From: Pseudidiomarina aestuarii
GTDB taxonomy: Bacteria; Pseudomonadota; Gammaproteobacteria; Enterobacterales; Alteromonadaceae
Length of the DNA stretch: 64,000 bases
Assembly (NCBI RefSeq): GCF_003987355.1
Contig: NZ_PIPR01000002.1
Location: forward strand, 124,001 to 188,000
Direction: 5' to 3'
In this document: one piece after another, positions 1-64,000 of the stretch
Numbering within the stretch: position 1 is the first letter of the stretch
Layout of the letters: each line of letters begins with the position of its first letter
The notes under the pieces: generated by a model
Told to the model about the DNA's origin: nothing
Database searches by the model: none
Seen by the model: only the letters and a program-made list of their open reading frames with translations
Translations under genes and position numbers: made by a program

Positions 1-63
1 GACGGCCAAATAGTTGCCGACGAAGCTTGGTGGCAGGTCATGAGAACGGGGCAGCCCGCATGA
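1..63 (+). CDS. trmH: tRNA (guanosine-2'-O)-methyltransferase TrmH, C-terminal end (partial)
   Basis: Only the last 20 codons are in the window, open in frame 1 and ending in TGA at 61-63. The translated tail (DGQIVADEAWWQVMRTGQPA) resembles the extreme C-terminus of E. coli TrmH, which also has an acidic stretch followed by a WW pair. TrmH is the SPOUT-class enzyme that methylates G18 in the D-loop of tRNAs. Its stop overlaps the recG start in an ATGA arrangement, and trmH-recG adjacency is known from enterobacteria (spoT-trmH-recG). The identification rests on a short tail plus synteny, so it is good but not certain. Confidence 0.72.
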   Translation, partial: DGQIVADEAWWQVMRTGQPA

Positions 64-2144
64 ACGGCGCATTGCACCGTATTCCAATCAACACCCTTAA
101 AGGGGTCGGTCCCAAGCTGCAAGAGCGCTTAGCTAAACTTGGGTTGGAATCGGTGCAAGATGTGCTGCTGCATTTACCGTTAAGGTATGAAGATCGCTCC
201 CGCATTTATCCTATTGCAGCACTACAGACTGGAACCGCAGCGACCGTCATTGCGGAGGTAATCAAAGCAGAAGTGCTGTATGGCAAGCGGCGCATGCTGC
301 GCGTTCGAGTCAAAGATGCTAGCGCGGTGCTGAATCTGGTGTTTTTTCAATTCAGTGCAGCGCAACTGAAACAGTTTGAGCAAGGTACTCGCTTGCAACT
401 ATTTGGCGAAGCGCGTCGGGGAATCAATGGGCTGGACATGATCCACCCAGAATATAAAGTGCTCGCTGCTAACGCGGTGCCACCGGAATTTGCTGAAGAG
501 ACGTTGACGCCTGTCTACCCAATGACCGAGGGCGTGCAACAGGCCACCTTACGCAAACTCAGTGAGCAAGCGTTGAGTTACCTGAATCCCACAGCATTAG
601 AGGAATTATTGCCGTCAGCTTTGCAACCGGAAGGAATGTCACTGGAGACGGCGATTCGGACGCTACATCGCCCTCCGTTGGACGCTAGCCTCGAACAATT
701 GCAAGCAGGCACACACCCCGCACAGACGCGCCTAGCAACCGAAGAATTGCTCGCTCACCAACTGAGTCTGCTCAAGTTGAGAGCTCTGAAGCAATCCCAT
801 CAAGCCCGCAGTCTGATCCCCAATGTGGCATTACAACAGCGTTTTTTGAGTCAGCTCCCGTTCGAGCCCACAGCCGCGCAGCGGCGCGTTGTTCAGGAAA
901 TTCAGCAGGATTTAGCCGCGGATATTCCGATGATGCGCTTGGTGCAAGGCGATGTCGGTTCGGGCAAGACTCTCGTTGCTGCACTCAGCGCACTGACAGT
1001 AATTGGACAGGGTTACCAAGTAGCACTCATGGCGCCCACCGAAATACTCGCCGAACAACATGCGCTGACTTTTCGTCAATGGCTAGAGCCGCTTGGTATT
1101 GGCGTTGGTTGGTTAGCCGGAAAGCAAAAGGCGAAAGAACGGCAGGAGAACTTAGCGGCTATCGGCTCCGGACAGGTGCAGTTTGTGGTAGGTACGCATG
1201 CATTGTTTCAAGCCGAAGTGACCTATCACAATTTAGCACTGGTGATAATTGATGAGCAACATCGTTTCGGTGTACATCAGCGGCTGGAACTGCGTCAAAA
1301 GGGGGTTGACCAAGGCTATCAACCACACCAATTGATTATGACCGCAACACCTATCCCCCGTACGCTGGCAATGACCGCCTATGCCGACTTGTCGACTTCA
1401 GTTATTGATGAATTACCGCCAGGGCGAACCCCAGTTACCACAGTGGCAATACCGGATACGCGTCGTGACCAAGTGATCCAACGGGTGCATCAAGTGTGTA
1501 AAGAAGAGGGTCGCCAAGCTTATTGGGTTTGTACACTCATTGAAGAGTCCGAAGCTCTGCAGTGTCAGGCGGCAGAGGACACAGCTTCACAACTGGCGGA
1601 AGCACTGCCAGATTTGCGGATTGGGCTGGTGCATGGTCGGCTGAAAAGCAGTGAAAAAGAAGCTGTGATGACAGCCTTCAAAGGGCATGAACTCGACTTG
1701 CTTGTAGCCACAACAGTCATTGAAGTGGGTGTTGATGTTCCCAATGCGAGTTTGATGATTATCGAAAATCCAGAGCGTCTGGGGCTGGCGCAGCTTCACC
1801 AGTTGCGCGGACGAGTCGGACGCGGTGCAGTCGCTAGCCATTGCGTATTGCTGTATCACGCACCATTGTCGAAGACTGCCACCCAGCGTCTCAGTGTGTT
1901 GCGCGATAGCAATGATGGCTTTGTGATTGCACAACGGGATCTCGAGTTGCGTGGTCCGGGCGAGTTGCTTGGTCAGAAACAAACCGGTTTAACTGAGATG
2001 AAAGTGGCTGATTTGTTGAAACACAGCCATTTGTTGAACGATGTACAGGCTCTCGCGCAACAAATTTGGCGAGACTATCCGCAGACAGCAGACGCATTGA
2101 TTCAGCGCTGGCTCCCGCGGCGTGATCACTACGCCCAAGCGTAA
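60..2144 (+). CDS. recG: ATP-dependent DNA helicase RecG
   Basis: RecG is a double-stranded DNA translocase that remodels stalled replication forks and Holliday junctions. The 694-residue product matches the usual length (E. coli 693). It has an N-terminal wedge/OB region (about residues 50-170), Walker A GDVGSGKT near residue 297, a DEQHR Walker B box near 397, and a C-terminal helicase domain with a motif VI segment LRGRVGRG. I start it at the ATG at 60, which overlaps the trmH stop (ATGA) and gives the family N-terminus. In-frame TTG and GTG codons at 27 and 30 would only add 11 residues inside trmH. It probably shares an operon with trmH. Confidence 0.97.
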   Translation: MNGALHRIPINTLKGVGPKLQERLAKLGLESVQDVLLHLPLRYEDRSRIYPIAALQTGTAATVIAEVIKAEVLYGKRRMLRVRVKDASAVLNLVFFQFSAAQLKQFEQGTRLQLFGEARRGINGLDMIHPEYKVLAANAVPPEFAEETLTPVYPMTEGVQQATLRKLSEQALSYLNPTALEELLPSALQPEGMSLETAIRTLHRPPLDASLEQLQAGTHPAQTRLATEELLAHQLSLLKLRALKQSHQARSLIPNVALQQRFLSQLPFEPTAAQRRVVQEIQQDLAADIPMMRLVQGDVGSGKTLVAALSALTVIGQGYQVALMAPTEILAEQHALTFRQWLEPLGIGVGWLAGKQKAKERQENLAAIGSGQVQFVVGTHALFQAEVTYHNLALVIIDEQHRFGVHQRLELRQKGVDQGYQPHQLIMTATPIPRTLAMTAYADLSTSVIDELPPGRTPVTTVAIPDTRRDQVIQRVHQVCKEEGRQAYWVCTLIEESEALQCQAAEDTASQLAEALPDLRIGLVHGRLKSSEKEAVMTAFKGHELDLLVATTVIEVGVDVPNASLMIIENPERLGLAQLHQLRGRVGRGAVASHCVLLYHAPLSKTATQRLSVLRDSNDGFVIAQRDLELRGPGELLGQKQTGLTEMKVADLLKHSHLLNDVQALAQQIWRDYPQTADALIQRWLPRRDHYAQA

Positions 2145-2198
2145 AAATGCAGTACACTAGCAGGTAATTCTCGACGCAGTAATGATGAAGGCACCCGT

Positions 2199-2951
2199 AT
2201 GAGCAAGTCCAAAGACACCATCGATTTCGGTTACCAGCAGGTCGACAAAGAGGCCAAACAAGGTTTAGTCGCTAATGTATTTAACTCGGTGGCGAAAAAA
2301 TATGACGTGATGAATGATGTCATGTCATTTGGCATTCATCGGTTGTGGAAGCGCTACACTATTGACTGCAGCGGTGTTCGAAGCGGCATGAAAGTGCTCG
2401 ATTTGGCGGGCGGTACCGGAGACTTAACCGCGCAATTTTCTCGTCGCGTGGGCCCTACGGGCGAAGTGGTGCTAGCCGATATTAATGAAGCCATGCTCGA
2501 AGTCGGCAAAGACAAGCTGCGTAATTTGGGTATTGTCAGTAATGTCACCTATCAGCAAGCCAACGCTGAAGAACTCCCGTTTGACGATGATACTTTCGAT
2601 ATTATTACCATTGCCTTCGGTCTGCGGAATGTTACCGACAAACAAAAAGCGCTGGAGTCCATGCATCGCGTGTTGAAGCCGGGTGGCCGCTTGTTGGTGC
2701 TGGAGTTTTCCAAGCCAGAGCCACCGATGCTGTCACAGATGTATGATTTCTATTCATTCAATATCCTTCCCAAAATGGGTCAAGTGATCGCTGGCGACGC
2801 CGAAAGCTATCAGTATTTAGCGGAGTCCATTCGCATGCATCCTGATCAAGAAACATTGAAAGGAATGATGGAAGTCGCGGGCTATGAGAACGTCACCTAT
2901 ACCAACTTAACGGGCGGGATTGTTGCCTTGCACCGAGGATTCAAATTCTAA
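2199..2951 (+). CDS. ubiE: Ubiquinone/menaquinone C-methyltransferase UbiE
   Basis: UbiE is the SAM-dependent methyltransferase that methylates the quinone ring carbon in both ubiquinone and menaquinone synthesis. The product has 250 residues (E. coli 251). The SAM-binding motif [15 protein letters not shown] lies near residues 66-80, and the family signature around FGLRNVTD is present near residue 140. A GAAGG ribosome-binding site precedes the ATG. The gene opens the ubiE-ubiJ-ubiB-tatABC cluster, the same order as in E. coli, and its TAA overlaps the ubiJ ATG by one base, which suggests translational coupling. Confidence 0.97.
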
Positions 2952-3556
2952 TGTTGTGGACCGTGTTACCCACTAGTGCTGCCGAAGCTCTGCTCAATCA
3001 CATTCTACAATTGGATCATGCTACGCCAAGCCGGCTTGCGCCATTGGTGGGCAAACGCCTGCGGGTAACGTTGAAAGAATTTGGTGCACCACTAACGGTC
3101 ACCGCAACAAGCGATGGTTTTAATTTAAGTTGGGTCGATTCGGATCCAGTGGAGTGTCATATCGTAACCCGTCTGGCTGTGCTCCCAGAGTTACGTGATA
3201 GCGCCAATATTACTCGATTGATAAAAGCCGATGCTCTAGATATCGAGGGCGACCCAATGCTCGCCCAAGCGCTGAGCAAAGCGGTGACAGAATTGGATGT
3301 GGATTGGCCGGAAGTACTCTCACAGCGCATTGGCGATGTGCCTGCGCAAATGCTCCTGCAATTTTGGCAGCGCAGTGAACGCTGGTGGCAACAGTTCCAC
3401 GCCGACCAAAAGCAGTGGGTACGCGACGCTATTATTGAAGAAAAGCAGTTAGCACCGAGTCGTACCGAATTTGAGATGTTTCGTGGGGATGTCCAGCAGC
3501 TGCGCGCGCAACTGGACCGACTGGAACGCTCGCTTAAACAGTTTCAACGGGGTTAG
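2951..3556 (+). CDS. ubiJ: Ubiquinone biosynthesis accessory factor UbiJ (SCP2 domain)
   Basis: UbiJ is a lipid-binding accessory factor of the soluble ubiquinone-synthesis metabolon, working with UbiK. The 201-residue product has an SCP2-like N-terminal domain (about residues 15-115) and a C-terminal charged helix ending in a coiled-coil-like stretch (EMFRGDVQQLRAQLDRLERS). Length matches E. coli UbiJ (201). The start overlaps the ubiE stop (TAATG) and ubiB follows after 3 bases. The assignment rests on both sequence and invariant position between ubiE and ubiB. Confidence 0.93.
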   Translation: MLWTVLPTSAAEALLNHILQLDHATPSRLAPLVGKRLRVTLKEFGAPLTVTATSDGFNLSWVDSDPVECHIVTRLAVLPELRDSANITRLIKADALDIEGDPMLAQALSKAVTELDVDWPEVLSQRIGDVPAQMLLQFWQRSERWWQQFHADQKQWVRDAIIEEKQLAPSRTEFEMFRGDVQQLRAQLDRLERSLKQFQRG

Positions 3557-3559
3557 GCA

Positions 3560-5206
3560 ATGCGAATTCAACGGTTGTATCTCATTACCAAAACCTTTTT
3601 AAGTTATGGCTTAGATCAGCTCATTCCTGCGAAGTGGCTGCCCTGGTCGGTTCGCTTTTTGCGTTACGCGTTGTTTTGGATGCCGAATCGCCATCGTGAC
3701 AAGTCAGCCGGTGTGCGTTTGCGTCTTGCATTGGAATCATTGGGGCCCGTTTGGATTAAGTTTGGGCAAATGCTGTCGACCCGCCGCGACTTACTGGATC
3801 CTGAAATCGCGAATGAATTAGCAAAGCTGCAAGACAAAGTAAAACCTTTCCCAGGCGAGCAAGCACAAGCCTTGATTGAACGTGCACTGGATATTCAATC
3901 CATCCACGATGAATTTGATAACTTCGTCGTTACGCCGCTTGCTTCCGCATCGATTGCGCAAGTACACACGGCAACCCTGAAACATGGGCCCGATGCCGGA
4001 CAAGATATTGTTATCAAAGTCATACGTCCCGATATTCGCAAAGCGATTGATGCCGATTTAAAACTGATGGATACACTGGCGTCGGTGTTAGCCAAACATT
4101 TACCCGATGGGCGGCGACTCAAGCCACGTGAAGTGGTGAAAGAATATCGCAAGACACTTCTTGACGAACTCGATTTACTGCGCGAAGCCGCTAATGCAAT
4201 GCAGCTCCGCCGTAACTTTGAAGATTCTGACCTGCTCTATATTCCAACGGTATATAGCGATTACTCGCGTTTATCGGTCATGGTGATGGAGCGCATTGAT
4301 GGTATTCCAGTAAGTGATGTGGAAACCTTGCATGCTCTCGGTGTGAATATGCAGTTGCTGGCTGAGCGTGGGGTGGAAGTATTCTTTACGCAAGTATTCC
4401 GTGACAGCTTCTTTCATGCTGACATGCACCCTGGCAACATTTTTGTCAGTCGCGAGAATCCAGATGACCCGAAATACCTCGGTATTGATTTTGGTATTGT
4501 GGGTACCTTGAATCGCGAAGATAAACGTTATTTGGCAGAAAACTTTCTCGCGTTTTTCAATCGTGACTACCGCAAAGTGGCGGAGCTACACGTTGATTCG
4601 GGCTGGGTACCTGCACATATTAATATTGAAGAGTTTGAATCGGCGATACGCACGGTGTGCGAACCGATCTTTAATAAGCCGCTAGCAGATATCTCATTCG
4701 GCCATGTTCTGGTGAACTTATTCAACACAGCGCGACGCTTTGAAATGGAAGTGCAGCCGCAGTTAGTGTTGTTGCAAAAAACCTTGCTGTACGTCGAAGG
4801 CTTAGGGCGTACTTTATACCCGCAACTGGATTTATGGAAAACCGCCAAACCGTTCCTCGAACGCTGGATGAAAGAGCAGCTAGGTTGGCGCGCGGTGTTG
4901 CGTTCGGTTAAAGAGAACGCGCCATTTTGGGCCGAAAAGCTGCCGGAAATGCCGACGTTGTTATATGACTATCTGCGCACGCAACGAGAACAGCAACAAT
5001 GGCAACGTGCAGCATTGGCTGAATTTCAAGCCCATCAAAAGCGCTTTGCCCAGAGGGTATGGTACGGTGCTATTACCGCCGCACTGATTGTCAGTACAAG
5101 TCTATTTTATGCAACAGATCAGAGTCCTTGGCTAACAGGATGCAGTGCACTTGCGCTCGTATTCAGTGGTATACTCGGTTGGCAGCGCGGGCGACGTTCC
5201 CGTTAA
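3560..5206 (+). CDS. ubiB: Ubiquinone biosynthesis ATPase/kinase-like protein UbiB
   Basis: UbiB is an atypical protein-kinase-like (ABC1/ADCK) ATPase of the inner membrane required for efficient ubiquinone assembly. The 548-residue product carries the family KxGQ motif ([11 protein letters not shown], about residues 66-76), an Ala-rich nucleotide loop (ASASIAQVH, near 128-136), the DMHPGN catalytic-loop equivalent near 290 and a DFG-like IDFGIVG near 311. Two hydrophobic segments at the C-terminus (about residues 498-517 and 523-541) should anchor it in the membrane. It is the third gene of the ubi block, 33 bases before tatA. Confidence 0.97.
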
Positions 5207-5239
5207 ACAGCAACTTATAAACCGAATTGAGAACAAGTT

Positions 5240-5428
5240 ATGGCACCTAGTATTTGGCAATTACTGATTGTTTTGGTCATTATTGTGCTGATTTTTGGCA
5301 CCAAGCGTTTGCGTAATATCGGCAGTGATCTTGGCTCCGCGGTAAAAGGTTTCAAGAAATCGTCGAGCGACGATGAGCAGGACCAAAGCGCAAAGAAAGA
5401 ACTTCCGGAAGACCGAAAGGATAATTAA
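5240..5428 (+). CDS. tatA: Sec-independent translocase subunit TatA
   Basis: TatA oligomerises to form the passage through which folded twin-arginine substrates cross the inner membrane. At 62 residues it is a compact member. It has one N-terminal transmembrane helix (about 5-20), the hinge FGTKRLR and an amphipathic helix with [13 protein letters not shown], followed by an acidic/lysine-rich tail. It is the first of three adjacent tat genes, separated from tatB by 3 bases. Confidence 0.96.
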
Positions 5429-5431
5429 GCA

Positions 5432-5746
5432 ATGTTCGATATCGGCTTCTGGGAGCTGATCCTCATTGCGGTCATCGGGCTCATCGTCTTGGGTCCGGAG
5501 CGACTTCCCCATGCATTGCGAGCTATGCAGCGTGCCGTCTCCGGTGCGCGCTCGTATAGCACTCGCATGCAAGCAGAGCTCAATCATGAATTGAGAATTA
5601 AAGAACTTCATGATCACCTGAAACAAGCTGAGCAAGGTGACCTCCAAAAACTTTCACCTGAATTACAGCGCTCGATAGCTGAATTGCAGCAGGCCGCATC
5701 GCAAGTGCAACGTCCCTACGCTAAGAAAACCGATACCGATGAGTAA
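5432..5746 (+). CDS. tatB: Sec-independent translocase subunit TatB
   Basis: TatB partners TatC in the twin-arginine signal receptor complex. The N-terminus [26 protein letters not shown] is the family's transmembrane helix followed by the GPERLP hinge, then an amphipathic helix. At 104 residues the protein is shorter than E. coli TatB (171) because the variable C-terminal tail is short, which is common in the family. The end overlaps the tatC start by 8 bases. Confidence 0.96.
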
Positions 5747-6470
5747 TTCGCCGCTCCTCGACCATTTGTTGGAACTCCGCAAACGATTATTGCGCGGAGT
5801 CCTCATTATCCTTGCCGTTTTTCTGGCGTTAGCCGCATTCGCTAATGATTTATATTCAGCAGTGGCTGCGCCGATGTTGGCGAGTTTGCCGCAAGGTTCT
5901 ACGATGATCGCGACCGACGTCGCAACGCCCTTTTTTACACCGTTTAAACTCGCTTTAGTCGCTGCCATTGTGCTGTCAGCGCCGCTGCTACTGTGGCAAG
6001 TATGGGCATTTATCGCACCAGGATTGTATCATCGCGAAAAGCGTTTAATTTTGCCGTTGATGCTCAGTAGTACTGTGTTGTTTTACGCGGGTATCGCTTT
6101 CGCCTACTTTATTGTGCTTCCACTAGCACTGAATTTTTTAGCTGGCGCTGCACCTGAGGGCGTACAAGTGGCTACCGATATCGCCCGTTATTTAGATTTC
6201 GTGTTAGCCATATTCTTAGCGTTTGGCATTGCTTTTGAGACACCCGTTGCCATTATTTTGCTCTGTTGGAGTGGGGTAACCAGTGTTCAGGCGTTGCGTC
6301 AAAAGCGTCCTTATGTCATTGTCGGAGCATTTGTTGTGGGGATGTTCTTAACACCCCCTGATGTAATCTCCCAAACACTTTTAGCGATTCCAATGTGGTT
6401 ACTTTTTGAACTTGGAGTCGTGATCGCTGGTCTATATCAGCGTCCACAACCAAATGCAGAACAGGATTAA
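5739..6470 (+). CDS. tatC: Sec-independent translocase subunit TatC
   Basis: TatC is the multi-spanning receptor that recognises the twin-arginine signal peptide. The 243-residue product begins with the family signature [14 protein letters not shown], has six predicted membrane segments and retains the F(I/V)APGLY..EK element ([12 protein letters not shown], near 92-103) and FGIAFETPV. It overlaps tatB by 8 bases, consistent with coupled translation of the TatABC complex. Confidence 0.97.
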
Positions 6471-6476
6471 GACATC

Positions 6477-6953
6477 ATGGTAAAACGTGTATCACTCAGC
6501 AGCGTAATTGGCAGTACTGCTGTGGCAGCTTGCTTCACTGTTGCAGCTCAAGCGCAAAGCGTGAGTTCTGAACAATTAGCTGTGTGCGCGCAAATCGAAA
6601 ACCCACTCCAGCGTCTTGTTTGCTTCGACAAGCTGGCAGCTGGCGACCAGGTCAGTGCAACAGAGCAAAAAGCTGCTGCACGAACTCCTGAAGATCGTTT
6701 CGGTAAAGAGTACAAAGAAGAGAATCGCGTCGTCGATGACATGATGTATGTTTCTATTGCAGAGAAGTCTCAAGATCCATATGGTCGCTGGGTGATAGTG
6801 TTGACCAATGGTCAAAAATGGAAACAGATGGATAGCACGTCCTATCAATTACCGAACGATGCCGATTATTTTATTGAACGCGGTGTTTTAAATAGCTTCT
6901 ATTTAGGGCGTACAGACATCAATAAACGTATTCGTGTTCAACGCGCTGACTGA
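6477..6953 (+). CDS. Small secreted protein of unknown function in the tat cluster
   Basis: I do not recognise a named family. The 158-residue product starts with a Sec-type signal peptide ending in AAQAQS (cleavage near residue 26). The mature part opens with a two-cysteine motif, CAQIENPLQRLVCFDKLA, reminiscent of the N-terminal motif of VasI/TagO-type periplasmic proteins, followed by a region with several beta-like segments. No twin-arginine pair is seen, so Sec export is more likely than Tat export. It lies 6 bases after tatC, and its stop overlaps the tatD ATG, so it is co-transcribed with the tat genes. Confidence 0.85.
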   Translation: MVKRVSLSSVIGSTAVAACFTVAAQAQSVSSEQLAVCAQIENPLQRLVCFDKLAAGDQVSATEQKAAARTPEDRFGKEYKEENRVVDDMMYVSIAEKSQDPYGRWVIVLTNGQKWKQMDSTSYQLPNDADYFIERGVLNSFYLGRTDINKRIRVQRAD

Positions 6954-7735
6954 TGATGCGTTGGTTCGACAGCGGCGCTAATCTGACGAATGGCAAGCTC
7001 GTTCATCAGCTTGAAGACTATATTGCAGCAGCGCTGCAGGCCGGTGTCGAACAAATTGTAGTCATTGGAACCGACGTTCAACATAGCCGCGAAGCGCTCG
7101 CACTATGTGACCGGTATCCTGATTACCTCCTTGCCACCGTTGGTGTGCATCCACACGATGCAGCAACCGCGCCCCATGATTATATTGCACAACTCCGAGA
7201 ACTCGCACAGCATCCTGCTGCGCGAGCCATCGGTGAGTGTGGACTCGATTTTAATCGGAATTATTCGCCGCCCGACATTCAACTTAAAGTTTTTCGTGCG
7301 CAACTCGAATTGGCTGCGGAATTGCAGATGCCGGTATACCTACATGAACGCGATGCGCATGAACCCCAAGTCGAGCTCCTCGGTGAATTTCAAGACCGAA
7401 TTCCGCGATTCTTAGCGCATTGTTTTACCGGTGACGAAAAAGCACTTGCTAGTTACCTTAATCTTGGTTGTTATATAGGTATTACTGGTTGGGTTTGTGA
7501 TGAGCGGCGAGGACGTGATCTGCAACATTCAGTTTTGCATATTCCGGCCGATAAGATAGTCATTGAGACCGATGCGCCATTTTTGTTACCGCGTACATTG
7601 CGTCCGAGACCGGCTTATAATGCGTCAGAATATCTGCCACATATAGGTGAATTTGTTGCGCAGTTAAGACAACAGGAAGTTAGCGAGTTCGCTGCGCAAA
7701 GTTGGCTAAATAGCCAAAACTTTTTTCAAAAATAG
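6953..7735 (+). CDS. tatD: TatD family metal-dependent deoxyribonuclease
   Basis: TatD proteins are metal-dependent TIM-barrel nucleases with 3'-5' exonuclease and AP-endonuclease activity. The 260-residue product has metal-ligand segments typical of the family: GVHPHD near residue 62, GECGLDFNR near 92, HERDAH near 131, HCFTGD near 153 and ETDAPFL near 203. The N-terminus FDSGANLT replaces the usual DIGVNL. Two ATGs (6953 and 6956) are possible starts; the first overlaps the upstream stop as TGATG. The gene sits in the tat cluster by synteny, but it is not part of the translocase. Confidence 0.93.
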   Translation: MMRWFDSGANLTNGKLVHQLEDYIAAALQAGVEQIVVIGTDVQHSREALALCDRYPDYLLATVGVHPHDAATAPHDYIAQLRELAQHPAARAIGECGLDFNRNYSPPDIQLKVFRAQLELAAELQMPVYLHERDAHEPQVELLGEFQDRIPRFLAHCFTGDEKALASYLNLGCYIGITGWVCDERRGRDLQHSVLHIPADKIVIETDAPFLLPRTLRPRPAYNASEYLPHIGEFVAQLRQQEVSEFAAQSWLNSQNFFQK

Positions 7736-7742
7736 GGATTGC

Positions 7743-11482
<3,740 letters not shown>

Positions 11483-12772
11483 CTAGCGGTTTCCGCCACC
11501 GCTGCGTTGCCCGCCACGCTGACCACCGCGTTGTCCGCCACGGTTACCGCTCGGCTTGCCACCGCGAGTGCGGCGCCGAGCTGTCGGTCGAGGTGTTTTG
11601 ATATCGGTTAACAGGGCTTCTGGAGCATACTTGGTGACGGGAATACTGTGACCAATGTAATCCTCGATAGCAGGCAAGTTATAGACATACTCCTCACAGG
11701 CTAAAGCGATGGCTTTACCGCTCGCTCCAGCGCGTCCAGTTCGACCAATGCGATGCACATAGTCTTCACAGTCATCCGGCAAGTCATAGTTATAGACATG
11801 ACTGACTTCTGGAATATGCAGGCCGCGTGCAGCGACATCGGTGGCGACTAAAAAGTCCAACTCACCTTCGGTGAACTGGTCAAGAATCTTCAGTCGTTTA
11901 CGTTGTGGTACATCACCCGTCAATAATCCGACTCGGTGTCCATCGGCTTCCAGCCATTGGAAGAGTTTGTCGCAGACATGTTTGGTATTGGCAAAGACAA
12001 TCGCTTTTTCGGGCCAATCTTCTTCAATCAATGTCAGCAATAACTTCATTTTGTCTTGCTTCGATGGATAAAAGAGTTCTTCGCTGATTCGTTCGCCCGT
12101 TTTTTGTAACGGCTCGACTTCAATTTTGGTCGGCGAATTCATATGATCGTAAGCCAGTTCTTGTACCCGCTGCGACAGCGTTGCTGAGAATAATAAACTC
12201 TGCCGATCTTTGGGCTTTGGCATGCGATTAAACATGTAACGAATGTCTTTAATAAACCCAAGGTCAAACATCCGATCGGCTTCATCGAGTACAACAACAT
12301 CAATCTTATCAAGGTCATAGATACCTTGCTTACAATAGTCGATGAGTCGGCCTGTGGTGCCAATTAAAATATCGACACCTTCTTCTAGGGCTTGGCGTTG
12401 ACTTTCATAACCCTCGCCCCCATAAATGATGCCGAGGCGCATATCGCAGTGACTCGCCAATAATTCAGCATCGTTGGCGATCTGAATGGCAAGTTCACGC
12501 GTAGGTGCCATGATGATTGCACGTGGATAACGTTTGTCACCCTCGCGAGGTTTATTTAATAGGGTGGTAAAAGTAGCGACGAGGAAGGCCAGGGTTTTCC
12601 CAGTTCCCGTCTGTGCTTGACCAGCAACGTCTTTTCCAGTCAGGGCAACAGGCAAACTGAGAGCCTGAATAGGCGTACAGTATTCGAAGCCGGCGTTTTG
12701 CAATGCGCTTAGTACCTGCGGATGCAGGTCGAGATCAGCAAAGCGTGTCTCTGTTAAGTGTGTTTTACTCAT
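11483..12772 (-). CDS. rhlB: ATP-dependent RNA helicase RhlB
   Basis: RhlB is the DEAD-box helicase of the RNA degradosome. The 429-residue protein (E. coli 421) begins [18 protein letters not shown], close to the E. coli start, and has the Q motif, Walker [13 protein letters not shown] in [13 protein letters not shown] in FSATLS, and HRIGRTGR. The C-terminal tail is Arg/Gly-rich with three GGQR-like repeats, suited to RNA binding. The gene is divergent from trxA with a 90-base gap containing a 10-base perfect dyad, and is followed with no gap by gppA. Confidence 0.96.
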
Positions 12773-12810
12773 GGCGTAAGCATATCAGTTTGCGCTAACA
12801 TTCAAAAACA

Positions 12811-12835
12811 GAAATAATAGCGTATCTATTATTTC
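12811..12835. promoter_or_regulatory. 10-bp perfect dyad between rhlB and trxA
   Basis: GAAATAATAG at 12811-12820 and CTATTATTTC at 12826-12835 are exact reverse complements separated by CGTAT. The element lies in the only space between the divergent rhlB and trxA start codons, 28 bases upstream of trxA. It could be an operator or promoter-overlapping structure for either gene. The symmetry is seen directly; function is inferred. Confidence 0.45.
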
Positions 12836-12862
12836 ACGCGAATTACAGCAGCGGAGATTATC

Positions 12863-13189
12863 ATGAGTGACAAAATTGTTCAGCTAAGTGATGACAGTTT
12901 TGAGAACGATGTTCTCAATTCAGACAAACCGGTATTGGTCGACTTTTGGGCCGAGTGGTGTGGACCATGTAAAATGATCGCGCCAATCCTCGATGATATC
13001 GCGACTCAGTATGCCGATAAGATCACAGTGGGTAAGCTGAACGTAGACCACAATAACCAAACACCACCTAAGTATGGTATTCGTGGAATTCCGACGCTCC
13101 TGCTGTTTAAGAACGGTGAAGTTGCTGGAACCAAAGTAGGTGCGTTGTCAAAAGCGCAGCTCGCTGAGTTCCTCGACCAAAACATCTAA
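12863..13189 (+). CDS. trxA: Thioredoxin 1 (TrxA)
   Basis: TrxA is the general cytoplasmic protein disulfide reductase. The product is 108 residues with the active-site WAEWCGPCK (Cys32/Cys35-type spacing), the buried Asp in VDFWAEW, and the cis-proline motif [15 protein letters not shown] ribosome-binding site precedes the ATG. The gene is divergent from rhlB and is followed by an intrinsic terminator and then rho, the usual gammaproteobacterial order. Confidence 0.98.
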
Positions 13190-13209
13190 GAATGACGACC
13201 CGTTCGTTT

Positions 13210-13246
13210 AAAAAGGTTGTTTTGTTGCGGCAAAACAACCTTTTTT
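13210..13246 (+). terminator. Intrinsic terminator after trxA
   Basis: A 15-base-pair stem (13210-13224 with 13231-13245) encloses the loop TTGCGG and is followed by a run of Ts; the 5' arm begins with As, so it would also look like a terminator from the other strand. It ends trxA transcription 20 bases after the stop and separates it from the rho leader. Confidence 0.9.
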
Positions 13247-13405
13247 GCTGAAAAACTGGACGTTTCCGTGTTTCGGTGATACTTTTCTTTCATTAAATCT
13301 TTTCTTCAGGTTGTCAGCCTTTTGGCGACCGTGCAGTAGACTCCTAGCGTTTAACGAAATCAAACCCTAATTTCTTTTGGCCACAGATAAGTCCGTACCC
13401 TCCAT
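13247..13405 (+). other. Untranslated leader of rho
   Basis: About 160 bases between the trxA terminator and the rho ATG carry no convincing ORF. The stretch is pyrimidine-rich, with several TTTC/CTTT tracts, and has no clear Shine-Dalgarno just before the ATG (the last bases are CCCTCCAT). Long leaders upstream of rho are known to support Rho autoregulation in enterobacteria; that role here is inferred. Confidence 0.45.
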
Positions 13406-14671
13406 ATGAATCTAACTGAATTAAAAAATAAACCAGTCAATGAGCTTGTAAAGCTAGCTGACGAAATGGGCCTCGAATCGATGGCTCGTATGCGCAAACA
13501 AGATATTATTTTTGCGATCCTAAAAGCACATGCAAAAAGCGGTGAAGACATTTACGGCGACGGCGTGCTTGAAATCTTGCAAGATGGCTTTGGCTTCTTG
13601 CGCTCAGCAGATTCATCGTACTTGGCTGGTCCAGACGATATCTACGTATCGCCGAGTCAGATTCGTCGCTTCAATTTGCGTACGGGTGACACGGTGTCGG
13701 GTAAGATCCGACCACCGAAAGAGGGTGAACGTTATTTTGCCCTGCTGAAAATTCGCGAAGTAAACTTCGACAAGCCTGAAAACTCCCGTAATAAAATCCT
13801 CTTTGAAAACCTGACTCCTTTGCACGCCGATGAGCGTTTGCGGATGGAGCGCGGTAATGGTTCAACTGAGGACATTACGGCACGAGTCCTGGACTTAGCA
13901 TCACCTATTGGGAAAGGCCAACGCGGCTTGATTGTTGCACCACCCAAAGCGGGTAAAACCTTGTTGCTGCAGAATATTGCACAATCGATTGCTGCCAATC
14001 ACCCAGATTGCGTACTGATGGTCCTGCTGATTGATGAGCGTCCAGAAGAAGTGACAGAAATGCACCGTTTGGTGAAAGGCGAAGTTATTGCCTCGACCTT
14101 TGATGAGCCAGCTAGCCGTCACGTGCAAGTGGCTGAAATGGTCATCGATAAAGCAAAACGCTTGGTTGAACATAAGAAAGACGTAGTCATCTTACTGGAT
14201 TCCATCACGCGTCTAGCACGTGCGTACAACACCGTGATTCCAAGCTCAGGCAAGGTTTTGACCGGTGGTGTCGATGCCAACGCGCTGCATAAACCGAAGC
14301 GATTCTTTGGTGCAGCACGAAATGTCGAAGAAGGTGGTAGTTTGACAATCATTGCTACTGCATTGATCGACACAGGTTCGAAAATGGATGAAGTGATTTA
14401 CGAAGAGTTCAAGGGAACGGGCAACATGGAGTTGCACTTGAATCGTAAGATTGCTGAGAAGCGCGTTTTCCCAGCTATCGACTTTAATCGCTCGGGTACG
14501 CGTCGGGAAGAATTACTGACCACCCAGGAAGAACTCCAGAAAATGTGGATTCTACGGAAGATTGTGCATCCAATGGGTGAAACCGAAGCGATGGAATTCT
14601 TAATCGATAAGCTGCAAATGACGAAAACGAATGATGAATTCTTTGAAGCGATGAAGCGCCAGAAGAGTTAA
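13406..14671 (+). CDS. rho: Transcription termination factor Rho
   Basis: Rho is the hexameric RNA-dependent ATPase that terminates untranslated transcripts. The 421-residue product is nearly colinear with E. coli Rho (419). It has the N-terminal Rho helix domain, the cold-shock RNA-binding domain ([13 protein letters not shown] near 58-70), Walker A PPKAGKT near 179-185, Walker [13 protein letters not shown], and the Q and R loops around ASGKVLTGG-like SSGKVLTGG. The start [11 protein letters not shown] matches the family. It is followed by its own hairpin. Confidence 0.98.
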
Positions 14672-14690
14672 TCGACCGTTCGCATTATCA

Positions 14691-14719
14691 AGGAGCATTG
14701 ACAGTGTCGATGCTCCTTT
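14691..14719 (+). terminator. Intrinsic terminator after rho
   Basis: AGGAGCATTGACA (14691-14703) pairs with TGTCGATGCTCCT (14705-14717) with one T-G wobble; the innermost pairs probably open to form the loop. The stem runs into TTTT. It lies 20 bases after the rho stop. Confidence 0.82.
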
Positions 14720-14834
14720 TCCTCTACAATCTACCTTTCCTTGTGCGATATCCGCTAATTTTCCTTGCGTCTTACGTCAACTATCATTAATACTTGTTAT
14801 TAATTTATTGGTTTGTAGCACAGGGAAATAAAAT

Positions 14835-16424
14835 ATGACTGCTGGTCTACGTTACTTAGCGATTCTTAGCTTGGCGTTTACGCTGGCTGCATGTGGCAGT
14901 GGCGAGCGCAATACCGGCAGCGGTGGTTCCGGAGGCTCCGGCGGTGGTGGCGGCTCTGGTTCAACTCCTCCTACTGCAAGTGCAAGTAATGTAACTGTCA
15001 GTGAAGGAAGCCCGAACGAAGTTATTGAGGCAAACATTACTGTGAGCTTGTCGGCAGCAGCAAGCGCTGCGGTGTCGTTCGATTATGCGACTGCCGATGC
15101 GAGTGGTCTTGCGGGCATTGATTATGAAGATACCAGCGGCACAGTAACTTTTACCGCGGGTCAGTCCAGTCAAACCATTACCATCCCAATTATTTCCAAT
15201 GCTGTCTTCAACGACGATCGCGACTTCTTTGTCGACTTTAGCAATGCCCAAGGGCTGACCTTAGGTACGACACGAGTGCAAGTAACCATAGTGAATGATG
15301 ATCCGCGTCCGGTGCTCGCCTTCGAACAATCCATTTTCGAGACGACTGAACAAGCAGGCACTTTGGGTTTAACAGTAACCTTGTCGAATGGCACTGAAAG
15401 TGACGTCACTTTCGATTTAGACGTGAGCGGTACCGCTACGGCTGGAGTCGATTACTCTCTAGAGGAAACCTCATTTACTATTCCTGCTGGATCGTTAGAG
15501 CAACAAATTGCACTGACGTTAATTGCCGATGATGTGAAGGAAGGTGGCGAAAGTGTCATTCTGTCCTTTGCTAATGTGCGCGAAGCCGATTCAAATCCAG
15601 ACCTCAGTACTCAAACCATTGTGATTCGCGGCGATGCGATTTTAGCGGACACCGGCGCGGTCGAGTATTACAACAACGGCGACTTTGCTGCGGCGACACC
15701 TGACGCTGAGCATCCGAACCAAGATGCGGATTATGGTCGAGACACCACTGCTGCCGTCGACAACAATGCAGATGGCTCGGGCAACCTGAATTTGACCAAG
15801 CTAGATAGCTCGGGTAATGCGTTGCCACAAAACGCATCGAGCTTCTCCTGTGTTCGAGACAACTTGTCAGGCACTGTTTATGCGGTGTGGGCTGAGGGTG
15901 ATGCACTTGATAATTTTTATTTTAACCCGACCTATCAATACAAATGGTTCGATAGTGACGTGGAGAACAATGCGGGTAACCCAGGTACTTTAACTCCAAT
16001 AAGTGCTTTCCCTGGAATACCTGATGATAATGAGCCGGTTTACTTTGAGCGCGATGAGTGCAGATTCCCAGCCGTCAATGTAATTCGGCAAGATTTAGGC
16101 TGCTCGAGCGAAAATTATATCAATTATTTAAATGTCGATGGTTACTGTGGTTTTGATGATTGGCGTTTACCAACCATCAGTGAACTGCAAAGTATTGCGC
16201 TTTATCAGCAAAACCAAACGCAAGATAATTTGTTTTTCCCTGATGTTGCCATGATGACGCCAAATAGCGATGGCACAGTACGTTTAATGAGCGCGACGCC
16301 AGCAGCTGACCCGAATAGTTCGGCGTGGTGCTTGGAAGTTCAAACTGCTCGCCGAATGTTGTGTAATAAAAATGATTACAACAGCATCCGTGCTGCCCGT
16401 AACCCTGTCGCGTATCAGGAATAA
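14835..16424 (+). CDS. Calx-beta domain lipoprotein with C-terminal DUF1566 (Lcl-like) domain
   Basis: The 529-residue product is a predicted lipoprotein: lipobox LAAC with Cys20 and Gly at +2, then a Gly/Ser linker (about 23-43). Two Calx-beta repeats follow (about 48-155 and 165-265), recognisable by DYEDTSGTVTFTAGQSSQTI and DYSLEETSFTIPAGSLEQQI, a fold that binds calcium in many surface proteins. The C-terminal part (about 290-529) has the DUF1566/Lcl_C signature DDWRLPTISELQSI plus several cysteines. A surface or adhesion role is likely but inferred. The next gene, 10 bases on, encodes a stand-alone protein with the same DUF1566 signature. Confidence 0.88.
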   Translation: MTAGLRYLAILSLAFTLAACGSGERNTGSGGSGGSGGGGGSGSTPPTASASNVTVSEGSPNEVIEANITVSLSAAASAAVSFDYATADASGLAGIDYEDTSGTVTFTAGQSSQTITIPIISNAVFNDDRDFFVDFSNAQGLTLGTTRVQVTIVNDDPRPVLAFEQSIFETTEQAGTLGLTVTLSNGTESDVTFDLDVSGTATAGVDYSLEETSFTIPAGSLEQQIALTLIADDVKEGGESVILSFANVREADSNPDLSTQTIVIRGDAILADTGAVEYYNNGDFAAATPDAEHPNQDADYGRDTTAAVDNNADGSGNLNLTKLDSSGNALPQNASSFSCVRDNLSGTVYAVWAEGDALDNFYFNPTYQYKWFDSDVENNAGNPGTLTPISAFPGIPDDNEPVYFERDECRFPAVNVIRQDLGCSSENYINYLNVDGYCGFDDWRLPTISELQSIALYQQNQTQDNLFFPDVAMMTPNSDGTVRLMSATPAADPNSSAWCLEVQTARRMLCNKNDYNSIRAARNPVAYQE

Positions 16425-16434
16425 GGAGATTAGT

Positions 16435-16968
16435 ATGCAACGCATTCTTAAGACCAGCGCTGTAGCTCTCGCGTTACTCTCTGCTACGTCAGCATCGGCA
16501 GCATGTTTTTACGATACGATTCGTGCCAGTACCCAAGTAGAACAGTTTTACGACAATCGCGACGGTACCTTATTAGATATGAAAACCGGCCTAACGTGGG
16601 CAGTCTGTATTTACGGGCAGAGCTTTGACACCAGCACTAATGCCTGTGTTGGCGCAGCGACGCAGGTTCCTAGTTGGAGCGCTGCTTTGCAAGCTCAGGA
16701 CGACTTTGACTTAGCCGGACACACCGATTGGCGCTTACCCAACGTTAAAGAGCTCGCGACGATTGTGGAATACGCCTGTGTCGATCCAGCGATTCGCCCC
16801 GAGTTATTTCCACAAACACCGAGCGCGCCGTTTTGGACGCATACTCCGGATTCAGCAGATGTCGACTCCGTTGTGCTTGGTCGCTATATCGACTTTTACG
16901 ATGGCACCGAATTCAACGACAAGCCGGAAATTCAACGTTACGTGAGACTCGTTCGCGAAGCTGACTAA
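16435..16968 (+). CDS. Secreted DUF1566 (Lcl-like) domain protein
   Basis: The 177-residue product starts at the ATG at 16435, preceded by AAGGAG. This gives a clean signal peptide (MQRILKTSAVALALLSATSASAA, cut near residue 22); an in-frame ATG at 16372 would lie inside the previous gene and lacks a ribosome-binding site. The mature protein carries GLTWAVC and DWRLPNVKELATIVEY, the same signature as the C-terminus of the upstream lipoprotein, and several cysteines. It is translated in the same operon. Function is unknown; it may be a partner or paralogue of the larger protein. Confidence 0.86.
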   Translation: MQRILKTSAVALALLSATSASAACFYDTIRASTQVEQFYDNRDGTLLDMKTGLTWAVCIYGQSFDTSTNACVGAATQVPSWSAALQAQDDFDLAGHTDWRLPNVKELATIVEYACVDPAIRPELFPQTPSAPFWTHTPDSADVDSVVLGRYIDFYDGTEFNDKPEIQRYVRLVREAD

Positions 16969-16970
16969 AC

Positions 16971-17010
16971 TTTCAGCAGCGCTGAAATTCACCGTAAAAG
17001 TAGGTATACT
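16971..17010 (+). promoter_or_regulatory. Putative ubiD promoter with overlapping dyad
   Basis: TTTCAGC at 16971-16977 and GCTGAAA at 16981-16987 form a perfect 7-base inverted repeat with a 3-base centre. A candidate -35 hexamer CTGAAA (16982-16987) lies in its right arm, and 17 bases later comes TATACT (17005-17010), a good -10. The ubiD GTG is 38 bases further. The hairpin lacks a T-run, so it is more likely an operator-like dyad than a terminator. Confidence 0.5.
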
Positions 17011-17048
17011 GCGCGCAGTTTTCAGCCGTTTAATACACGAGAGACTGC

Positions 17049-18536
17049 GTGAAATATCAAGACCTGCGCGACTTTATTGCGTTACTCGAAAAGCGGGGTG
17101 AGCTGAAGCGTATTCAGCACGAAATCGATCCCTACCTAGAAATGACAGAAATTGCTGACCGCACGCTAAAAGCCGGTGGTCCAGCGCTCCTATTCGAGAA
17201 TGTGAAAGGCCATAACATCCCAGTTCTCGCTAACCTGTTTGGAACGCCTGAGCGTGTTGCATTAGGCATGGGGCAGGAGTCAGTTGCCGCGTTGCGTGAG
17301 GTTGGACAACTCTTAGCCTTTCTTAAAGAGCCGCAACCGCCGAAAGGATTTCGCGATGCATTGAACCTGCTGCCGGTCTACAAAAAGGTGCTGAGCATGG
17401 CACCGAAACAACTCAAAAAAGCGCCGTGTCAGGAAGTGGTATACAGCGGTGATGATGTCGATTTAACGAAACTGCCCATCCAACATTGTTGGCCAGATGA
17501 TGTTGCGCCCCTAATTACATGGGGACTCACAGTGTCGCGCGGGCCGCACAAAGAACGTCAAAACTTAGGTATTTATCGCCAGCAGGTTATCGGTAAAAAC
17601 AAACTCATTATGCGCTGGTTATCCCATCGCGGTGGTGCGCTCGATTTCCAGGAGTTCAAGCGGCAGAACCCGGGCAAAAACTTCCCGGTGGCTGTAGCAT
17701 TAGGTGCCGATCCAGCCACCATTTTAGGCGCGGTGACGCCGGTACCAGATAGCTTGTCTGAGTACGCGTTTGCGGGGCTATTGCGCGACGGTAAAACGGA
17801 AGTGGTGAAGTGCTTAAGCTCTGATTTACAAGTGCCAGCGCATGCCGAAATAATTCTCGAAGGCTACATTGCACCCGATGAGACTGCGCCCGAAGGTCCA
17901 TACGGTGATCACACCGGATACTACAATGAAGTGGATACGTTCCCAGTTTTCACGGTGACCCACATCACTCAGCGGAAAAAGCCGATCTATCACAGCACTT
18001 ACACCGGTCGGCCACCTGATGAGCCGGCGATTCTGGGTGTAGCACTCAATGAAGTTTTTGTGCCGATCTTACAGAAGCAATTCCCAGAAATCGTCGATTT
18101 TTATCTGCCACCAGAAGGCTGTTCGTATCGTGTTGCCGTAGTCACCATGAAGAAGCAATATGCCGGGCATGCGAAGCGCGTCATGATGGGCGTCTGGAGT
18201 TTCCTGCGTCAATTTATGTACACCAAATTCGTGATTGTGTGTGATGACGACGTCAACGCACGTGACTGGAAAGATGTGATTTGGGCGATGACTACGCGCA
18301 TGGATCCAGCGCGTGATACGGTATTGATTGAGAACACGCCGATTGATTATCTCGATTTCGCGTCGCCAGTGTCCGGATTAGGTTCGAAGATGGGTATGGA
18401 TGCCACAAACAAATGGCCCGGTGAAACCGACCGCGAGTGGGGTGTACCTATAGTTATGGACCCAGCAGTTAAGACCCGAGTCGATGAACTTTGGGACGAG
18501 CTAGACATTTTGCCAGTGCAAGGAAAATCATCATGA
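17049..18536 (+). CDS. ubiD: 3-octaprenyl-4-hydroxybenzoate carboxy-lyase UbiD
   Basis: UbiD decarboxylates 3-polyprenyl-4-hydroxybenzoate in ubiquinone synthesis using prenylated FMN supplied by UbiX, which is not in this window. The 495-residue product (E. coli 497) begins [22 protein letters not shown] from a GTG and contains the conserved active-site region [15 protein letters not shown] near residues 277-291. The stop overlaps the fre start (ATGATG), so the two genes are coupled. Confidence 0.97.
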
Positions 18537-19234
18537 TGCAAACACTGACTTGCCGTATCGTCAGTATCGATGCGCTCACACCCATGGTCTATCGGGTGCA
18601 TTTAGAGCCGCCAGAAGCGGTCAAATTTGAAGCCGGTCAGTATCTGCAGGTGGTGATGGGGGAACGCGACAAACGCCCGTTTTCCATTGCGTCTTGTCCA
18701 AGCAATCCCGAATTGTTCGAGTTACATATTGGCGCGCATCCGGATAACCGTTATGCAACCGAAGTGATGGAACGATTACAAAACCAAACAACGATTACGG
18801 TAGAGGCTCCATTAGGCAACGCATTCTATCAAGGCAATAGTGAGCGACCCTTGATCCTGGTGGCTGGCGGTACCGGTTTCTCCTACACCTGGTCCATATT
18901 GCAGTCTCATTTGCAGTCTGGGTCTAACCGCCCGATTACTTTGTATTGGGGGGGCCGCGAACGCGCTGATTTGTATTTCCATCAGCAGCTCCTTGAACTG
19001 GCCGAGCGGCATGAACATTTTTCTTATCGACCAGTCGTCGAAAACGTCAATGGCGAGTGGAAAGGCGCTGTTGGACTCGTTCACCATGCGGTGCTTGCCG
19101 AACAAAGTGATTTGAGTGAAGCCGATGTATACGTTGCCGGTCGGTTCGAAATGGTTCGTGTGATTCGCGATGACTTCCACGCCAATGGGCTGCCATTGAG
19201 TCAACTGTATGGCGATGCGCTAGCCTTTATTTAA
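18533..19234 (+). CDS. fre: NAD(P)H-flavin reductase Fre
   Basis: Fre reduces free flavins with NAD(P)H and can supply reduced FMN, for example for prenyl-FMN cofactor synthesis. The 233-residue product equals E. coli Fre in length. It has the flavin-binding motif KRPFSIAS, the nucleotide-binding [16 protein letters not shown], the TLYWGGRE segment, and the C-terminal FGDALAFI-like YGDALAFI. ATGs at 18533 and 18536 both overlap the ubiD TGA; either is plausible. ubiD-fre pairing is common in gammaproteobacteria. Confidence 0.95.
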
Positions 19235-19243
19235 TTCGTCTAT

Positions 19244-19271
19244 TTTATCAGCAGCGGGGCTTTGTTATACT
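19244..19271 (+). promoter_or_regulatory. Putative promoter of the thiamine operon
   Basis: TATACT at 19266-19271 is a good -10, 16 bases after a weak -35 TTTATC (19244-19249). CAGCAG (19249-19254) and CTGCTG (19270-19275) form an inverted repeat across the spacer. Transcription from here would begin just ahead of the TPP aptamer at 19281. Confidence 0.45.
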
Positions 19272-19280
19272 GCTGCGGCA

Positions 19281-19376
19281 TTACCAAGGGGTGCCCAAGC
19301 GCTACGCGCACGGGCTGAGATGCAAAATGCGAACCCTTTGCACCTGATCCGGTTAATACTGGCGTAGGGATGGTAG
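19281..19376 (+). promoter_or_regulatory. TPP (thiamine pyrophosphate) riboswitch, THI element
   Basis: The segment carries the conserved THI-box blocks in order: AAGGGGTGCCC, GGGCTGAGATGC, GAACCC, then CACCTGATCCGGTTAATACT and GGCGTAGGGA. TTACC (19281-19285) and GGTAG (19372-19376) can form helix P1. The aptamer lies 68 bases before the first gene of a thiamine-uptake operon. TPP binding should turn the operon off; the downstream switch is listed as a separate element. Confidence 0.97.
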
Positions 19377-19404
19377 CTATCAAACACCATTGCAATACCT
19401 GCCC

Positions 19405-19444
19405 AACCGGATTGTTTCTCTTTGCAGTAACAAGGAAATAATCC
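19405..19444 (+). promoter_or_regulatory. Riboswitch expression platform: Shine-Dalgarno sequester hairpin
   Basis: GGATTGTTTCT (19409-19419) can pair along its full 11 bases, with two G-U wobbles, with GGAAATAATCC (19434-19444), which contains the Shine-Dalgarno and ends directly at the ATG at 19445. AACCGGAT (19405-19412) is also the exact complement of ATCCGGTT (19347-19354) in the aptamer core. The two pairings share 19409-19412 and are mutually exclusive, giving a translational off/on switch. No T-run follows, so a terminator mechanism is not indicated. Confidence 0.72.
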
Positions 19445-21565
19445 ATGTCTCAATTGAAATTTTCGACCTTAGCGTTAGCGCTCACCAGTACCTTTTCGGC
19501 AACTGCGGTTCAAGCACAAACGGAACCAACTGACATTCTCGAACGCATCACGATTACCGGTGAGTATCGCGCCACCACTATCGATGAAACGCCGACAAGC
19601 GTCACTGCTTTAGTCAATGCCGAGTTTGCTGAACGCGGCGCGTCTCACCTCGAAGACGTGTTGAATAAACTACCAAATGTGAATTTTTCTGGCGGTAGCT
19701 CGCGCGCTCGCTTTATCCAAATTCGCGGTATTGGTGAGCGCAGTCAGTTTGTTGATCCGATCAATCCGTCTGTAGGCTTGCTCATTGACGGTATTAACTA
19801 TAGCGGACTGGGGCAAGCGGCACAGCTGTTTGATATCAGTCAGGTCGAAGTATACCGGGGTCCACAGAGCGGTCGTTTTGGTGCGGATGGCCTAGCCGGC
19901 ATGATTGTTCTCGAGAGTACTCGGGCACAAGCCGAGTTTAGTGGTCTTTGGCACTTAGGTGTTGGCAATTATGGCGAGCGCCAAGGCGGTTTGGCCCTTG
20001 GTGGTGAGTTGGGAGCGCTTGGCACTGCACGGTTGAGTGTCTATCAACAACGCTCGGATGGCTTTACCGAGAACCTCTACCTACAACGTGACGACACGCA
20101 GAGTCGCTCAGAGCGGATGGCACGCCTGAACGTGTTTAGTGACCTCGCACAAAACTGGTCGTTGCAAACGACTGTTCACGCGCTGTCTCAAGACAATGGT
20201 TATGACGCTTTTTCGCTCGACAATACGCGTCAAACTTTGTCGGATGAGCCCGGCGAAGATGACTTAAGCAGTTTTGCTGCGCGAATGGCGCTTACATTCA
20301 ATGGTTTTGAATCGAGTGAATGGTTAGTGTCTTATTCCTACTTGGATGCAGATAGCACCTACTCGTACGACGAAGATTGGAGTTTTGTCGGCATTGCGCC
20401 GGGCTGGGAATACTCATCTTTTGATAGTTATCAGCGTGATCGGCACGATCATACATTAGAGCTGCGAGGGCTCAGTACCCAACCTGTGCAATGGCTTGGC
20501 GCGGAACACGACTGGGTTGTCGGTCTGTATCGTTATCAACGTGACGAGCGCTTGCAGCGTGATTTTTTCAACTTTGATTTAGGGAGCCAAGATCGCTTTT
20601 TAAGTGACTACGATAATCGGCATTTAGCAGTATACGGTGAGCTTTCGAGTTATTTGAATAGTGACTGGACCTTGACCACAGGGTTACGCGGCGAACGCTA
20701 TGATAATCCTTACACAGACAACAATGGTGTGACCGAAGAACCCAATGACACCATGTGGGGCGGACGTCTGAGTCTTAGCTATCAAGGAGTTCCGGGGCAT
20801 CTCTACTACGCAACCCTAGCTCGTGGTTACAAGCCGGGCGGTGTCAATGGCGAAGCTTTAGGGAAAGCACAAGATCCCAGCCTCACCGAACTGCGGGAGT
20901 TTTTGCAGGCACGCTCAACCTTTGCGCCAGAGTTACTCACGAGTATCGAGCTAGGGCATAAATGGGCGTCAGCCGATGGTGCGATGGCACTGCGCTCTGC
21001 GCTGTTCGTTCAAGCACGAGATGACGTACAACTGAAAGGCTGGATCAATCGCGACCAATCGTTTGTAGGTTATCTACAAAATGCTGCCAGCGGTAGTGTG
21101 TCGGGTGTCGAAGTTGAGTGGGATTATCAATGGACCGAAGCTGCCAAGTGGTTTGCAACCTTGGCGTGGTTGGATACCGAAATCGAGGGCTTTGTCACTG
21201 AAGACGGCATTGACATGACTGGTCGGGATCAAGCTCATGCGCCGAACTACCAAGCCAATATCGGGCTTAGATACAACATTTCGGATGCAGTGACGGCAGT
21301 CGTTCAAGTCGATGCGAAAGACGGTTTCTACTACTCGGATTCACACTTTAGTCGCGCTGAGGCGGTTGAGCTGCTGCATGCTCGAATCGACTGGCGAGTG
21401 GGTGGTTGGAATTTGAGTGCGTGGGCGCGTAACCTGACTGATGAGACCTATGGCATACGAGGCTTTTTCTTTGGGAATGATCCGAGAATTGAGTACGCCG
21501 CCCGCACTTATGAGCAGTTTGGCGAGCCGCGGCGCTTTGGATTCACTGCAAGATACGCATTCTAA
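19445..21565 (+). CDS. TonB-dependent outer membrane receptor, probable thiamine transporter
   Basis: The 706-residue protein has a signal peptide ending AVQAQ (near residue 25), a TonB-box-like stretch LERITITG, a plug domain (about 40-160, with IQIRGIGERSQF and VEVYRGPQS) and a 22-strand-type barrel ending in Phe (FTARYAF). Such receptors import scarce ligands using energy from TonB-ExbBD, which are not in this window. Assignment to thiamine or a phosphorylated form rests on the TPP riboswitch directly upstream and the PnuT gene that follows. Its stop overlaps the pnuT ATG (TAATG). Confidence 0.9.
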   Translation: MSQLKFSTLALALTSTFSATAVQAQTEPTDILERITITGEYRATTIDETPTSVTALVNAEFAERGASHLEDVLNKLPNVNFSGGSSRARFIQIRGIGERSQFVDPINPSVGLLIDGINYSGLGQAAQLFDISQVEVYRGPQSGRFGADGLAGMIVLESTRAQAEFSGLWHLGVGNYGERQGGLALGGELGALGTARLSVYQQRSDGFTENLYLQRDDTQSRSERMARLNVFSDLAQNWSLQTTVHALSQDNGYDAFSLDNTRQTLSDEPGEDDLSSFAARMALTFNGFESSEWLVSYSYLDADSTYSYDEDWSFVGIAPGWEYSSFDSYQRDRHDHTLELRGLSTQPVQWLGAEHDWVVGLYRYQRDERLQRDFFNFDLGSQDRFLSDYDNRHLAVYGELSSYLNSDWTLTTGLRGERYDNPYTDNNGVTEEPNDTMWGGRLSLSYQGVPGHLYYATLARGYKPGGVNGEALGKAQDPSLTELREFLQARSTFAPELLTSIELGHKWASADGAMALRSALFVQARDDVQLKGWINRDQSFVGYLQNAASGSVSGVEVEWDYQWTEAAKWFATLAWLDTEIEGFVTEDGIDMTGRDQAHAPNYQANIGLRYNISDAVTAVVQVDAKDGFYYSDSHFSRAEAVELLHARIDWRVGGWNLSAWARNLTDETYGIRGFFFGNDPRIEYAARTYEQFGEPRRFGFTARYAF

Positions 21566-22149
21566 TGCAGTGGGTCCTTGAACAACTTGCGCTAAGTTCA
21601 CCGTGGGAGCTTCTTGCGGTGATCTTAGCGGTGACCTATTTGGTTTTAGCTGCGCATCAGTCGCTCTGGTGTTGGCCTGCCGCAGCTATCAGTTGCACCA
21701 TTTATATGGTTCTCATGTATCAGGCTCAACTCTATATGTATGCGGCACTCAACATTGTCTACCTGGGTATGGCCGGTTATGGGTATTGGCAGTGGCGACA
21801 GTTGCCCGCTAATGCCGTGGTAACAGCGATTGAACTGGGTTGGCGCGGACATATCAAGCTTATTCTACTATGGTCGGTAGTCGCCGCGCTGGTCGCGATG
21901 CTATTGCTTAGGTACACTGATGCAGAGGCAGTCTGGCTGGATACTTATCTCGCGGTTTTTAGCGTTGTTGCAACCTGGTTGCTGGCGCGTAAGAAATTCG
22001 CAACGTGGTATTACTGGCTGGTAATTGATTGTGCGTATGTTTATTTGTTCATTTTACAAGGATTTGTCGCAACGGCGCTTCTCCATGTCATTTATGTAGG
22101 ATTAGTTTTCTACGCCATGTGGCAATGGCAACGAGAAGCACATAAATAA
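21565..22149 (+). CDS. pnuT: PnuC/PnuT family nicotinamide riboside/thiamine-type permease, probable thiamine uptake
   Basis: The 194-residue protein has about seven membrane helices and the family pattern around WCWPAAAISCTIYMVLMYQ and YWQWRQ. PnuC relatives are facilitators whose substrate is trapped by phosphorylation; the PnuT branch carries thiamine and is characteristically controlled by TPP riboswitches. Position two in a THI-box operon supports thiamine. A kinase-like gene follows by 12 bases, which fits metabolic trapping. Confidence 0.88.
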   Translation: MQWVLEQLALSSPWELLAVILAVTYLVLAAHQSLWCWPAAAISCTIYMVLMYQAQLYMYAALNIVYLGMAGYGYWQWRQLPANAVVTAIELGWRGHIKLILLWSVVAALVAMLLLRYTDAEAVWLDTYLAVFSVVATWLLARKKFATWYYWLVIDCAYVYLFILQGFVATALLHVIYVGLVFYAMWQWQREAHK

Positions 22150-22161
22150 CAATGGCAGTTT

Positions 22162-22944
22162 ATGCAGCAGCAATGGCTTACTAGTTTACCGATACATGGT
22201 GTGATCAGCACTGCGCCCCTGTTGCGCGGTGTTGCCAATGATGTGTATCGCATCAATACCACCAGCGGTAGTTACGTCCTCAAACACTTTCGATACGATC
22301 ACCCGTATGGGCTTGATCGTGCCCAAGAGGTCGAAGTTCAGCGTCAGCTTGCCGCGCATGCTTTAGCCCCTGAAGTGATTTATTTTGACCTCGCTCAGGG
22401 GCTCATGCTGCAACCTTTTATTGAAGCACCTGACTTGGCTCATTCCGAATTAGGTGTCAGTGACCGAATTCAGTACTTGGCTGAAGTTAGCGCGCACATT
22501 CATCGCTTACAAATCGAAGTGCCGGTGTGGTCACTCCGTCTGCGGTTGAAGCATTATTGCGACGGCTTAGCGAAGTTTGATGCCGAACGCGCGCGGCAGT
22601 TTCAAAAGCGTTTGCAGCCCTTTAAAAAACTGATTGAAGGTTTTGGCGCACACCCAACGTTTTGTCACAACGATTTGGCTTATCACCATGTGTTTGTGTC
22701 CGAGCCACCACTGGTGATCGATTGGGAATATGCAGGCATGGGTGATCGTAACTTTGACCTTGCAAGCTCGATGCAAGTGAACCAGTTTGATGCGCGTCAA
22801 CAAATGGCATTTTTGAACGCTTATGAAGCTCAAGCAGGAGTACAAATCAATCGCGATATCGTGCTCGATTGGTTAGGATTAGTCGAGACGATTAGTCAAC
22901 TATGGTACGAGCTACATCATAATTTACAGCAACAAATGCGCTGA
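22162..22944 (+). CDS. Aminoglycoside phosphotransferase/ThiK-like kinase, putative thiamine kinase
   Basis: The 260-residue protein belongs to the APH/choline-kinase fold: an N-lobe with YVLKHFRY (ATP-contacting Lys near residue 38), a catalytic loop CHNDLAYHHVF and the metal motif VIDWEYAGMGD near 190-200. The WEYAGxGD stretch is like that of E. coli thiamine kinase ThiK. In the HxDxxxxN signature the final Asn is His176 (H169, D171, H176), which is unusual. Context (TPP riboswitch, pnuT) points to phosphorylation of imported thiamine; the substrate is inferred. Confidence 0.8.
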   Translation: MQQQWLTSLPIHGVISTAPLLRGVANDVYRINTTSGSYVLKHFRYDHPYGLDRAQEVEVQRQLAAHALAPEVIYFDLAQGLMLQPFIEAPDLAHSELGVSDRIQYLAEVSAHIHRLQIEVPVWSLRLRLKHYCDGLAKFDAERARQFQKRLQPFKKLIEGFGAHPTFCHNDLAYHHVFVSEPPLVIDWEYAGMGDRNFDLASSMQVNQFDARQQMAFLNAYEAQAGVQINRDIVLDWLGLVETISQLWYELHHNLQQQMR

Positions 22945-22955
22945 ACGGAGGCTCA

Positions 22956-24308
22956 ATGAGCAACACGGACGATCAGGACCTAGTCGAACGCATGTATGGC
23001 TATCTTGCTGATGATGAAGATGCTCGAGTCTGTAAAGACATTCCAGACAGCGCTTGTGCCGATCAGCCTCAAGCGTTTGTCGCTCACCTCATTGCGTTAA
23101 CTCTCACCAAGCTGGGTGATTCACTCGTCAGCGCTCGATTGGTGCTACCCTGGCTCTTGTCGAGCTTGGGTGCCCCTGCAGCGTTTATCGCTGCGCTAGT
23201 GCCCTTGCGTGAGTCTTTGGCCTTGCTGCCACAACTGATTGTCGCGCAACAATTGCGTGAAACACCCATCCGAAAATGGTTTTGGGTAGTGGGTAGTTTC
23301 GGTCAAGCCGCTGCCTTGGTCGGTATGCTGGTAGCTGTTTTGACGCTCTCTGGTGAGGCTCTTGGCTGGGCGATTGTTATTTTGCTGACGTGCTTTAGCA
23401 TCGCGCGGGGTGTCTGCTCTGTGGCGATTAAAGACGTCCAAGGTAAGACTATATCCAAAACCCGGCGTGGAAGAATGTCCGGTTTAGCGGCTTCGACAGC
23501 TGGTTTCTTGTCGGTTCTTACCGCCGGCGTGATTCTATTTTCACCACAGGTATTCGATGAACAGTGGCTTGCCACCGGTAGTCCATGGCTGTTTGCTGGG
23601 CTACTGGGTTTTGCCGCTATTCTTTGGGTCGTTGCGGCATTGGTGTATGCGCAAGTTCCAGAAGTACCGGGTGCAACGAGCGGCGGTGGTAATGCTCTGA
23701 CCGAGGCTGTCCGCTCACTTCAACTGTTGTGGACAGATCGTCAGTTTGGGCAGTTTGTTCTGACGCGAGCACTGTTGGTCTCGTCAGCATTTGCTATTCC
23801 TTATATCGTAGTAGTGATTCAGCGCAGTGGTGAGGGTTCTCTGACGTCTCTCGGAGGCATGATGCTAGCGAGTGGGCTGGCCGGTTTAGTTGCGGGCCGC
23901 TTCTGGGGACGTTGGTCCGACCGAGCGAGTCATCAGGTTATGGCGGCAGCGGCATTGATGTCCTGCCTAGTCATGTTAGCAACTTTGCTCATGTACCAGT
24001 TTGAGAGACAGTGGTTGGGGTTCCAGTGGGTTGGGGCACTACTGATTTTTAGTGCGGCGGTAGCGCATCACGGTGCGCGAGTGGGCCGGAAAACCTATTT
24101 AGTCGACATGGCAACCCAAGACAATCGGGCGCAATTCACTGCGGTCTCGAATACGGTTATCGGCTTTGTGTTATTGATGGGTATTTTGCTCGGGCCACTC
24201 GAATCAGCCGCGGGCATCAGTGTGGTGCTGGGTTTGTTGATTGCATTAGGGATCATTGCAGGGCTGCGAGCTCTTACACTCCCGAATCCCCAAAAAGACA
24301 GCGACTAG
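22956..24308 (+). CDS. MFS transporter in the thiamine operon, substrate unknown
   Basis: The 450-residue protein has about 11-12 hydrophobic helices and an unusual acidic cytoplasmic N-terminal extension of about 45 residues. The loop KTISKTRRGRMSG near residue 165 and RFWGRWSDRASHQ near 315 resemble MFS loop motifs. It follows the kinase gene by 11 bases, with GGAGG before the ATG, and is last in the operon ahead of a terminator. Being under the TPP riboswitch suggests a thiamine-related cargo, such as a precursor or degradation product, but nothing in the sequence fixes this. Confidence 0.8.
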   Translation: MSNTDDQDLVERMYGYLADDEDARVCKDIPDSACADQPQAFVAHLIALTLTKLGDSLVSARLVLPWLLSSLGAPAAFIAALVPLRESLALLPQLIVAQQLRETPIRKWFWVVGSFGQAAALVGMLVAVLTLSGEALGWAIVILLTCFSIARGVCSVAIKDVQGKTISKTRRGRMSGLAASTAGFLSVLTAGVILFSPQVFDEQWLATGSPWLFAGLLGFAAILWVVAALVYAQVPEVPGATSGGGNALTEAVRSLQLLWTDRQFGQFVLTRALLVSSAFAIPYIVVVIQRSGEGSLTSLGGMMLASGLAGLVAGRFWGRWSDRASHQVMAAAALMSCLVMLATLLMYQFERQWLGFQWVGALLIFSAAVAHHGARVGRKTYLVDMATQDNRAQFTAVSNTVIGFVLLMGILLGPLESAAGISVVLGLLIALGIIAGLRALTLPNPQKDSD

Positions 24309-24329
24309 CTACTGGTTACTAGCTATTAG
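24304..24329. repeat. Direct repeat of ACTAGCTA after the MFS gene
   Basis: ACTAGCTA occurs at 24304-24311 and again at 24318-24325, a 14-base period overlapping the MFS stop codon. The stretch is A/T-rich and low in complexity. A related 7-base tandem repeat lies on the other side of the terminator. Confidence 0.5.
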
Positions 24330-24335
24330 ACAAAC

Positions 24336-24368
24336 AAAAAACCACCAGTGTGAACTGGTGGTTTTTTT
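24336..24368. terminator. Bidirectional intrinsic terminator between the thiamine operon and DUF3185 gene
   Basis: The stem AAAAAACCACCAGT (24336-24349) pairs with ACTGGTGGTTTTTT (24354-24367) around the loop GTGA, with A- and T-runs on either side. It serves the MFS gene on the plus strand and the convergent DUF3185 gene on the minus strand. Confidence 0.93.
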
Positions 24369-24369
24369 G

Positions 24370-24390
24370 CTATTAACTATTAACTATTAG
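24370..24390. repeat. Three tandem copies of a 7-base unit
   Basis: CTATTAA is repeated at 24370-24376 and 24377-24383, with a third near-copy CTATTAG at 24384-24390, between the terminator and the stop of the DUF3185 gene. Such a short array could vary in number; no function is apparent. Confidence 0.6.
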
Positions 24391-24395
24391 TTCAG

Positions 24396-24593
24396 TTATT
24401 TGCCCTTGATGATGCCGTAGAGGCCGATCACGACAGCGACAGCGCCACCGATCAGATACCACATGGCCTCGTCAGTCGTTTCACCGGTAACGGCTTGAGA
24501 AACTTCGGATGCTGCTGAGTCGTATGCTTGGTAGCCGAAATACAGCAGAATAATTCCAACCACTAACAACACGATTCCTACGAGTTTGTTCAT
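24396..24593 (-). CDS. DUF3185 family small membrane protein
   Basis: This 65-residue protein has two transmembrane helices (about 4-21 and 45-62) joined by a polar loop (AYDSAASEVSQAVTGETTDE). The arrangement and the N-terminus MNKLVGIVLLVVGIILLYFGYQA match the DUF3185 family, whose function is unknown; members often occur near stress genes. A GGAAG ribosome-binding site precedes the ATG. It is followed on its strand by the shared terminator, and lies downstream of dps. Confidence 0.85.
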   Translation of the reverse strand: MNKLVGIVLLVVGIILLYFGYQAYDSAASEVSQAVTGETTDEAMWYLIGGAVAVVIGLYGIIKGK

Positions 24594-24665
24594 ACTTAGC
24601 TTCCTTTTCTATCAGAGAGTTAGGGTACTACGGTTACAGCATAGCAAAACTTCTATGATTAGCTA

Positions 24666-25139
24666 CTAAGCAAGGTAAGCGTTTAACATCCAAGCAGTTT
24701 TCTCTTGTTCCTTAATGTAGTCGCTCATTAAAGCGGACGTACCTTCATCGTCAGACTGATTCGCTAAGTCGAGAATTTCTCGCTGTAGACGAATGGTCGT
24801 TTTATAGCTTTCCAACACTTCACGAACGCAGGCTTGGCCATCGTGAATATCTTTTGTCTCTTGAATCGTGCTGCTCTTGATGTAAGTCGAGTAAGCATGC
24901 AAGGGACGCTGACCCAGCGTTAAGATGCGCTCGGCAATTTCGTCAATTTTCAGCAATAAATCGTTGTAGGTTTCTTCAAATTTGACGTGTAATTCAAAAA
25001 AATCCCGGCCCTTCACATTCCAGTGAAAGCCGCGCACATTCATGTAGAAAATTTGATAGTTGGCCAGCAACTCGTTGAGTCGTTCAGCAAGTTGTTCAGC
25101 GTTATTACGCTCGAGACCAATGACATTTAGTTGTGACAT
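24666..25139 (-). CDS. dps: DNA-protection ferritin-like protein Dps
   Basis: Dps forms a 12-subunit shell that oxidises and stores iron and guards DNA against peroxide. The 157-residue product has the inter-subunit ferroxidase ligands in FHWNVKGRDFFELHVKFEE (His, then His/Asp/Glu at the usual spacing) and the second helix signature DEIAERILTLGQRPL. It lacks a long Lys-rich N-terminal tail, so direct DNA binding like that of E. coli Dps is uncertain. AAGGAG precedes the ATG and lies within one arm of an inverted repeat described separately. Confidence 0.94.
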   Translation of the reverse strand: MSQLNVIGLERNNAEQLAERLNELLANYQIFYMNVRGFHWNVKGRDFFELHVKFEETYNDLLLKIDEIAERILTLGQRPLHAYSTYIKSSTIQETKDIHDGQACVREVLESYKTTIRLQREILDLANQSDDEGTSALMSDYIKEQEKTAWMLNAYLA

Positions 25140-25142
25140 ACA

Positions 25143-25205
25143 GAACTCCTTGTTGTCGCGTTACTTTGTCTATGTTCTTAGACTAGTATAGACAACTAGG
25201 AGTTC
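25143..25205 (-). promoter_or_regulatory. Nested inverted repeats and putative promoter upstream of dps
   Basis: GAACTCCTTGTTGTC (25143-25157) matches the reverse complement of GACAACTAGGAGTTC (25191-25205) at 14 of 15 positions. Inside it, TTGTCTAT (25166-25173) and ATAGACAA (25188-25195) are exact inverted repeats. On the minus strand the inner arm overlaps a good -10, TATACT (25184-25189), and the dps-proximal arm contains the dps ribosome-binding site AAGGAG. The element could be a regulator-binding region or, in a longer transcript, alternative RNA hairpins hiding the ribosome-binding site. Confidence 0.55.
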
Positions 25206-25217
25206 CGTTAAAATCGA

Positions 25218-26147
25218 TTAAACCCGATTGAGTTCATCGATCTTGCCATCACGGATATGTCCTTCGCCACGCTGTTTCGCCAATTGAATCTGCTTTTCAC
25301 GCTCGGCAAAACGCTCTTTCTGCTCAACGGTAGTCTTGTCGAAACAATGCGGGCAGCTTACACCTTTTTGGTAATGTTCGGATGCTTTTTCAGCTTCGGT
25401 GATTGGCATGCGACAGGCGTAACATTGGTCATAATCACCTTGTACTAAGCCGTGACCCACAGTTACGCGTTGGTCAAAAACAAAGCATTGACCATTCCAA
25501 GTACTTTCCTCAGCAGGCACTTCTTCCAGGTATTTTAAAATCCCGCCTTTGAGGTGATACACCTCTTCGAACCCTTGTGACTTCAAATAGGCAGTGGATT
25601 TCTCGCAGCGGATACCGCCGGTACAAAACATCGCAACTTTCTTGTGCTTTTCTGGATCGAGGTGGTCTTTCACATACTCAGGGAACTCGCGAAAGCTCTC
25701 CGTATTTGGATTGACAGCTCCAGCAAAGGTACCGACCGCATATTCGTAATCATTTCGAGTATCAATCAACAATACTTCCGGATCGGAAATCAATTGATTC
25801 CAATCTTTCGCATCGACGTAGGTACCCACAATATTCTTTGGGTCGACCCAATCCACGCCCATAGTGACTATCTCTTTTTTGAGCTTCACTTTAGTGCGAT
25901 AAAAGGCTTGGGTATCACTGGGTGATTCTTTGTGTTCAATGTCAGCAAATTCGGCGCGACTGCGAATAAATGCGAGTACCGCATCAATATTTTCGCGGGT
26001 GCCACAAATAGTGCCGTTGATACCCTCACGGGCGAGAAGTAAGGTGCCTTTGACTTCGTGTTGGACCAAACATTGGTAGAGTGGCTCACGGTAGTCGGCA
26101 AAATCATTTAACTCCACAAACTTGTAGAGTGCAGCGCATATATACAT
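25218..26147 (-). CDS. trhO: tRNA uridine(34) hydroxylase TrhO (rhodanese family)
   Basis: TrhO (YceA) makes 5-hydroxyuridine at wobble position 34 of certain tRNAs using oxygen. The 309-residue product has an N-terminal UPF0176 domain ([13 protein letters not shown] near 40-52) and a rhodanese domain with the active-site loop [11 protein letters not shown] near 175-185. The C-terminal region has two CxxC pairs (CYAC and CPHC) that may bind zinc. I start it at the ATG at 26147, after AGGAAATGCT, instead of an ATG 14 codons upstream that lacks a ribosome-binding site. Family length is about 310-350. Confidence 0.93.
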
Positions 26148-26166
26148 AGCATTTCCTTTTGGCGGT

Positions 26167-26230
26167 TCGGATCGCAAATCCGAGGTCAAAATTGCGCGCG
26201 GATTATAGCATAAATTTATTCTTTCAGAAG
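26167..26230 (-). promoter_or_regulatory. Putative trhO promoter and 5' hairpin
   Basis: On the minus strand a perfect -10 TATAAT occurs at 26202-26207, with only a weak -35 about 17 bases upstream inside the end of the preceding gene. Downstream, TCGGAT and ATCCGA (26167-26183) can form a 6-base-pair hairpin in the 5' leader before the trhO ribosome-binding site. Confidence 0.45.
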
Positions 26231-26743
26231 ACTCTCAACGTGTGGCTTCAAACTGGCAAGTCCATACTCCTCACCGAGCGCAATCGCTTCAGCAGCGGTA
26301 GCACCTTGATGCCATGCTGCGCGCAAGGCAATCATGGCACCCACTCGATTGCCACTACCGCAATGCATTAACATTTGTCGATCCCGGTTGGCAGTCACAA
26401 TCTGGTCAAACTGCGCAACGGCTTCACGGGTTAAATCATTGCTACCCGCTATGGGGATGTGGAAATAATCTAGATTAGCTTTTGCCGCCCACGAAGCTTC
26501 AGGAATATCTTGGAGTTCTTCAAAACTCTGCAGGTTGATAACGATATCTCCGCCTGCAGCTGCAAAAGCAACCAGTTGTTCTGCGGTTGGTGGCCCAGCT
26601 GAAATACGACCCGGTACTGGCAATCGTACGTTAGTCATATTTTGTAGTGACTCTGGTATTTTTGAGATTTGTTTGGGATGCGCTACAGTCATAACCAAAC
26701 CGCTGACAACAATGATAAAGAGTGTGAGAAGACTGCGTAGCAT
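26216..26743 (-). CDS. Exported DUF442/dual-specificity phosphatase-like protein
   Basis: The 175-residue product has an N-terminal hydrophobic signal or anchor (about 2-21) and a phosphatase-like domain. The P-loop reads [11 protein letters not shown], a CX4R spacing as in DUF442 (beta-lactamase-hydrolase-like) proteins and not the CX5R of classic tyrosine phosphatases. A preceding [11 protein letters not shown] segment and an upstream QSFEELQD fit the family. The start at 26743 is chosen because GGAGG lies 5 bases upstream; an ATG at 26755 overlaps that site. Periplasmic location is inferred; the substrate is unknown. Confidence 0.8.
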
Positions 26744-26805
26744 GGGAACCTCCATGAGTTCTCAGAGTCAGTGTTAAACCGAAATTAAGTATAAGGATAG
26801 TCCGA

Positions 26806-27723
26806 ATGTGGCAGAAGGTCATTATTCCTTTCAGCGTAGGTCTTTTATTGATTGGCTGCTCTAAGCCTGAATCTGTGACACAGCCAACCGTGGTGTATCA
26901 ATGTGCCGCTTTGACGTTGACTACGACGGCTTCGGAGTCTGGATTAGATATCCAGTTACAAGACCAAAATTATGCGTTGGTAGAGACCGTTGCTGCCTCG
27001 GGTGCGCGCTACCGTGATGATGACTTTGCGATCGAGTTTTGGAGTAAAGGGAATGAGGCCACACTGACCATCAATGGCGAAGCGTTTCCATTGTGCATCG
27101 AAGAAGGCACACTACCGACCTCTTTCAGTGCTCGTGGAAATGAGCCATTCTGGCTTGCTAGCCTGACGGGACAAACATTGACGTTGCGAGAGCCAGGTTC
27201 CGAGCAAGAGTTGACGGTAGCGGCGCCGCGTTTAGTGGAAGACGAGCCATTGATGACATGGTCGATTGCCGCTGGGTCTGAGCTCAATCTGATGATTCTC
27301 GATCAATACTGTCAAGACTCAATGAGTGGACAGAGTTACCCCTACACCGCATATCTGGAGCGTGATGGCGAGCAAACACCGGGTTGTGCCGGTGACCCAC
27401 GACAGTTATTGGAAGGCGTGACGTGGCAGTTAGCGCAGACCACTGCGGAGCAAGCGCCAACGATTCAATTTATACCAGAGGCGAATGTGGCAGGCTTTGC
27501 GGGTTGCAATCGCTATCGTGGGACCTACCAGTTGACCGGTGAAGGATTACAGTTCAATCCGCTCGCAGCGACGAAAATGCTCTGCGATGTTGACGCCATG
27601 GCAATTGAAGATGAATGGTTCCGCCAATTGACTGAGGTGCAAAGCTTTCGACTCGATGCGGCCGGTGAATTGGACTTGGTCTTAGCGGATGGCAATGTGA
27701 TTCAACTGCAACGTAAAAAATAA
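26806..27723 (+). CDS. Lipoprotein with MliC-like, COG3650-like and META domains
   Basis: The 305-residue protein is a predicted lipoprotein (lipobox LIGC, Cys18, Ser at +2, outer membrane expected). Residues about 30-100 look like MliC, the inhibitor of C-type lysozyme, with paired cysteines in VYQC and FPLC and the run FAIEFWSKGNEATL. A middle region (about 105-200, ARGNEPFWLASL) resembles COG3650 proteins, and the C-terminal part (about 205-303) is a META domain (GVTWQL, FAGCNRYRGTY, TKMLC). Envelope protection is the likely role. The start is 50 bases from the divergent phosphatase-like gene. Confidence 0.83.
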   Translation: MWQKVIIPFSVGLLLIGCSKPESVTQPTVVYQCAALTLTTTASESGLDIQLQDQNYALVETVAASGARYRDDDFAIEFWSKGNEATLTINGEAFPLCIEEGTLPTSFSARGNEPFWLASLTGQTLTLREPGSEQELTVAAPRLVEDEPLMTWSIAAGSELNLMILDQYCQDSMSGQSYPYTAYLERDGEQTPGCAGDPRQLLEGVTWQLAQTTAEQAPTIQFIPEANVAGFAGCNRYRGTYQLTGEGLQFNPLAATKMLCDVDAMAIEDEWFRQLTEVQSFRLDAAGELDLVLADGNVIQLQRKK

Positions 27724-27810
27724 CTCAATGCGACACAATCCGACGTGCAGCAATGCTAGTGTCGGAGAGCATGATTCGATAGGATGACGTCATGCAACAG
27801 AGGATGCCGC

Positions 27811-30800
27811 ATGAGTGATTTGACACCAGGATTTATCGTCGCGCACAGCCATAGGTTAGAGGAACTGACCGATTTAGTTGTGCGTCTCACAGGGACGTAT
27901 CCTCTACCCCCGTTAGTGAATGAAACCCTGTTGGTGCAATCGAATGGTATCTCGCAGTGGTTAAAAATTCATTTGGCCGAGGCTGCGGGCATCGCTGCCA
28001 TGTTGGATGTTACCCTGCCTGCACGATTCCAATGGCAAGCCTACCGCGCTGTATTGGGTGACGAGCTACCCACCACATCGCCTTTCGACAAAGATCGACT
28101 GACGTGGAGAATTCTTCGTTTACTACCTGACTTGTTGCACCAACAACCCGATTCCTTTCAGGGGCTGGTGCAATATCTCGGTGACAGCGATGATCCTCGC
28201 AAGTGGTATCAATTGTCTGAGCGGCTCGCCGATCTATTCGACCAGTATCAAATGTATCGCGCTGATTGGCTGGCTGATTGGGCGAGTGGTGGAACGCAAC
28301 AAGCGGATGCCGAGAACCGTTGGCAACCAATTTTATGGCGTGAGCTGCTGCAAGATGTCGGCGCGCAGCAATGGAATAATCGAGCACAGTTACATCAACA
28401 GTTTATTCAAGCTGCACGACAGTTGACGCCGGCCAGTCGTCCCAAAGCTCTGCCACCGCGTGTCATCGTATTTGGCATTTCGAGTCTGCCCCAGCAATTA
28501 CTCGAGCTGCTCGACGCATTGAAGGGATGCATGCAAATTGTATTGTGCGTGCATAACCCCTGTCGTTATCACTGGGCAGATATTATTGATGGTCATGAGT
28601 TAATGCGCTTGGAACAACGGCGCCATGCTTTCAAGCCTGGCATGCAAGCAGATATGCATGAAGACGCTCTGCATGCACTCTCCAATCCGTTGTTAGCTGC
28701 TTGGGGGAAGCAAGGTCGAGATTATATTCGCCTGCTCGATCAGTTTGATGAAACACGTCAGAAAAGTGAGTCGTTGCGGGAGTTGAGTTTTGAACTCTTC
28801 GACGGCGCGCCACCGACCTCAGTATTGCAGGAAATCCAACACGATATTCTAGAGCTGAGATCCGCAGAAGAGCGGCTCCAGCTTGGCAGTGACTCCGACC
28901 TGACGAGTGAGCAGTCGCTGCATTTTCATAGTGCGCACAGTCCACAACGAGAGGTGGAGATATTACACGATCAGCTCCTCGCAGCTTTTGCGCAAAATCC
29001 CGACTTACGACCGCGAGACATCATGGTAATGGTGCCTGATATTGATCGATATGCGCCTCATATTAATGCGGTGTTTGGTAAGTTGGATCGGAATGACCCA
29101 CGGTATATCCCTTATACCTTGGCTGACCAAGGTCAGCGACATCAGCAACCGTTGCTGATTGCGTTGGAGTATCTGGTGACGATTCGTCATCAGCGGCTTA
29201 CCGCGAGTGCACTCCTTGATATTCTGCAAGTGCCTGCGGTGCAAAAGCGTTTTCAATTGCAACCTGAATGGTTGCCGCAATTACAGCGCTGGATCGATGG
29301 TGCCAGTATCCGTTGGGCGCTGCATGCGGAGCATCGCGAGGCCTTGGGAGTACCTGCTGATGAGGGCCGAAATTCATGGTTATTTGGTTTGCAGCGTATG
29401 CTGCTGGGGTATGCGGTCGGCACCTCGACGACGATACATTCGGAACCGTCACTTTGGAGCCAAACGGAACCTTACGTTGAAGTTGCCGGTTTAGAGGCGC
29501 AAGCAGCAGGAGCTCTAGCAGAGTTACTGCATACTGTTGAAGATTATTTTACGCAGAGCGAAGCAGCGCGCTCCGCAGCCGAGTGGCAGGCGCTCCTGAG
29601 TAACTTTGTAGACGCCCTGTTCGCACCCGAGTCTGATTTTGATATTGCCCTCGTAAGTCGCATTCATGAGCAACTGGCTGCTTGGTCTGAGGCAACTATG
29701 GCAGCAGAGTACAGTGCGCCAATTGATTTGACGGTTGTTATTGAAAGCTGGCTCAGCCGACTTGATCAAGCCAGTCTGCAACAACGGTTTCTTGCTGGCA
29801 GTGTCAATTTCGCGACCTTAATGCCAATGCGAGCGATCCCTTTTCAATGGGTCTGCTTATTGGGGATGAATGACGGTGACTATCCGCGTTCCCAGAAGCC
29901 GTTTGATTTTGATTTGATGGCTCGAGATTATCGTCCGGGTGATCGCTCGCGTCGGGATGATGACCGTTATTTGTTCCTCGAAGCGTTATTGTCTGCTCGT
30001 GAAAAACTCTATATCAGTTGGTGTGGCCGCAGTATTCGTGACAATAGCGAACGGCCGCCGTCGGTACTGGTGAGTCAATTGTTGGAGTATGTACAACAAT
30101 GTTGGCCACAAATTAAATCTGAACAGCTGATTCAGCAGCATGGTTTACAACCCTTTAGCTGGCAGTATTTCGAACGTAGTGAGCCGGCCAGCAGGGTACC
30201 CTTTACCTATGCGCACGAATGGCGTTTGGTGCATGACGTCCAGCAGCAATTAGCTCAAACACAACCGCTATCCGATTGGTTCTATGACAGTGCATTTAGC
30301 GCGCGCCACTTAGCCACTGCACTCGAGCAACCGGCGAAACTCTTATTCAACTTGCGTTTTGAAGTCTATTTCGGTGATCGCGATGCTACGGTAAAGGATG
30401 AAGAACGCTTTGCGCTAGACGGTTTAAGTACCTACCAGCTGCATGAGCCGCTGTTGGATGCTCTCGTCGATAGTCTTTATGAAGATGTACAGGTCCCTTG
30501 GGAAGTCAGTCTAAACCATCAAATTCAGCGCTATGTACGCGCTGGAATTTTACCGGCCGGCGCTGCTGGCGCGACGATGTCGACTCACTTTCAAGAATTA
30601 CTCGCACCTAATGCTGAGATTCTGCTGCAGTGGCTTGCGGCCTATCCTGACTCATTGCCAATGCAGCACCTTCACGCTGAATGTAGCATCAACCAGCAGC
30701 ATGTCAGCGTAGAATCGATAGCACGACGCATTCGAGTGAACGACTCCGGTCAACGTTTATCGATTTTGGTCAAAGCGTCTAAATTAGTCGATAGCAAGGG

Positions 30801-31281
30801 GCAAGGCCGCCCGCACTACGCTTTGGTTGCTTGGGTGGAGCATGTGCTACTGAACCAAGAAGCACCGACAACGACAGTGCTATTAGGTCAAGTCGGAACC
30901 CTGGAATTGAAGCCATTAGATGCCAATGTAGCTCGCAACTATCTGCAACGGCTATTACGGCACACGCACCAAGCTTTGCAACAACCCATCGGATTGGATT
31001 TTGAAACCATATTTGAGGGCTGGTCAGCCAGCTATAAGCAAATAGGTGAGCTGATTCAGCAGCAACAACCTGAAGTGAATCATCAAAAAGCTGCCAAGTT
31101 TTATGAAGAAAGTGGCCAATTCTTTTCTGCGCGGGTCGAGCGGGCGGTCTACAGCGGTCGCTTGTTTCCAACCTATAGTCAGTTGATCAAAGATGAAGCG
31201 ATTTTGAACACTGCACCGCAATTGTATTTGCCAATGCTATCCGCTTTATTTAGTGCGTCTACAGTGGAGGAACAGTCATGA
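27811..31281 (+). CDS. recC: Exodeoxyribonuclease V subunit gamma, RecC
   Basis: RecC is the Chi-recognising scaffold subunit of RecBCD, the helicase-nuclease that processes double-strand ends for recombination. The 1156-residue product (E. coli 1122) has the family N-terminus FIVAHSHRLEELTDLV and the conserved LLVQSNGISQWL and MRAIPFQWVCLLGMNDGDYPR. I start at the ATG at 27811, after AGAGGA, and not at an ATG nine codons upstream. The end overlaps the recB start (ATGA). Gene order recC-recB-recD lacks the ptrA insertion found in E. coli. Confidence 0.96.
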   Translation: MSDLTPGFIVAHSHRLEELTDLVVRLTGTYPLPPLVNETLLVQSNGISQWLKIHLAEAAGIAAMLDVTLPARFQWQAYRAVLGDELPTTSPFDKDRLTWRILRLLPDLLHQQPDSFQGLVQYLGDSDDPRKWYQLSERLADLFDQYQMYRADWLADWASGGTQQADAENRWQPILWRELLQDVGAQQWNNRAQLHQQFIQAARQLTPASRPKALPPRVIVFGISSLPQQLLELLDALKGCMQIVLCVHNPCRYHWADIIDGHELMRLEQRRHAFKPGMQADMHEDALHALSNPLLAAWGKQGRDYIRLLDQFDETRQKSESLRELSFELFDGAPPTSVLQEIQHDILELRSAEERLQLGSDSDLTSEQSLHFHSAHSPQREVEILHDQLLAAFAQNPDLRPRDIMVMVPDIDRYAPHINAVFGKLDRNDPRYIPYTLADQGQRHQQPLLIALEYLVTIRHQRLTASALLDILQVPAVQKRFQLQPEWLPQLQRWIDGASIRWALHAEHREALGVPADEGRNSWLFGLQRMLLGYAVGTSTTIHSEPSLWSQTEPYVEVAGLEAQAAGALAELLHTVEDYFTQSEAARSAAEWQALLSNFVDALFAPESDFDIALVSRIHEQLAAWSEATMAAEYSAPIDLTVVIESWLSRLDQASLQQRFLAGSVNFATLMPMRAIPFQWVCLLGMNDGDYPRSQKPFDFDLMARDYRPGDRSRRDDDRYLFLEALLSAREKLYISWCGRSIRDNSERPPSVLVSQLLEYVQQCWPQIKSEQLIQQHGLQPFSWQYFERSEPASRVPFTYAHEWRLVHDVQQQLAQTQPLSDWFYDSAFSARHLATALEQPAKLLFNLRFEVYFGDRDATVKDEERFALDGLSTYQLHEPLLDALVDSLYEDVQVPWEVSLNHQIQRYVRAGILPAGAAGATMSTHFQELLAPNAEILLQWLAAYPDSLPMQHLHAECSINQQHVSVESIARRIRVNDSGQRLSILVKASKLVDSKGQGRPHYALVAWVEHVLLNQEAPTTTVLLGQVGTLELKPLDANVARNYLQRLLRHTHQALQQPIGLDFETIFEGWSASYKQIGELIQQQQPEVNHQKAAKFYEESGQFFSARVERAVYSGRLFPTYSQLIKDEAILNTAPQLYLPMLSALFSASTVEEQS

Positions 31282-34200
31282 GTGACTTATTGAATCCACT
31301 GGTTTTCCCGTTGCATGGCAGTCGCTTAATTGAGGCGAGCGCAGGCACAGGGAAAACCTACACCATCGCAGCGCTATATCTGCGATTGGTACTCGGTCAT
31401 GGTGAAGGTATTGAGCGGAGTTCAGCGTTGCGGCCAGAAGATATTTTGGTGGTGACTTTTACGGAGGCTGCAACTGAAGAACTGCGCGATCGCATTCGGG
31501 CTCGCTTGAGCGAGGCGGCGAGCTATTTTCGTCAACAAATCGACGTCGATGATCAATTTTTACAGGTGTTGCGCGCAGATTATACAGAGTCGCAATGGGC
31601 TCCATTAGCCCGCCGCTTAGATCTGGCGGCGCAGTCGATGGACGAGGCTGCGGTTCATACCATCCATGGTTGGTGTAACCGGATGCTTCGGGAGCATGCG
31701 TTCTCAACGGGAAGCCTATTTACTCAGCAACTGAACACCGATAATGACGAACTTTGGGGAACCGTCTCACAAGATTATTGGCGGACCTTTGTCGCCTCTT
31801 TAAAAACTGAACAGCAAGACCATTATCGTTTGTTCACCAACAAATTCAGTGATCCGGAAGCCCTACTTCAGTCGACTCGTGGATTAATTCACGCACCGCT
31901 AACAGGAAGTCCCACTCGCGATGTCAAGTCTCCCACCGACATTATCACTGAGCGCTTTCAAGCAGAGCAGCGACTTCGAGAACAGCATCATCAATTGCCA
32001 TGGCGCTTATTTGTCAGTGACTTACGTGAGTTTCTTGAGCGTCATCTAGCGGCTAAAAATTTTAATGGCCACAAGATTAAGAGCAATTATGTGGAAGCAT
32101 GGTTGCAAGCTCTGGACTCGTGGGTGGAGTCTTTGGAACATGGTGACGCTCTATTGGCGCCGGAACTGACGGATGCGGCACGCCGGCGTTTGAGTACAGA
32201 GGGTATTCGCGAGGCGGCGAAAGTTGAGTTAGACGGCATGCCTAATTTCGCTTTGCTAGAAGATTTATATGCTGCGGTCCAGCAGTTGCCTGATGTCGGG
32301 CAACCGCTCTTGCAACATGCAGCGCAATGGCTGCGACAGCGCTTTCGAACCATTCAGGCACAGCGAGCTGAAATGGGTTTTGATGACATGCTAACGCGCT
32401 TACGCGACGCATTGTCCGGACCACAGGGCGAGCAACTGGCAACGGTTATTCGTGCGCAATTTCCAGTGGCGATGATTGATGAGTTTCAAGATACCGATCC
32501 CGTGCAGTATCGCATCTTCGATACCGTGTATCGGTTGGCTCAGAATGACAGAAACACGGGACTGTTTATCATCGGCGATCCTAAACAGGCTATCTATTCG
32601 TTTCGTTACGCGGATATTTATAGTTATCTTGAAGCTCGAGCCGCAACTGCTGGCCGACACTACACGTTAGCGAAAAATTTCCGCTCTTCAGAGGCCATGG
32701 TGGCAGCGACCAACGCGCTCTTCGAACATGCAGAACAGACTCCTCAAGGAGCTTTTCGGTTTGCCACAGATAGTGATAACCCGGTTCCTTTTTGGCCCGT
32801 GGCAGCGCATGGGCGCAACGATAGTTGGGTCGTGCAAGGCAACGAAGCGCCGGCATTGGAGGCGTTTGTTCATCAACTCAGTGGAAAGCCTAACAAAGAG
32901 GAGTTGCGGGGGGCTGTCAGTGCGCGCTGCGCCGAGCAGATTGTAAACCTGTTGAGTGATTCCACCTGTGGTTTTCGGCAAGCCGATGGCTCCATTACCC
33001 CAGTGCGGCCAAGCGATATTGCTATTTTGGTAGCAAGCGGCAAGGAGGCAAAGAAAATTCGTGAGGCCTTGCGAGTGCGCGGTGTACGCAGCGTATATTT
33101 GTCTGACCGTGATTCGGTATTTGCAAACCCGCTCGCACTTGATGTTCTCCACATCTTAAATGCGAGTGCGAATCCGAGGGAACCGCAGCGGATACGCACG
33201 GCGTTGGCAACTGCGCTACTGGGTTTAAGTTTGACCGACCTAGACGCTCTGGCGACCGACGAAATGGCTTGGGATGCGATGGTCGATCGGTTTACGATCT
33301 ATCATGAACTGTGGCAGCAAAAAGGCGTACTTGCGGTTCTGCATGCCTGCTTACATGACTTTTCAGTACCTGTACAACTGCTAGCTTCTGACGATGGCGA
33401 GCGACAGCTAACGGATGTGCTGCACATGGCGGAGCTGTTGCAACAGCAGTCCACGCTGCAAGACGGTATGGCCGGCCTACTCCGTTACTTGGCGGATCAT
33501 ATTCAGCATGCACGAGAAGGGAATCAGCAAACCAACTCGGCTGAGCAGCAAGTCCGACTAGAGAGTGATAGCGAGTTGGTACAAGTCATTACAATCCACA
33601 AATCCAAAGGGCTACAGTATCCACTGGTATTTCTGCCTTTCATTGCAGATGCGAAACCATTTACCGGTAAATCAAACTTTCCAGCTGCTTACCATGATGA
33701 GCAAGGGCTATTAAAGTTTGTCTTTAGCAAAGATGATGAGACTGGTGTAGCCCGAACTGAGCATGAACGACTCGCGGAAGATGTACGAAAATTATACGTC
33801 GCTCTGACGCGCGCTCAATACGCAACATACTTAGATATAGCGCCGTTTCCACAGTGGTCGCAAAGTGCCTTAGCAACGTTACTGGTTGGTGCTGATGCTG
33901 AAATAAAGGGAACCGATGGGATAGCGGATTTGCATATCGAAGGATTAGCACTTGCAACGGTATCGAATGACCACTCAGTGACGAGCTATCAGCAGGTACA
34001 GCCCGAACGCCCCGCAGCCCAAGTATGTAAATTTCCAGCGGGGCGCCAGCTAGAACGCTGGTGGCTGGCAAGTTATAGCGCGCTGACCTATGGTGACTGG
34101 ATTCCGAGTGCCGAAACTACCCAGCAACAGAATGCAACGGAGGCTGAGCGCGCTCGTGCATTGGAAGAGCAGGTTGAGACGAGCACACAGCTGCCACGTG

Positions 34201-34934
34201 AAATGCATGCATTTCCAAAAGGTGCACAGGCAGGTACATTCTTGCATAACTTGCTGGAAGCAGCAGCAAATCAGGGCTTTGCCTCAGTTCAACAGAATCC
34301 ACGCGTTTTGGTGGAGCAATCCGCAACTATGGCACCCTGGTTGGAACATCAGGATGTGTTAACGGATTGGTTGGGGAGTTATTTGACGACACCAATTCAA
34401 CTGGACTCTAGTGTTCTAACTTTGGCGGGTTTAACCGTTTATCAGGCAGAGCCTGAATTTTGGTTTGCCGCGCAACAGGTGCCTGCAACGGCCATTGATA
34501 GCCTCGTTAAGAAATATACCTTGCAGCAAGCCGACCGTCCCAGTGTGTTACCAACACAACTCAACGGTATGTTGAAAGGCTTTATTGACTTGGTGTTTGA
34601 GCATGAAGGTCGTTACTACGTCGCCGATTATAAGTCCAATTATCTGGGTCCAGATGCTTCCGCTTATTCCACTGAAGCCGTGCGACAAAAGATCATTGAG
34701 AGTCGCTATGACCTCCAATACGTTATCTACACACTTGCATTACATCGGTTGCTGCGTGCTCGCTTGGGTGCAGAGTATCATTACGAGACGCACGTCGGCG
34801 GTGCGGTCTACTTGTTTATGCGTGGGTATCGACATGAGACGGGTGGTGCCTTTTTCGAACGCCCGCCATGGGCTCTGATTGAAGCGTTGGATGATTTGTT
34901 TGCGGGTACGAAACAGGCAGGGAGCGACCAATGA
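31278..34934 (+). CDS. recB: Exodeoxyribonuclease V subunit beta, RecB
   Basis: RecB is the 3'-5' helicase and nuclease subunit of RecBCD and loads RecA after Chi. The 1218-residue product (E. coli 1180) has Walker A EASAGTGKTYTIAALYLRL near residue 20, the UvrD-type motif II MIDEFQDTDP near 398 and a helicase motif ITIHKSKGLQYPLVFLP near 775. The C-terminal nuclease site GFIDLVFEHEGRYYVADYKS supplies the catalytic Asp, Asp and Lys. It overlaps recC and recD by 4 bases each, so subunit synthesis is coupled. Confidence 0.97.
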   Translation: MSDLLNPLVFPLHGSRLIEASAGTGKTYTIAALYLRLVLGHGEGIERSSALRPEDILVVTFTEAATEELRDRIRARLSEAASYFRQQIDVDDQFLQVLRADYTESQWAPLARRLDLAAQSMDEAAVHTIHGWCNRMLREHAFSTGSLFTQQLNTDNDELWGTVSQDYWRTFVASLKTEQQDHYRLFTNKFSDPEALLQSTRGLIHAPLTGSPTRDVKSPTDIITERFQAEQRLREQHHQLPWRLFVSDLREFLERHLAAKNFNGHKIKSNYVEAWLQALDSWVESLEHGDALLAPELTDAARRRLSTEGIREAAKVELDGMPNFALLEDLYAAVQQLPDVGQPLLQHAAQWLRQRFRTIQAQRAEMGFDDMLTRLRDALSGPQGEQLATVIRAQFPVAMIDEFQDTDPVQYRIFDTVYRLAQNDRNTGLFIIGDPKQAIYSFRYADIYSYLEARAATAGRHYTLAKNFRSSEAMVAATNALFEHAEQTPQGAFRFATDSDNPVPFWPVAAHGRNDSWVVQGNEAPALEAFVHQLSGKPNKEELRGAVSARCAEQIVNLLSDSTCGFRQADGSITPVRPSDIAILVASGKEAKKIREALRVRGVRSVYLSDRDSVFANPLALDVLHILNASANPREPQRIRTALATALLGLSLTDLDALATDEMAWDAMVDRFTIYHELWQQKGVLAVLHACLHDFSVPVQLLASDDGERQLTDVLHMAELLQQQSTLQDGMAGLLRYLADHIQHAREGNQQTNSAEQQVRLESDSELVQVITIHKSKGLQYPLVFLPFIADAKPFTGKSNFPAAYHDEQGLLKFVFSKDDETGVARTEHERLAEDVRKLYVALTRAQYATYLDIAPFPQWSQSALATLLVGADAEIKGTDGIADLHIEGLALATVSNDHSVTSYQQVQPERPAAQVCKFPAGRQLERWWLASYSALTYGDWIPSAETTQQQNATEAERARALEEQVETSTQLPREMHAFPKGAQAGTFLHNLLEAAANQGFASVQQNPRVLVEQSATMAPWLEHQDVLTDWLGSYLTTPIQLDSSVLTLAGLTVYQAEPEFWFAAQQVPATAIDSLVKKYTLQQADRPSVLPTQLNGMLKGFIDLVFEHEGRYYVADYKSNYLGPDASAYSTEAVRQKIIESRYDLQYVIYTLALHRLLRARLGAEYHYETHVGGAVYLFMRGYRHETGGAFFERPPWALIEALDDLFAGTKQAGSDQ

Positions 34935-36856
34935 AGTTAATGGAAAGCTTAGAAAAGTGGTACGCCTGTGGCTGGATCCGTGCAATCGATATGAATTTGG
35001 CCCGCTACGTCATGCGAGCGACTGAAGATGAAGTCAGTGCGGTTATTGCAGGCCTGACGAGTTACCAACTTGGGCGCGGTCATCCGCGTTTGGACGTTAG
35101 CAATTGTTGGCAAGATCCGGAGCAAGTATTGGCGTTACCGCCAGAACACTCATTCTCACCGCTGACTCGAGAAGCTACATCGCCACACGATGTGATTACT
35201 CGACTAGGAACACCGGAAGCGGTGCTAAAACAACTCACGAACAGCGCTGCCACCCAGGGCGAGGATTCACCGCTAGTTATTGCTGGTAACTGTGTTTACT
35301 TGCGTCGCTACTGGCGTTATGAGCAAGTCATTAAACACGGGCTGGCCCAGTTGATGCAAACCGAGACGACTCCTAATGAAGACCGTCTTCGTCCCTTATT
35401 AACTCAGTTGTTCGGTGAACCTGATAGCACAATCAGTTGGCAACGCATGGCCTGCGCGCTGGCAACACGTAGTTTGTTCAGCATTATCACGGGGGGACCA
35501 GGTACCGGTAAAACCTATACAGTGGTTCGGCTGATAGCGACCTTGCAAGCCCTCAGTCCACAGCCTCTGCGCATTAAATTAGCAGCACCGACAGGCAAAG
35601 CTGCCGCACGGATGACAGAATCTATTCGGGCAGAGCTGCCTAAACTAAATCAAAGCGGAATTCAGTTCCCAGCGCCAGATGAAGCGACTACGTTGCATCG
35701 ATTGTTGGGAACACAGCCGCACAGTCGAGCCTTTCGTCATCACCGCACGAACCCGCTGGCGTTGGATGTACTCATTGTCGATGAGGCGTCGATGGTCGAT
35801 GTCGAGATGATGGCCGCTATTGTTGAAGCTTTGCCAAGTGGTGCGCGGCTAATATTGCTGGGTGATAAAGATCAGTTAGCTTCGGTAGAAGCAGGAGCTG
35901 TACTGGGACAACTCTGTCGCGGCGCTGATGCTGGCTCGTATGCGCCAGAATTAGCTGCTTGGCTTGGTCGTGTGAGTGGTCAAAGCATACCCAAAGCTAT
36001 GCAACAGGCAGCCGCATCGAACCCTTATTTGCAGCACGTCGTCATGTTACGGACGAGTCGCCGATTCAATGCTGAGGAGGGTATCGGCAAATTAGCGCAT
36101 GAGGTTAATCAGCAACAGACATCATGGCTACAAAAGTGGTTGTCTGGAGAGCTCGAGGCGAATGAAATCCATTATTTTCCAGTGCGTGTCGCCGGAGAGC
36201 AAAGGTTTCGTCAGTTTATCGAACGTGGCTTTGCGGATTACATGAAGCTGCTTTCGAATCGACCGGATAACGCTGCAGATATTGATTCATGGGCAGCACA
36301 ATTGCTGACACAACTAACTGAGTTTCAGGTTTTGGTGGCGGTGCGAGAGGGTGAATGGGGCGTGCGCGAACTAAATCAAAAGTTTGCACTTTGGTTACAT
36401 GCAGAAGCGCTGCGCGGCGGAGTGCTGCCAACTTGGTATTATGGTCGGCCGATTATGATTACCCACAACGATTACAGTCTCAATGTTCGAAATGGTGATA
36501 TTGGCGTTGTACTGCAACGCGCAGCGGATGAACCACTGCGAGTGGCGCTGTGGTCTGAAACGAAAGGCGCTGAAAGTAGGGTAGCCGAACCTAAAGCAAC
36601 GTCAGTTCGCTGGTTGCTACCGAGTCGTCTCACTCAAGTCGAGTCGGTTTATGCGATGACGGTACACAAGTCTCAGGGCTCAGAGTTCAAACACACGGTT
36701 CTCGTGGTTCCAGATCGCGACAGCCCGGTGTTGACGAAGGAGCTCGTTTATACGGGTATTACGCGGGCTAAGCAGCAATTTACGCTAGTAGCAGCCGCTC
36801 CTGAGGTAGTTGAAACCGCGGTACTCAGGCGCATTGAGCGAAGCGGGGGACTCTAA
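34931..36856 (+). CDS. recD: Exodeoxyribonuclease V subunit alpha, RecD
   Basis: RecD is the 5'-3' SF1B helicase of RecBCD. The 641-residue product (E. coli 608) has Walker A ITGGPGTGKTYTV near residue 187, LIVDEASMVD (Walker B) near 280, and the late motif AMTVHKSQGSEF near 575. The stop TAA is directly followed by the arfB ATG, so arfB is likely in the same transcript. Confidence 0.96.
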   Translation: MKLMESLEKWYACGWIRAIDMNLARYVMRATEDEVSAVIAGLTSYQLGRGHPRLDVSNCWQDPEQVLALPPEHSFSPLTREATSPHDVITRLGTPEAVLKQLTNSAATQGEDSPLVIAGNCVYLRRYWRYEQVIKHGLAQLMQTETTPNEDRLRPLLTQLFGEPDSTISWQRMACALATRSLFSIITGGPGTGKTYTVVRLIATLQALSPQPLRIKLAAPTGKAAARMTESIRAELPKLNQSGIQFPAPDEATTLHRLLGTQPHSRAFRHHRTNPLALDVLIVDEASMVDVEMMAAIVEALPSGARLILLGDKDQLASVEAGAVLGQLCRGADAGSYAPELAAWLGRVSGQSIPKAMQQAAASNPYLQHVVMLRTSRRFNAEEGIGKLAHEVNQQQTSWLQKWLSGELEANEIHYFPVRVAGEQRFRQFIERGFADYMKLLSNRPDNAADIDSWAAQLLTQLTEFQVLVAVREGEWGVRELNQKFALWLHAEALRGGVLPTWYYGRPIMITHNDYSLNVRNGDIGVVLQRAADEPLRVALWSETKGAESRVAEPKATSVRWLLPSRLTQVESVYAMTVHKSQGSEFKHTVLVVPDRDSPVLTKELVYTGITRAKQQFTLVAAAPEVVETAVLRRIERSGGL

Positions 36857-37270
36857 ATGATTACTATCTCGCAGCGGGTCGAAATTCAAGATTCTGAAAT
36901 TGAATGGCAGTTCATTCGTTCGAGTGGTGCGGGCGGGCAAAACGTTAATAAAGTGTCTACAGCAGCACAGCTCATCTTTGATATCCGAGCATCGTCACTT
37001 CCTGAATTCTATAAAGAAAGATTGCTGGCAAAGTCTGATCATCGCATCACTGCCAGCGGCAAGGTCATCATCAAATGCCAGGAAACGCGCAGCCAATTGA
37101 CGAATCGAGAACTCGCTTTAGAGCAATTTATCGAGTTAGTCAAAAGCGTGGGGCGCGTTGCTAAGAAACGAATTGCGACCAAGCCAACTAAAGCCAGCAA
37201 GAAGCGCCGCATCGAGAGCAAAAAGAAGCGCGGTGACATCAAATCGTTGCGCAAAAAACCGCTCGATTAA
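36857..37270 (+). CDS. arfB: Alternative ribosome-rescue factor ArfB (peptidyl-tRNA hydrolase)
   Basis: ArfB (YaeJ) releases peptides from ribosomes stalled at the end of a message. The 137-residue product (E. coli 140) has the catalytic GGQ in RSSGAGGQNVNKVST near residue 27 and the Lys/Arg-rich C-terminal tail (about 105-137) that enters the empty mRNA channel. It abuts recD with no gap. Its stop lies one base from the stop of the convergent bcsG, with no terminator between them. Confidence 0.95.
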   Translation: MITISQRVEIQDSEIEWQFIRSSGAGGQNVNKVSTAAQLIFDIRASSLPEFYKERLLAKSDHRITASGKVIIKCQETRSQLTNRELALEQFIELVKSVGRVAKKRIATKPTKASKKRRIESKKKRGDIKSLRKKPLD

Positions 37271-37271
37271 G

Positions 37272-38900
37272 TTACTTGTTAGCGCCCGGATACCGAATCC
37301 AAGCTTGGTTGTTCAGCTTGAGAATATATTGGTCATTATAATCCATCACTTTAACGTCCTTATTCTCTGCTACCCAAGCTGTGACCGGCAATGAATCTGC
37401 AATCGCAGCTGGATCATACTCACCGCCTTGGAAAGGTTGTTGCTCCAGTACCCCGACAATGGCAGCAGCCACAGCGCTTGGCCCCGTTGTGCGAGCGACT
37501 CGTTGCGGCGGTATGCGCTGATTATTCACCGCTTCACCGAACAGCGAGATCAAAACTGGGACATGAGTGAGTGCTGGACTCGGAATTTCCCGTAAGCCAG
37601 GTAACTGCAACTTATCGCCGCGTAGCGCGGCACCATGCTCTGGCACGATAATGAGCAATACATTCCGATTGCTGGCACGAATGTCTGCTTGTAATTGAAG
37701 CAGATCATCAAGGAGTTGTTGCGCACGAAACCGGAAGCTCTCGAGACTATTACCCTGAAATCCTGGCACCCGATTCCCGTCGTGTAGGCTGGTTGTGTTA
37801 TAAAATCCGAGTCGTGGCTGTTGGCTATTGGTCTGCGTCGAAACCCAACTCGATAGTATTGGGTAGTCTGCATAAATCGGCTGTTCATCAAAGCCTGTCA
37901 TTGCCACGGGTGCATTCCCCAGTGGTATGTCGTTTGCAGGCGGCAAGCCGCCGTGTTGATGGAGCTGCTGTCGGAAATTGTCAAACTCACCAGTGTGATT
38001 CATCAGTAACTCGGACCGAAAGCCATGCTCGGCCAATTGCTGAGCTAATAAACACTCGGGTGCGGGTTCAAATAAATCGTCGTGTGGCGGGTGTCCGCAC
38101 TGGGCGCGTAATAAGCGAAGCGCCGCTGGTCCCGAATAGCTTGTGGCACTGTTAAAGTTATCCAGAACAATATCAGACCGACTGAATAGCGGATGCTGAT
38201 CAAGTCCTGCAACTGCCAGATCATCCCACGAGAGTGAACAAATATTGACGACTAAGATATCGAAATCAGGTGTCAGTTGAACGGTTGCATCAAAGAGGAT
38301 TTTGGCTTGATCCTCATAAAACTGAGTCAAGAATTCGTCGGGCGATGACGGGCGGCGTGCGCCAGGCAATGCATCGGCTGCACCAGCAGGTAAATTGTCA
38401 ACGATGTTCAGATCTTGCTGTGCTGCTGGAGAAAACCAGAACAAGCTGAATAGACCCAAAATTGCAATCATCGTCATCCGTAGAGTCCGCGCCATATAGA
38501 GATAAATAATCCAGCTCACGATCAACACGGCAATGTACTCGAACTGTACGATCCGGCCTGTTAGCTCCAATATATATTGCCAACTAAAAGCACTGATTTG
38601 CTCCCATTGGGCTAACAACCGATTGAACGGAGGGAGATAACTCTCGTAGTACAGCAGGGAAATTCCCACAGGAATCGCGATAACTTGCCGAGCAACTTGT
38701 AACCAAGCGTAGCGTAGCGGCAATACTAAAACGGCAATCAATGTGAAGTTATAGAGCAGGTCTACCTGCACAAAATCAAAATAAGCGAGGCCGAATTTCA
38801 CCAAAAAGTAGAAGCTCCAGCCACCCAGACCAGGCCAACTGAAGACGTCGCGATTAAGGATTTGTTCGCGATGGCGGATATAATAATTCGGTTGTTTCAT
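37272..38900 (-). CDS. bcsG: Cellulose phosphoethanolamine transferase BcsG
   Basis: BcsG transfers phosphoethanolamine from phosphatidylethanolamine to glucose units of cellulose in the periplasm. The 542-residue protein has four or five N-terminal membrane helices (to about residue 165) and an alkaline-phosphatase-superfamily domain. The nucleophile Ser lies in FNSATSYSGPAALRLLRAQC near 260, and the metal-site EHG is in IIVPEHGAALRGDKL near 425. The N-terminus (WPGLGGWSFYFLVKFGLAYF) is close to the E. coli protein. It is the last gene of bcsEFG, overlapping bcsF by 4 bases. Confidence 0.95.
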   Translation of the reverse strand: MKQPNYYIRHREQILNRDVFSWPGLGGWSFYFLVKFGLAYFDFVQVDLLYNFTLIAVLVLPLRYAWLQVARQVIAIPVGISLLYYESYLPPFNRLLAQWEQISAFSWQYILELTGRIVQFEYIAVLIVSWIIYLYMARTLRMTMIAILGLFSLFWFSPAAQQDLNIVDNLPAGAADALPGARRPSSPDEFLTQFYEDQAKILFDATVQLTPDFDILVVNICSLSWDDLAVAGLDQHPLFSRSDIVLDNFNSATSYSGPAALRLLRAQCGHPPHDDLFEPAPECLLAQQLAEHGFRSELLMNHTGEFDNFRQQLHQHGGLPPANDIPLGNAPVAMTGFDEQPIYADYPILSSWVSTQTNSQQPRLGFYNTTSLHDGNRVPGFQGNSLESFRFRAQQLLDDLLQLQADIRASNRNVLLIIVPEHGAALRGDKLQLPGLREIPSPALTHVPVLISLFGEAVNNQRIPPQRVARTTGPSAVAAAIVGVLEQQPFQGGEYDPAAIADSLPVTAWVAENKDVKVMDYNDQYILKLNNQAWIRYPGANK

Positions 38901-39058
38901 GAACGGTTCACGCGTCGAATTCGCACATAGCGATATTGGAAGATACGATTCATTACCCAGCTAAATACTTTACGCACGGTGAATGAAAGCAAAAGCCCAG
39001 CAATCAAACCTAAGATAAACACGAGTGTCAGCAATATACTTAATTGATCATCAGGCAT
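38897..39058 (-). CDS. bcsF: Cellulose biosynthesis membrane peptide BcsF
   Basis: The 53-residue protein has one hydrophobic helix (about 5-27) and a basic C-terminal tail (RYVRIRRVNRS), the layout of BcsF, which links BcsE and BcsG at the inner membrane. The ATG at 39058, after AAGG, is 10 bases from the bcsE stop; longer in-frame readings run back into bcsE. Identity rests on size, topology and its place between bcsE and bcsG, since such short sequences diverge quickly. Confidence 0.8.
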   Translation of the reverse strand: MPDDQLSILLTLVFILGLIAGLLLSFTVRKVFSWVMNRIFQYRYVRIRRVNRS

Positions 39059-39068
39059 CGTTCTAACC

Positions 39069-40607
39069 TTACTGTAACCGAGCTGATTTGGCAGGTCGTG
39101 GGCCGGGGAAAAATCGGTCATAGGCTTCGCTGTTATGCTCAACCGTGACATCGGCAATGTTAAGTTGCTCACTAAAATCGGGAGCACGTTGCGTCGCGAG
39201 TAGTTGATCCCGTGTCATTTGCATTAAATACACTGAGTGCATACGTTCTTCTTCTCGTAATAAGGTTTGCACGGGTAACCCGAAGAGAAATGTTAACGCT
39301 CGGTCGGCATCGGCCGCTCGGCAAGCAAACAAAAAGAAGTAGACATACTGACCATCACTACTGGATAAGTCACCTTCACGGCGATGTTTAAAAGCCTTGA
39401 GTACCTCAATGCACGTCATCCCTGAACTCGGTTTCGCTTTGACTAATGTGAAATCCACACCTTGTCTTTCGGCTAACTGCGAGAGCAGAACAATTTGTTC
39501 GGCAAAATCAGTCATCTGCAGATATCCTTGCAAATGTGCTGGGACTAGCTGGTCAGTCAGTTCGTCGAAATGTTCCGGTAGCCGACGGTTGTAGCGCCAA
39601 TCGACAGAGTTTTCGACGAGACTGACCACTTGGCTAAACCGCAGACCGAATGGCAAGACCATAGTGGCGCCGGCTTGCATGAGTAAACGCTCGTCGTGAT
39701 GTCGAATGGCTTGATCGCGCTCACGAATATATAGGCGCACATAGGGGCCGCATACTTTACGTATCTCATAGACGTCGCGCAGTAAACGTTGCATCGTTTG
39801 ACCCCTGAAGTAGCCAATAATCAATGCGTCATCGCTCATCGGCGTCAAATGGTCGAGCCATTCATCTGCTTGATCCAACATATACCACTCGATGGGCGCG
39901 ACATCACTGCCATCAAGTGCGCCATTCACGTAGTAAACCGGAGCTTGTTCACTCTGCAACGAGTAATTTTCGGTATTAATATTGGGTTCATCAACCACAG
40001 CAAAACGGCCTTCCGGCTGCGCTTCTAATCTTAGATTTCGTTGGATCACATGCGCGCCATCAAACCAGTGACTAATGTCCCAGCGCCAATAGGGTTGGCC
40101 TTGGTATATTGCGCTCAAACTATGACAATGACAGGCGTTATCGGCAAGAAAGGACCTCAGCTTCGGATCATCTTTGTCACCATCCAGAATTACAAGCAGA
40201 ACTTTTTGCTGATTTCGAGCCCAACGCCGAGCCGTCAGCAGTCCACCTTGATTGAGCATGAAATCAAGTAACGCAGACGACGATTGCGTCGTGAATTGCA
40301 TACAAATGACATCGTAGCGATTACCCAAACTCGATAGCGCTCGACCAAAACCCTCATGACTGTACTGATTCGCTGGTTTCCACTCGGCCATGTCGCTTCC
40401 CTTACGGCAGGTCGACAAATCCAGTCGGTGGTCCTCTGGGAGATGGCTTTCCACCATATACAGCAGACTTTGTTGCGCACAAACATGCCACACCAGTCGT
40501 GACAACCACTCCAGTTGCTCGACCACGACCAGATGAAGTTGGCCCGGCTCGATATCCGGAATCTGATGTTCGAGCCCGTCGATAAAATTGTCGAACTCAA
40601 TGCGCAT
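39069..40607 (-). CDS. bcsE: Cyclic-di-GMP-binding cellulose regulator BcsE
   Basis: BcsE binds cyclic di-GMP through its GIL domain and is needed for full cellulose output. The 512-residue product (E. coli 523) has a degenerate receiver-like middle region and the GIL signature: an RxxD motif in LYIRERDQAIRHHDERLLMQ (about residue 300) followed by GATMVLP. It is divergent from bcsR across 152 bases and heads bcsE-bcsF-bcsG. The leader contains alternative short hairpins reported separately. Confidence 0.93.
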   Translation of the reverse strand: MRIEFDNFIDGLEHQIPDIEPGQLHLVVVEQLEWLSRLVWHVCAQQSLLYMVESHLPEDHRLDLSTCRKGSDMAEWKPANQYSHEGFGRALSSLGNRYDVICMQFTTQSSSALLDFMLNQGGLLTARRWARNQQKVLLVILDGDKDDPKLRSFLADNACHCHSLSAIYQGQPYWRWDISHWFDGAHVIQRNLRLEAQPEGRFAVVDEPNINTENYSLQSEQAPVYYVNGALDGSDVAPIEWYMLDQADEWLDHLTPMSDDALIIGYFRGQTMQRLLRDVYEIRKVCGPYVRLYIRERDQAIRHHDERLLMQAGATMVLPFGLRFSQVVSLVENSVDWRYNRRLPEHFDELTDQLVPAHLQGYLQMTDFAEQIVLLSQLAERQGVDFTLVKAKPSSGMTCIEVLKAFKHRREGDLSSSDGQYVYFFLFACRAADADRALTFLFGLPVQTLLREEERMHSVYLMQMTRDQLLATQRAPDFSEQLNIADVTVEHNSEAYDRFFPGPRPAKSARLQ

Positions 40608-40688
40608 AAGTGATACCTAAACGTTGTAGTCCCGCTGCTGTAAAGTCGCAAAGAGCGGGTTTTGCTCTAACCTTATTGTAACGGGATA

Positions 40689-40717
40689 TTTAACTTTTTA
40701 AATAATTAATTCATACT
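40689..40717 (+). promoter_or_regulatory. Putative promoter of bcsRQABZC
   Basis: TTTAAC (40689-40694) and CATACT (40712-40717) are spaced by 17 bases in an AT-rich stretch ahead of bcsR, a plausible sigma-70 promoter. The -35 matches the consensus only partly. The start of bcsR is 42 bases downstream. Confidence 0.38.
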
Positions 40718-40759
40718 GCTACATAAAGCCTACTCGACTGATACAAGCGAAAGACAACC

Positions 40760-40960
40760 ATGAAATCGATCTGGCGGATTCATACCACAGCATCAACAGC
40801 CGAAGACATCCAAAGGTTACAGACTCAAGTCAGGCGCTTGGCCGTTGATTACAACGAAGTCGTTGAAACTGACCGCATTCAATCAATCCGCAAGCGTTGG
40901 CGTTTGTTTGCGGAACCTATTGCGCAGCAAGTGCTTGCCAATGAGGCGGAATCTACATGA
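40760..40960 (+). CDS. bcsR: Cellulose biosynthesis protein BcsR
   Basis: The 66-residue product resembles BcsR in its C-terminal half: DYNEVVETDRIQSIRKRWRL followed by FAEPIAQQ, comparable to the DY..I....R..A...RWPLLAE pattern of the E. coli protein. In E. coli BcsR pairs with BcsQ and helps assemble the secretion complex at the membrane. The stop overlaps the bcsQ ATG by 4 bases, as expected for partners made together. Similarity is limited to about 30 residues, so the call leans on position. Confidence 0.82.
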   Translation: MKSIWRIHTTASTAEDIQRLQTQVRRLAVDYNEVVETDRIQSIRKRWRLFAEPIAQQVLANEAEST

Positions 40961-41712
40961 AGTTGATTGCGGTAAAGGGACTCTTCGGTGGTGCTGGAAC
41001 GACGACTATCGCAGCAAATCTTGCCAACGCGATGCGCCGACGCAAGCATCCTGTGATCGCACTCGATTTATGTGCGACGAACAGCTTACGACTCCATTTT
41101 GGTATGCCCATCGGCGATCCGCGAGGCTTATTTCGTTCTGGGCGACTGGTCGATGATTTGAGAGAAGCTGCCTTTGAGACAGACAATGGTCTGATTTACC
41201 TGCCGCATGGTGAAATTGATGAGCAGCCTGATCGGACCGACATCGAAGGTATTCTGGGGGGGCTTTACGAACTGTTGCAACGATTTGAGTCGCCGCAAGA
41301 GCTTATTGTATTCATCGACGTGCCAAATTCAGAGTCGACCATCTTAAACTGGTTAACGACTCATGCGGAAATCATGCTTCATGTGCTGACGCCAGAGCCT
41401 CGCGCTTACCCTGCGTTACGTTATTTTTCTCGAATTACTTGGCCACAAATCCAACATCAGGGCTTACGTCACTGGCTGCTGCTTAATCAATGCGCACCGC
41501 ATTTAGAGCTTAGTCGAGATATTGCCGACTTATTGCGTCGTGAATTGGACCCGCATTTGTTAGTACCTACGTTTATTCAACGTGATCAACATATACCCGA
41601 AGCTTTGGCGACCCAACAAACGACGTTTGATTTTACGATAGGTGCACAAGCCAATGTAGAGTTCGCAGCTATTGCGGAATGGCTTGAAGAGCGACTCGAG
41701 GTTAAGCAGTGA
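40957..41712 (+). CDS. bcsQ: Cellulose biosynthesis ATPase BcsQ (MinD/ParA family)
   Basis: BcsQ is the SIMIBI-class ATPase that joins BcsR and BcsE in the cytosolic part of the cellulose machine. The 251-residue product opens with the deviant P-loop VKGLFGGAGTTTIAANLA, where GT replaces the GK of ordinary ParA proteins, just as in E. coli BcsQ. Other conserved points are ALDLCATNSLRLHFG and VFIDVPN. Overlaps of 4 bases with bcsR and bcsA place it in the operon core. Confidence 0.94.
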   Translation: MKLIAVKGLFGGAGTTTIAANLANAMRRRKHPVIALDLCATNSLRLHFGMPIGDPRGLFRSGRLVDDLREAAFETDNGLIYLPHGEIDEQPDRTDIEGILGGLYELLQRFESPQELIVFIDVPNSESTILNWLTTHAEIMLHVLTPEPRAYPALRYFSRITWPQIQHQGLRHWLLLNQCAPHLELSRDIADLLRRELDPHLLVPTFIQRDQHIPEALATQQTTFDFTIGAQANVEFAAIAEWLEERLEVKQ

Positions 41713-44300
41713 TGCGATGGTTCATGCAGTTGGGAGAACAATGGCGCGAAGTTCGACGTAAACAGTCACGTCTGTCGTCGGCTTTTTATTTGTTCTGGCT
41801 GTATTTTGAGGTAACTCTGCTTAACTCGGGTGCAAGTGAACAATTTGATCATGCTGACCAACGTTTACGGCTCAATTATTGGTTCCCTCATGTCAATTTT
41901 CAACGCCCGCGCTGGCTGGACCCGATCCGTGTAGCACTGCAGGCAGTTTGGTTACTGCTGTTCAAAACGCAGCAAGAACGAGCCGATGGTTTATCGCAAC
42001 GAGCTGCTGAGCGGACCTCGATTCTGCAGCGGCTCAACCCCTGGCATCATCGGAAGTTGGCCAGCAAACCGGTTAAATTCGCTACTTCTGGCTTCGAACG
42101 TTTCTTTTTGGCGCTGCTTGGGCGTGAATGGATTCCTTCGCAGACGTTACGTATCCTCATCACAGTCGGGGCAGCATTGCTGGTGGCGCTGGTTATTTCG
42201 TTACCGATGGATGCTACCGATCAGGGGTTAATGTTGCTGTTCTTCTGGGCTTTAGCGCTGTGGGTGCGCAATTTACAAGGGCGCATTCCTATGCTGTTGA
42301 TGGTGCTACTTTCAGTCATAGTGAGTACGCGCTATTTGTTCTGGCGGGTAACCCAAACGATCAATTGGGATGTGCCGTTTGATGCAGCGCTCGGCATTTT
42401 GCTGCTTGTTGCTGAATCCTATGCCTGGTTGATTTTGGTGCTTGGCTACATTCAAACCGTATGGCCACTCGAGCGTCGTGTCGCACAGTTGCCTGCGGAC
42501 TCATCACTTTGGCCATCAATTGATGTGTATATTCCGTCCTACAATGAACCGTTAAGTGTGGTTCGCAGCACGGTAGTGGCGGCGACCGCAATGGACTGGC
42601 CCAAGGATCGTCTGAATATTTACGTTCTAGATGACGGCAAACGACCGGATTTCAAAGCATTCTGTGAGGAAGTTGGCGTAGGCTATATTGTCCGTGCAGA
42701 TAATAGTCATGCCAAAGCGGGCAATCTAAATCACGCACTGAAGATCACTTCTGGCGACTATATTACCATCTTCGACTGCGACCATATTCCTTCTCGTGGG
42801 TTCTTACAATTGACGGTAGGGTGGTTCTTCCAAGACCCCAAGTTAGCGCTTGTACAAACTCCCCATCATTTTTTCTCGGCTGACCCGTTTGAGCGTAATT
42901 TGTCGGTATTCCGCAGTCGACCCAATGAAGGCGAGTTGTTTTACGGGTTGATTCAAGATGGCAACGATATGTGGAACGCATCGTTTTTTTGCGGTTCGTG
43001 CGCGATATTGAAGCGGGGACCACTTGAAGAGGTTGGTGGTATCGCCGTGGAAACGGTCACGGAGGATGCGCATACAGCTCTGAAATTACACCGACTTGGG
43101 TATAATTCCGCATACTTGAATATTCCCTTAGCCGCTGGACTGGCCACCGAGAGCTTGTCGGCGCATATCGGGCAACGGATTCGCTGGGCACGCGGCATGG
43201 CGCAGATTTTCAGGCTCGACAATCCACTCCGTGGTAAAGGACTCAATTGGGGACAACGAATTTGCTATGCCAATGCGATGTTGTATTTCTTGAATGGAAT
43301 ACCGCGTACGATTTTCTTGTTGGCGCCACTCGCCTTTTTGTTGCTGCATAGCTACATTGTTTTTGCACCGGCAGTGATGATTGCTATGTATGCAATCCCA
43401 CATTTGATTCACGCTAATTTGGCCAACTCTCGAGCACAGGGCAACTATCGACACTCCTTTTGGGCAGAAATGTACGAAACCGTTTTAGCTTGGTACATCT
43501 TGCGACCCACAACAGTCGCGTTGTTTGCGCCCAAGCATGGAAAGTTCAACGTAACCGCGAAGGGCGGTACTATCGAAAAGGACTATTTCGACCTGAATAT
43601 TTCTTGGCCCTATCTCATCTTGATTGGACTTTCGTTTATTGGCGCAGGCTTTGGTATTTATTCGCTCATTTATGGTCCCCGCGATGAACTAGTGACAGTG
43701 ACCCTGAATTTATTCTGGATTACCTACAATCTGTTTATTTTAGGCGGAGCGTTGGCAGTGGCTGAGGAAGCGAAACAGATTCGCGCATCGCATCGAATTC
43801 GGGTGGACCGCCCGATCAGCATTATGACTGCAAGCGAACACAGCTATGCTGCCGAGTTGATCGATTTTGCCAGCTCAGGAGCTGGCATCCGCTTCTATGA
43901 CGAACTGCCGTTAGCACCGGATGACTCGATTCACGTGGTAATGCATCATGGTACTACCCGACACGGCTTCCCTGCTCGGGTAGTGAGTATGCGTGGACTG
44001 ACTATTGGCGTGCGCTTTGAGTTTCCGGATAGTGCGGCGGAACGAGCGTTCTTACGTGCAACATTCGCTCGTGCAGATGCTTGGGTGGGTTGGCGATTTA
44101 ATGAAACGAAAGATCAACCACTTTCGAGCTTGCGTGAAATTTTAGGGATCGGTTTACGGGGTTATCAAAACTTAGCGGTACGCTTGGCGCCACCGTTAGC
44201 TCCGGTTCTCGGTTTGATCAATCGTGGATGGGGAGTCATCATGAGTGTGCTCCCACAAGCTCCGGGTACAGGAGAGGAAGATGAATCATTGGGTGTCTAA
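41709..44300 (+). CDS. bcsA: Cellulose synthase catalytic subunit BcsA
   Basis: BcsA polymerises UDP-glucose into cellulose and threads it through the inner membrane. The 863-residue product (E. coli 872) has the GT2 motifs VLDDGKRP, FDCDHIP, FFCGSCA, VTEDAHT and QRIRWARG, and the gating loop FNVTAKGG. The C-terminal PilZ domain has the cyclic-di-GMP arginines R692 and R696 (RASHR), but the DxSxxG motif reads D719-F-A-S-S-G724, with Ala in place of the usual Ser. bcsB starts 20 bases before its end. Confidence 0.97.
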   Translation: MMRWFMQLGEQWREVRRKQSRLSSAFYLFWLYFEVTLLNSGASEQFDHADQRLRLNYWFPHVNFQRPRWLDPIRVALQAVWLLLFKTQQERADGLSQRAAERTSILQRLNPWHHRKLASKPVKFATSGFERFFLALLGREWIPSQTLRILITVGAALLVALVISLPMDATDQGLMLLFFWALALWVRNLQGRIPMLLMVLLSVIVSTRYLFWRVTQTINWDVPFDAALGILLLVAESYAWLILVLGYIQTVWPLERRVAQLPADSSLWPSIDVYIPSYNEPLSVVRSTVVAATAMDWPKDRLNIYVLDDGKRPDFKAFCEEVGVGYIVRADNSHAKAGNLNHALKITSGDYITIFDCDHIPSRGFLQLTVGWFFQDPKLALVQTPHHFFSADPFERNLSVFRSRPNEGELFYGLIQDGNDMWNASFFCGSCAILKRGPLEEVGGIAVETVTEDAHTALKLHRLGYNSAYLNIPLAAGLATESLSAHIGQRIRWARGMAQIFRLDNPLRGKGLNWGQRICYANAMLYFLNGIPRTIFLLAPLAFLLLHSYIVFAPAVMIAMYAIPHLIHANLANSRAQGNYRHSFWAEMYETVLAWYILRPTTVALFAPKHGKFNVTAKGGTIEKDYFDLNISWPYLILIGLSFIGAGFGIYSLIYGPRDELVTVTLNLFWITYNLFILGGALAVAEEAKQIRASHRIRVDRPISIMTASEHSYAAELIDFASSGAGIRFYDELPLAPDDSIHVVMHHGTTRHGFPARVVSMRGLTIGVRFEFPDSAAERAFLRATFARADAWVGWRFNETKDQPLSSLREILGIGLRGYQNLAVRLAPPLAPVLGLINRGWGVIMSVLPQAPGTGEEDESLGV

Positions 44301-46554
44301 ACAGGCGACTAGTTTGGCATGTGTACTATTCGCTGCACTGCTTGTAGGGCCTACAATAGGGCCGGTTTCCGCACAAGAGAGCCGCATGGACAATGAGCTC
44401 TCTGTTTTAGAGCGTTTTCGCCCCGTAACAGAGCTTCCCCAGTGGACAGAGCGTTATGCGGTGGGAACGATGACCAGTCAAGCGCCATTGCGGATTAGTG
44501 GGGTTAACTCACAGATGACCATTGGCTTTGGCGGTCGCTTTGACCGCGTCGTGACTGGCGCCACTTTGCGTCTAAATTATCAGACTTCACCAGCAATCAT
44601 TGATGTTGTCACGCAAGTGCGGGTGCTGTTGAATAATGAAGTCACGGGCGTCATTCCTTTGCGAGCCAATGACGCAGGAACGAATCAATCCGTCACTTTG
44701 CGTTTAGATCCTCGGTTATTTGCGCAATATAATGAACTGCGCTTTGAATTACTGAGTGAGGTGAATGTTGGGCAGTGTACATCGGCTTCGCCATCAGCTT
44801 GGTTCGAAGTGCTGCGCAATAGTGAGTTGCAGTTGGATTATCAACAGCTGAAAGTTGCTGATGAGCTCGCTTATTTTCCTGAGCCATGGTTTGATAAAAA
44901 TGATTTTGGTAGTGCATCATTGCAATTTATCTTACCTCCTCAACCAGAACGGAAAGAAACCGAAGCGCTCGGTATCATGGCCTCCTATTTCGGCATGCTG
45001 GCTGATTGGCGTGAACTAAAAATCGAAGTGCTGCGGATGCAACGAGAAGAGCCAGAGTGGGATGAAGATTGGCGTTTACGTTGGCCCCGTCGGCATGCCA
45101 TCGTCATGCTTACGAATGATGAACGACCCTGGGCGCTCCGCAATTATCCGCAGGTAGCAGCACCTCAAGTTGAGATTATCGATAATCCTGCGTACCCCAC
45201 CTACAAACTATTGGTTCTTGCGGCGCCTGAAGCCGCGAGTTTGCGTGACGCAACGGCGACATTTGTAACGGGTAATCGAGGCTTAAGCGGGTCGAGTGCA
45301 ACCATTAATCCCATGCCCATCGAGTCAAGAGAGGCCTATGCTGCGCCTCGTTGGATTTCTATTGATCAGCCCGTACGGTTCGCTGATTTAGTCGACCATC
45401 CGAGTGAATTAGAGCGCAGCGCCTCAAATCGTTCGCCGATTCAATTGGAGTTGCGTTTGCCGCCCGATCTTTTCACCTGGCAGCAATATGGCATACCGAT
45501 CGACTTACGTTTCCGCTATACACCACCCATTGTCCGCGACGAGAGCCGTATGCTGGTCAGCGTAAATAATGAGTTTATTAAAGGTTTCACGATGACTGAG
45601 GCCGGTATGGAGAATGCCGAGGAACGTGTTCGTGTGCCTTTAATCGACGGTGGATTATTTGCTGAAAACAATGTGCAGATTCCCTCATTCAAACTAGGGG
45701 CGATTAATCAACTGCAGTTTGAATTTAGTTTTGGCTCAGTCAGTGATGCCTGTCGAGTAATGCCCTTACAGAACGCACGCGGTGCAGTCGATGGCAACTC
45801 GCTGATCGATTTGCGCGGGTATGATCATTACGTTGCGTTACCGGATGTGCACTTATTTGCGAAGACTGGATTCCCATTTTCCAAATATGATGACCTGTCG
45901 CGCACACGAATTGTTGTCCCCGAAACGTTAACTGACGACATTGTGCAAACATTACTGACGGTTGTTGCCAAAATAAGCTCTGCAACGGGTTATCCCGCCA
46001 CACAACTTACGGTCACTACGATTGCTGAATTAGAACCCAGCACAGAACGTGATTATTTAATTCTTGGCTCGAGTACCCTCAGAGAGTGGCTTGAACGCTT
46101 TGGGGATGAGGCATTGCAAGCTCAACTGCAGGGGCACGCATTGAGTGGGCAGGATAACTTACTGTATCAGCCTGAACTGGCGCTCCAGAACAGTGGACCC
46201 AGTGCTGCGGTGGTTGGTTTCCAATCACCTTTCTCCACTCAACACTCGGTCATTGCCATTACTGCAACCACCGACTCCTATTTAGAGCGCGTTCGAGCGG
46301 TATTCAATAATGCCAGCAGTACTGATCAGTTCAGTGGATTTATGGCGGTGCTGACACCGGCACGGGTCGATAGTTACGATACCATTCTGCCATATTATGT
46401 CGGCAGTCTGTCGTGGTGGAAGCGATTCACCTATCACCTCGCACAATATCCGATGGTGGTGACACTACTGGCCTTACTCGCTGTATTGATTCTTGCTTTA
46501 AGTATTGTTCGAGTATTCCAACGGCGCGCACAACAACGGGTCGTGAAGAAATAA
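44281..46554 (+). CDS. bcsB: Periplasmic cellulose synthase subunit BcsB
   Basis: BcsB is the periplasmic partner of BcsA, made of alternating carbohydrate-binding and flavodoxin-like domains, with a C-terminal membrane anchor. The 757-residue product (E. coli 779) has a signal peptide ending VSAQ, and an anchor helix near 728-750 (VTLLALLAVLILALSIVRVF). I begin at the ATG at 44281 after GGAGAGGA; an upstream in-frame ATG lies further inside bcsA. bcsZ follows after one base. Confidence 0.94.
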   Translation: MNHWVSKQATSLACVLFAALLVGPTIGPVSAQESRMDNELSVLERFRPVTELPQWTERYAVGTMTSQAPLRISGVNSQMTIGFGGRFDRVVTGATLRLNYQTSPAIIDVVTQVRVLLNNEVTGVIPLRANDAGTNQSVTLRLDPRLFAQYNELRFELLSEVNVGQCTSASPSAWFEVLRNSELQLDYQQLKVADELAYFPEPWFDKNDFGSASLQFILPPQPERKETEALGIMASYFGMLADWRELKIEVLRMQREEPEWDEDWRLRWPRRHAIVMLTNDERPWALRNYPQVAAPQVEIIDNPAYPTYKLLVLAAPEAASLRDATATFVTGNRGLSGSSATINPMPIESREAYAAPRWISIDQPVRFADLVDHPSELERSASNRSPIQLELRLPPDLFTWQQYGIPIDLRFRYTPPIVRDESRMLVSVNNEFIKGFTMTEAGMENAEERVRVPLIDGGLFAENNVQIPSFKLGAINQLQFEFSFGSVSDACRVMPLQNARGAVDGNSLIDLRGYDHYVALPDVHLFAKTGFPFSKYDDLSRTRIVVPETLTDDIVQTLLTVVAKISSATGYPATQLTVTTIAELEPSTERDYLILGSSTLREWLERFGDEALQAQLQGHALSGQDNLLYQPELALQNSGPSAAVVGFQSPFSTQHSVIAITATTDSYLERVRAVFNNASSTDQFSGFMAVLTPARVDSYDTILPYYVGSLSWWKRFTYHLAQYPMVVTLLALLAVLILALSIVRVFQRRAQQRVVKK

Positions 46555-46555
46555 T

Positions 46556-47725
46556 ATGTGGACTCGGTGGCGGCGCACGATAAAAGTCACGCTGTTGTGT
46601 TTGGCGGGAGCTATAGTTGGCGGTTGCCAAGAAGCGCCCCCGCCTGCACAGCCACCGGTTCAGGCATTGCAGTTTCAGTACCACTACCAGCGTTTGGTTA
46701 CTGATTTTATCGACGCTCATGGAAGAGTAATCGACCGTTCGGATGAGCGGCTGATTTCTACCTCTGAGGGGCAGTCCTATGCGTTGTTCTTTGCGCTCGT
46801 TGCGAATGATCGCGAACGCTTTGAGCAGTTACTCAAGTGGACCGAGAACAACTTAAGCAATGGCGACATCACGCAGCAATTACCGGCGTGGCTATGGGGT
46901 TTCGAGAACGGAGAGTGGGGTGTCATTGACAGCAATCCGGCGAGTGACGCGGATGTGGTGATTGCATACACCTTAATCGAGGCGGGTCGCCTTTGGAATG
47001 AACCTCGATATGGGGCCTTGGGTGAGTTAGTCGCCGACCGAATTTTGCGCTCCGAAATTATTTCAATTGCCGGTCGCCAAGTACTATTGCCTGCACCCAT
47101 GGGGTTTGTCGATAGCACAACGAACACTTTCCGCGTGAACCCGAGTTATATGGCTTTGCCAATGCTTGAGGGCCTATATACCGGCACAGGAGTGGATACG
47201 TGGCAAGCTGTGTATGAGTCGAGCGCACAAATCTACGCTCTGCACCCACACGGACTGTACGCCGATTGGATACAACTGAACTTTGATTTTAGTCTGACGA
47301 CTGATCAGCCGGAGCCCAGTGCCGATTATGATGCTATTCGGAGTTATTTTTGGTTAGCTTTGGAGGCGGAGCGCGGCGGTGATTTCGCCAAGCTTTTGAA
47401 TCAGTCCTCGGATCTAGCGATGGAAATCGACTCGACTGGTCGCGTGCCGGAGCGAATTGATTGGCTAGAGCCTACTTATCATGGCACCGGCAATCTAGGT
47501 TTTAGTGCCATATTGCTACCCTATCTCGATCAATTAAATTCACAGGCAGCTAAATTGCAACGAGCGCGCATTGTCGCTACCGCGCCTGAACGATATGCGG
47601 ACAGTTACTACACCACTATGCTGTTACTATTCGGGAGCGGTGCGCTGCAGTGTTATAGCTTTGCCGAAAATGGCCACTTGCGAGTGAACTGGGAATACTC
47701 CTGGTGTGAGCTTGATGATGAATAA
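46556..47725 (+). CDS. bcsZ: Endo-beta-1,4-glucanase BcsZ (GH8), lipoprotein form
   Basis: BcsZ trims cellulose in the periplasm. The 389-residue glycoside hydrolase family 8 protein has the acid residue in TSEGQSYALFFALV (about residues 68-81) and the second catalytic region in DYDAIRSYFW near 260. The N-terminus ends in the lipobox IVGGC (Cys24, Gln at +2), so it appears to be lipidated, unlike the soluble E. coli enzyme. It lies one base after bcsB and overlaps bcsC. Confidence 0.94.
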   Translation: MWTRWRRTIKVTLLCLAGAIVGGCQEAPPPAQPPVQALQFQYHYQRLVTDFIDAHGRVIDRSDERLISTSEGQSYALFFALVANDRERFEQLLKWTENNLSNGDITQQLPAWLWGFENGEWGVIDSNPASDADVVIAYTLIEAGRLWNEPRYGALGELVADRILRSEIISIAGRQVLLPAPMGFVDSTTNTFRVNPSYMALPMLEGLYTGTGVDTWQAVYESSAQIYALHPHGLYADWIQLNFDFSLTTDQPEPSADYDAIRSYFWLALEAERGGDFAKLLNQSSDLAMEIDSTGRVPERIDWLEPTYHGTGNLGFSAILLPYLDQLNSQAAKLQRARIVATAPERYADSYYTTMLLLFGSGALQCYSFAENGHLRVNWEYSWCELDDE

Positions 47726-50219
47726 GAAGCTCTTGAATATCTCGTTGCTATTGCTTGTTTGGTTTGCTCCAGTGCAGGCACAAGATGCCACATTCACAAC
47801 GACTCGTTGGTCAGAGGTAGAGCAAGATCAAGCCAAGCGTCAATCATTGCGCTTGGTCGAGGAACGTGTTCAATTGTGGTTACAACGCGGTCGAACCTTT
47901 CAACTCGAAGTGGCGTTGGAACAACTCCAGAGAGTTTTGCCTCGTCACCCACTGGTATTGGAATTGCGTGCTACCGCAGCTTTGCAAGCAGGAGACCGTG
48001 CAACCGCTCAAGAATTATTGATCGAGATGCAGGGCGTTGCTCCGCGCAGTCTGGAAACCTTACGTTTACAGCAATCACTGGAACTTACTGATGACCAACT
48101 GCAAACTTTGGCAGAAATTCGATTATTAGATATTGCTGGGCGATCGAGTGAAGCTGCGGCGTTACTGCCCCAGGTATACAGCACTGTTCCATTAGCGGTC
48201 GATCTGGCACTTGAGTACTGGCAAATTACTGCCCGAGCGGGTGAGCGAGAGGCAGCATTGGAGGGGATGCGAGCGTTACAACGCCGTTATCCTGAGCATA
48301 TCCCAACGACTCTCGCCATCTTCAATCAAAAGCTTGCGTTAGGCCTTCTTACGACCCCCGACCTGCAGCAACTGACCAGTTTGACCTTAGATTCAGTGTA
48401 TGGAAACGCGGCGCTCAGCTTATGGCTGCGTGTGTTACCAACGTTAACGCCCAGCCAGACTGAATTGCAGGCAGTGCAGCAATTAGCAAGATACTTTCCG
48501 AATCATGACGAAGTGCAACGGTTTGAACGTGACCTGACTCGTCAACGACGACAGCTAATAGCAGAGCGAGCCAAACCACAGCCAGTTCCAGACCGCACGG
48601 AACCATCCAGCGAGAGCACGACAACGGTTACGTTAAACGAGTCAGAGGTGGATATCGGTCCAGAAATTGTGACAGCGTCACCGCAAACTGCTGAGATCGT
48701 CCCTGAGCCTGACTTGCCCAGTGCATGGGACGTTGCCGACCGAGCTCGACCATTGGAAGAAGACGGTCAAATTGAGGAGGCTCGTGACCTTTATTTGGAA
48801 CAAATAGCAGTCAATCCCGACGGCGATAGCTATTTTGCTTATGCCTTATTTTTAGAGCGGATTGGTGAGTTTGCTGAAGCACAGACACAGCTGGATAAAC
48901 TGCCGGGTAGCGAGAGTGGTGAGGGCGTTATCGCGCTGCAACAGCGTTTACTTGATCGGCGTCTTGCTGCTGTGCAAAACACGCGAACGCAATCGGTTGG
49001 CGGTGACTTCGTCAGTATTCCAACCACCCGACTCGAAGATCTGAGTGATCGCCGCGAAGCGGTATTATGGTTAGGGTACGAACGGGCTGAACGAGAGAGT
49101 ACACCGGGTATTTCAACCATGAACACCGACTCGTTTATTGTGCGGCTGACGGTGCCGATGGAAGATGATCCAACCGGTGAATGGTTTATTCAAGTCGATC
49201 CGATTCGTGCGAATGCGGGAGCTGCCGATTTGGATGATAATTTCTGGCGCAATCGTTTTGGTACAGGCCTTATTTGTACGATCCGCTGTCCTGAGGGCAT
49301 TCAGCCCGAAGCGAAAGAGCAAGGTGTAGCTTTTGGAGTAGGTGCACGTTGGGAAGCATGGGAATTTGATATCGGCTCCAGCCCATGGGGTTTTCATGAT
49401 TACGCTTGGGTCGGCGGGTTAAGTTACAGTGGTGATGTGGGCGAGTTCGGCTGGGGTGTTGAGGTTCAGAGGCGAATACTCACTTCGGCTCTGGTGAACT
49501 TTGCCGGTATTACCGATCCGTTCAGCGGTGAGGATTGGGGCCCAGTAACACGCAATAACCTTGGTTTTAGTATGAACTGGGATCAAGGCACAGGCTGGGG
49601 GTGGTGGGCTAATGCGGGAATGAATTGGTTTCATGGCGATGCCACCAAAAGTAATCGCCAGTGGTATGCGTATTCTGGACTCTATACGACCGTTTACGAT
49701 ACCGAACCCTTCGCAGTAGACCTCGGTTTGACCGCGTTGAGTTGGGGCTTTGCAAATGATCAAAGTCAGACGACTTTCGGGCAAGGCGGCTATTATAGTC
49801 CTAAACATTACGTTTCAATGAGTGTTCCAATTACGCTGTATGGTCGCTATCAGCGTCTGTCGTATCGGTTGCGTGCCTCGTTCGGGCGTTCATCTACTCG
49901 CCTAGCGGCGTCCGATTTCTTTCCAAACCATCCTGAATTACAAGCACAAGCCGAGGCTCTGGTGCCGATTACCGGCATCGAACCCACCTTTGCTGGTGGC
50001 ACCGGCGGTGGTTTTGGGAAGAGTTACCAAGCCACACTTGAATATCGTGTGAACTCACATTGGTATATTGGATTTAGTACGACCTTGGAGCGGTCAGAAT
50101 TTTTCACACCAGATAACTTCATGCTGTATTTGCGTTATCACTTTGGTGGCTGGAGCTTGCCTGCAAGGCGTCCACCATCACCTCCGCAGCGCTACGTCGA
50201 CAATCCTTGGTTTGAATAA
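47715..50219 (+). CDS. bcsC: Cellulose export outer membrane protein BcsC, short form
   Basis: BcsC is the TPR-plus-porin protein that leads cellulose across the outer membrane. The 834-residue product has a signal peptide (cut after VQAQ), an alpha-helical TPR region (about 30-275), a Ser/Thr/Pro/Glu-rich linker (about 280-330), a further TPR pair and a 16-strand barrel from about 450 to the end. E. coli BcsC has 1157 residues and many more TPR repeats, so the periplasmic arm is shortened. The ATG at 47715 overlaps bcsZ by 11 bases; 47718 is also possible. Confidence 0.93.
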   Translation: MMNKKLLNISLLLLVWFAPVQAQDATFTTTRWSEVEQDQAKRQSLRLVEERVQLWLQRGRTFQLEVALEQLQRVLPRHPLVLELRATAALQAGDRATAQELLIEMQGVAPRSLETLRLQQSLELTDDQLQTLAEIRLLDIAGRSSEAAALLPQVYSTVPLAVDLALEYWQITARAGEREAALEGMRALQRRYPEHIPTTLAIFNQKLALGLLTTPDLQQLTSLTLDSVYGNAALSLWLRVLPTLTPSQTELQAVQQLARYFPNHDEVQRFERDLTRQRRQLIAERAKPQPVPDRTEPSSESTTTVTLNESEVDIGPEIVTASPQTAEIVPEPDLPSAWDVADRARPLEEDGQIEEARDLYLEQIAVNPDGDSYFAYALFLERIGEFAEAQTQLDKLPGSESGEGVIALQQRLLDRRLAAVQNTRTQSVGGDFVSIPTTRLEDLSDRREAVLWLGYERAERESTPGISTMNTDSFIVRLTVPMEDDPTGEWFIQVDPIRANAGAADLDDNFWRNRFGTGLICTIRCPEGIQPEAKEQGVAFGVGARWEAWEFDIGSSPWGFHDYAWVGGLSYSGDVGEFGWGVEVQRRILTSALVNFAGITDPFSGEDWGPVTRNNLGFSMNWDQGTGWGWWANAGMNWFHGDATKSNRQWYAYSGLYTTVYDTEPFAVDLGLTALSWGFANDQSQTTFGQGGYYSPKHYVSMSVPITLYGRYQRLSYRLRASFGRSSTRLAASDFFPNHPELQAQAEALVPITGIEPTFAGGTGGGFGKSYQATLEYRVNSHWYIGFSTTLERSEFFTPDNFMLYLRYHFGGWSLPARRPPSPPQRYVDNPWFE

Positions 50220-50393
50220 AACTGTCTGTTAGAGCTCTTGAGGAGATTGAAAAAAATACGACCAACGCCCTTATAATTAAGTGTAACCGCTGGGGAGAAG
50301 CGGCAAACTAACTTGCAGCTCCGACCAGTAAGGCACATACTCTTATTGTTTTTGTAACGAAAATAATAAATACAGAACAACAAGGGTATTCAC
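50220..50393 (+). other. Structured leader upstream of the acylase gene
   Basis: The 174-base gap holds no ORF. Two small hairpins stand in tandem: CCGCT (50287-50291) with AGCGG (50299-50303), and CAA (50304-50306) with TTG (50313-50315). The ATG at 50394 has a weak AAGGG ahead of it. I recognise no known riboswitch class here. No terminator for bcsC is evident either. Confidence 0.35.
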
Positions 50394-52931
50394 ATGTCTG
50401 ACACTCCTATCTTTAAGCGCAAGCTAGTTGCAGCGCTGTTCGTAACCTCTTCGATATTTGCTTTACAAGCCTGTGGCGGCGATGACAATGATGATCTCGT
50501 GCCACCACCACCACCGCCGCCACCACCGCCTTCTGGCCTAGTTGCATTTGCTCCAAATGGTAACTTAGAGGCGACAGTGCGTTGGACAGATTATGGCGTG
50601 CCGTATGTTCAAGCCGAAAATTTAGAAAGTGTTGGTTACGGTATTGGTTATGCATTCGCGCGCGACAATATTTGTATTCTCGCGGATCAGGTTATTAAGT
50701 TTAATTCACAGCGCTCGCAATACTTCGGCCCTGACCGCGTTCCAGGCTCTGGTGACTCGGATAATTTACTAAATGACTTCGGTTATTTGACTTTAGGGAT
50801 TCGCGCGAACGCAGAAGCTGGACTCGCTGAAATCAGCGAAGAAGCACAAGCAATGATTAGTGGGTACACCAGTGGTTACAACCGTTATCTGGCCGATACC
50901 GGCGTTGACAACATTGACCCCACCTGTGCAGGTCAACCGTGGGTAAAACCCATCACACCGGTTGACTTACTGACCTATGCACAAGGCGTTGCGTTACTGC
51001 CAGGTGCTGCTAACTTTACCGGTCCGTTGTTCCTCGCAACCCCTCCAGATCAAATGATGGGCGCCATGAACAAAGCGACTGGAAAGAGTTTTGATCTCGG
51101 CTCATTTGACGCAGCTGATGTGACCATTCCAGACACCAATCCAACGGAAGCTGGCTCGAATGGTTGGGCTATCGGTTCCGATTTAAGTGCCACAGGCAAA
51201 GGGATGCTGATTGCGAATCCACACTTCCCATATACCGGTAACCAGCGCTTCTGGAGTTTCGGTGTTGAAGTACCGGGTGAGATGAAAGTTGTTGGTGGCT
51301 CACTCTCGGGTATGCCGGGCGTGGTCAACATTGGTATGACCGAGCACATGGCTTGGACGCATACGTTCTCGACAGCATCGCGTTTCACTATCCATCGCTT
51401 AACCCTGGACTCGAGCGACCCAGATCGGAAAACCTATTTGCTGGATGGCGAACCTGTGCCGATGACAGAGAAATTCCATGAGATTCAGGTGGCTACAGGT
51501 CCAGGAACATTTGCAACCCTGCAGAAGCGCAGTTACCACAGCGAGTTTGGTCCGATTATCGTGGTGCCAGGAGCGTTACCTTGGGGCACAGATCCTTTTA
51601 CAGGCCAAGAAGTCGCTTATGCATTGTTTGATGCCAACTTGCCGAACCTCGATTTATTTGATCAGTGGTTTGGTATGAACTTAGCGGAAAGCATGGAAGA
51701 GTTCCAAGCGACATTTGCGGATAATATGGGCACGGTATTTAACAATACCATGGCCGTGTCTGCAGATGGTCAAGCCTTCTTTACAGACGGCAGCTCAGTA
51801 CCGAATATTGCACCAGCAGCGTTGCAGGCGTGGGGTGGTAATCAACTTTATCAAACGTTAACAGGTGCTACTGGGTTACCGATATTTCCGGGTGATGACA
51901 GTGGCTTTATGCCAAATGGGAAAGTGCCGTTTGAACAAGCGCCACAGCTCAACCGTACGGACTTTGTTCAAAACTCCAATGATAGCTATTGGTTGACCAA
52001 TCCTGCTGCACCTATAACGGGTGTCTCACCGCTTTGGGGACCGACTGGCAATCAGCAATCCTACCGTTCACGCATGGGGCAGAAATTCCTAGCCGAAGGT
52101 GGTTCGGTAGACGGTCTATTCACTCGTGCCGACTTGGTGGATCGTCTCACCAATAACCGAAACTGGTTAGGGGAAGAGGTGTTGACGGACTTGCTGGCGC
52201 ACTGCGAGGCGCAGGGCGATACACCTGTACAAACCGCAAATGGTTCGGTATCTATTGCACCCGCTTGTGATGCGTTAGGGCAGTGGAATGGCACGATGAA
52301 CCTGAACAGCGTGGGTGGCATGATGTTCCGTGAATTTGCCTCAGAGTTCCGTCGTAACCCGCAATGGGTGAACGGTTTTGATGCCGCAGACCCAACCAAT
52401 ACACCGAATACACTCGCAGCAAACGATACTGTGCTCCAACAACTTGCAGCAGCACAACAACGTATTGTGAACGCAGGTTTAGATGTGGCTGCACCGTTGG
52501 GCGCTGTTCAGTTTGTTGAGCGTAGTCTGCCGAATGGACAGCCTTCAGGAGTTCGCTTACCGTGGGCTGGCTCCAATAACATTGAAGGTGGATTCAACGT
52601 CTTCAGCAGTAATATGGGCAATGATGGTACTTTACTGCGCCGTCATACCTATCCACTGCTGCCAGGATCAAACTTGAGTGCTGCGGCCGGTGGCTACCAT
52701 ATTACCTACGGTTCAAGCTGGAAGTTTGCAATGGAGTTTACCGATAATGGACCGGTCGCTGAGGGTATTTTGACATACTCGCAAGCATCGAATCCTGAGT
52801 CTGATCATTACATTGACCAAACTCAGTTGTACTCATCTGAGCCGCAGTTGCGCCCAATTTTATTCAGTAATGAAGATATTGAGGCGAATACAATTGAGGT
52901 CTTGGAATTGACAGGAACAAGCGGCGAGTAA
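50394..52931 (+). CDS. Penicillin acylase family (Ntn-hydrolase) lipoprotein
   Basis: Members cleave amide bonds of beta-lactams, acyl-homoserine lactones or other acylamides. The 845-residue precursor has a lipobox LQAC (Cys27), then ten consecutive prolines (37-46). The alpha chain begins with VRWTDYGVPYVQAENLE. The self-processing site is G|SNGWAIG, with Ser255 the nucleophile of the beta chain; NPHFPYTGNQRFW and the MPGVVNIGMTEHMAWTHT region complete the active site. Substrate cannot be told from sequence; quorum-signal or side-chain amide cleavage are possibilities. It is separated from bcsC by 174 bases. Confidence 0.92.
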   Translation: MSDTPIFKRKLVAALFVTSSIFALQACGGDDNDDLVPPPPPPPPPPSGLVAFAPNGNLEATVRWTDYGVPYVQAENLESVGYGIGYAFARDNICILADQVIKFNSQRSQYFGPDRVPGSGDSDNLLNDFGYLTLGIRANAEAGLAEISEEAQAMISGYTSGYNRYLADTGVDNIDPTCAGQPWVKPITPVDLLTYAQGVALLPGAANFTGPLFLATPPDQMMGAMNKATGKSFDLGSFDAADVTIPDTNPTEAGSNGWAIGSDLSATGKGMLIANPHFPYTGNQRFWSFGVEVPGEMKVVGGSLSGMPGVVNIGMTEHMAWTHTFSTASRFTIHRLTLDSSDPDRKTYLLDGEPVPMTEKFHEIQVATGPGTFATLQKRSYHSEFGPIIVVPGALPWGTDPFTGQEVAYALFDANLPNLDLFDQWFGMNLAESMEEFQATFADNMGTVFNNTMAVSADGQAFFTDGSSVPNIAPAALQAWGGNQLYQTLTGATGLPIFPGDDSGFMPNGKVPFEQAPQLNRTDFVQNSNDSYWLTNPAAPITGVSPLWGPTGNQQSYRSRMGQKFLAEGGSVDGLFTRADLVDRLTNNRNWLGEEVLTDLLAHCEAQGDTPVQTANGSVSIAPACDALGQWNGTMNLNSVGGMMFREFASEFRRNPQWVNGFDAADPTNTPNTLAANDTVLQQLAAAQQRIVNAGLDVAAPLGAVQFVERSLPNGQPSGVRLPWAGSNNIEGGFNVFSSNMGNDGTLLRRHTYPLLPGSNLSAAAGGYHITYGSSWKFAMEFTDNGPVAEGILTYSQASNPESDHYIDQTQLYSSEPQLRPILFSNEDIEANTIEVLELTGTSGE

Positions 52932-52945
52932 CTCGCCGCACGTTC
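52915..52945. repeat. GC-rich inverted repeat across the acylase stop codon
   Basis: GCGGCGAGT (52921-52929) and ACTCGCCGC (52931-52939) are exact inverted repeats around a single A, with outer GAAC (52915-52918) and GTTC (52942-52945) also able to pair. The TAA stop lies in the loop. No T-run follows on either strand, so it may protect mRNA 3' ends or act as a weak terminator between convergent genes. Confidence 0.6.
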
Positions 52946-52962
52946 ATGTTGAAGTTCTGGTT

Positions 52963-53847
52963 TTAAAAGCTGAAGCTGCCTTCTAATCGTTGTAGGTGGT
53001 CTTCAGCGCCACAAATTTGATAACGTCCCGGCTGCTGGTTGTTCGCCGGTTGCTGCCACAGCGAAATTCGCGCGGGCAACGGCACTGGGCGTTTAAATGT
53101 CACATCAATAGTTTTGACTGCTTGGTTCGCGGAGCGCTCAATTTCTGCTTGCGCGCGCGCGGCCATGTACATGCCGTGAATGATTGGTTGTTGGAATCCA
53201 AACCAGCGCGATAAGAACGGATGTAAATGAATGGGATTAAAATCTCCAGATAGACGAGCATATTGTCGCGCTGTCTGCACATTCAAACGCCAACTTTCCA
53301 CTTGTTGCCAATCTTCGCCAGGCATGGTTGCAGTCTTAGTTTCACGGGTTTTGGAAGACTTTGGTGCATCTTTCGGCATGACTTGGTATTCGGACACGCA
53401 AGTAACCACAAGTTCATCGTTCTGATAAAACTTCACAGTGAACAGCGGACGCAAGCGCCGTGGTGATACTTTGGGTCCACGTGCCGGGAGCTTGATGACA
53501 GCATGCATGACGAATTCAGTGGTTGGACTAATAGGCGCATGTTGTTCAAGTGCGTTGCTCACATGTACCAGTCCTGGTGCTGGCCACGGGAACTCAGGAT
53601 CGAGCATTTGCGCCAGATGAACGCGCTGAGCTAAGCAATACATGAGAGTTAACGGTACTTCACCCACAAAGCCACCGAATGCATTGTGAAAACTATGCAA
53701 TTGCTCTGCGCTAAAGGCAGGGGCGACAAACTGACCGGCAATTGAGGTCGCTGCGGCTGTTGCCTGATCATCTCGAGCAACCGTAAACAACGAGCGAATC
53801 AGCATCCCCGGAAGTTTTGGCAGCGTAGTATTGGCTTGCGTGTGCAT
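52963..53847 (-). CDS. MaoC-like hot-dog dehydratase
   Basis: MaoC-type proteins hydrate or dehydrate acyl-thioesters. The 294-residue product has the R-hydratase signature in its C-terminal hot-dog domain, GDFNPIHLHP near residue 200 with the Asp and His of the catalytic D-x4-H pair, and HGMYMAA further on. The N-terminal half (about 35-160) looks like a degenerate second hot-dog fold. The pathway is unknown; lipid or fatty-acid metabolism is likely. It is convergent with the acylase gene and divergent from the WYL regulator. Confidence 0.85.
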   Translation of the reverse strand: MHTQANTTLPKLPGMLIRSLFTVARDDQATAAATSIAGQFVAPAFSAEQLHSFHNAFGGFVGEVPLTLMYCLAQRVHLAQMLDPEFPWPAPGLVHVSNALEQHAPISPTTEFVMHAVIKLPARGPKVSPRRLRPLFTVKFYQNDELVVTCVSEYQVMPKDAPKSSKTRETKTATMPGEDWQQVESWRLNVQTARQYARLSGDFNPIHLHPFLSRWFGFQQPIIHGMYMAARAQAEIERSANQAVKTIDVTFKRPVPLPARISLWQQPANNQQPGRYQICGAEDHLQRLEGSFSF

Positions 53848-53954
53848 CTCACATCCTTTGAGTCCAAAATCGGACGATAGAATAACATAATTTTGACTTT
53901 GCTAGGCGATGCCCGCTAGCATCAAAACACACATAGTATACATGGATTTCCAGC
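53848..53954 (+). promoter_or_regulatory. Divergent promoter region between MaoC-like and WYL genes
   Basis: In this 107-base gap TTGACT is followed 18 bases later by TAGCAT, a candidate sigma-70 promoter for the WYL gene. GATGC and GCATC flank CCGCTA as a small inverted repeat over the spacer and -10, which could be an operator for a regulator such as the adjacent one. Confidence 0.35.
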
Positions 53955-55016
53955 ATGCCAGGACCTACCTCTCATCATCGCAACGATAATAAAGAAGTTG
54001 TTTTACGCTGTGTTTACATGTTACTCGCGCTCTACGAGCGTGAACGGACAGTTGCAGAGTTACGCGAAGTGCTGGCTGAGCGAGAGCTCAAAACCGTGTC
54101 GGAGCGAACCATTCAACGTGATCTGGAAACGCTTGATGGTCATTTCGGTTTGCACCAAACAGGTAAACAAGGTCGGGCCAACCTCTGGGCAGTAGATCCA
54201 GTTGATTTTGAGCAATTGCTAGAGCTTGAAGATCCGGTAGCACTTGCATTAGTGGTCGCTGAACAGCAACTCGATGCATTAGGACCCATGCATACCTTTG
54301 ATGCCGTAAAACCATTATTCGAGCGCGCCCGCCAGCAACTAGCGCATCGTGACACACCAGCATCACGTTGGCTTGATCGGGTTCGTGTAACGAGTGCCGG
54401 TCATCGATTGCTCGGTCCCAATTTGGCTTCTGATTTAAATGACCGGTTGCAGGACGCTGCTCTCAAGCAAGTAGCTGTGATCCTGGATTATCATCGCCAC
54501 CAAGGCGATCCAGCGCAAACCCTTGAGGCGACCACTTTGGGTATGTTCTATCGCGGTTCGGTGGCGTATCTGATTATTCGTCAACGCGCAGATGGAAGGA
54601 TTCGGCAGTTACCTTTTTCACGTATTAGTCGCATTCAAGAGTCGGTCACTTTTGCCGCCGACGTGGGTGACTTTGAATTAGATGCCTATACTAAATCGGG
54701 TGCGCTCGCGTTTCGCTTCGGCGAGCCCTTTCGGCTCCAAGCCATCATTTTTAATTCAGTGCGTCGAGAAATTGAAGATGCACCTCTGGGTACCGATCAG
54801 ACGTTAAGCGACATACCTGGTCAGCCCTTTAATCGATTACTCGAAGTGACAGTGCCTTACACACTCAATTTAATTCAGTGGCTGCTGGCTCGAGCTCCTT
54901 ATTTAAAAGTTGTGGGTCCAGATGATTTTCGCGAACGATTCAAGCAGGAATTAGCACAAGCTTTAAAAAATATGGAAGTCGAAGAGCTCGAAGTGCCGAC
55001 CCAACGCTCCTTTTAA
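53955..55016 (+). CDS. WYL-domain transcriptional regulator
   Basis: The 353-residue protein has an N-terminal winged helix-turn-helix (about 12-75, with LKTVSERTIQRDLETLDGHF), a middle WYL ligand-binding domain (about 150-235; the core reads GSVAYLIIRQRADG then LPFSRIS) and a C-terminal WCX-like extension. WYL regulators often answer to nucleic-acid or nucleotide ligands, notably in DNA-damage and phage-defence settings, but no such partners are adjacent here. It is divergent from the MaoC-like gene, and its stop shares TTAA with the convergent PepSY gene. Confidence 0.88.
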   Translation: MPGPTSHHRNDNKEVVLRCVYMLLALYERERTVAELREVLAERELKTVSERTIQRDLETLDGHFGLHQTGKQGRANLWAVDPVDFEQLLELEDPVALALVVAEQQLDALGPMHTFDAVKPLFERARQQLAHRDTPASRWLDRVRVTSAGHRLLGPNLASDLNDRLQDAALKQVAVILDYHRHQGDPAQTLEATTLGMFYRGSVAYLIIRQRADGRIRQLPFSRISRIQESVTFAADVGDFELDAYTKSGALAFRFGEPFRLQAIIFNSVRREIEDAPLGTDQTLSDIPGQPFNRLLEVTVPYTLNLIQWLLARAPYLKVVGPDDFRERFKQELAQALKNMEVEELEVPTQRSF

Positions 55017-55726
55017 GCATCTTGCCGGGTGAGCTGCTTGCTGCGTTGCAGCCTTTGTCTGCGCGATGCGAGTTGGCGCACGATAATTAGGATTCCGGAA
55101 GAGCAAAAAAACAAAAGTACAAGGCCGAGTGAACGATTCAATAGATTATTGAAATCTCTCTGACCGCTGTAGTCCATAAAATGCAGTCGAAACATCCAAT
55201 CGGTTATCGCAGAGTAACGATTCCCAAAACCTGCGATTGTTGTATTACTGGCGTTCACATAAATGACTGTTTGTTCATTGTCGGTGAAGGTGAAGGCAAA
55301 ACCTTCGCCAGTTAGTTGCGGTAGTACAGTCGAGAGGTCTACTTGGCGTTCCGCAGCGATAACGCCGGGTCCGACATAGTTGGTCAATGCTAGCGCACGA
55401 GCTGTGGCCATTGAAGTAGACCAACGTTCACCAGTATTTGCATTAACATAGACCTCTGAGGTTGGCAGCACAATGGAGTACTGGGGTGTATTCATAATCT
55501 GATGAAGTTCGATTGAAATTGCTTCAGGGTATCTCGCAGCGATGGTCTGCATGCCAATAGCAGGTGGTTCAGTCAATAATTGCGGAGCTGATGTGATTCT
55601 ATATTTCTCACCCGCAAGTGCGGTATGCCCGAGCCAGCTGAAATAAAATCCAGACACCACCCAAATGATTACTTGCGCTGCAATGAGCAGTGCTAACAGA
55701 CGATGCAATCGCAATAGACTACGCAT
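55013..55726 (-). CDS. PepSY-type membrane protein, second of a tandem pair
   Basis: The 237-residue protein has an N-terminal transmembrane helix (about 8-30), a long periplasmic PepSY-like region and a C-terminal helix (about 196-214) with a basic tail. It shares the pattern LHRLLALL...W..SG.Y and a distal RLHFMDY with the upstream gene product, so the two are paralogues. PepSY_TM proteins are found in iron, copper and respiratory-assembly loci, but their roles are varied. It overlaps the previous gene by 8 bases. Confidence 0.82.
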   Translation of the reverse strand: MRSLLRLHRLLALLIAAQVIIWVVSGFYFSWLGHTALAGEKYRITSAPQLLTEPPAIGMQTIAARYPEAISIELHQIMNTPQYSIVLPTSEVYVNANTGERWSTSMATARALALTNYVGPGVIAAERQVDLSTVLPQLTGEGFAFTFTDNEQTVIYVNASNTTIAGFGNRYSAITDWMFRLHFMDYSGQRDFNNLLNRSLGLVLLFFCSSGILIIVRQLASRRQRLQRSKQLTRQDA

Positions 55727-56447
55727 GGAATCGCCTCCCTAGTCGTCTCAATTGAAGGAGCAACAAGGAGACACCCGTAAGGATGAAGACTAAGCTGAGA
55801 AGCATCAACGCCTGAGCCCACCAAGTCGAAATATCAGCACGCTCATCGTAGTCCATGATGTGGAGCATCCACATAAAATCAAACAACCGCCAAAAATCAT
55901 GCCGGGTACTCACTAGTACACCTGATGCGGGATCAATATAGAGCGTTGTATTTAAGAGATCAGAGTATGTCACTTGCCATAAAGGTAACGCAGCAAAGTT
56001 CACCTCCTGTGGCAACTGCTCAGTAAGTAGTCGAACCGCTGGAGCATCATCAATACTACTTTGTGATGTTCTATAGTCGTTAGCCAGTGCAACGATGTCG
56101 GCTTGCTGCAGTGTGAATGACTCCAGTGATACTGCATCGACTAATAACGTGGTGTAACGTCTATCCACTTGGTAGACCCATTGCTCGGTTGGCAATCGGC
56201 GCAGAGTTAATGCGGTTACGTCAGTGTATTGTTCCAGCACTTGTGCGGATGAGGCAATCGTCTTCGGGGCTTGTTCAAGCAACAACTGTTGCTGCCCTTT
56301 GGCGTTGGTGTGACTGGCGCCACGGATATAATCGAGTTCCAGCCATACCATGTAAGCACCACTGATGCTCCACAGCAACAGTTGGATACCAACGAGCCAA
56401 GCTAGACGGCGATGCCAAATACGCCAACGAATGCGAGTACGTTTCAT
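55719..56447 (-). CDS. PepSY-type membrane protein, first of a tandem pair
   Basis: The 242-residue protein has a helix near 12-33 (RRLAWLVGIQLLLWSISGAY), a periplasmic PepSY-like section and a C-terminal helix near 207-232 with a basic tail. The motif WMLHIMDYDERADI aligns with RLHFMDYSGQRDF in its downstream neighbour, pointing to tandem duplication. It overlaps the GT2-GtrA gene by 4 bases. Function is unknown. Confidence 0.82.
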   Translation of the reverse strand: MKRTRIRWRIWHRRLAWLVGIQLLLWSISGAYMVWLELDYIRGASHTNAKGQQQLLLEQAPKTIASSAQVLEQYTDVTALTLRRLPTEQWVYQVDRRYTTLLVDAVSLESFTLQQADIVALANDYRTSQSSIDDAPAVRLLTEQLPQEVNFAALPLWQVTYSDLLNTTLYIDPASGVLVSTRHDFWRLFDFMWMLHIMDYDERADISTWWAQALMLLSLVFILTGVSLLLLQLRRLGRRFHA

Positions 56448-57490
56448 TTGAAAATCAGCTTCTTCTGTAACTTATAGCTGAGTAGGAACACCATAAACTC
56501 AGATAAGGGTTTACCGATAAATGGTGTCACACTGAGCCATAACAGGCTTTTGGTAAAGGCATAGTTGAGCAAAACTAACACCACCGCCAAAGCTGAATAT
56601 TTGGCCGCGTCCCATCGTAACTGTCCACCCCGCTGAAAGACCCACTGACGGTTTGCAGTAAAGTTGAAAATGCCAGAGAACAATCGAGCACCGGCAATTG
56701 CCGCTAAGATCTCACCGGTAAAGGCATAAATGAGAGCAAACACACCGTAATCGATGACTGCAGAAATGATGCTGACCCCTGAAAATTTAATAAATTTCCG
56801 GTAGATCATCATCGAGTCAATCAAGGGTCGAAAGTGGCTGACCTCGTTGTTGTTTTCGTACACCGTCTCAATGGGAATAGAATCGATCGGAAACTGCATT
56901 CGCTTGGTAAACATCAGCATATCAAGCTCAAACTCGTAGTGGTCGCTGTCGGACTCGAGTAATGCAGGGAGGACAGCAAATGGAATTCCACGCAGACCCG
57001 TTTGGGTGTCTTCAACATCCACCCCCAACCCGAGACGAAACATAAATCGCGAGAATCTATTTCCAATGCGAGAGCGCAATGGCACATCCTTGCCAGCAAA
57101 ACAGCGACCACCGAGCCATAAGGTGTCTGGCTGTTGAAGCAGCTGTTCAGCGATCCGCGCGATGTCATGGGGGCGATGCTGGCCGTCAGCATCGGCGGTG
57201 ACTGCACCCACTGCAGTAATGGGTTGTCCGAGTAGCCACTTCATCGCGGTTTTTAATGCAGCGCCCTTACCACTGTTTTGCTCATGCTCGAGCACAGTAA
57301 CAGCATCAAACTTAGCCACTGCTTGAAAAGCGTCGGTTTTACTGGAGCCGTCATTCACCACCACAAGGTGCTGAAAGCTGTTTCGATATTGCTCGATCAA
57401 CTCGGCGACTAAATCCACTAAATGTTGATCAGGGTCGAGTGCAGGAATAATAATAACAGGCAGCATCTGACTGGCTGAGTTGTTTTGCAT
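56444..57490 (-). CDS. Family 2 glycosyltransferase fused to a GtrA-like membrane domain
   Basis: The N-terminal 235 residues form a GT2/DPM1-like transferase: VVNDGSSKT, the DxD in ADADGQH and the TQTGLRGIP segment. The C-terminal part (about 240-345) has four helices typical of GtrA, a family thought to flip or tether polyprenyl-linked sugars (KFSGVSIISAVIDYGVFAL and FNFTANRQWVFQRGG). A fused enzyme could make and move a polyprenyl-phosphate sugar. Acceptor and sugar are unknown. It lies between a DUF3667 gene (6 bases upstream) and two PepSY genes. Confidence 0.88.
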   Translation of the reverse strand: MQNNSASQMLPVIIIPALDPDQHLVDLVAELIEQYRNSFQHLVVVNDGSSKTDAFQAVAKFDAVTVLEHEQNSGKGAALKTAMKWLLGQPITAVGAVTADADGQHRPHDIARIAEQLLQQPDTLWLGGRCFAGKDVPLRSRIGNRFSRFMFRLGLGVDVEDTQTGLRGIPFAVLPALLESDSDHYEFELDMLMFTKRMQFPIDSIPIETVYENNNEVSHFRPLIDSMMIYRKFIKFSGVSIISAVIDYGVFALIYAFTGEILAAIAGARLFSGIFNFTANRQWVFQRGGQLRWDAAKYSALAVVLVLLNYAFTKSLLWLSVTPFIGKPLSEFMVFLLSYKLQKKLIFK

Positions 57491-57496
57491 AAATAA

Positions 57497-58402
57497 TTAG
57501 GCCGTTAAAATGCCGTAGATAATGAGCACAATGAACGCACCGCTCAGTAATAAGATATAAGCGAGGGAGCATACCATAAACTTGAATAGTGTTTTCCACC
57601 AACCTTGCTGATAAAAAAGCTTTTGCGTAATCAGCATGTAGGTCGCCATCCAGATAAGAATGGATGTTTCTAACCAGTCGGCGATTTCAACAAACTGCGA
57701 ATTTCCAGTCAGCGCCGTGAGTGAGCTCATGCTGACCGAGAGTATTGTAAGTCCTGTAATCGACATCAGCAGAAAAGCATGGGTATGCAAAGCCACTGCG
57801 AGATGTTCTAGATAATAGTGTCGATTGAAAATGTAGATTAGCTTCAAGAACAACGCCCAAAATGGCAGCATCAAAAGCATCATTTGTGGTGCCAACGAGA
57901 CTAAGCGTTGCACCAGTATCTTAGGATTATCAGCAAGGTATTGCAGTTTAGTGTTGATCTCAGCTTCTTCTGCTTCAGAAAGCCAACCGATGTTAATTTT
58001 CGGACTTAGCTTTTTCGCGGGTTCACCTTCAACAGCTACAGGTTCCGGGCCAGTAAATGCAGATGAATCAATAGTGTCAAAATCAATGAAGGAAGTGAGG
58101 ATCAAAAAAGAAATCAGGGAAATGAAAAAATAGAGCCGCAGTGGCGGTACATAAGATGCGTGTCGACCACGAACAAATTCTAGTGAAAGAAAGCCAGGGC
58201 GAGCCATCAGGCCAACGATGGTTCGATAAAACCGAGAATCCCAATGACCTATCTCACCAAATAGGTCACCAACCGCAGCAAACATACTACGGACGTATTG
58301 TTTGTCTTGTTGACCACACTGGTGACAGTACTCACCAATGAGCTCACTGTCACAATTCTTGCAGAAATGTAACGGTGCTGGCAGTTGCGCGCTGGGGTCC
58401 AT
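57497..58402 (-). CDS. DUF3667 membrane protein with N-terminal zinc ribbon
   Basis: The 301-residue protein starts with a zinc-ribbon-like motif (CKNC at 14-17 and CHQC at 26-29), then TIVGLMARPGFLSLEFVRGR, characteristic of DUF3667, and about five membrane helices (from residue 90 onward). The function of DUF3667 is unknown. It heads a four-gene operon with the GT2-GtrA protein and two PepSY proteins. Confidence 0.87.
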   Translation of the reverse strand: MDPSAQLPAPLHFCKNCDSELIGEYCHQCGQQDKQYVRSMFAAVGDLFGEIGHWDSRFYRTIVGLMARPGFLSLEFVRGRHASYVPPLRLYFFISLISFLILTSFIDFDTIDSSAFTGPEPVAVEGEPAKKLSPKINIGWLSEAEEAEINTKLQYLADNPKILVQRLVSLAPQMMLLMLPFWALFLKLIYIFNRHYYLEHLAVALHTHAFLLMSITGLTILSVSMSSLTALTGNSQFVEIADWLETSILIWMATYMLITQKLFYQQGWWKTLFKFMVCSLAYILLLSGAFIVLIIYGILTA

Positions 58403-58467
58403 TAGCGTCTCTTATTCTTATCCTACTGCCTGCAGTGTAGCTGATTAAAAATAAAAAAGCCTGCATA

Positions 58468-58495
58468 AAAAAAGAGCCGATTAAGGCTCTTTTTT
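58468..58495 (-). terminator. Intrinsic terminator downstream of the coiled-coil protein gene
   Basis: AAAAAAGAGCC (58468-58478) and GGCTCTTTTTT (58485-58495) form an 11-base-pair stem with a 6-base loop. On the minus strand it follows the small coiled-coil gene and ends in a T-run. It also separates that gene from the DUF3667 operon. Confidence 0.92.
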
Positions 58496-58520
58496 AAAGA
58501 AAAACTCCGACGGCTATGAC

Positions 58521-58826
58521 TTAGTAATCGCCATTATCACCATCTTTCTTCGCGTCTTTGTCTTTCTTTTTAGCTGCATCTTTTTCAGCTTGAAGTTTGT
58601 CACGTTGCGCTTCGCGTTCTTTGCGCAACGCTTCCTTTTCAGATTTCATTTGCTCGCGCAATGCGTCGCGCTCTGATTTTGCTTGCTCAGCTTTAGCTTT
58701 CACCTGTTCAGCAGTTTCTTGACCCTTGTCGTTCTGCTTCGGATCTTCGTTGCTTTGAGGAGCTGCGAAAGCCAGTGTCGACCAAGCTAAAGTAGATGCT
58801 GCAAGTAATAAGATAATTTTTTTCAT
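58521..58826 (-). CDS. Small secreted charged coiled-coil protein
   Basis: The 101-residue product has a signal peptide (cut near AFAAPQS, residue 22). The mature part is nearly all Lys, Glu, Ala, Gln, Asp and Arg, with heptad-like repeats (SERDALREQMKSEKEALRKE), so it should be a long helix or coiled coil. It ends in a Lys/Asp-rich tail (DAKKDGDNGDY). AAGGAG lies 8 bases before the ATG. No family is recognised; periplasmic scaffold or surface roles are possible. Confidence 0.82.
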   Translation of the reverse strand: MKKIILLLAASTLAWSTLAFAAPQSNEDPKQNDKGQETAEQVKAKAEQAKSERDALREQMKSEKEALRKEREAQRDKLQAEKDAAKKKDKDAKKDGDNGDY

Positions 58827-58853
58827 GAGAGTGACTCCTTGTTTACTGTTTAC

Positions 58854-58882
58854 AGGACAGCGCAGAATTTCTGCCTTGTCCT
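58854..58882. repeat. Interrupted 29-bp dyad upstream of the coiled-coil protein gene
   Basis: AGGACA (58854-58859) pairs with TGTCCT (58877-58882), and inside it GCAGAA (58862-58867) pairs with TTCTGC (58869-58874), with 2-base mismatched steps between the two. It begins 28 bases upstream of the start codon and is the longest symmetry in this 166-base gap. It may be an operator or a leader hairpin. Confidence 0.5.
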
Positions 58883-58992
58883 TACTGCCTCGATGTCATT
58901 AAGTGCCACTTTCTCGGATTCGTCTAGCTTTTTGGCATTACATTTGCTGATTCTTAACATCAGGGCTCTAGTTTAGCACTTTCCTTACTTTA

Positions 58993-59481
58993 TCAGTGCA
59001 GTTCTGCATCAGAGTGAGCTTTCTCAAGTGCTATCAACCATTCTTTTTTATCCAAACCACCGCCGTAGCCAGTAAGTGAACCATTGCTGCCGACAACTCG
59101 GTGACACGGAATCACAATACTGATTGGATTTCGATTATTGGCCATACCAACAGCACGAACTCCTTTGGGGTTATCGACTGCTTGTGCGATATCCTTATAA
59201 CTTGCCAGTTGCCCGTACGGAATAGCTCGCAATTGGCGCCAGACCGACTGCTGAAAAGCGGTTCCCTGAGCAGTGAGGGGTAAATCAAAATGTTGCCTTT
59301 CTCCAGCAAAATATTCTTTGAGTTGTTGTAACGCGCGGTCAACCACTTCACATGCAGCAGTTGAATTGACCGGCTCGTCAGTAAAGTACACCTCGGTTAC
59401 CGCGACACCATCGCTACCCACATAAACCAGGCCGAGCGGAGTCATAACCGTGCCACAGTAGAGTGAAGTCATTTTTTTCAT
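58993..59481 (-). CDS. ogt: Methylated-DNA-protein-cysteine methyltransferase (Ogt)
   Basis: Ogt removes alkyl groups from O6 of guanine in a suicide reaction. The product has the active-site IVIPCHRVVG, the SVWRQLRAIPYGQLASYKDI helix-turn-helix region and the GYGGGLDKKEWLI end typical of the family. I start at 59481 (162 residues), 11 bases after AAGGA; ATGs at 59493 and 59472 are alternatives. It is divergent from the NRAMP-like gene. Confidence 0.92.
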   Translation of the reverse strand: MKKMTSLYCGTVMTPLGLVYVGSDGVAVTEVYFTDEPVNSTAACEVVDRALQQLKEYFAGERQHFDLPLTAQGTAFQQSVWRQLRAIPYGQLASYKDIAQAVDNPKGVRAVGMANNRNPISIVIPCHRVVGSNGSLTGYGGGLDKKEWLIALEKAHSDAELH

Positions 59482-59587
59482 TGGTGCGTTCATCCTTATT
59501 CTGATCGGACAAAATTCGTTAGTTAGAGTTCTAGCATAATCGAAATAAGCTGTGCTAGTGTCGACTGACTTTAGTAAAGGATAGCCC

Positions 59588-60826
59588 ATGAAACGTTCTG
59601 ATTCTGCTCGTTTTCGACCACAACTTGGTCCTGCTGCACTCGTAGCCGCTGCTTTTATTGGCCCAGGTACTGTAGTTACTGCATCTCTGGCCGGAGCGAA
59701 TTACGGTTATGCACTCCTTTGGGCATTGGTCTTTTCTGTTATTGCGACCATCATATTGCAAGAAATGGCTGCGCGTTTAGGTGTCGTGACGCAACAAGGG
59801 TTGGGTGAGAATATTCGTGCAGCAATCTCCAATCCACTGGTTCGTTGGTTTGTGGTGGTATTGGTTTTAAGTGCCGTGGTGATTGGCAACAGCGTCTATC
59901 AAGGCGGTAACCTAACGGGTGCAAGTCTCGGTATTGCAGGGCTGGGCGAAAGCGGATGGTTTCCACTAGTACCTGCGCAGTGGGTTCCTTTGTTACTAGG
60001 GTTGCTGGCGTCTGTGCTGCTCTGGTTGGGCAGTTATAAGGTGTTGGAGCGGGTGCTGATCGGATTGGTCGTGACCATGAGCATTGCATTTGTAGTGACC
60101 TTTATTTTGACCGATCCGGATTGGGGAGCGTTGTTCAGTGGGCTAGTGATCCCGAGTATTCCAACTGGCGGACTACTGACAGTGGTAGCCTTGATTGGTA
60201 CGACAGTGGTGCCTTACAACTTATTTTTGCATGCTTCGACAGCTGCACAAAAATGGCAGTCACCGGAGCAACTGCGTGAAGTGAAGCGCGATCTCTACGT
60301 TTCGATACCGCTGGGCGGATTTATTTCCATAGCGATAGTCGCTACCGCGGCATCGGCATTTTTTGGAACGGCAGCCACTATTGAGGGGGCCGCTGACCTG
60401 GCGGTGGGGCTGCAGCCACTATTTGGCGATGCAGCAACGGCGTTTATGGCTATCGGACTCTTTGCCGCTGGACTGTCGTCGGCACTGACTGCACCGCTTG
60501 CTTCTGCGTATGCGTTGAGCGGTGTACTTGGATATGAGCGTAATTTAAAGGGATTGCCGTTTCGATTGACTTGGTTGGCGATCTTAGCGATAGGCGTAGG
60601 TATCGCCTCGCTGGGTATTCGTCCGGTTAGTGTTATCTGGTTTGCTCAAGTCGCAAATGGCTTGTTGTTACCATTGATGGCGGGCTTCTTACTTTGGGTA
60701 TGCAATCGTGAAGTTCTGGGCGAATGGCGCAATAACTGGCGGCAAAATACACTGGGTATGCTCGTGTTATTGGTAGCCTGTGGTCTGGGTGGACGCAGCT
60801 TAGCGAGTGCGTTTGGCTGGCTGTAG
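59588..60826 (+). CDS. NRAMP-family transporter with altered metal-site motifs
   Basis: The 412-residue protein has eleven or so helices and aligns with NRAMP in helix 1 (FIGPGTVVTASLAGANYGY) and helix 6 (LIGTTVVPYNLFLHAS). The metal-binding DPGN motif is GPGT (25-28), and the MPH of helix 6 is VPY (208-210), so the classic Asp, Asn and Met ligands for manganese or iron are absent. It still belongs to the superfamily by overall pattern. The substrate may be another ion or not a transition metal at all. AAAGGA precedes the ATG; the end lies one base from the convergent gene. Confidence 0.88.
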   Translation: MKRSDSARFRPQLGPAALVAAAFIGPGTVVTASLAGANYGYALLWALVFSVIATIILQEMAARLGVVTQQGLGENIRAAISNPLVRWFVVVLVLSAVVIGNSVYQGGNLTGASLGIAGLGESGWFPLVPAQWVPLLLGLLASVLLWLGSYKVLERVLIGLVVTMSIAFVVTFILTDPDWGALFSGLVIPSIPTGGLLTVVALIGTTVVPYNLFLHASTAAQKWQSPEQLREVKRDLYVSIPLGGFISIAIVATAASAFFGTAATIEGAADLAVGLQPLFGDAATAFMAIGLFAAGLSSALTAPLASAYALSGVLGYERNLKGLPFRLTWLAILAIGVGIASLGIRPVSVIWFAQVANGLLLPLMAGFLLWVCNREVLGEWRNNWRQNTLGMLVLLVACGLGGRSLASAFGWL

Positions 60827-60827
60827 G

Positions 60828-61811
60828 CTAGTCGCCAAATAACATCTCAACTTCAATGCCAACCAGCCAACGTGGTCGACGTGATTCTTCAACGAACTCA
60901 CGTGGCCAGTGCAAGCCAATCCAGCTTTCCACATACAGCCAATCGCGCATGAAGCGACTCCGATGGAGTGCCCGTAGCCCATAGTCTTGCATGGGTACTG
61001 CATTACGTGTTTCACCATACCACCAGACCTCACCACCGATAGCGCGCTCTGGATGGTACATAAAGTAAAGTTTTTCTGAAGCATGCCAACGAATACCTTC
61101 GGTCCGTTCAGCAAAGGTCCCGCGAATCCAAAATTTATTAAACCAACGTTCACCGAAGGCTTGGTCATGCTCAATGGTTTGTGCAATGCCAAAGCCGTCG
61201 CTATCGCGCCAAAATCCGACAGACTGCAAATGAATTTCACTCGCATCACTGAGAATGGTCTCAAACCGGTAGCGGGCGCGCACATACGGGTCTAGGTCTA
61301 TACCACCGCGGAAACCTGCGCCTATGGAGAAACTGTGATGATCTTCGACGTAAGGGTCAAAGCCTAGCCCAACCATCCATTCCTCATCACTTTGATCACG
61401 TCGAATCACTGATGGACGAGTGGTTTGCGTATTGTTGATGATATCGTCGAAATCACCGCGACCTATGAAGGCTGAAAATTGTCGTTCGGCATGGGGGAAT
61501 ACTACGCTAGCGCGGAAGCTGGAATCTATTTTGAAGCCATCATATTCGTCCCATTCTGGACGTATCGAAAAACTACCATAGGCGGTGTCGTAGTCTTTTG
61601 GATTCACCTCATCGGTAAAAAATGAGTCCAGCCATGCGGCAGTCGCACTAACGGAACTTTTTACGCCTTCACGAAAATCATCAATCATTTCCGGTGGCGG
61701 ATTGTTAGATTGCTCTGAATTGGTTTCCGTCGCTTGGGCACTGGCAGCCGAGATCATCGCCGCGTATATCAGCGCACCGATCCAATATCTCGAGAACTGC
61801 AGTTGACTCAT
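60828..61811 (-). CDS. Outer-membrane-like beta-barrel protein, unknown function
   Basis: The 327-residue protein has a signal peptide (ISAASAQA, cut near 26), an acidic/Asn-rich mature start and then alternating hydrophobic and charged beta-strand-like segments with many aromatic residues, as in an outer membrane barrel (about 75-327). It ends in VEMLFGD, not the classic terminal Phe. I start at 61811 because GGAGG lies 5 bases ahead; an ATG 11 codons upstream lacks such a site. No family is recognised. Confidence 0.72.
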   Translation of the reverse strand: MSQLQFSRYWIGALIYAAMISAASAQATETNSEQSNNPPPEMIDDFREGVKSSVSATAAWLDSFFTDEVNPKDYDTAYGSFSIRPEWDEYDGFKIDSSFRASVVFPHAERQFSAFIGRGDFDDIINNTQTTRPSVIRRDQSDEEWMVGLGFDPYVEDHHSFSIGAGFRGGIDLDPYVRARYRFETILSDASEIHLQSVGFWRDSDGFGIAQTIEHDQAFGERWFNKFWIRGTFAERTEGIRWHASEKLYFMYHPERAIGGEVWWYGETRNAVPMQDYGLRALHRSRFMRDWLYVESWIGLHWPREFVEESRRPRWLVGIEVEMLFGD

Positions 61812-61879
61812 GCCTACCTCCAACTTTCCATGTCTTCTCAACATACTAGGAAAGTTGAAGGCTGACCAGTTGGAATCGG

Positions 61880-63559
61880 TTAAATACTGACCCGCTTGTA
61901 GTTGCGATAAGCTGGCTGCCAGAATTGGCTATCAATCCGTTGGCGAAGCGTTTCGTCGCTAATCTCGAGCGCTAAACCTTGTTCTTGCGCCACCTTGGCT
62001 ACCGCGAACGCAATTTGCTTGCTGAGCTCAGCAATAGACGTAATAGCTGGAAGTAAATGCTCACTTTCACCTTTTACTTTCGGTGACGCTTCAGCAAGTG
62101 TTGAGCTTGCGGCAATTAACATGGCATCACTAATGGACCGAGCTTTGACTGCCAGCACGCCCAATCCGATACCCGGGAAGATATAGCTATTATTGCATTG
62201 CGCAATCGGGAATTCGTGACCTTGGAATTTGACGGGATCAAAAGGACTCCCGGTGGCAACGATGGCTTGTCCTTCGGTCCACTCGATAATGTGTGCGGGG
62301 TGCGCTTCAATTTGTCGTGACGGATTCGACAATGGGAAGATAATTGGCGCCGATGTATATTGATGCATGGCACGCACGACTTGTTCTGTAAATAGACCTG
62401 GCTGCCCAGACACACCGATGAGAATGGTCGGTTGAGCGCAGTGCATGACGTCTAGCAAGGAAGGATAATCGCCACTATGTTCCCATTTTTCTAATGCTGC
62501 TCGCGGCTGTGCCAACGCAGCTTGAAAGTCTCTGAGGCCTTCCATGCCCTCGGTCAGTAGCCCGAAGCGATCGACCATAAATACTTGCTGGCGTGCTTGC
62601 TCGTCGGATATTCCCTCAGCAATCATTTGTTGGATGATTTGTTCAGCAATACCACATCCAGCGGAACCGGCTCCGACAAACGCCACTTTTTGCTGGCTCA
62701 GTTGCACACCTTTAACCTTGCACGCAGCGAGCAAAGTGCCGACCGTAACAGCCGCGGTGCCTTGAATGTCATCGTTGAAGCAACAGAAGTCATCGCGATA
62801 CTTGCGTAAAATTGGCATCGCATTCGGTTGCGCAAAATCCTCAAACTGAATCATTGCTTCGGGCCAACGTCGCCGGACTGCATGCATAAATTTCTCAATA
62901 AACTCGTCATACTCTGCTTGTCCAATGCGCTTGTGCCGAGCACCCATATACATAGGGTCATTCAAAAGCTTTTCGTTATTGGTACCCACGTCTAAACAGA
63001 CTGGCAAGGTGTAAGCTGGGCTGATACCGCCACAAGCGGTATACAAACTCAGTTTACCAATAGGAATGCCCATGCCACCGATACCCTGATCACCTAGGCC
63101 CAAAATTCGCTCGCCGTCGGTCACGACGATGACTTTAACCTTACGTTTGGTCGCATTACGCAAAATATCATCGAGTTGGTCGCGTTCTTCATAAGAAATG
63201 AACAGTCCACGAGAACTGCGATAGATATCGGAAAACTGCTCGCAAGCATCACCCACCGTTGGCGTATAAATGATGGGCATCATTTCTTCGAGATGATTTT
63301 GTAACAAGCGATAGAACAAAGTTTCGTTGTTGTCTTGGATAGCACGCAGGTAAATATGTTTATTTAGCGCGGTATCAAAGCTGGAATATTGCAGGTAACA
63401 GCGTTTGACTTGTTCTTCGATAGTCTCATAGCGCGGTGGCAATAAACCCGTTAGATTAAAGGCAGCACGTTCTTCGCGAGTAAAAGCACTACCTTTGTTC
63501 AGTAAAGGTGTTTCTAACAGACTGGGGCCTGCATAAGGAATATACAGCGGATTCTTCAT
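61880..63559 (-). CDS. maeA: NAD-dependent malic enzyme MaeA
   Basis: MaeA oxidatively decarboxylates malate to pyruvate, generating NADH. The 559-residue product (E. coli 565) has the malic-enzyme substrate site [12 protein letters not shown], the metal/substrate segment [29 protein letters not shown] and the NAD Rossmann motif [14 protein letters not shown]. The family is clear; NAD rather than NADP specificity is assumed from resemblance to E. coli SfcA/MaeA. Confidence 0.95.
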
Positions 63560-63623
63560 GAATCATTCTCCTCGCGCTATAGTCAAAAGGGCAGCTATTA
63601 TGCCAAAAAATGAGGACTAAAAC

Positions 63624-64000
63624 ATGAGTAATCAGGCCACTGTCGTCAATCTCAAGTTGGTTGAAGGCTATAAATTTGAAGTTGATTTTGGTGATTTTGG
63701 GACTATCACAACCGATGAGCCTGAGCCGCTGGGCAGCGGTTCTGGGCCCAGTCCGAGTCAATTGCTTGCCGCGGCCGTAGCGAATTGTATGGCGGCCAGC
63801 TTAATGTTTGCGGTGCGCAAATATAAGGGGGATCCAGGTCAAATGCGTGCGCAAGTGACAGCCACTACCGATCGTGTTGATGGACGTTTGCGGGTGACGC
63901 ACTTAGATGTCGACTTACGCCTCGGTAATCCCGCTATCGAATTACCCCAATTAGATAAGATCTTGGCGCAATTTGAGGACTTTTGTGTGGTGACTCAAAG
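63624..64000 (+). CDS. OsmC/Ohr family peroxiredoxin-like protein, 3' end outside window
   Basis: OsmC-family proteins reduce organic or other peroxides with two cysteines. The 125 codons present include both: ANCMAASLMF near residue 52 and FCVVTQ near 120, in the expected context. GAGGA precedes the ATG. The coding sequence runs off the right edge, so the end is unknown. It is divergent from maeA. Confidence 0.85.
   Translation, partial: MSNQATVVNLKLVEGYKFEVDFGDFGTITTDEPEPLGSGSGPSPSQLLAAAVANCMAASLMFAVRKYKGDPGQMRAQVTATTDRVDGRLRVTHLDVDLRLGNPAIELPQLDKILAQFEDFCVVTQ

Follow-up and report, generated by a model that had tools for sequence, protein, structure and literature searches.

The leader of a probable thiamine receptor gene in Pseudidiomarina aestuarii is very probably a translational OFF riboswitch that responds to TPP and governs thiamine uptake, as judged from its sequence, its relatives and its modelled folding, and the choice between its two folds is most likely kinetic, because the folding model predicts greater stability for the blocked form at full length. 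The pairing made by the aptamer and the pairing made by the hairpin arm are mutually exclusive and conserved, and the hairpin covers the ribosome site, so that the two structures have the properties of an antisequestor and a sequestor. The window in which the leader lies is a stretch of 64,000 nucleotides, and every feature described below is on its forward (+) strand.

Results

The aptamer (19277-19387) matches the TPP riboswitch (THI element) family of Rfam, RF00059, along the full length of the model (1-105), with a score of 74.1 bits against a gathering score of 54.3 and an E value of 9.8e-13; it is the only match to this family in the whole 2.64 Mb genome. It begins 42 bases after a flavin reductase gene that ends at 19234. 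Within its conserved THI core (19343-19368) are two helices, placed from the structure line of the Rfam alignment, which we take to be P4 (19343-19346/19365-19368) and P5 (19349-19352/19359-19362). The aptamer is linked to genes of the thiamine-uptake type: a TonB-dependent receptor, probably for thiamine (19445-21565; PF00593, PF07715), a PnuC/PnuT-type inner-membrane vitamin transporter (21565-22149; PF04973, E 1.8e-41), and a thiamine-kinase-like phosphotransferase (22162-22944; PF01636), whose product scores 90.1 bits with TIGR02721 (ycfN_thiK), under the cut-off of 299.45. They are followed in the same direction by an MFS transporter gene (22956-24308; PF07690), a possible member of the operon. 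A search of 19100-19600 for a sigma-70-type promoter gave no match, and a scan of the same interval for terminators found no intrinsic terminator at the leader hairpin or platform; its only terminator-like site, at 19210-19222, lies upstream of the aptamer.

The sequence-only reading had claimed that ATCCGGTT (19347-19354) is the exact complement of AACCGGAT (19405-19412), and that an 11-pair hairpin joins GGATTGTTTCT (19409-19419) to GGAAATAATCC (19434-19444) over the Shine-Dalgarno and up to the ATG at 19445. Letters and coordinates are correct in both cases. The 8-base complement spans the 5' strand of P5 and the bases adjoining it. The 11 pairs of the sequestor hairpin are all standard, nine of them Watson-Crick, one G-U and one U-G; the 3' arm ends at the start codon and the Shine-Dalgarno-like AAGGAA, read directly, occupies 19432-19437, while the 5' arm is identified by direct reading, by its conservation in the genus and by the layout found in relatives. 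That the two helices exclude each other, as had been proposed, also holds, bases 19409-19412 being common to both. Since the alternative helix uses the P5 bases 19349-19352 of the aptamer as well, neither fold is compatible with its rival.

Chance seldom produces this arrangement. Among 20,000 dinucleotide shuffles of the platform (19377-19444), AACCGGAT arose in 21 and an exact 8-mer complement of any part of 19342-19376 in 409; a helix of at least 11 pairs anchored at the end of the platform, by the start codon, was found in one shuffle, and an 8-mer complement together with such an end helix in none of the 20,000. The total folding energy of the leader is unexceptional, 10/200 and 26/200 shuffles having folded as well in two tests.

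The eight competing pairs stand, and the length that had been given to the competing helix does not: it involves about 16 contiguous downstream bases (19398-19413), about twice as many. When the eight pairs are enforced, the best fold adds GG(C)GUAGG (19361-19368) paired with CCUGCCC (19398-19404), and GAUGGU (19369-19374) paired with ACCAUU (19386-19391), the latter a short hairpin on the 3' strand of P1. This leaves no unpaired base in 19398-19413 and dismantles P4, P5 and the 3' strand of P1. One switching strand of the aptamer, which forms the 5' side of the antisequestor, is 19346-19354; it comprises the end of P4, the P5 5' strand and the edge of loop 5, and makes nine pairs with the antisequestor 3' strand AACCGGATT (19405-19413). 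That strand complements the THI core, according to its letters, the fold, the alignment and the shuffles, and it has 19409-19413 in common with the sequestor. A second switching segment, 19361-19374, takes in the end of the P5 3' strand, the P4 3' strand and the P1 3' strand. Both of its partners, the CCTGCCC that faces the P4/P5 3' strands and was absent from the first reading, and the ACCATT that faces the P1 3' strand in the alternative fold, are seen in the enforced fold and in the genus alignment.

Conservation of the two pairings in related genomes had been named in advance as a check on the switch, and the check did not refute it: both are kept in 26/26 leaders of the genus. The alignment of these leaders has 26 rows, 24 of them distinct, and across the distinct rows the sequestor is paired in 100% of cells, as compared with at most 73% when its registers are slid. 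The core part of the antisequestor (19346-19354/19405-19413) is likewise paired in 100% of cells in the 24 distinct rows, the CCUGCCC part (19398-19404) in 97% of genus cells and the third part (19369-19374/19386-19391) in 82%, where the loop-adjoining pair 19374/19386 is not kept in 23/24 distinct rows; with registers slid by 1-3, the whole antisequestor is paired in at most 55%. No two-sided compensatory change was found inside the genus, among the 24 distinct rows, in either helix, so that covariation within the genus is neutral on both helices beyond their conservation.

Two adjacent pairs of the sequestor, at sites 19414 (5' base) and 19440 (3' base), vary together across the genus, the combination being G,A in 14/26 leaders, A,G in 10/26, G,G in 2/26 and A,A in 0/26. 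Each site has changed at least seven times on the receptor tree, and the independent pairs stand at 4 to 0 at best (p 0.125-0.25). The idea that this toggle holds the strength of the hairpin constant was rejected, the unseen A,A form being computed at the same -9.7 kcal/mol as the form in the window.

To look beyond the genus we used 205 loci, comprising 78 of the 79 matches of a search for relatives and 127 loci (100 regions and 27 new loci) among the matches listed by a family search, a sample that leans to high scores. A THI core was recognised in 202/205. Ninety-four of these loci are receptor-linked (26 in the genus and 68 others), 89 are thiC-linked, and 19 are other or unclear, a group in which at least one core is spurious and one locus was given the core of its neighbour. 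Three of the 94 receptor loci were dropped for want of a usable start, which leaves 91 leaders (26 genus, 65 other). A covariance model built from just the platform reached E below 1e-6 in 6/68 other receptor loci, with a few weaker matches, and one weak match (E 0.73) in the 89 thiC-linked loci; since it matched few receptor loci, each leader was tested on its own. By that test, the P5 strand has a better complement in its own leader than in shuffles (p<=0.05) in 26/26 genus leaders, in 37/65 of the other receptor leaders and in 2/89 thiC-linked leaders.

The combined layout, defined as an antisequestor element plus a sequestor that has at least eight pairs, with one mismatch tolerated, and a 3' arm ending 0-12 bases upstream of the start, is present in 69/91 receptor leaders (26/26 genus, 43/65 other) and fails in 22. 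At sequestor positions 5-10 of 42 distinct arm pairs, 92.1% of cells are paired, versus 74.5% after arms are swapped (maximum 82.1%; 0/2000 swaps as high as the arms' own partners), figures in which the hairpin arm was picked by best pairing, which leans to structure, and in which the swaps ignore relatedness. Two-sided changes occur at several positions across the relatives, among them U-A to C-G at position 5 and G-U/A-U to U-A at position 6. Where a base has two partners to satisfy (positions 1, 2 and 4), one pair is retained in 39-40/42; the figure for position 3 is 32/42. A good complement of GUAGG lies just upstream of the antisequestor element in 25/26 genus leaders and in 26/43 of the other leaders that pass the layout test, the rate in base shuffles being 37%. 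By eye, a complement of the base past CCGG is common where the core has T or C, and none was seen where it has A; this was not counted as covariation. The layout appears, from these comparisons, to be specific to one lineage and to be absent from some leaders there, namely the 22 that fail.

Nine receptor-linked THI leaders (L148, L175, L206, L210, L212, L217, L229, L230 and L244) end the core in GCGGAGG, not GCGTAGG, and 8/9 fail the layout test. Some of them, inspected by eye, apparently carry a CTCC partner for GGAG, and perhaps use another platform. More distant relatives of the receptor, at 33-41% identity, are found in Sulfurovum, Luminiphilus, Haliea, Thiomicrorhabdus and others (15 loci between L084 and L118). 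These were the 15 scanned from 36 loci not labelled as Pseudidiomarina, and a TPP riboswitch lies near the gene in 14/15. The P5-strand complement reaches p<=0.05 in 0/14 of these distant leaders, two coming near (p 0.085 and 0.09), and the 3' strands of the core have a significant platform partner in 0/14; with zero scores for both core strands, the distant-leader test does not tell which type of platform is used.

We modelled growing transcripts that start at 19272 as a series of equilibrium folding snapshots. P5 is intact in transcripts up to end 19408, and the probability of the antisequestor is 0.87-0.91 at ends 19412-19440. From end 19444 onward the model gives mostly the sequestor with an intact P5; with one exception the sequestor leads at the longer ends that were tried, the two folds being near equal at end 19448 (0.49 and 0.43), and the antisequestor probability is 0.08-0.49 over ends 19448-19530. 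Holding P4/P5 costs 3.9-5.4 kcal/mol over the range of ends where the antisequestor leads, and at most 0.5 outside it. Enforcing the 8-pair antisequestor at end 19470 raises the energy by 2.8 kcal/mol relative to the free ensemble and by 2.1 relative to the ensemble with the sequestor enforced. The modelled probability that the Shine-Dalgarno is unpaired at full length is 0.04 if P4/P5 are held and 0.07-0.22 if they are not, and opening 19430-19449 costs 6.5 kcal/mol under the antisequestor constraint versus 8.4 without it. A weaker six-pair hairpin (19419-19424/19431-19436) touches the Shine-Dalgarno in the model even when the antisequestor has formed. With the proposal that the site is exposed without TPP, the equilibrium model agrees at ends before the 3' arm is complete and disagrees at full length, where the blocked fold is mostly favoured. 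Since that fold is mostly favoured even without ligand, any exposure would have to arise kinetically.

The cost of holding P4/P5 was also computed for 87/91 receptor leaders and for 40 thiC-linked leaders taken at random from 44, with the start 50-125 bases from the core. Between the truncated and the full-length transcript it drops by at least 2 kcal/mol in 26/26 genus leaders and 37/61 other receptor leaders, as compared with 7.7% and 4.9%, respectively, of their shuffled platforms and with 4/40 thiC-linked leaders.

As for the supply of thiamine, thiC was found in 0/26 Pseudidiomarina genomes, three of which are <90% complete. In the P. aestuarii genome thiG was not found and there was no thiE-family match above the cut-off, and thiL is present. 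The gene content suggests that thiamine is probably imported, not synthesised, and that the genus looks dependent on an external source; with thiC in none of the 26 genomes, the supply of vitamin B1 is probably set by uptake.

Discussion

The direction first proposed for the switch, in which TPP holds the core and so allows the blocking hairpin, agrees by analogy with what has been published on how E. coli thiC, tbpA and thiM work. We suggest that when TPP is scarce the nascent strand 19398-19413 would invade P5 and P4 once it emerges, and that this invasion would consume the strand required by the blocking hairpin, so that the receptor is translated. If TPP were already bound, P4/P5 should resist invasion and leave 19409-19419 free to capture 19434-19444, closing the ribosome site. 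TPP bound before the polymerase passes 19412 would have to supply a few kcal/mol in order to hold P4/P5 until the blocking arm had been made. The choice would fall as the polymerase traverses about 19412-19440. Folding models and the analogy with published E. coli thiC and tbpA both indicate that the decision is probably made during transcription.

It is necessary to ask whether the same two structures could work as an equilibrium switch, the full-length mRNA flipping reversibly with TPP after transcription. Both folds could be populated, given that holding P4/P5 at full length (ends 19444-19530) costs just 0.1-0.5 kcal/mol and that the folds have similar probabilities at end 19448 (0.49 and 0.43). 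Even so, at the other full-length ends the blocked fold leads without ligand, which leaves little to repress; the modelled pattern of opening followed by relocking recurs in 26/26 genus leaders; and published accounts of the E. coli counterparts thiC and tbpA place the decision during transcription (PMC5234074, PMC8609307). We regard such a switch as unlikely. An effect of TPP mainly on the transcript, through early (Rho) termination or decay, with the hairpin secondary, seems to us slightly less likely still. In E. coli thiC, Rho terminates transcription where the polymerase pauses within the translation initiation region (PMC5234074), and levels of tbpA mRNA are reported to change too (PMC11487190), but strictly kept pairing over the start site points to translation, and the lone terminator-like site of 19100-19600, at 19210-19222, is not at the leader hairpin.

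The palindromic CCGG and the GC-rich P5 raise the question of whether the complementarity is a by-product of composition and the antisequestor goes unused, and the pair next to CCGG is indeed not maintained in leaders whose core reads GGATA. Against this are the rarity of the complement and hairpin in shuffles (together 0/20,000), the near absence of the P5-strand complement from thiC-linked leaders (2/89) and the existence of the additional CCTGCC partner, and we consider a by-product very improbable. A translational switch decided during transcription is the reading that we prefer.

A broader generalisation can be offered tentatively, and we hold it at somewhat less than even: that the receptor-linked TPP switches of one gammaproteobacterial lineage have a distinct expression platform in common, in which a 16-base strand that complements the THI core dismantles P4/P5, and a blocking arm with GAUCC or AAUCC ahead of the start codon imitates the AUCC of the core. 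If it is true, the core and the ribosome-site strand compete for one common sequence. The leader offers a clear example of a TPP switch, backed by comparison, in a genus with no thiC detected (0/26). The many natural variants, in which strand strengths differ, form a test bed for relating strand exchange during transcription to the response of a riboswitch; strand exchange is, according to a 2024 review, much less understood than the other two mechanisms (PMC10907184). No earlier description of a P5-strand platform appears among the titles and abstract openings retrieved from the open-access literature, though one may already be in print.

The P. aestuarii leader resembles E. coli thiM and thiB (tbpA) in having a TPP aptamer, a structure that sequesters the ribosome site and an alternative fold that dismantles the aptamer. 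Such attenuators were reportedly proposed by Rodionov and colleagues in their THI-element paper of 2002. For thiM a series of sensing, downhill and functional windows has been computed (PMC3280964), and for tbpA a sensing window has been measured (PMC8609307); in E. coli thiC and tbpA the ON state is marked by an anti-P1 stem, whose formation brings a narrow sensing window to an end (PMC11487190, PMC8609307, PMC5234074). The model that we applied to P. aestuarii pairs the platforms of thiM and thiB with the 3' strands of P1, P4 and P5, and that of thiC mainly with the P1 3' strand. In these E. coli switches the P5 5' strand pairs with the platform at 0-0.07 up to the start codon +3 (0.22 for thiB at +20), whereas in P. 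aestuarii it is paired at 0.95-1.0 at ends 19412-19440, unlike thiM, thiB or thiC. By this modelling the leader is not of the thiM/thiB type, in which the P5 5' strand is free, though the 3' strands also take part here.

With E. coli thiC the leader shares a predicted ON-state lock that excludes the ribosome-site stem and, probably, a co-transcriptional decision. The thiC lock (anti-P1), derived from 77 sequences, excludes P1 as well as that stem, and the decision is placed near the start codon (PMC5234074). The thiC lock, however, involves P1 (the C7-G16 region; PMC5234074), and thiC-linked leaders are mostly without a P5-strand complement (2/89). Barrick and Breaker describe ligand binding that disrupts an antisequestor so that the sequestor forms, and switching through P1 in most riboswitches (PMC2258182); in the P. 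aestuarii leader, by contrast, the P4/P5 strands bear most of the competition. In eukaryotic TPP riboswitches, too, a P4-P5 portion pairs near the regulated site and is displaced by TPP (PMC2258182). What is regulated in eukaryotes is a 5' splice site, whereas in P. aestuarii the site is a strand that controls a bacterial ribosome site. On the strength of its sequence and its modelled folding, then, the leader is very probably of a kind already known, a conserved and ordinary translational TPP OFF switch, to which the lineage-specific platform and the use of the P5 5' strand add a local twist.
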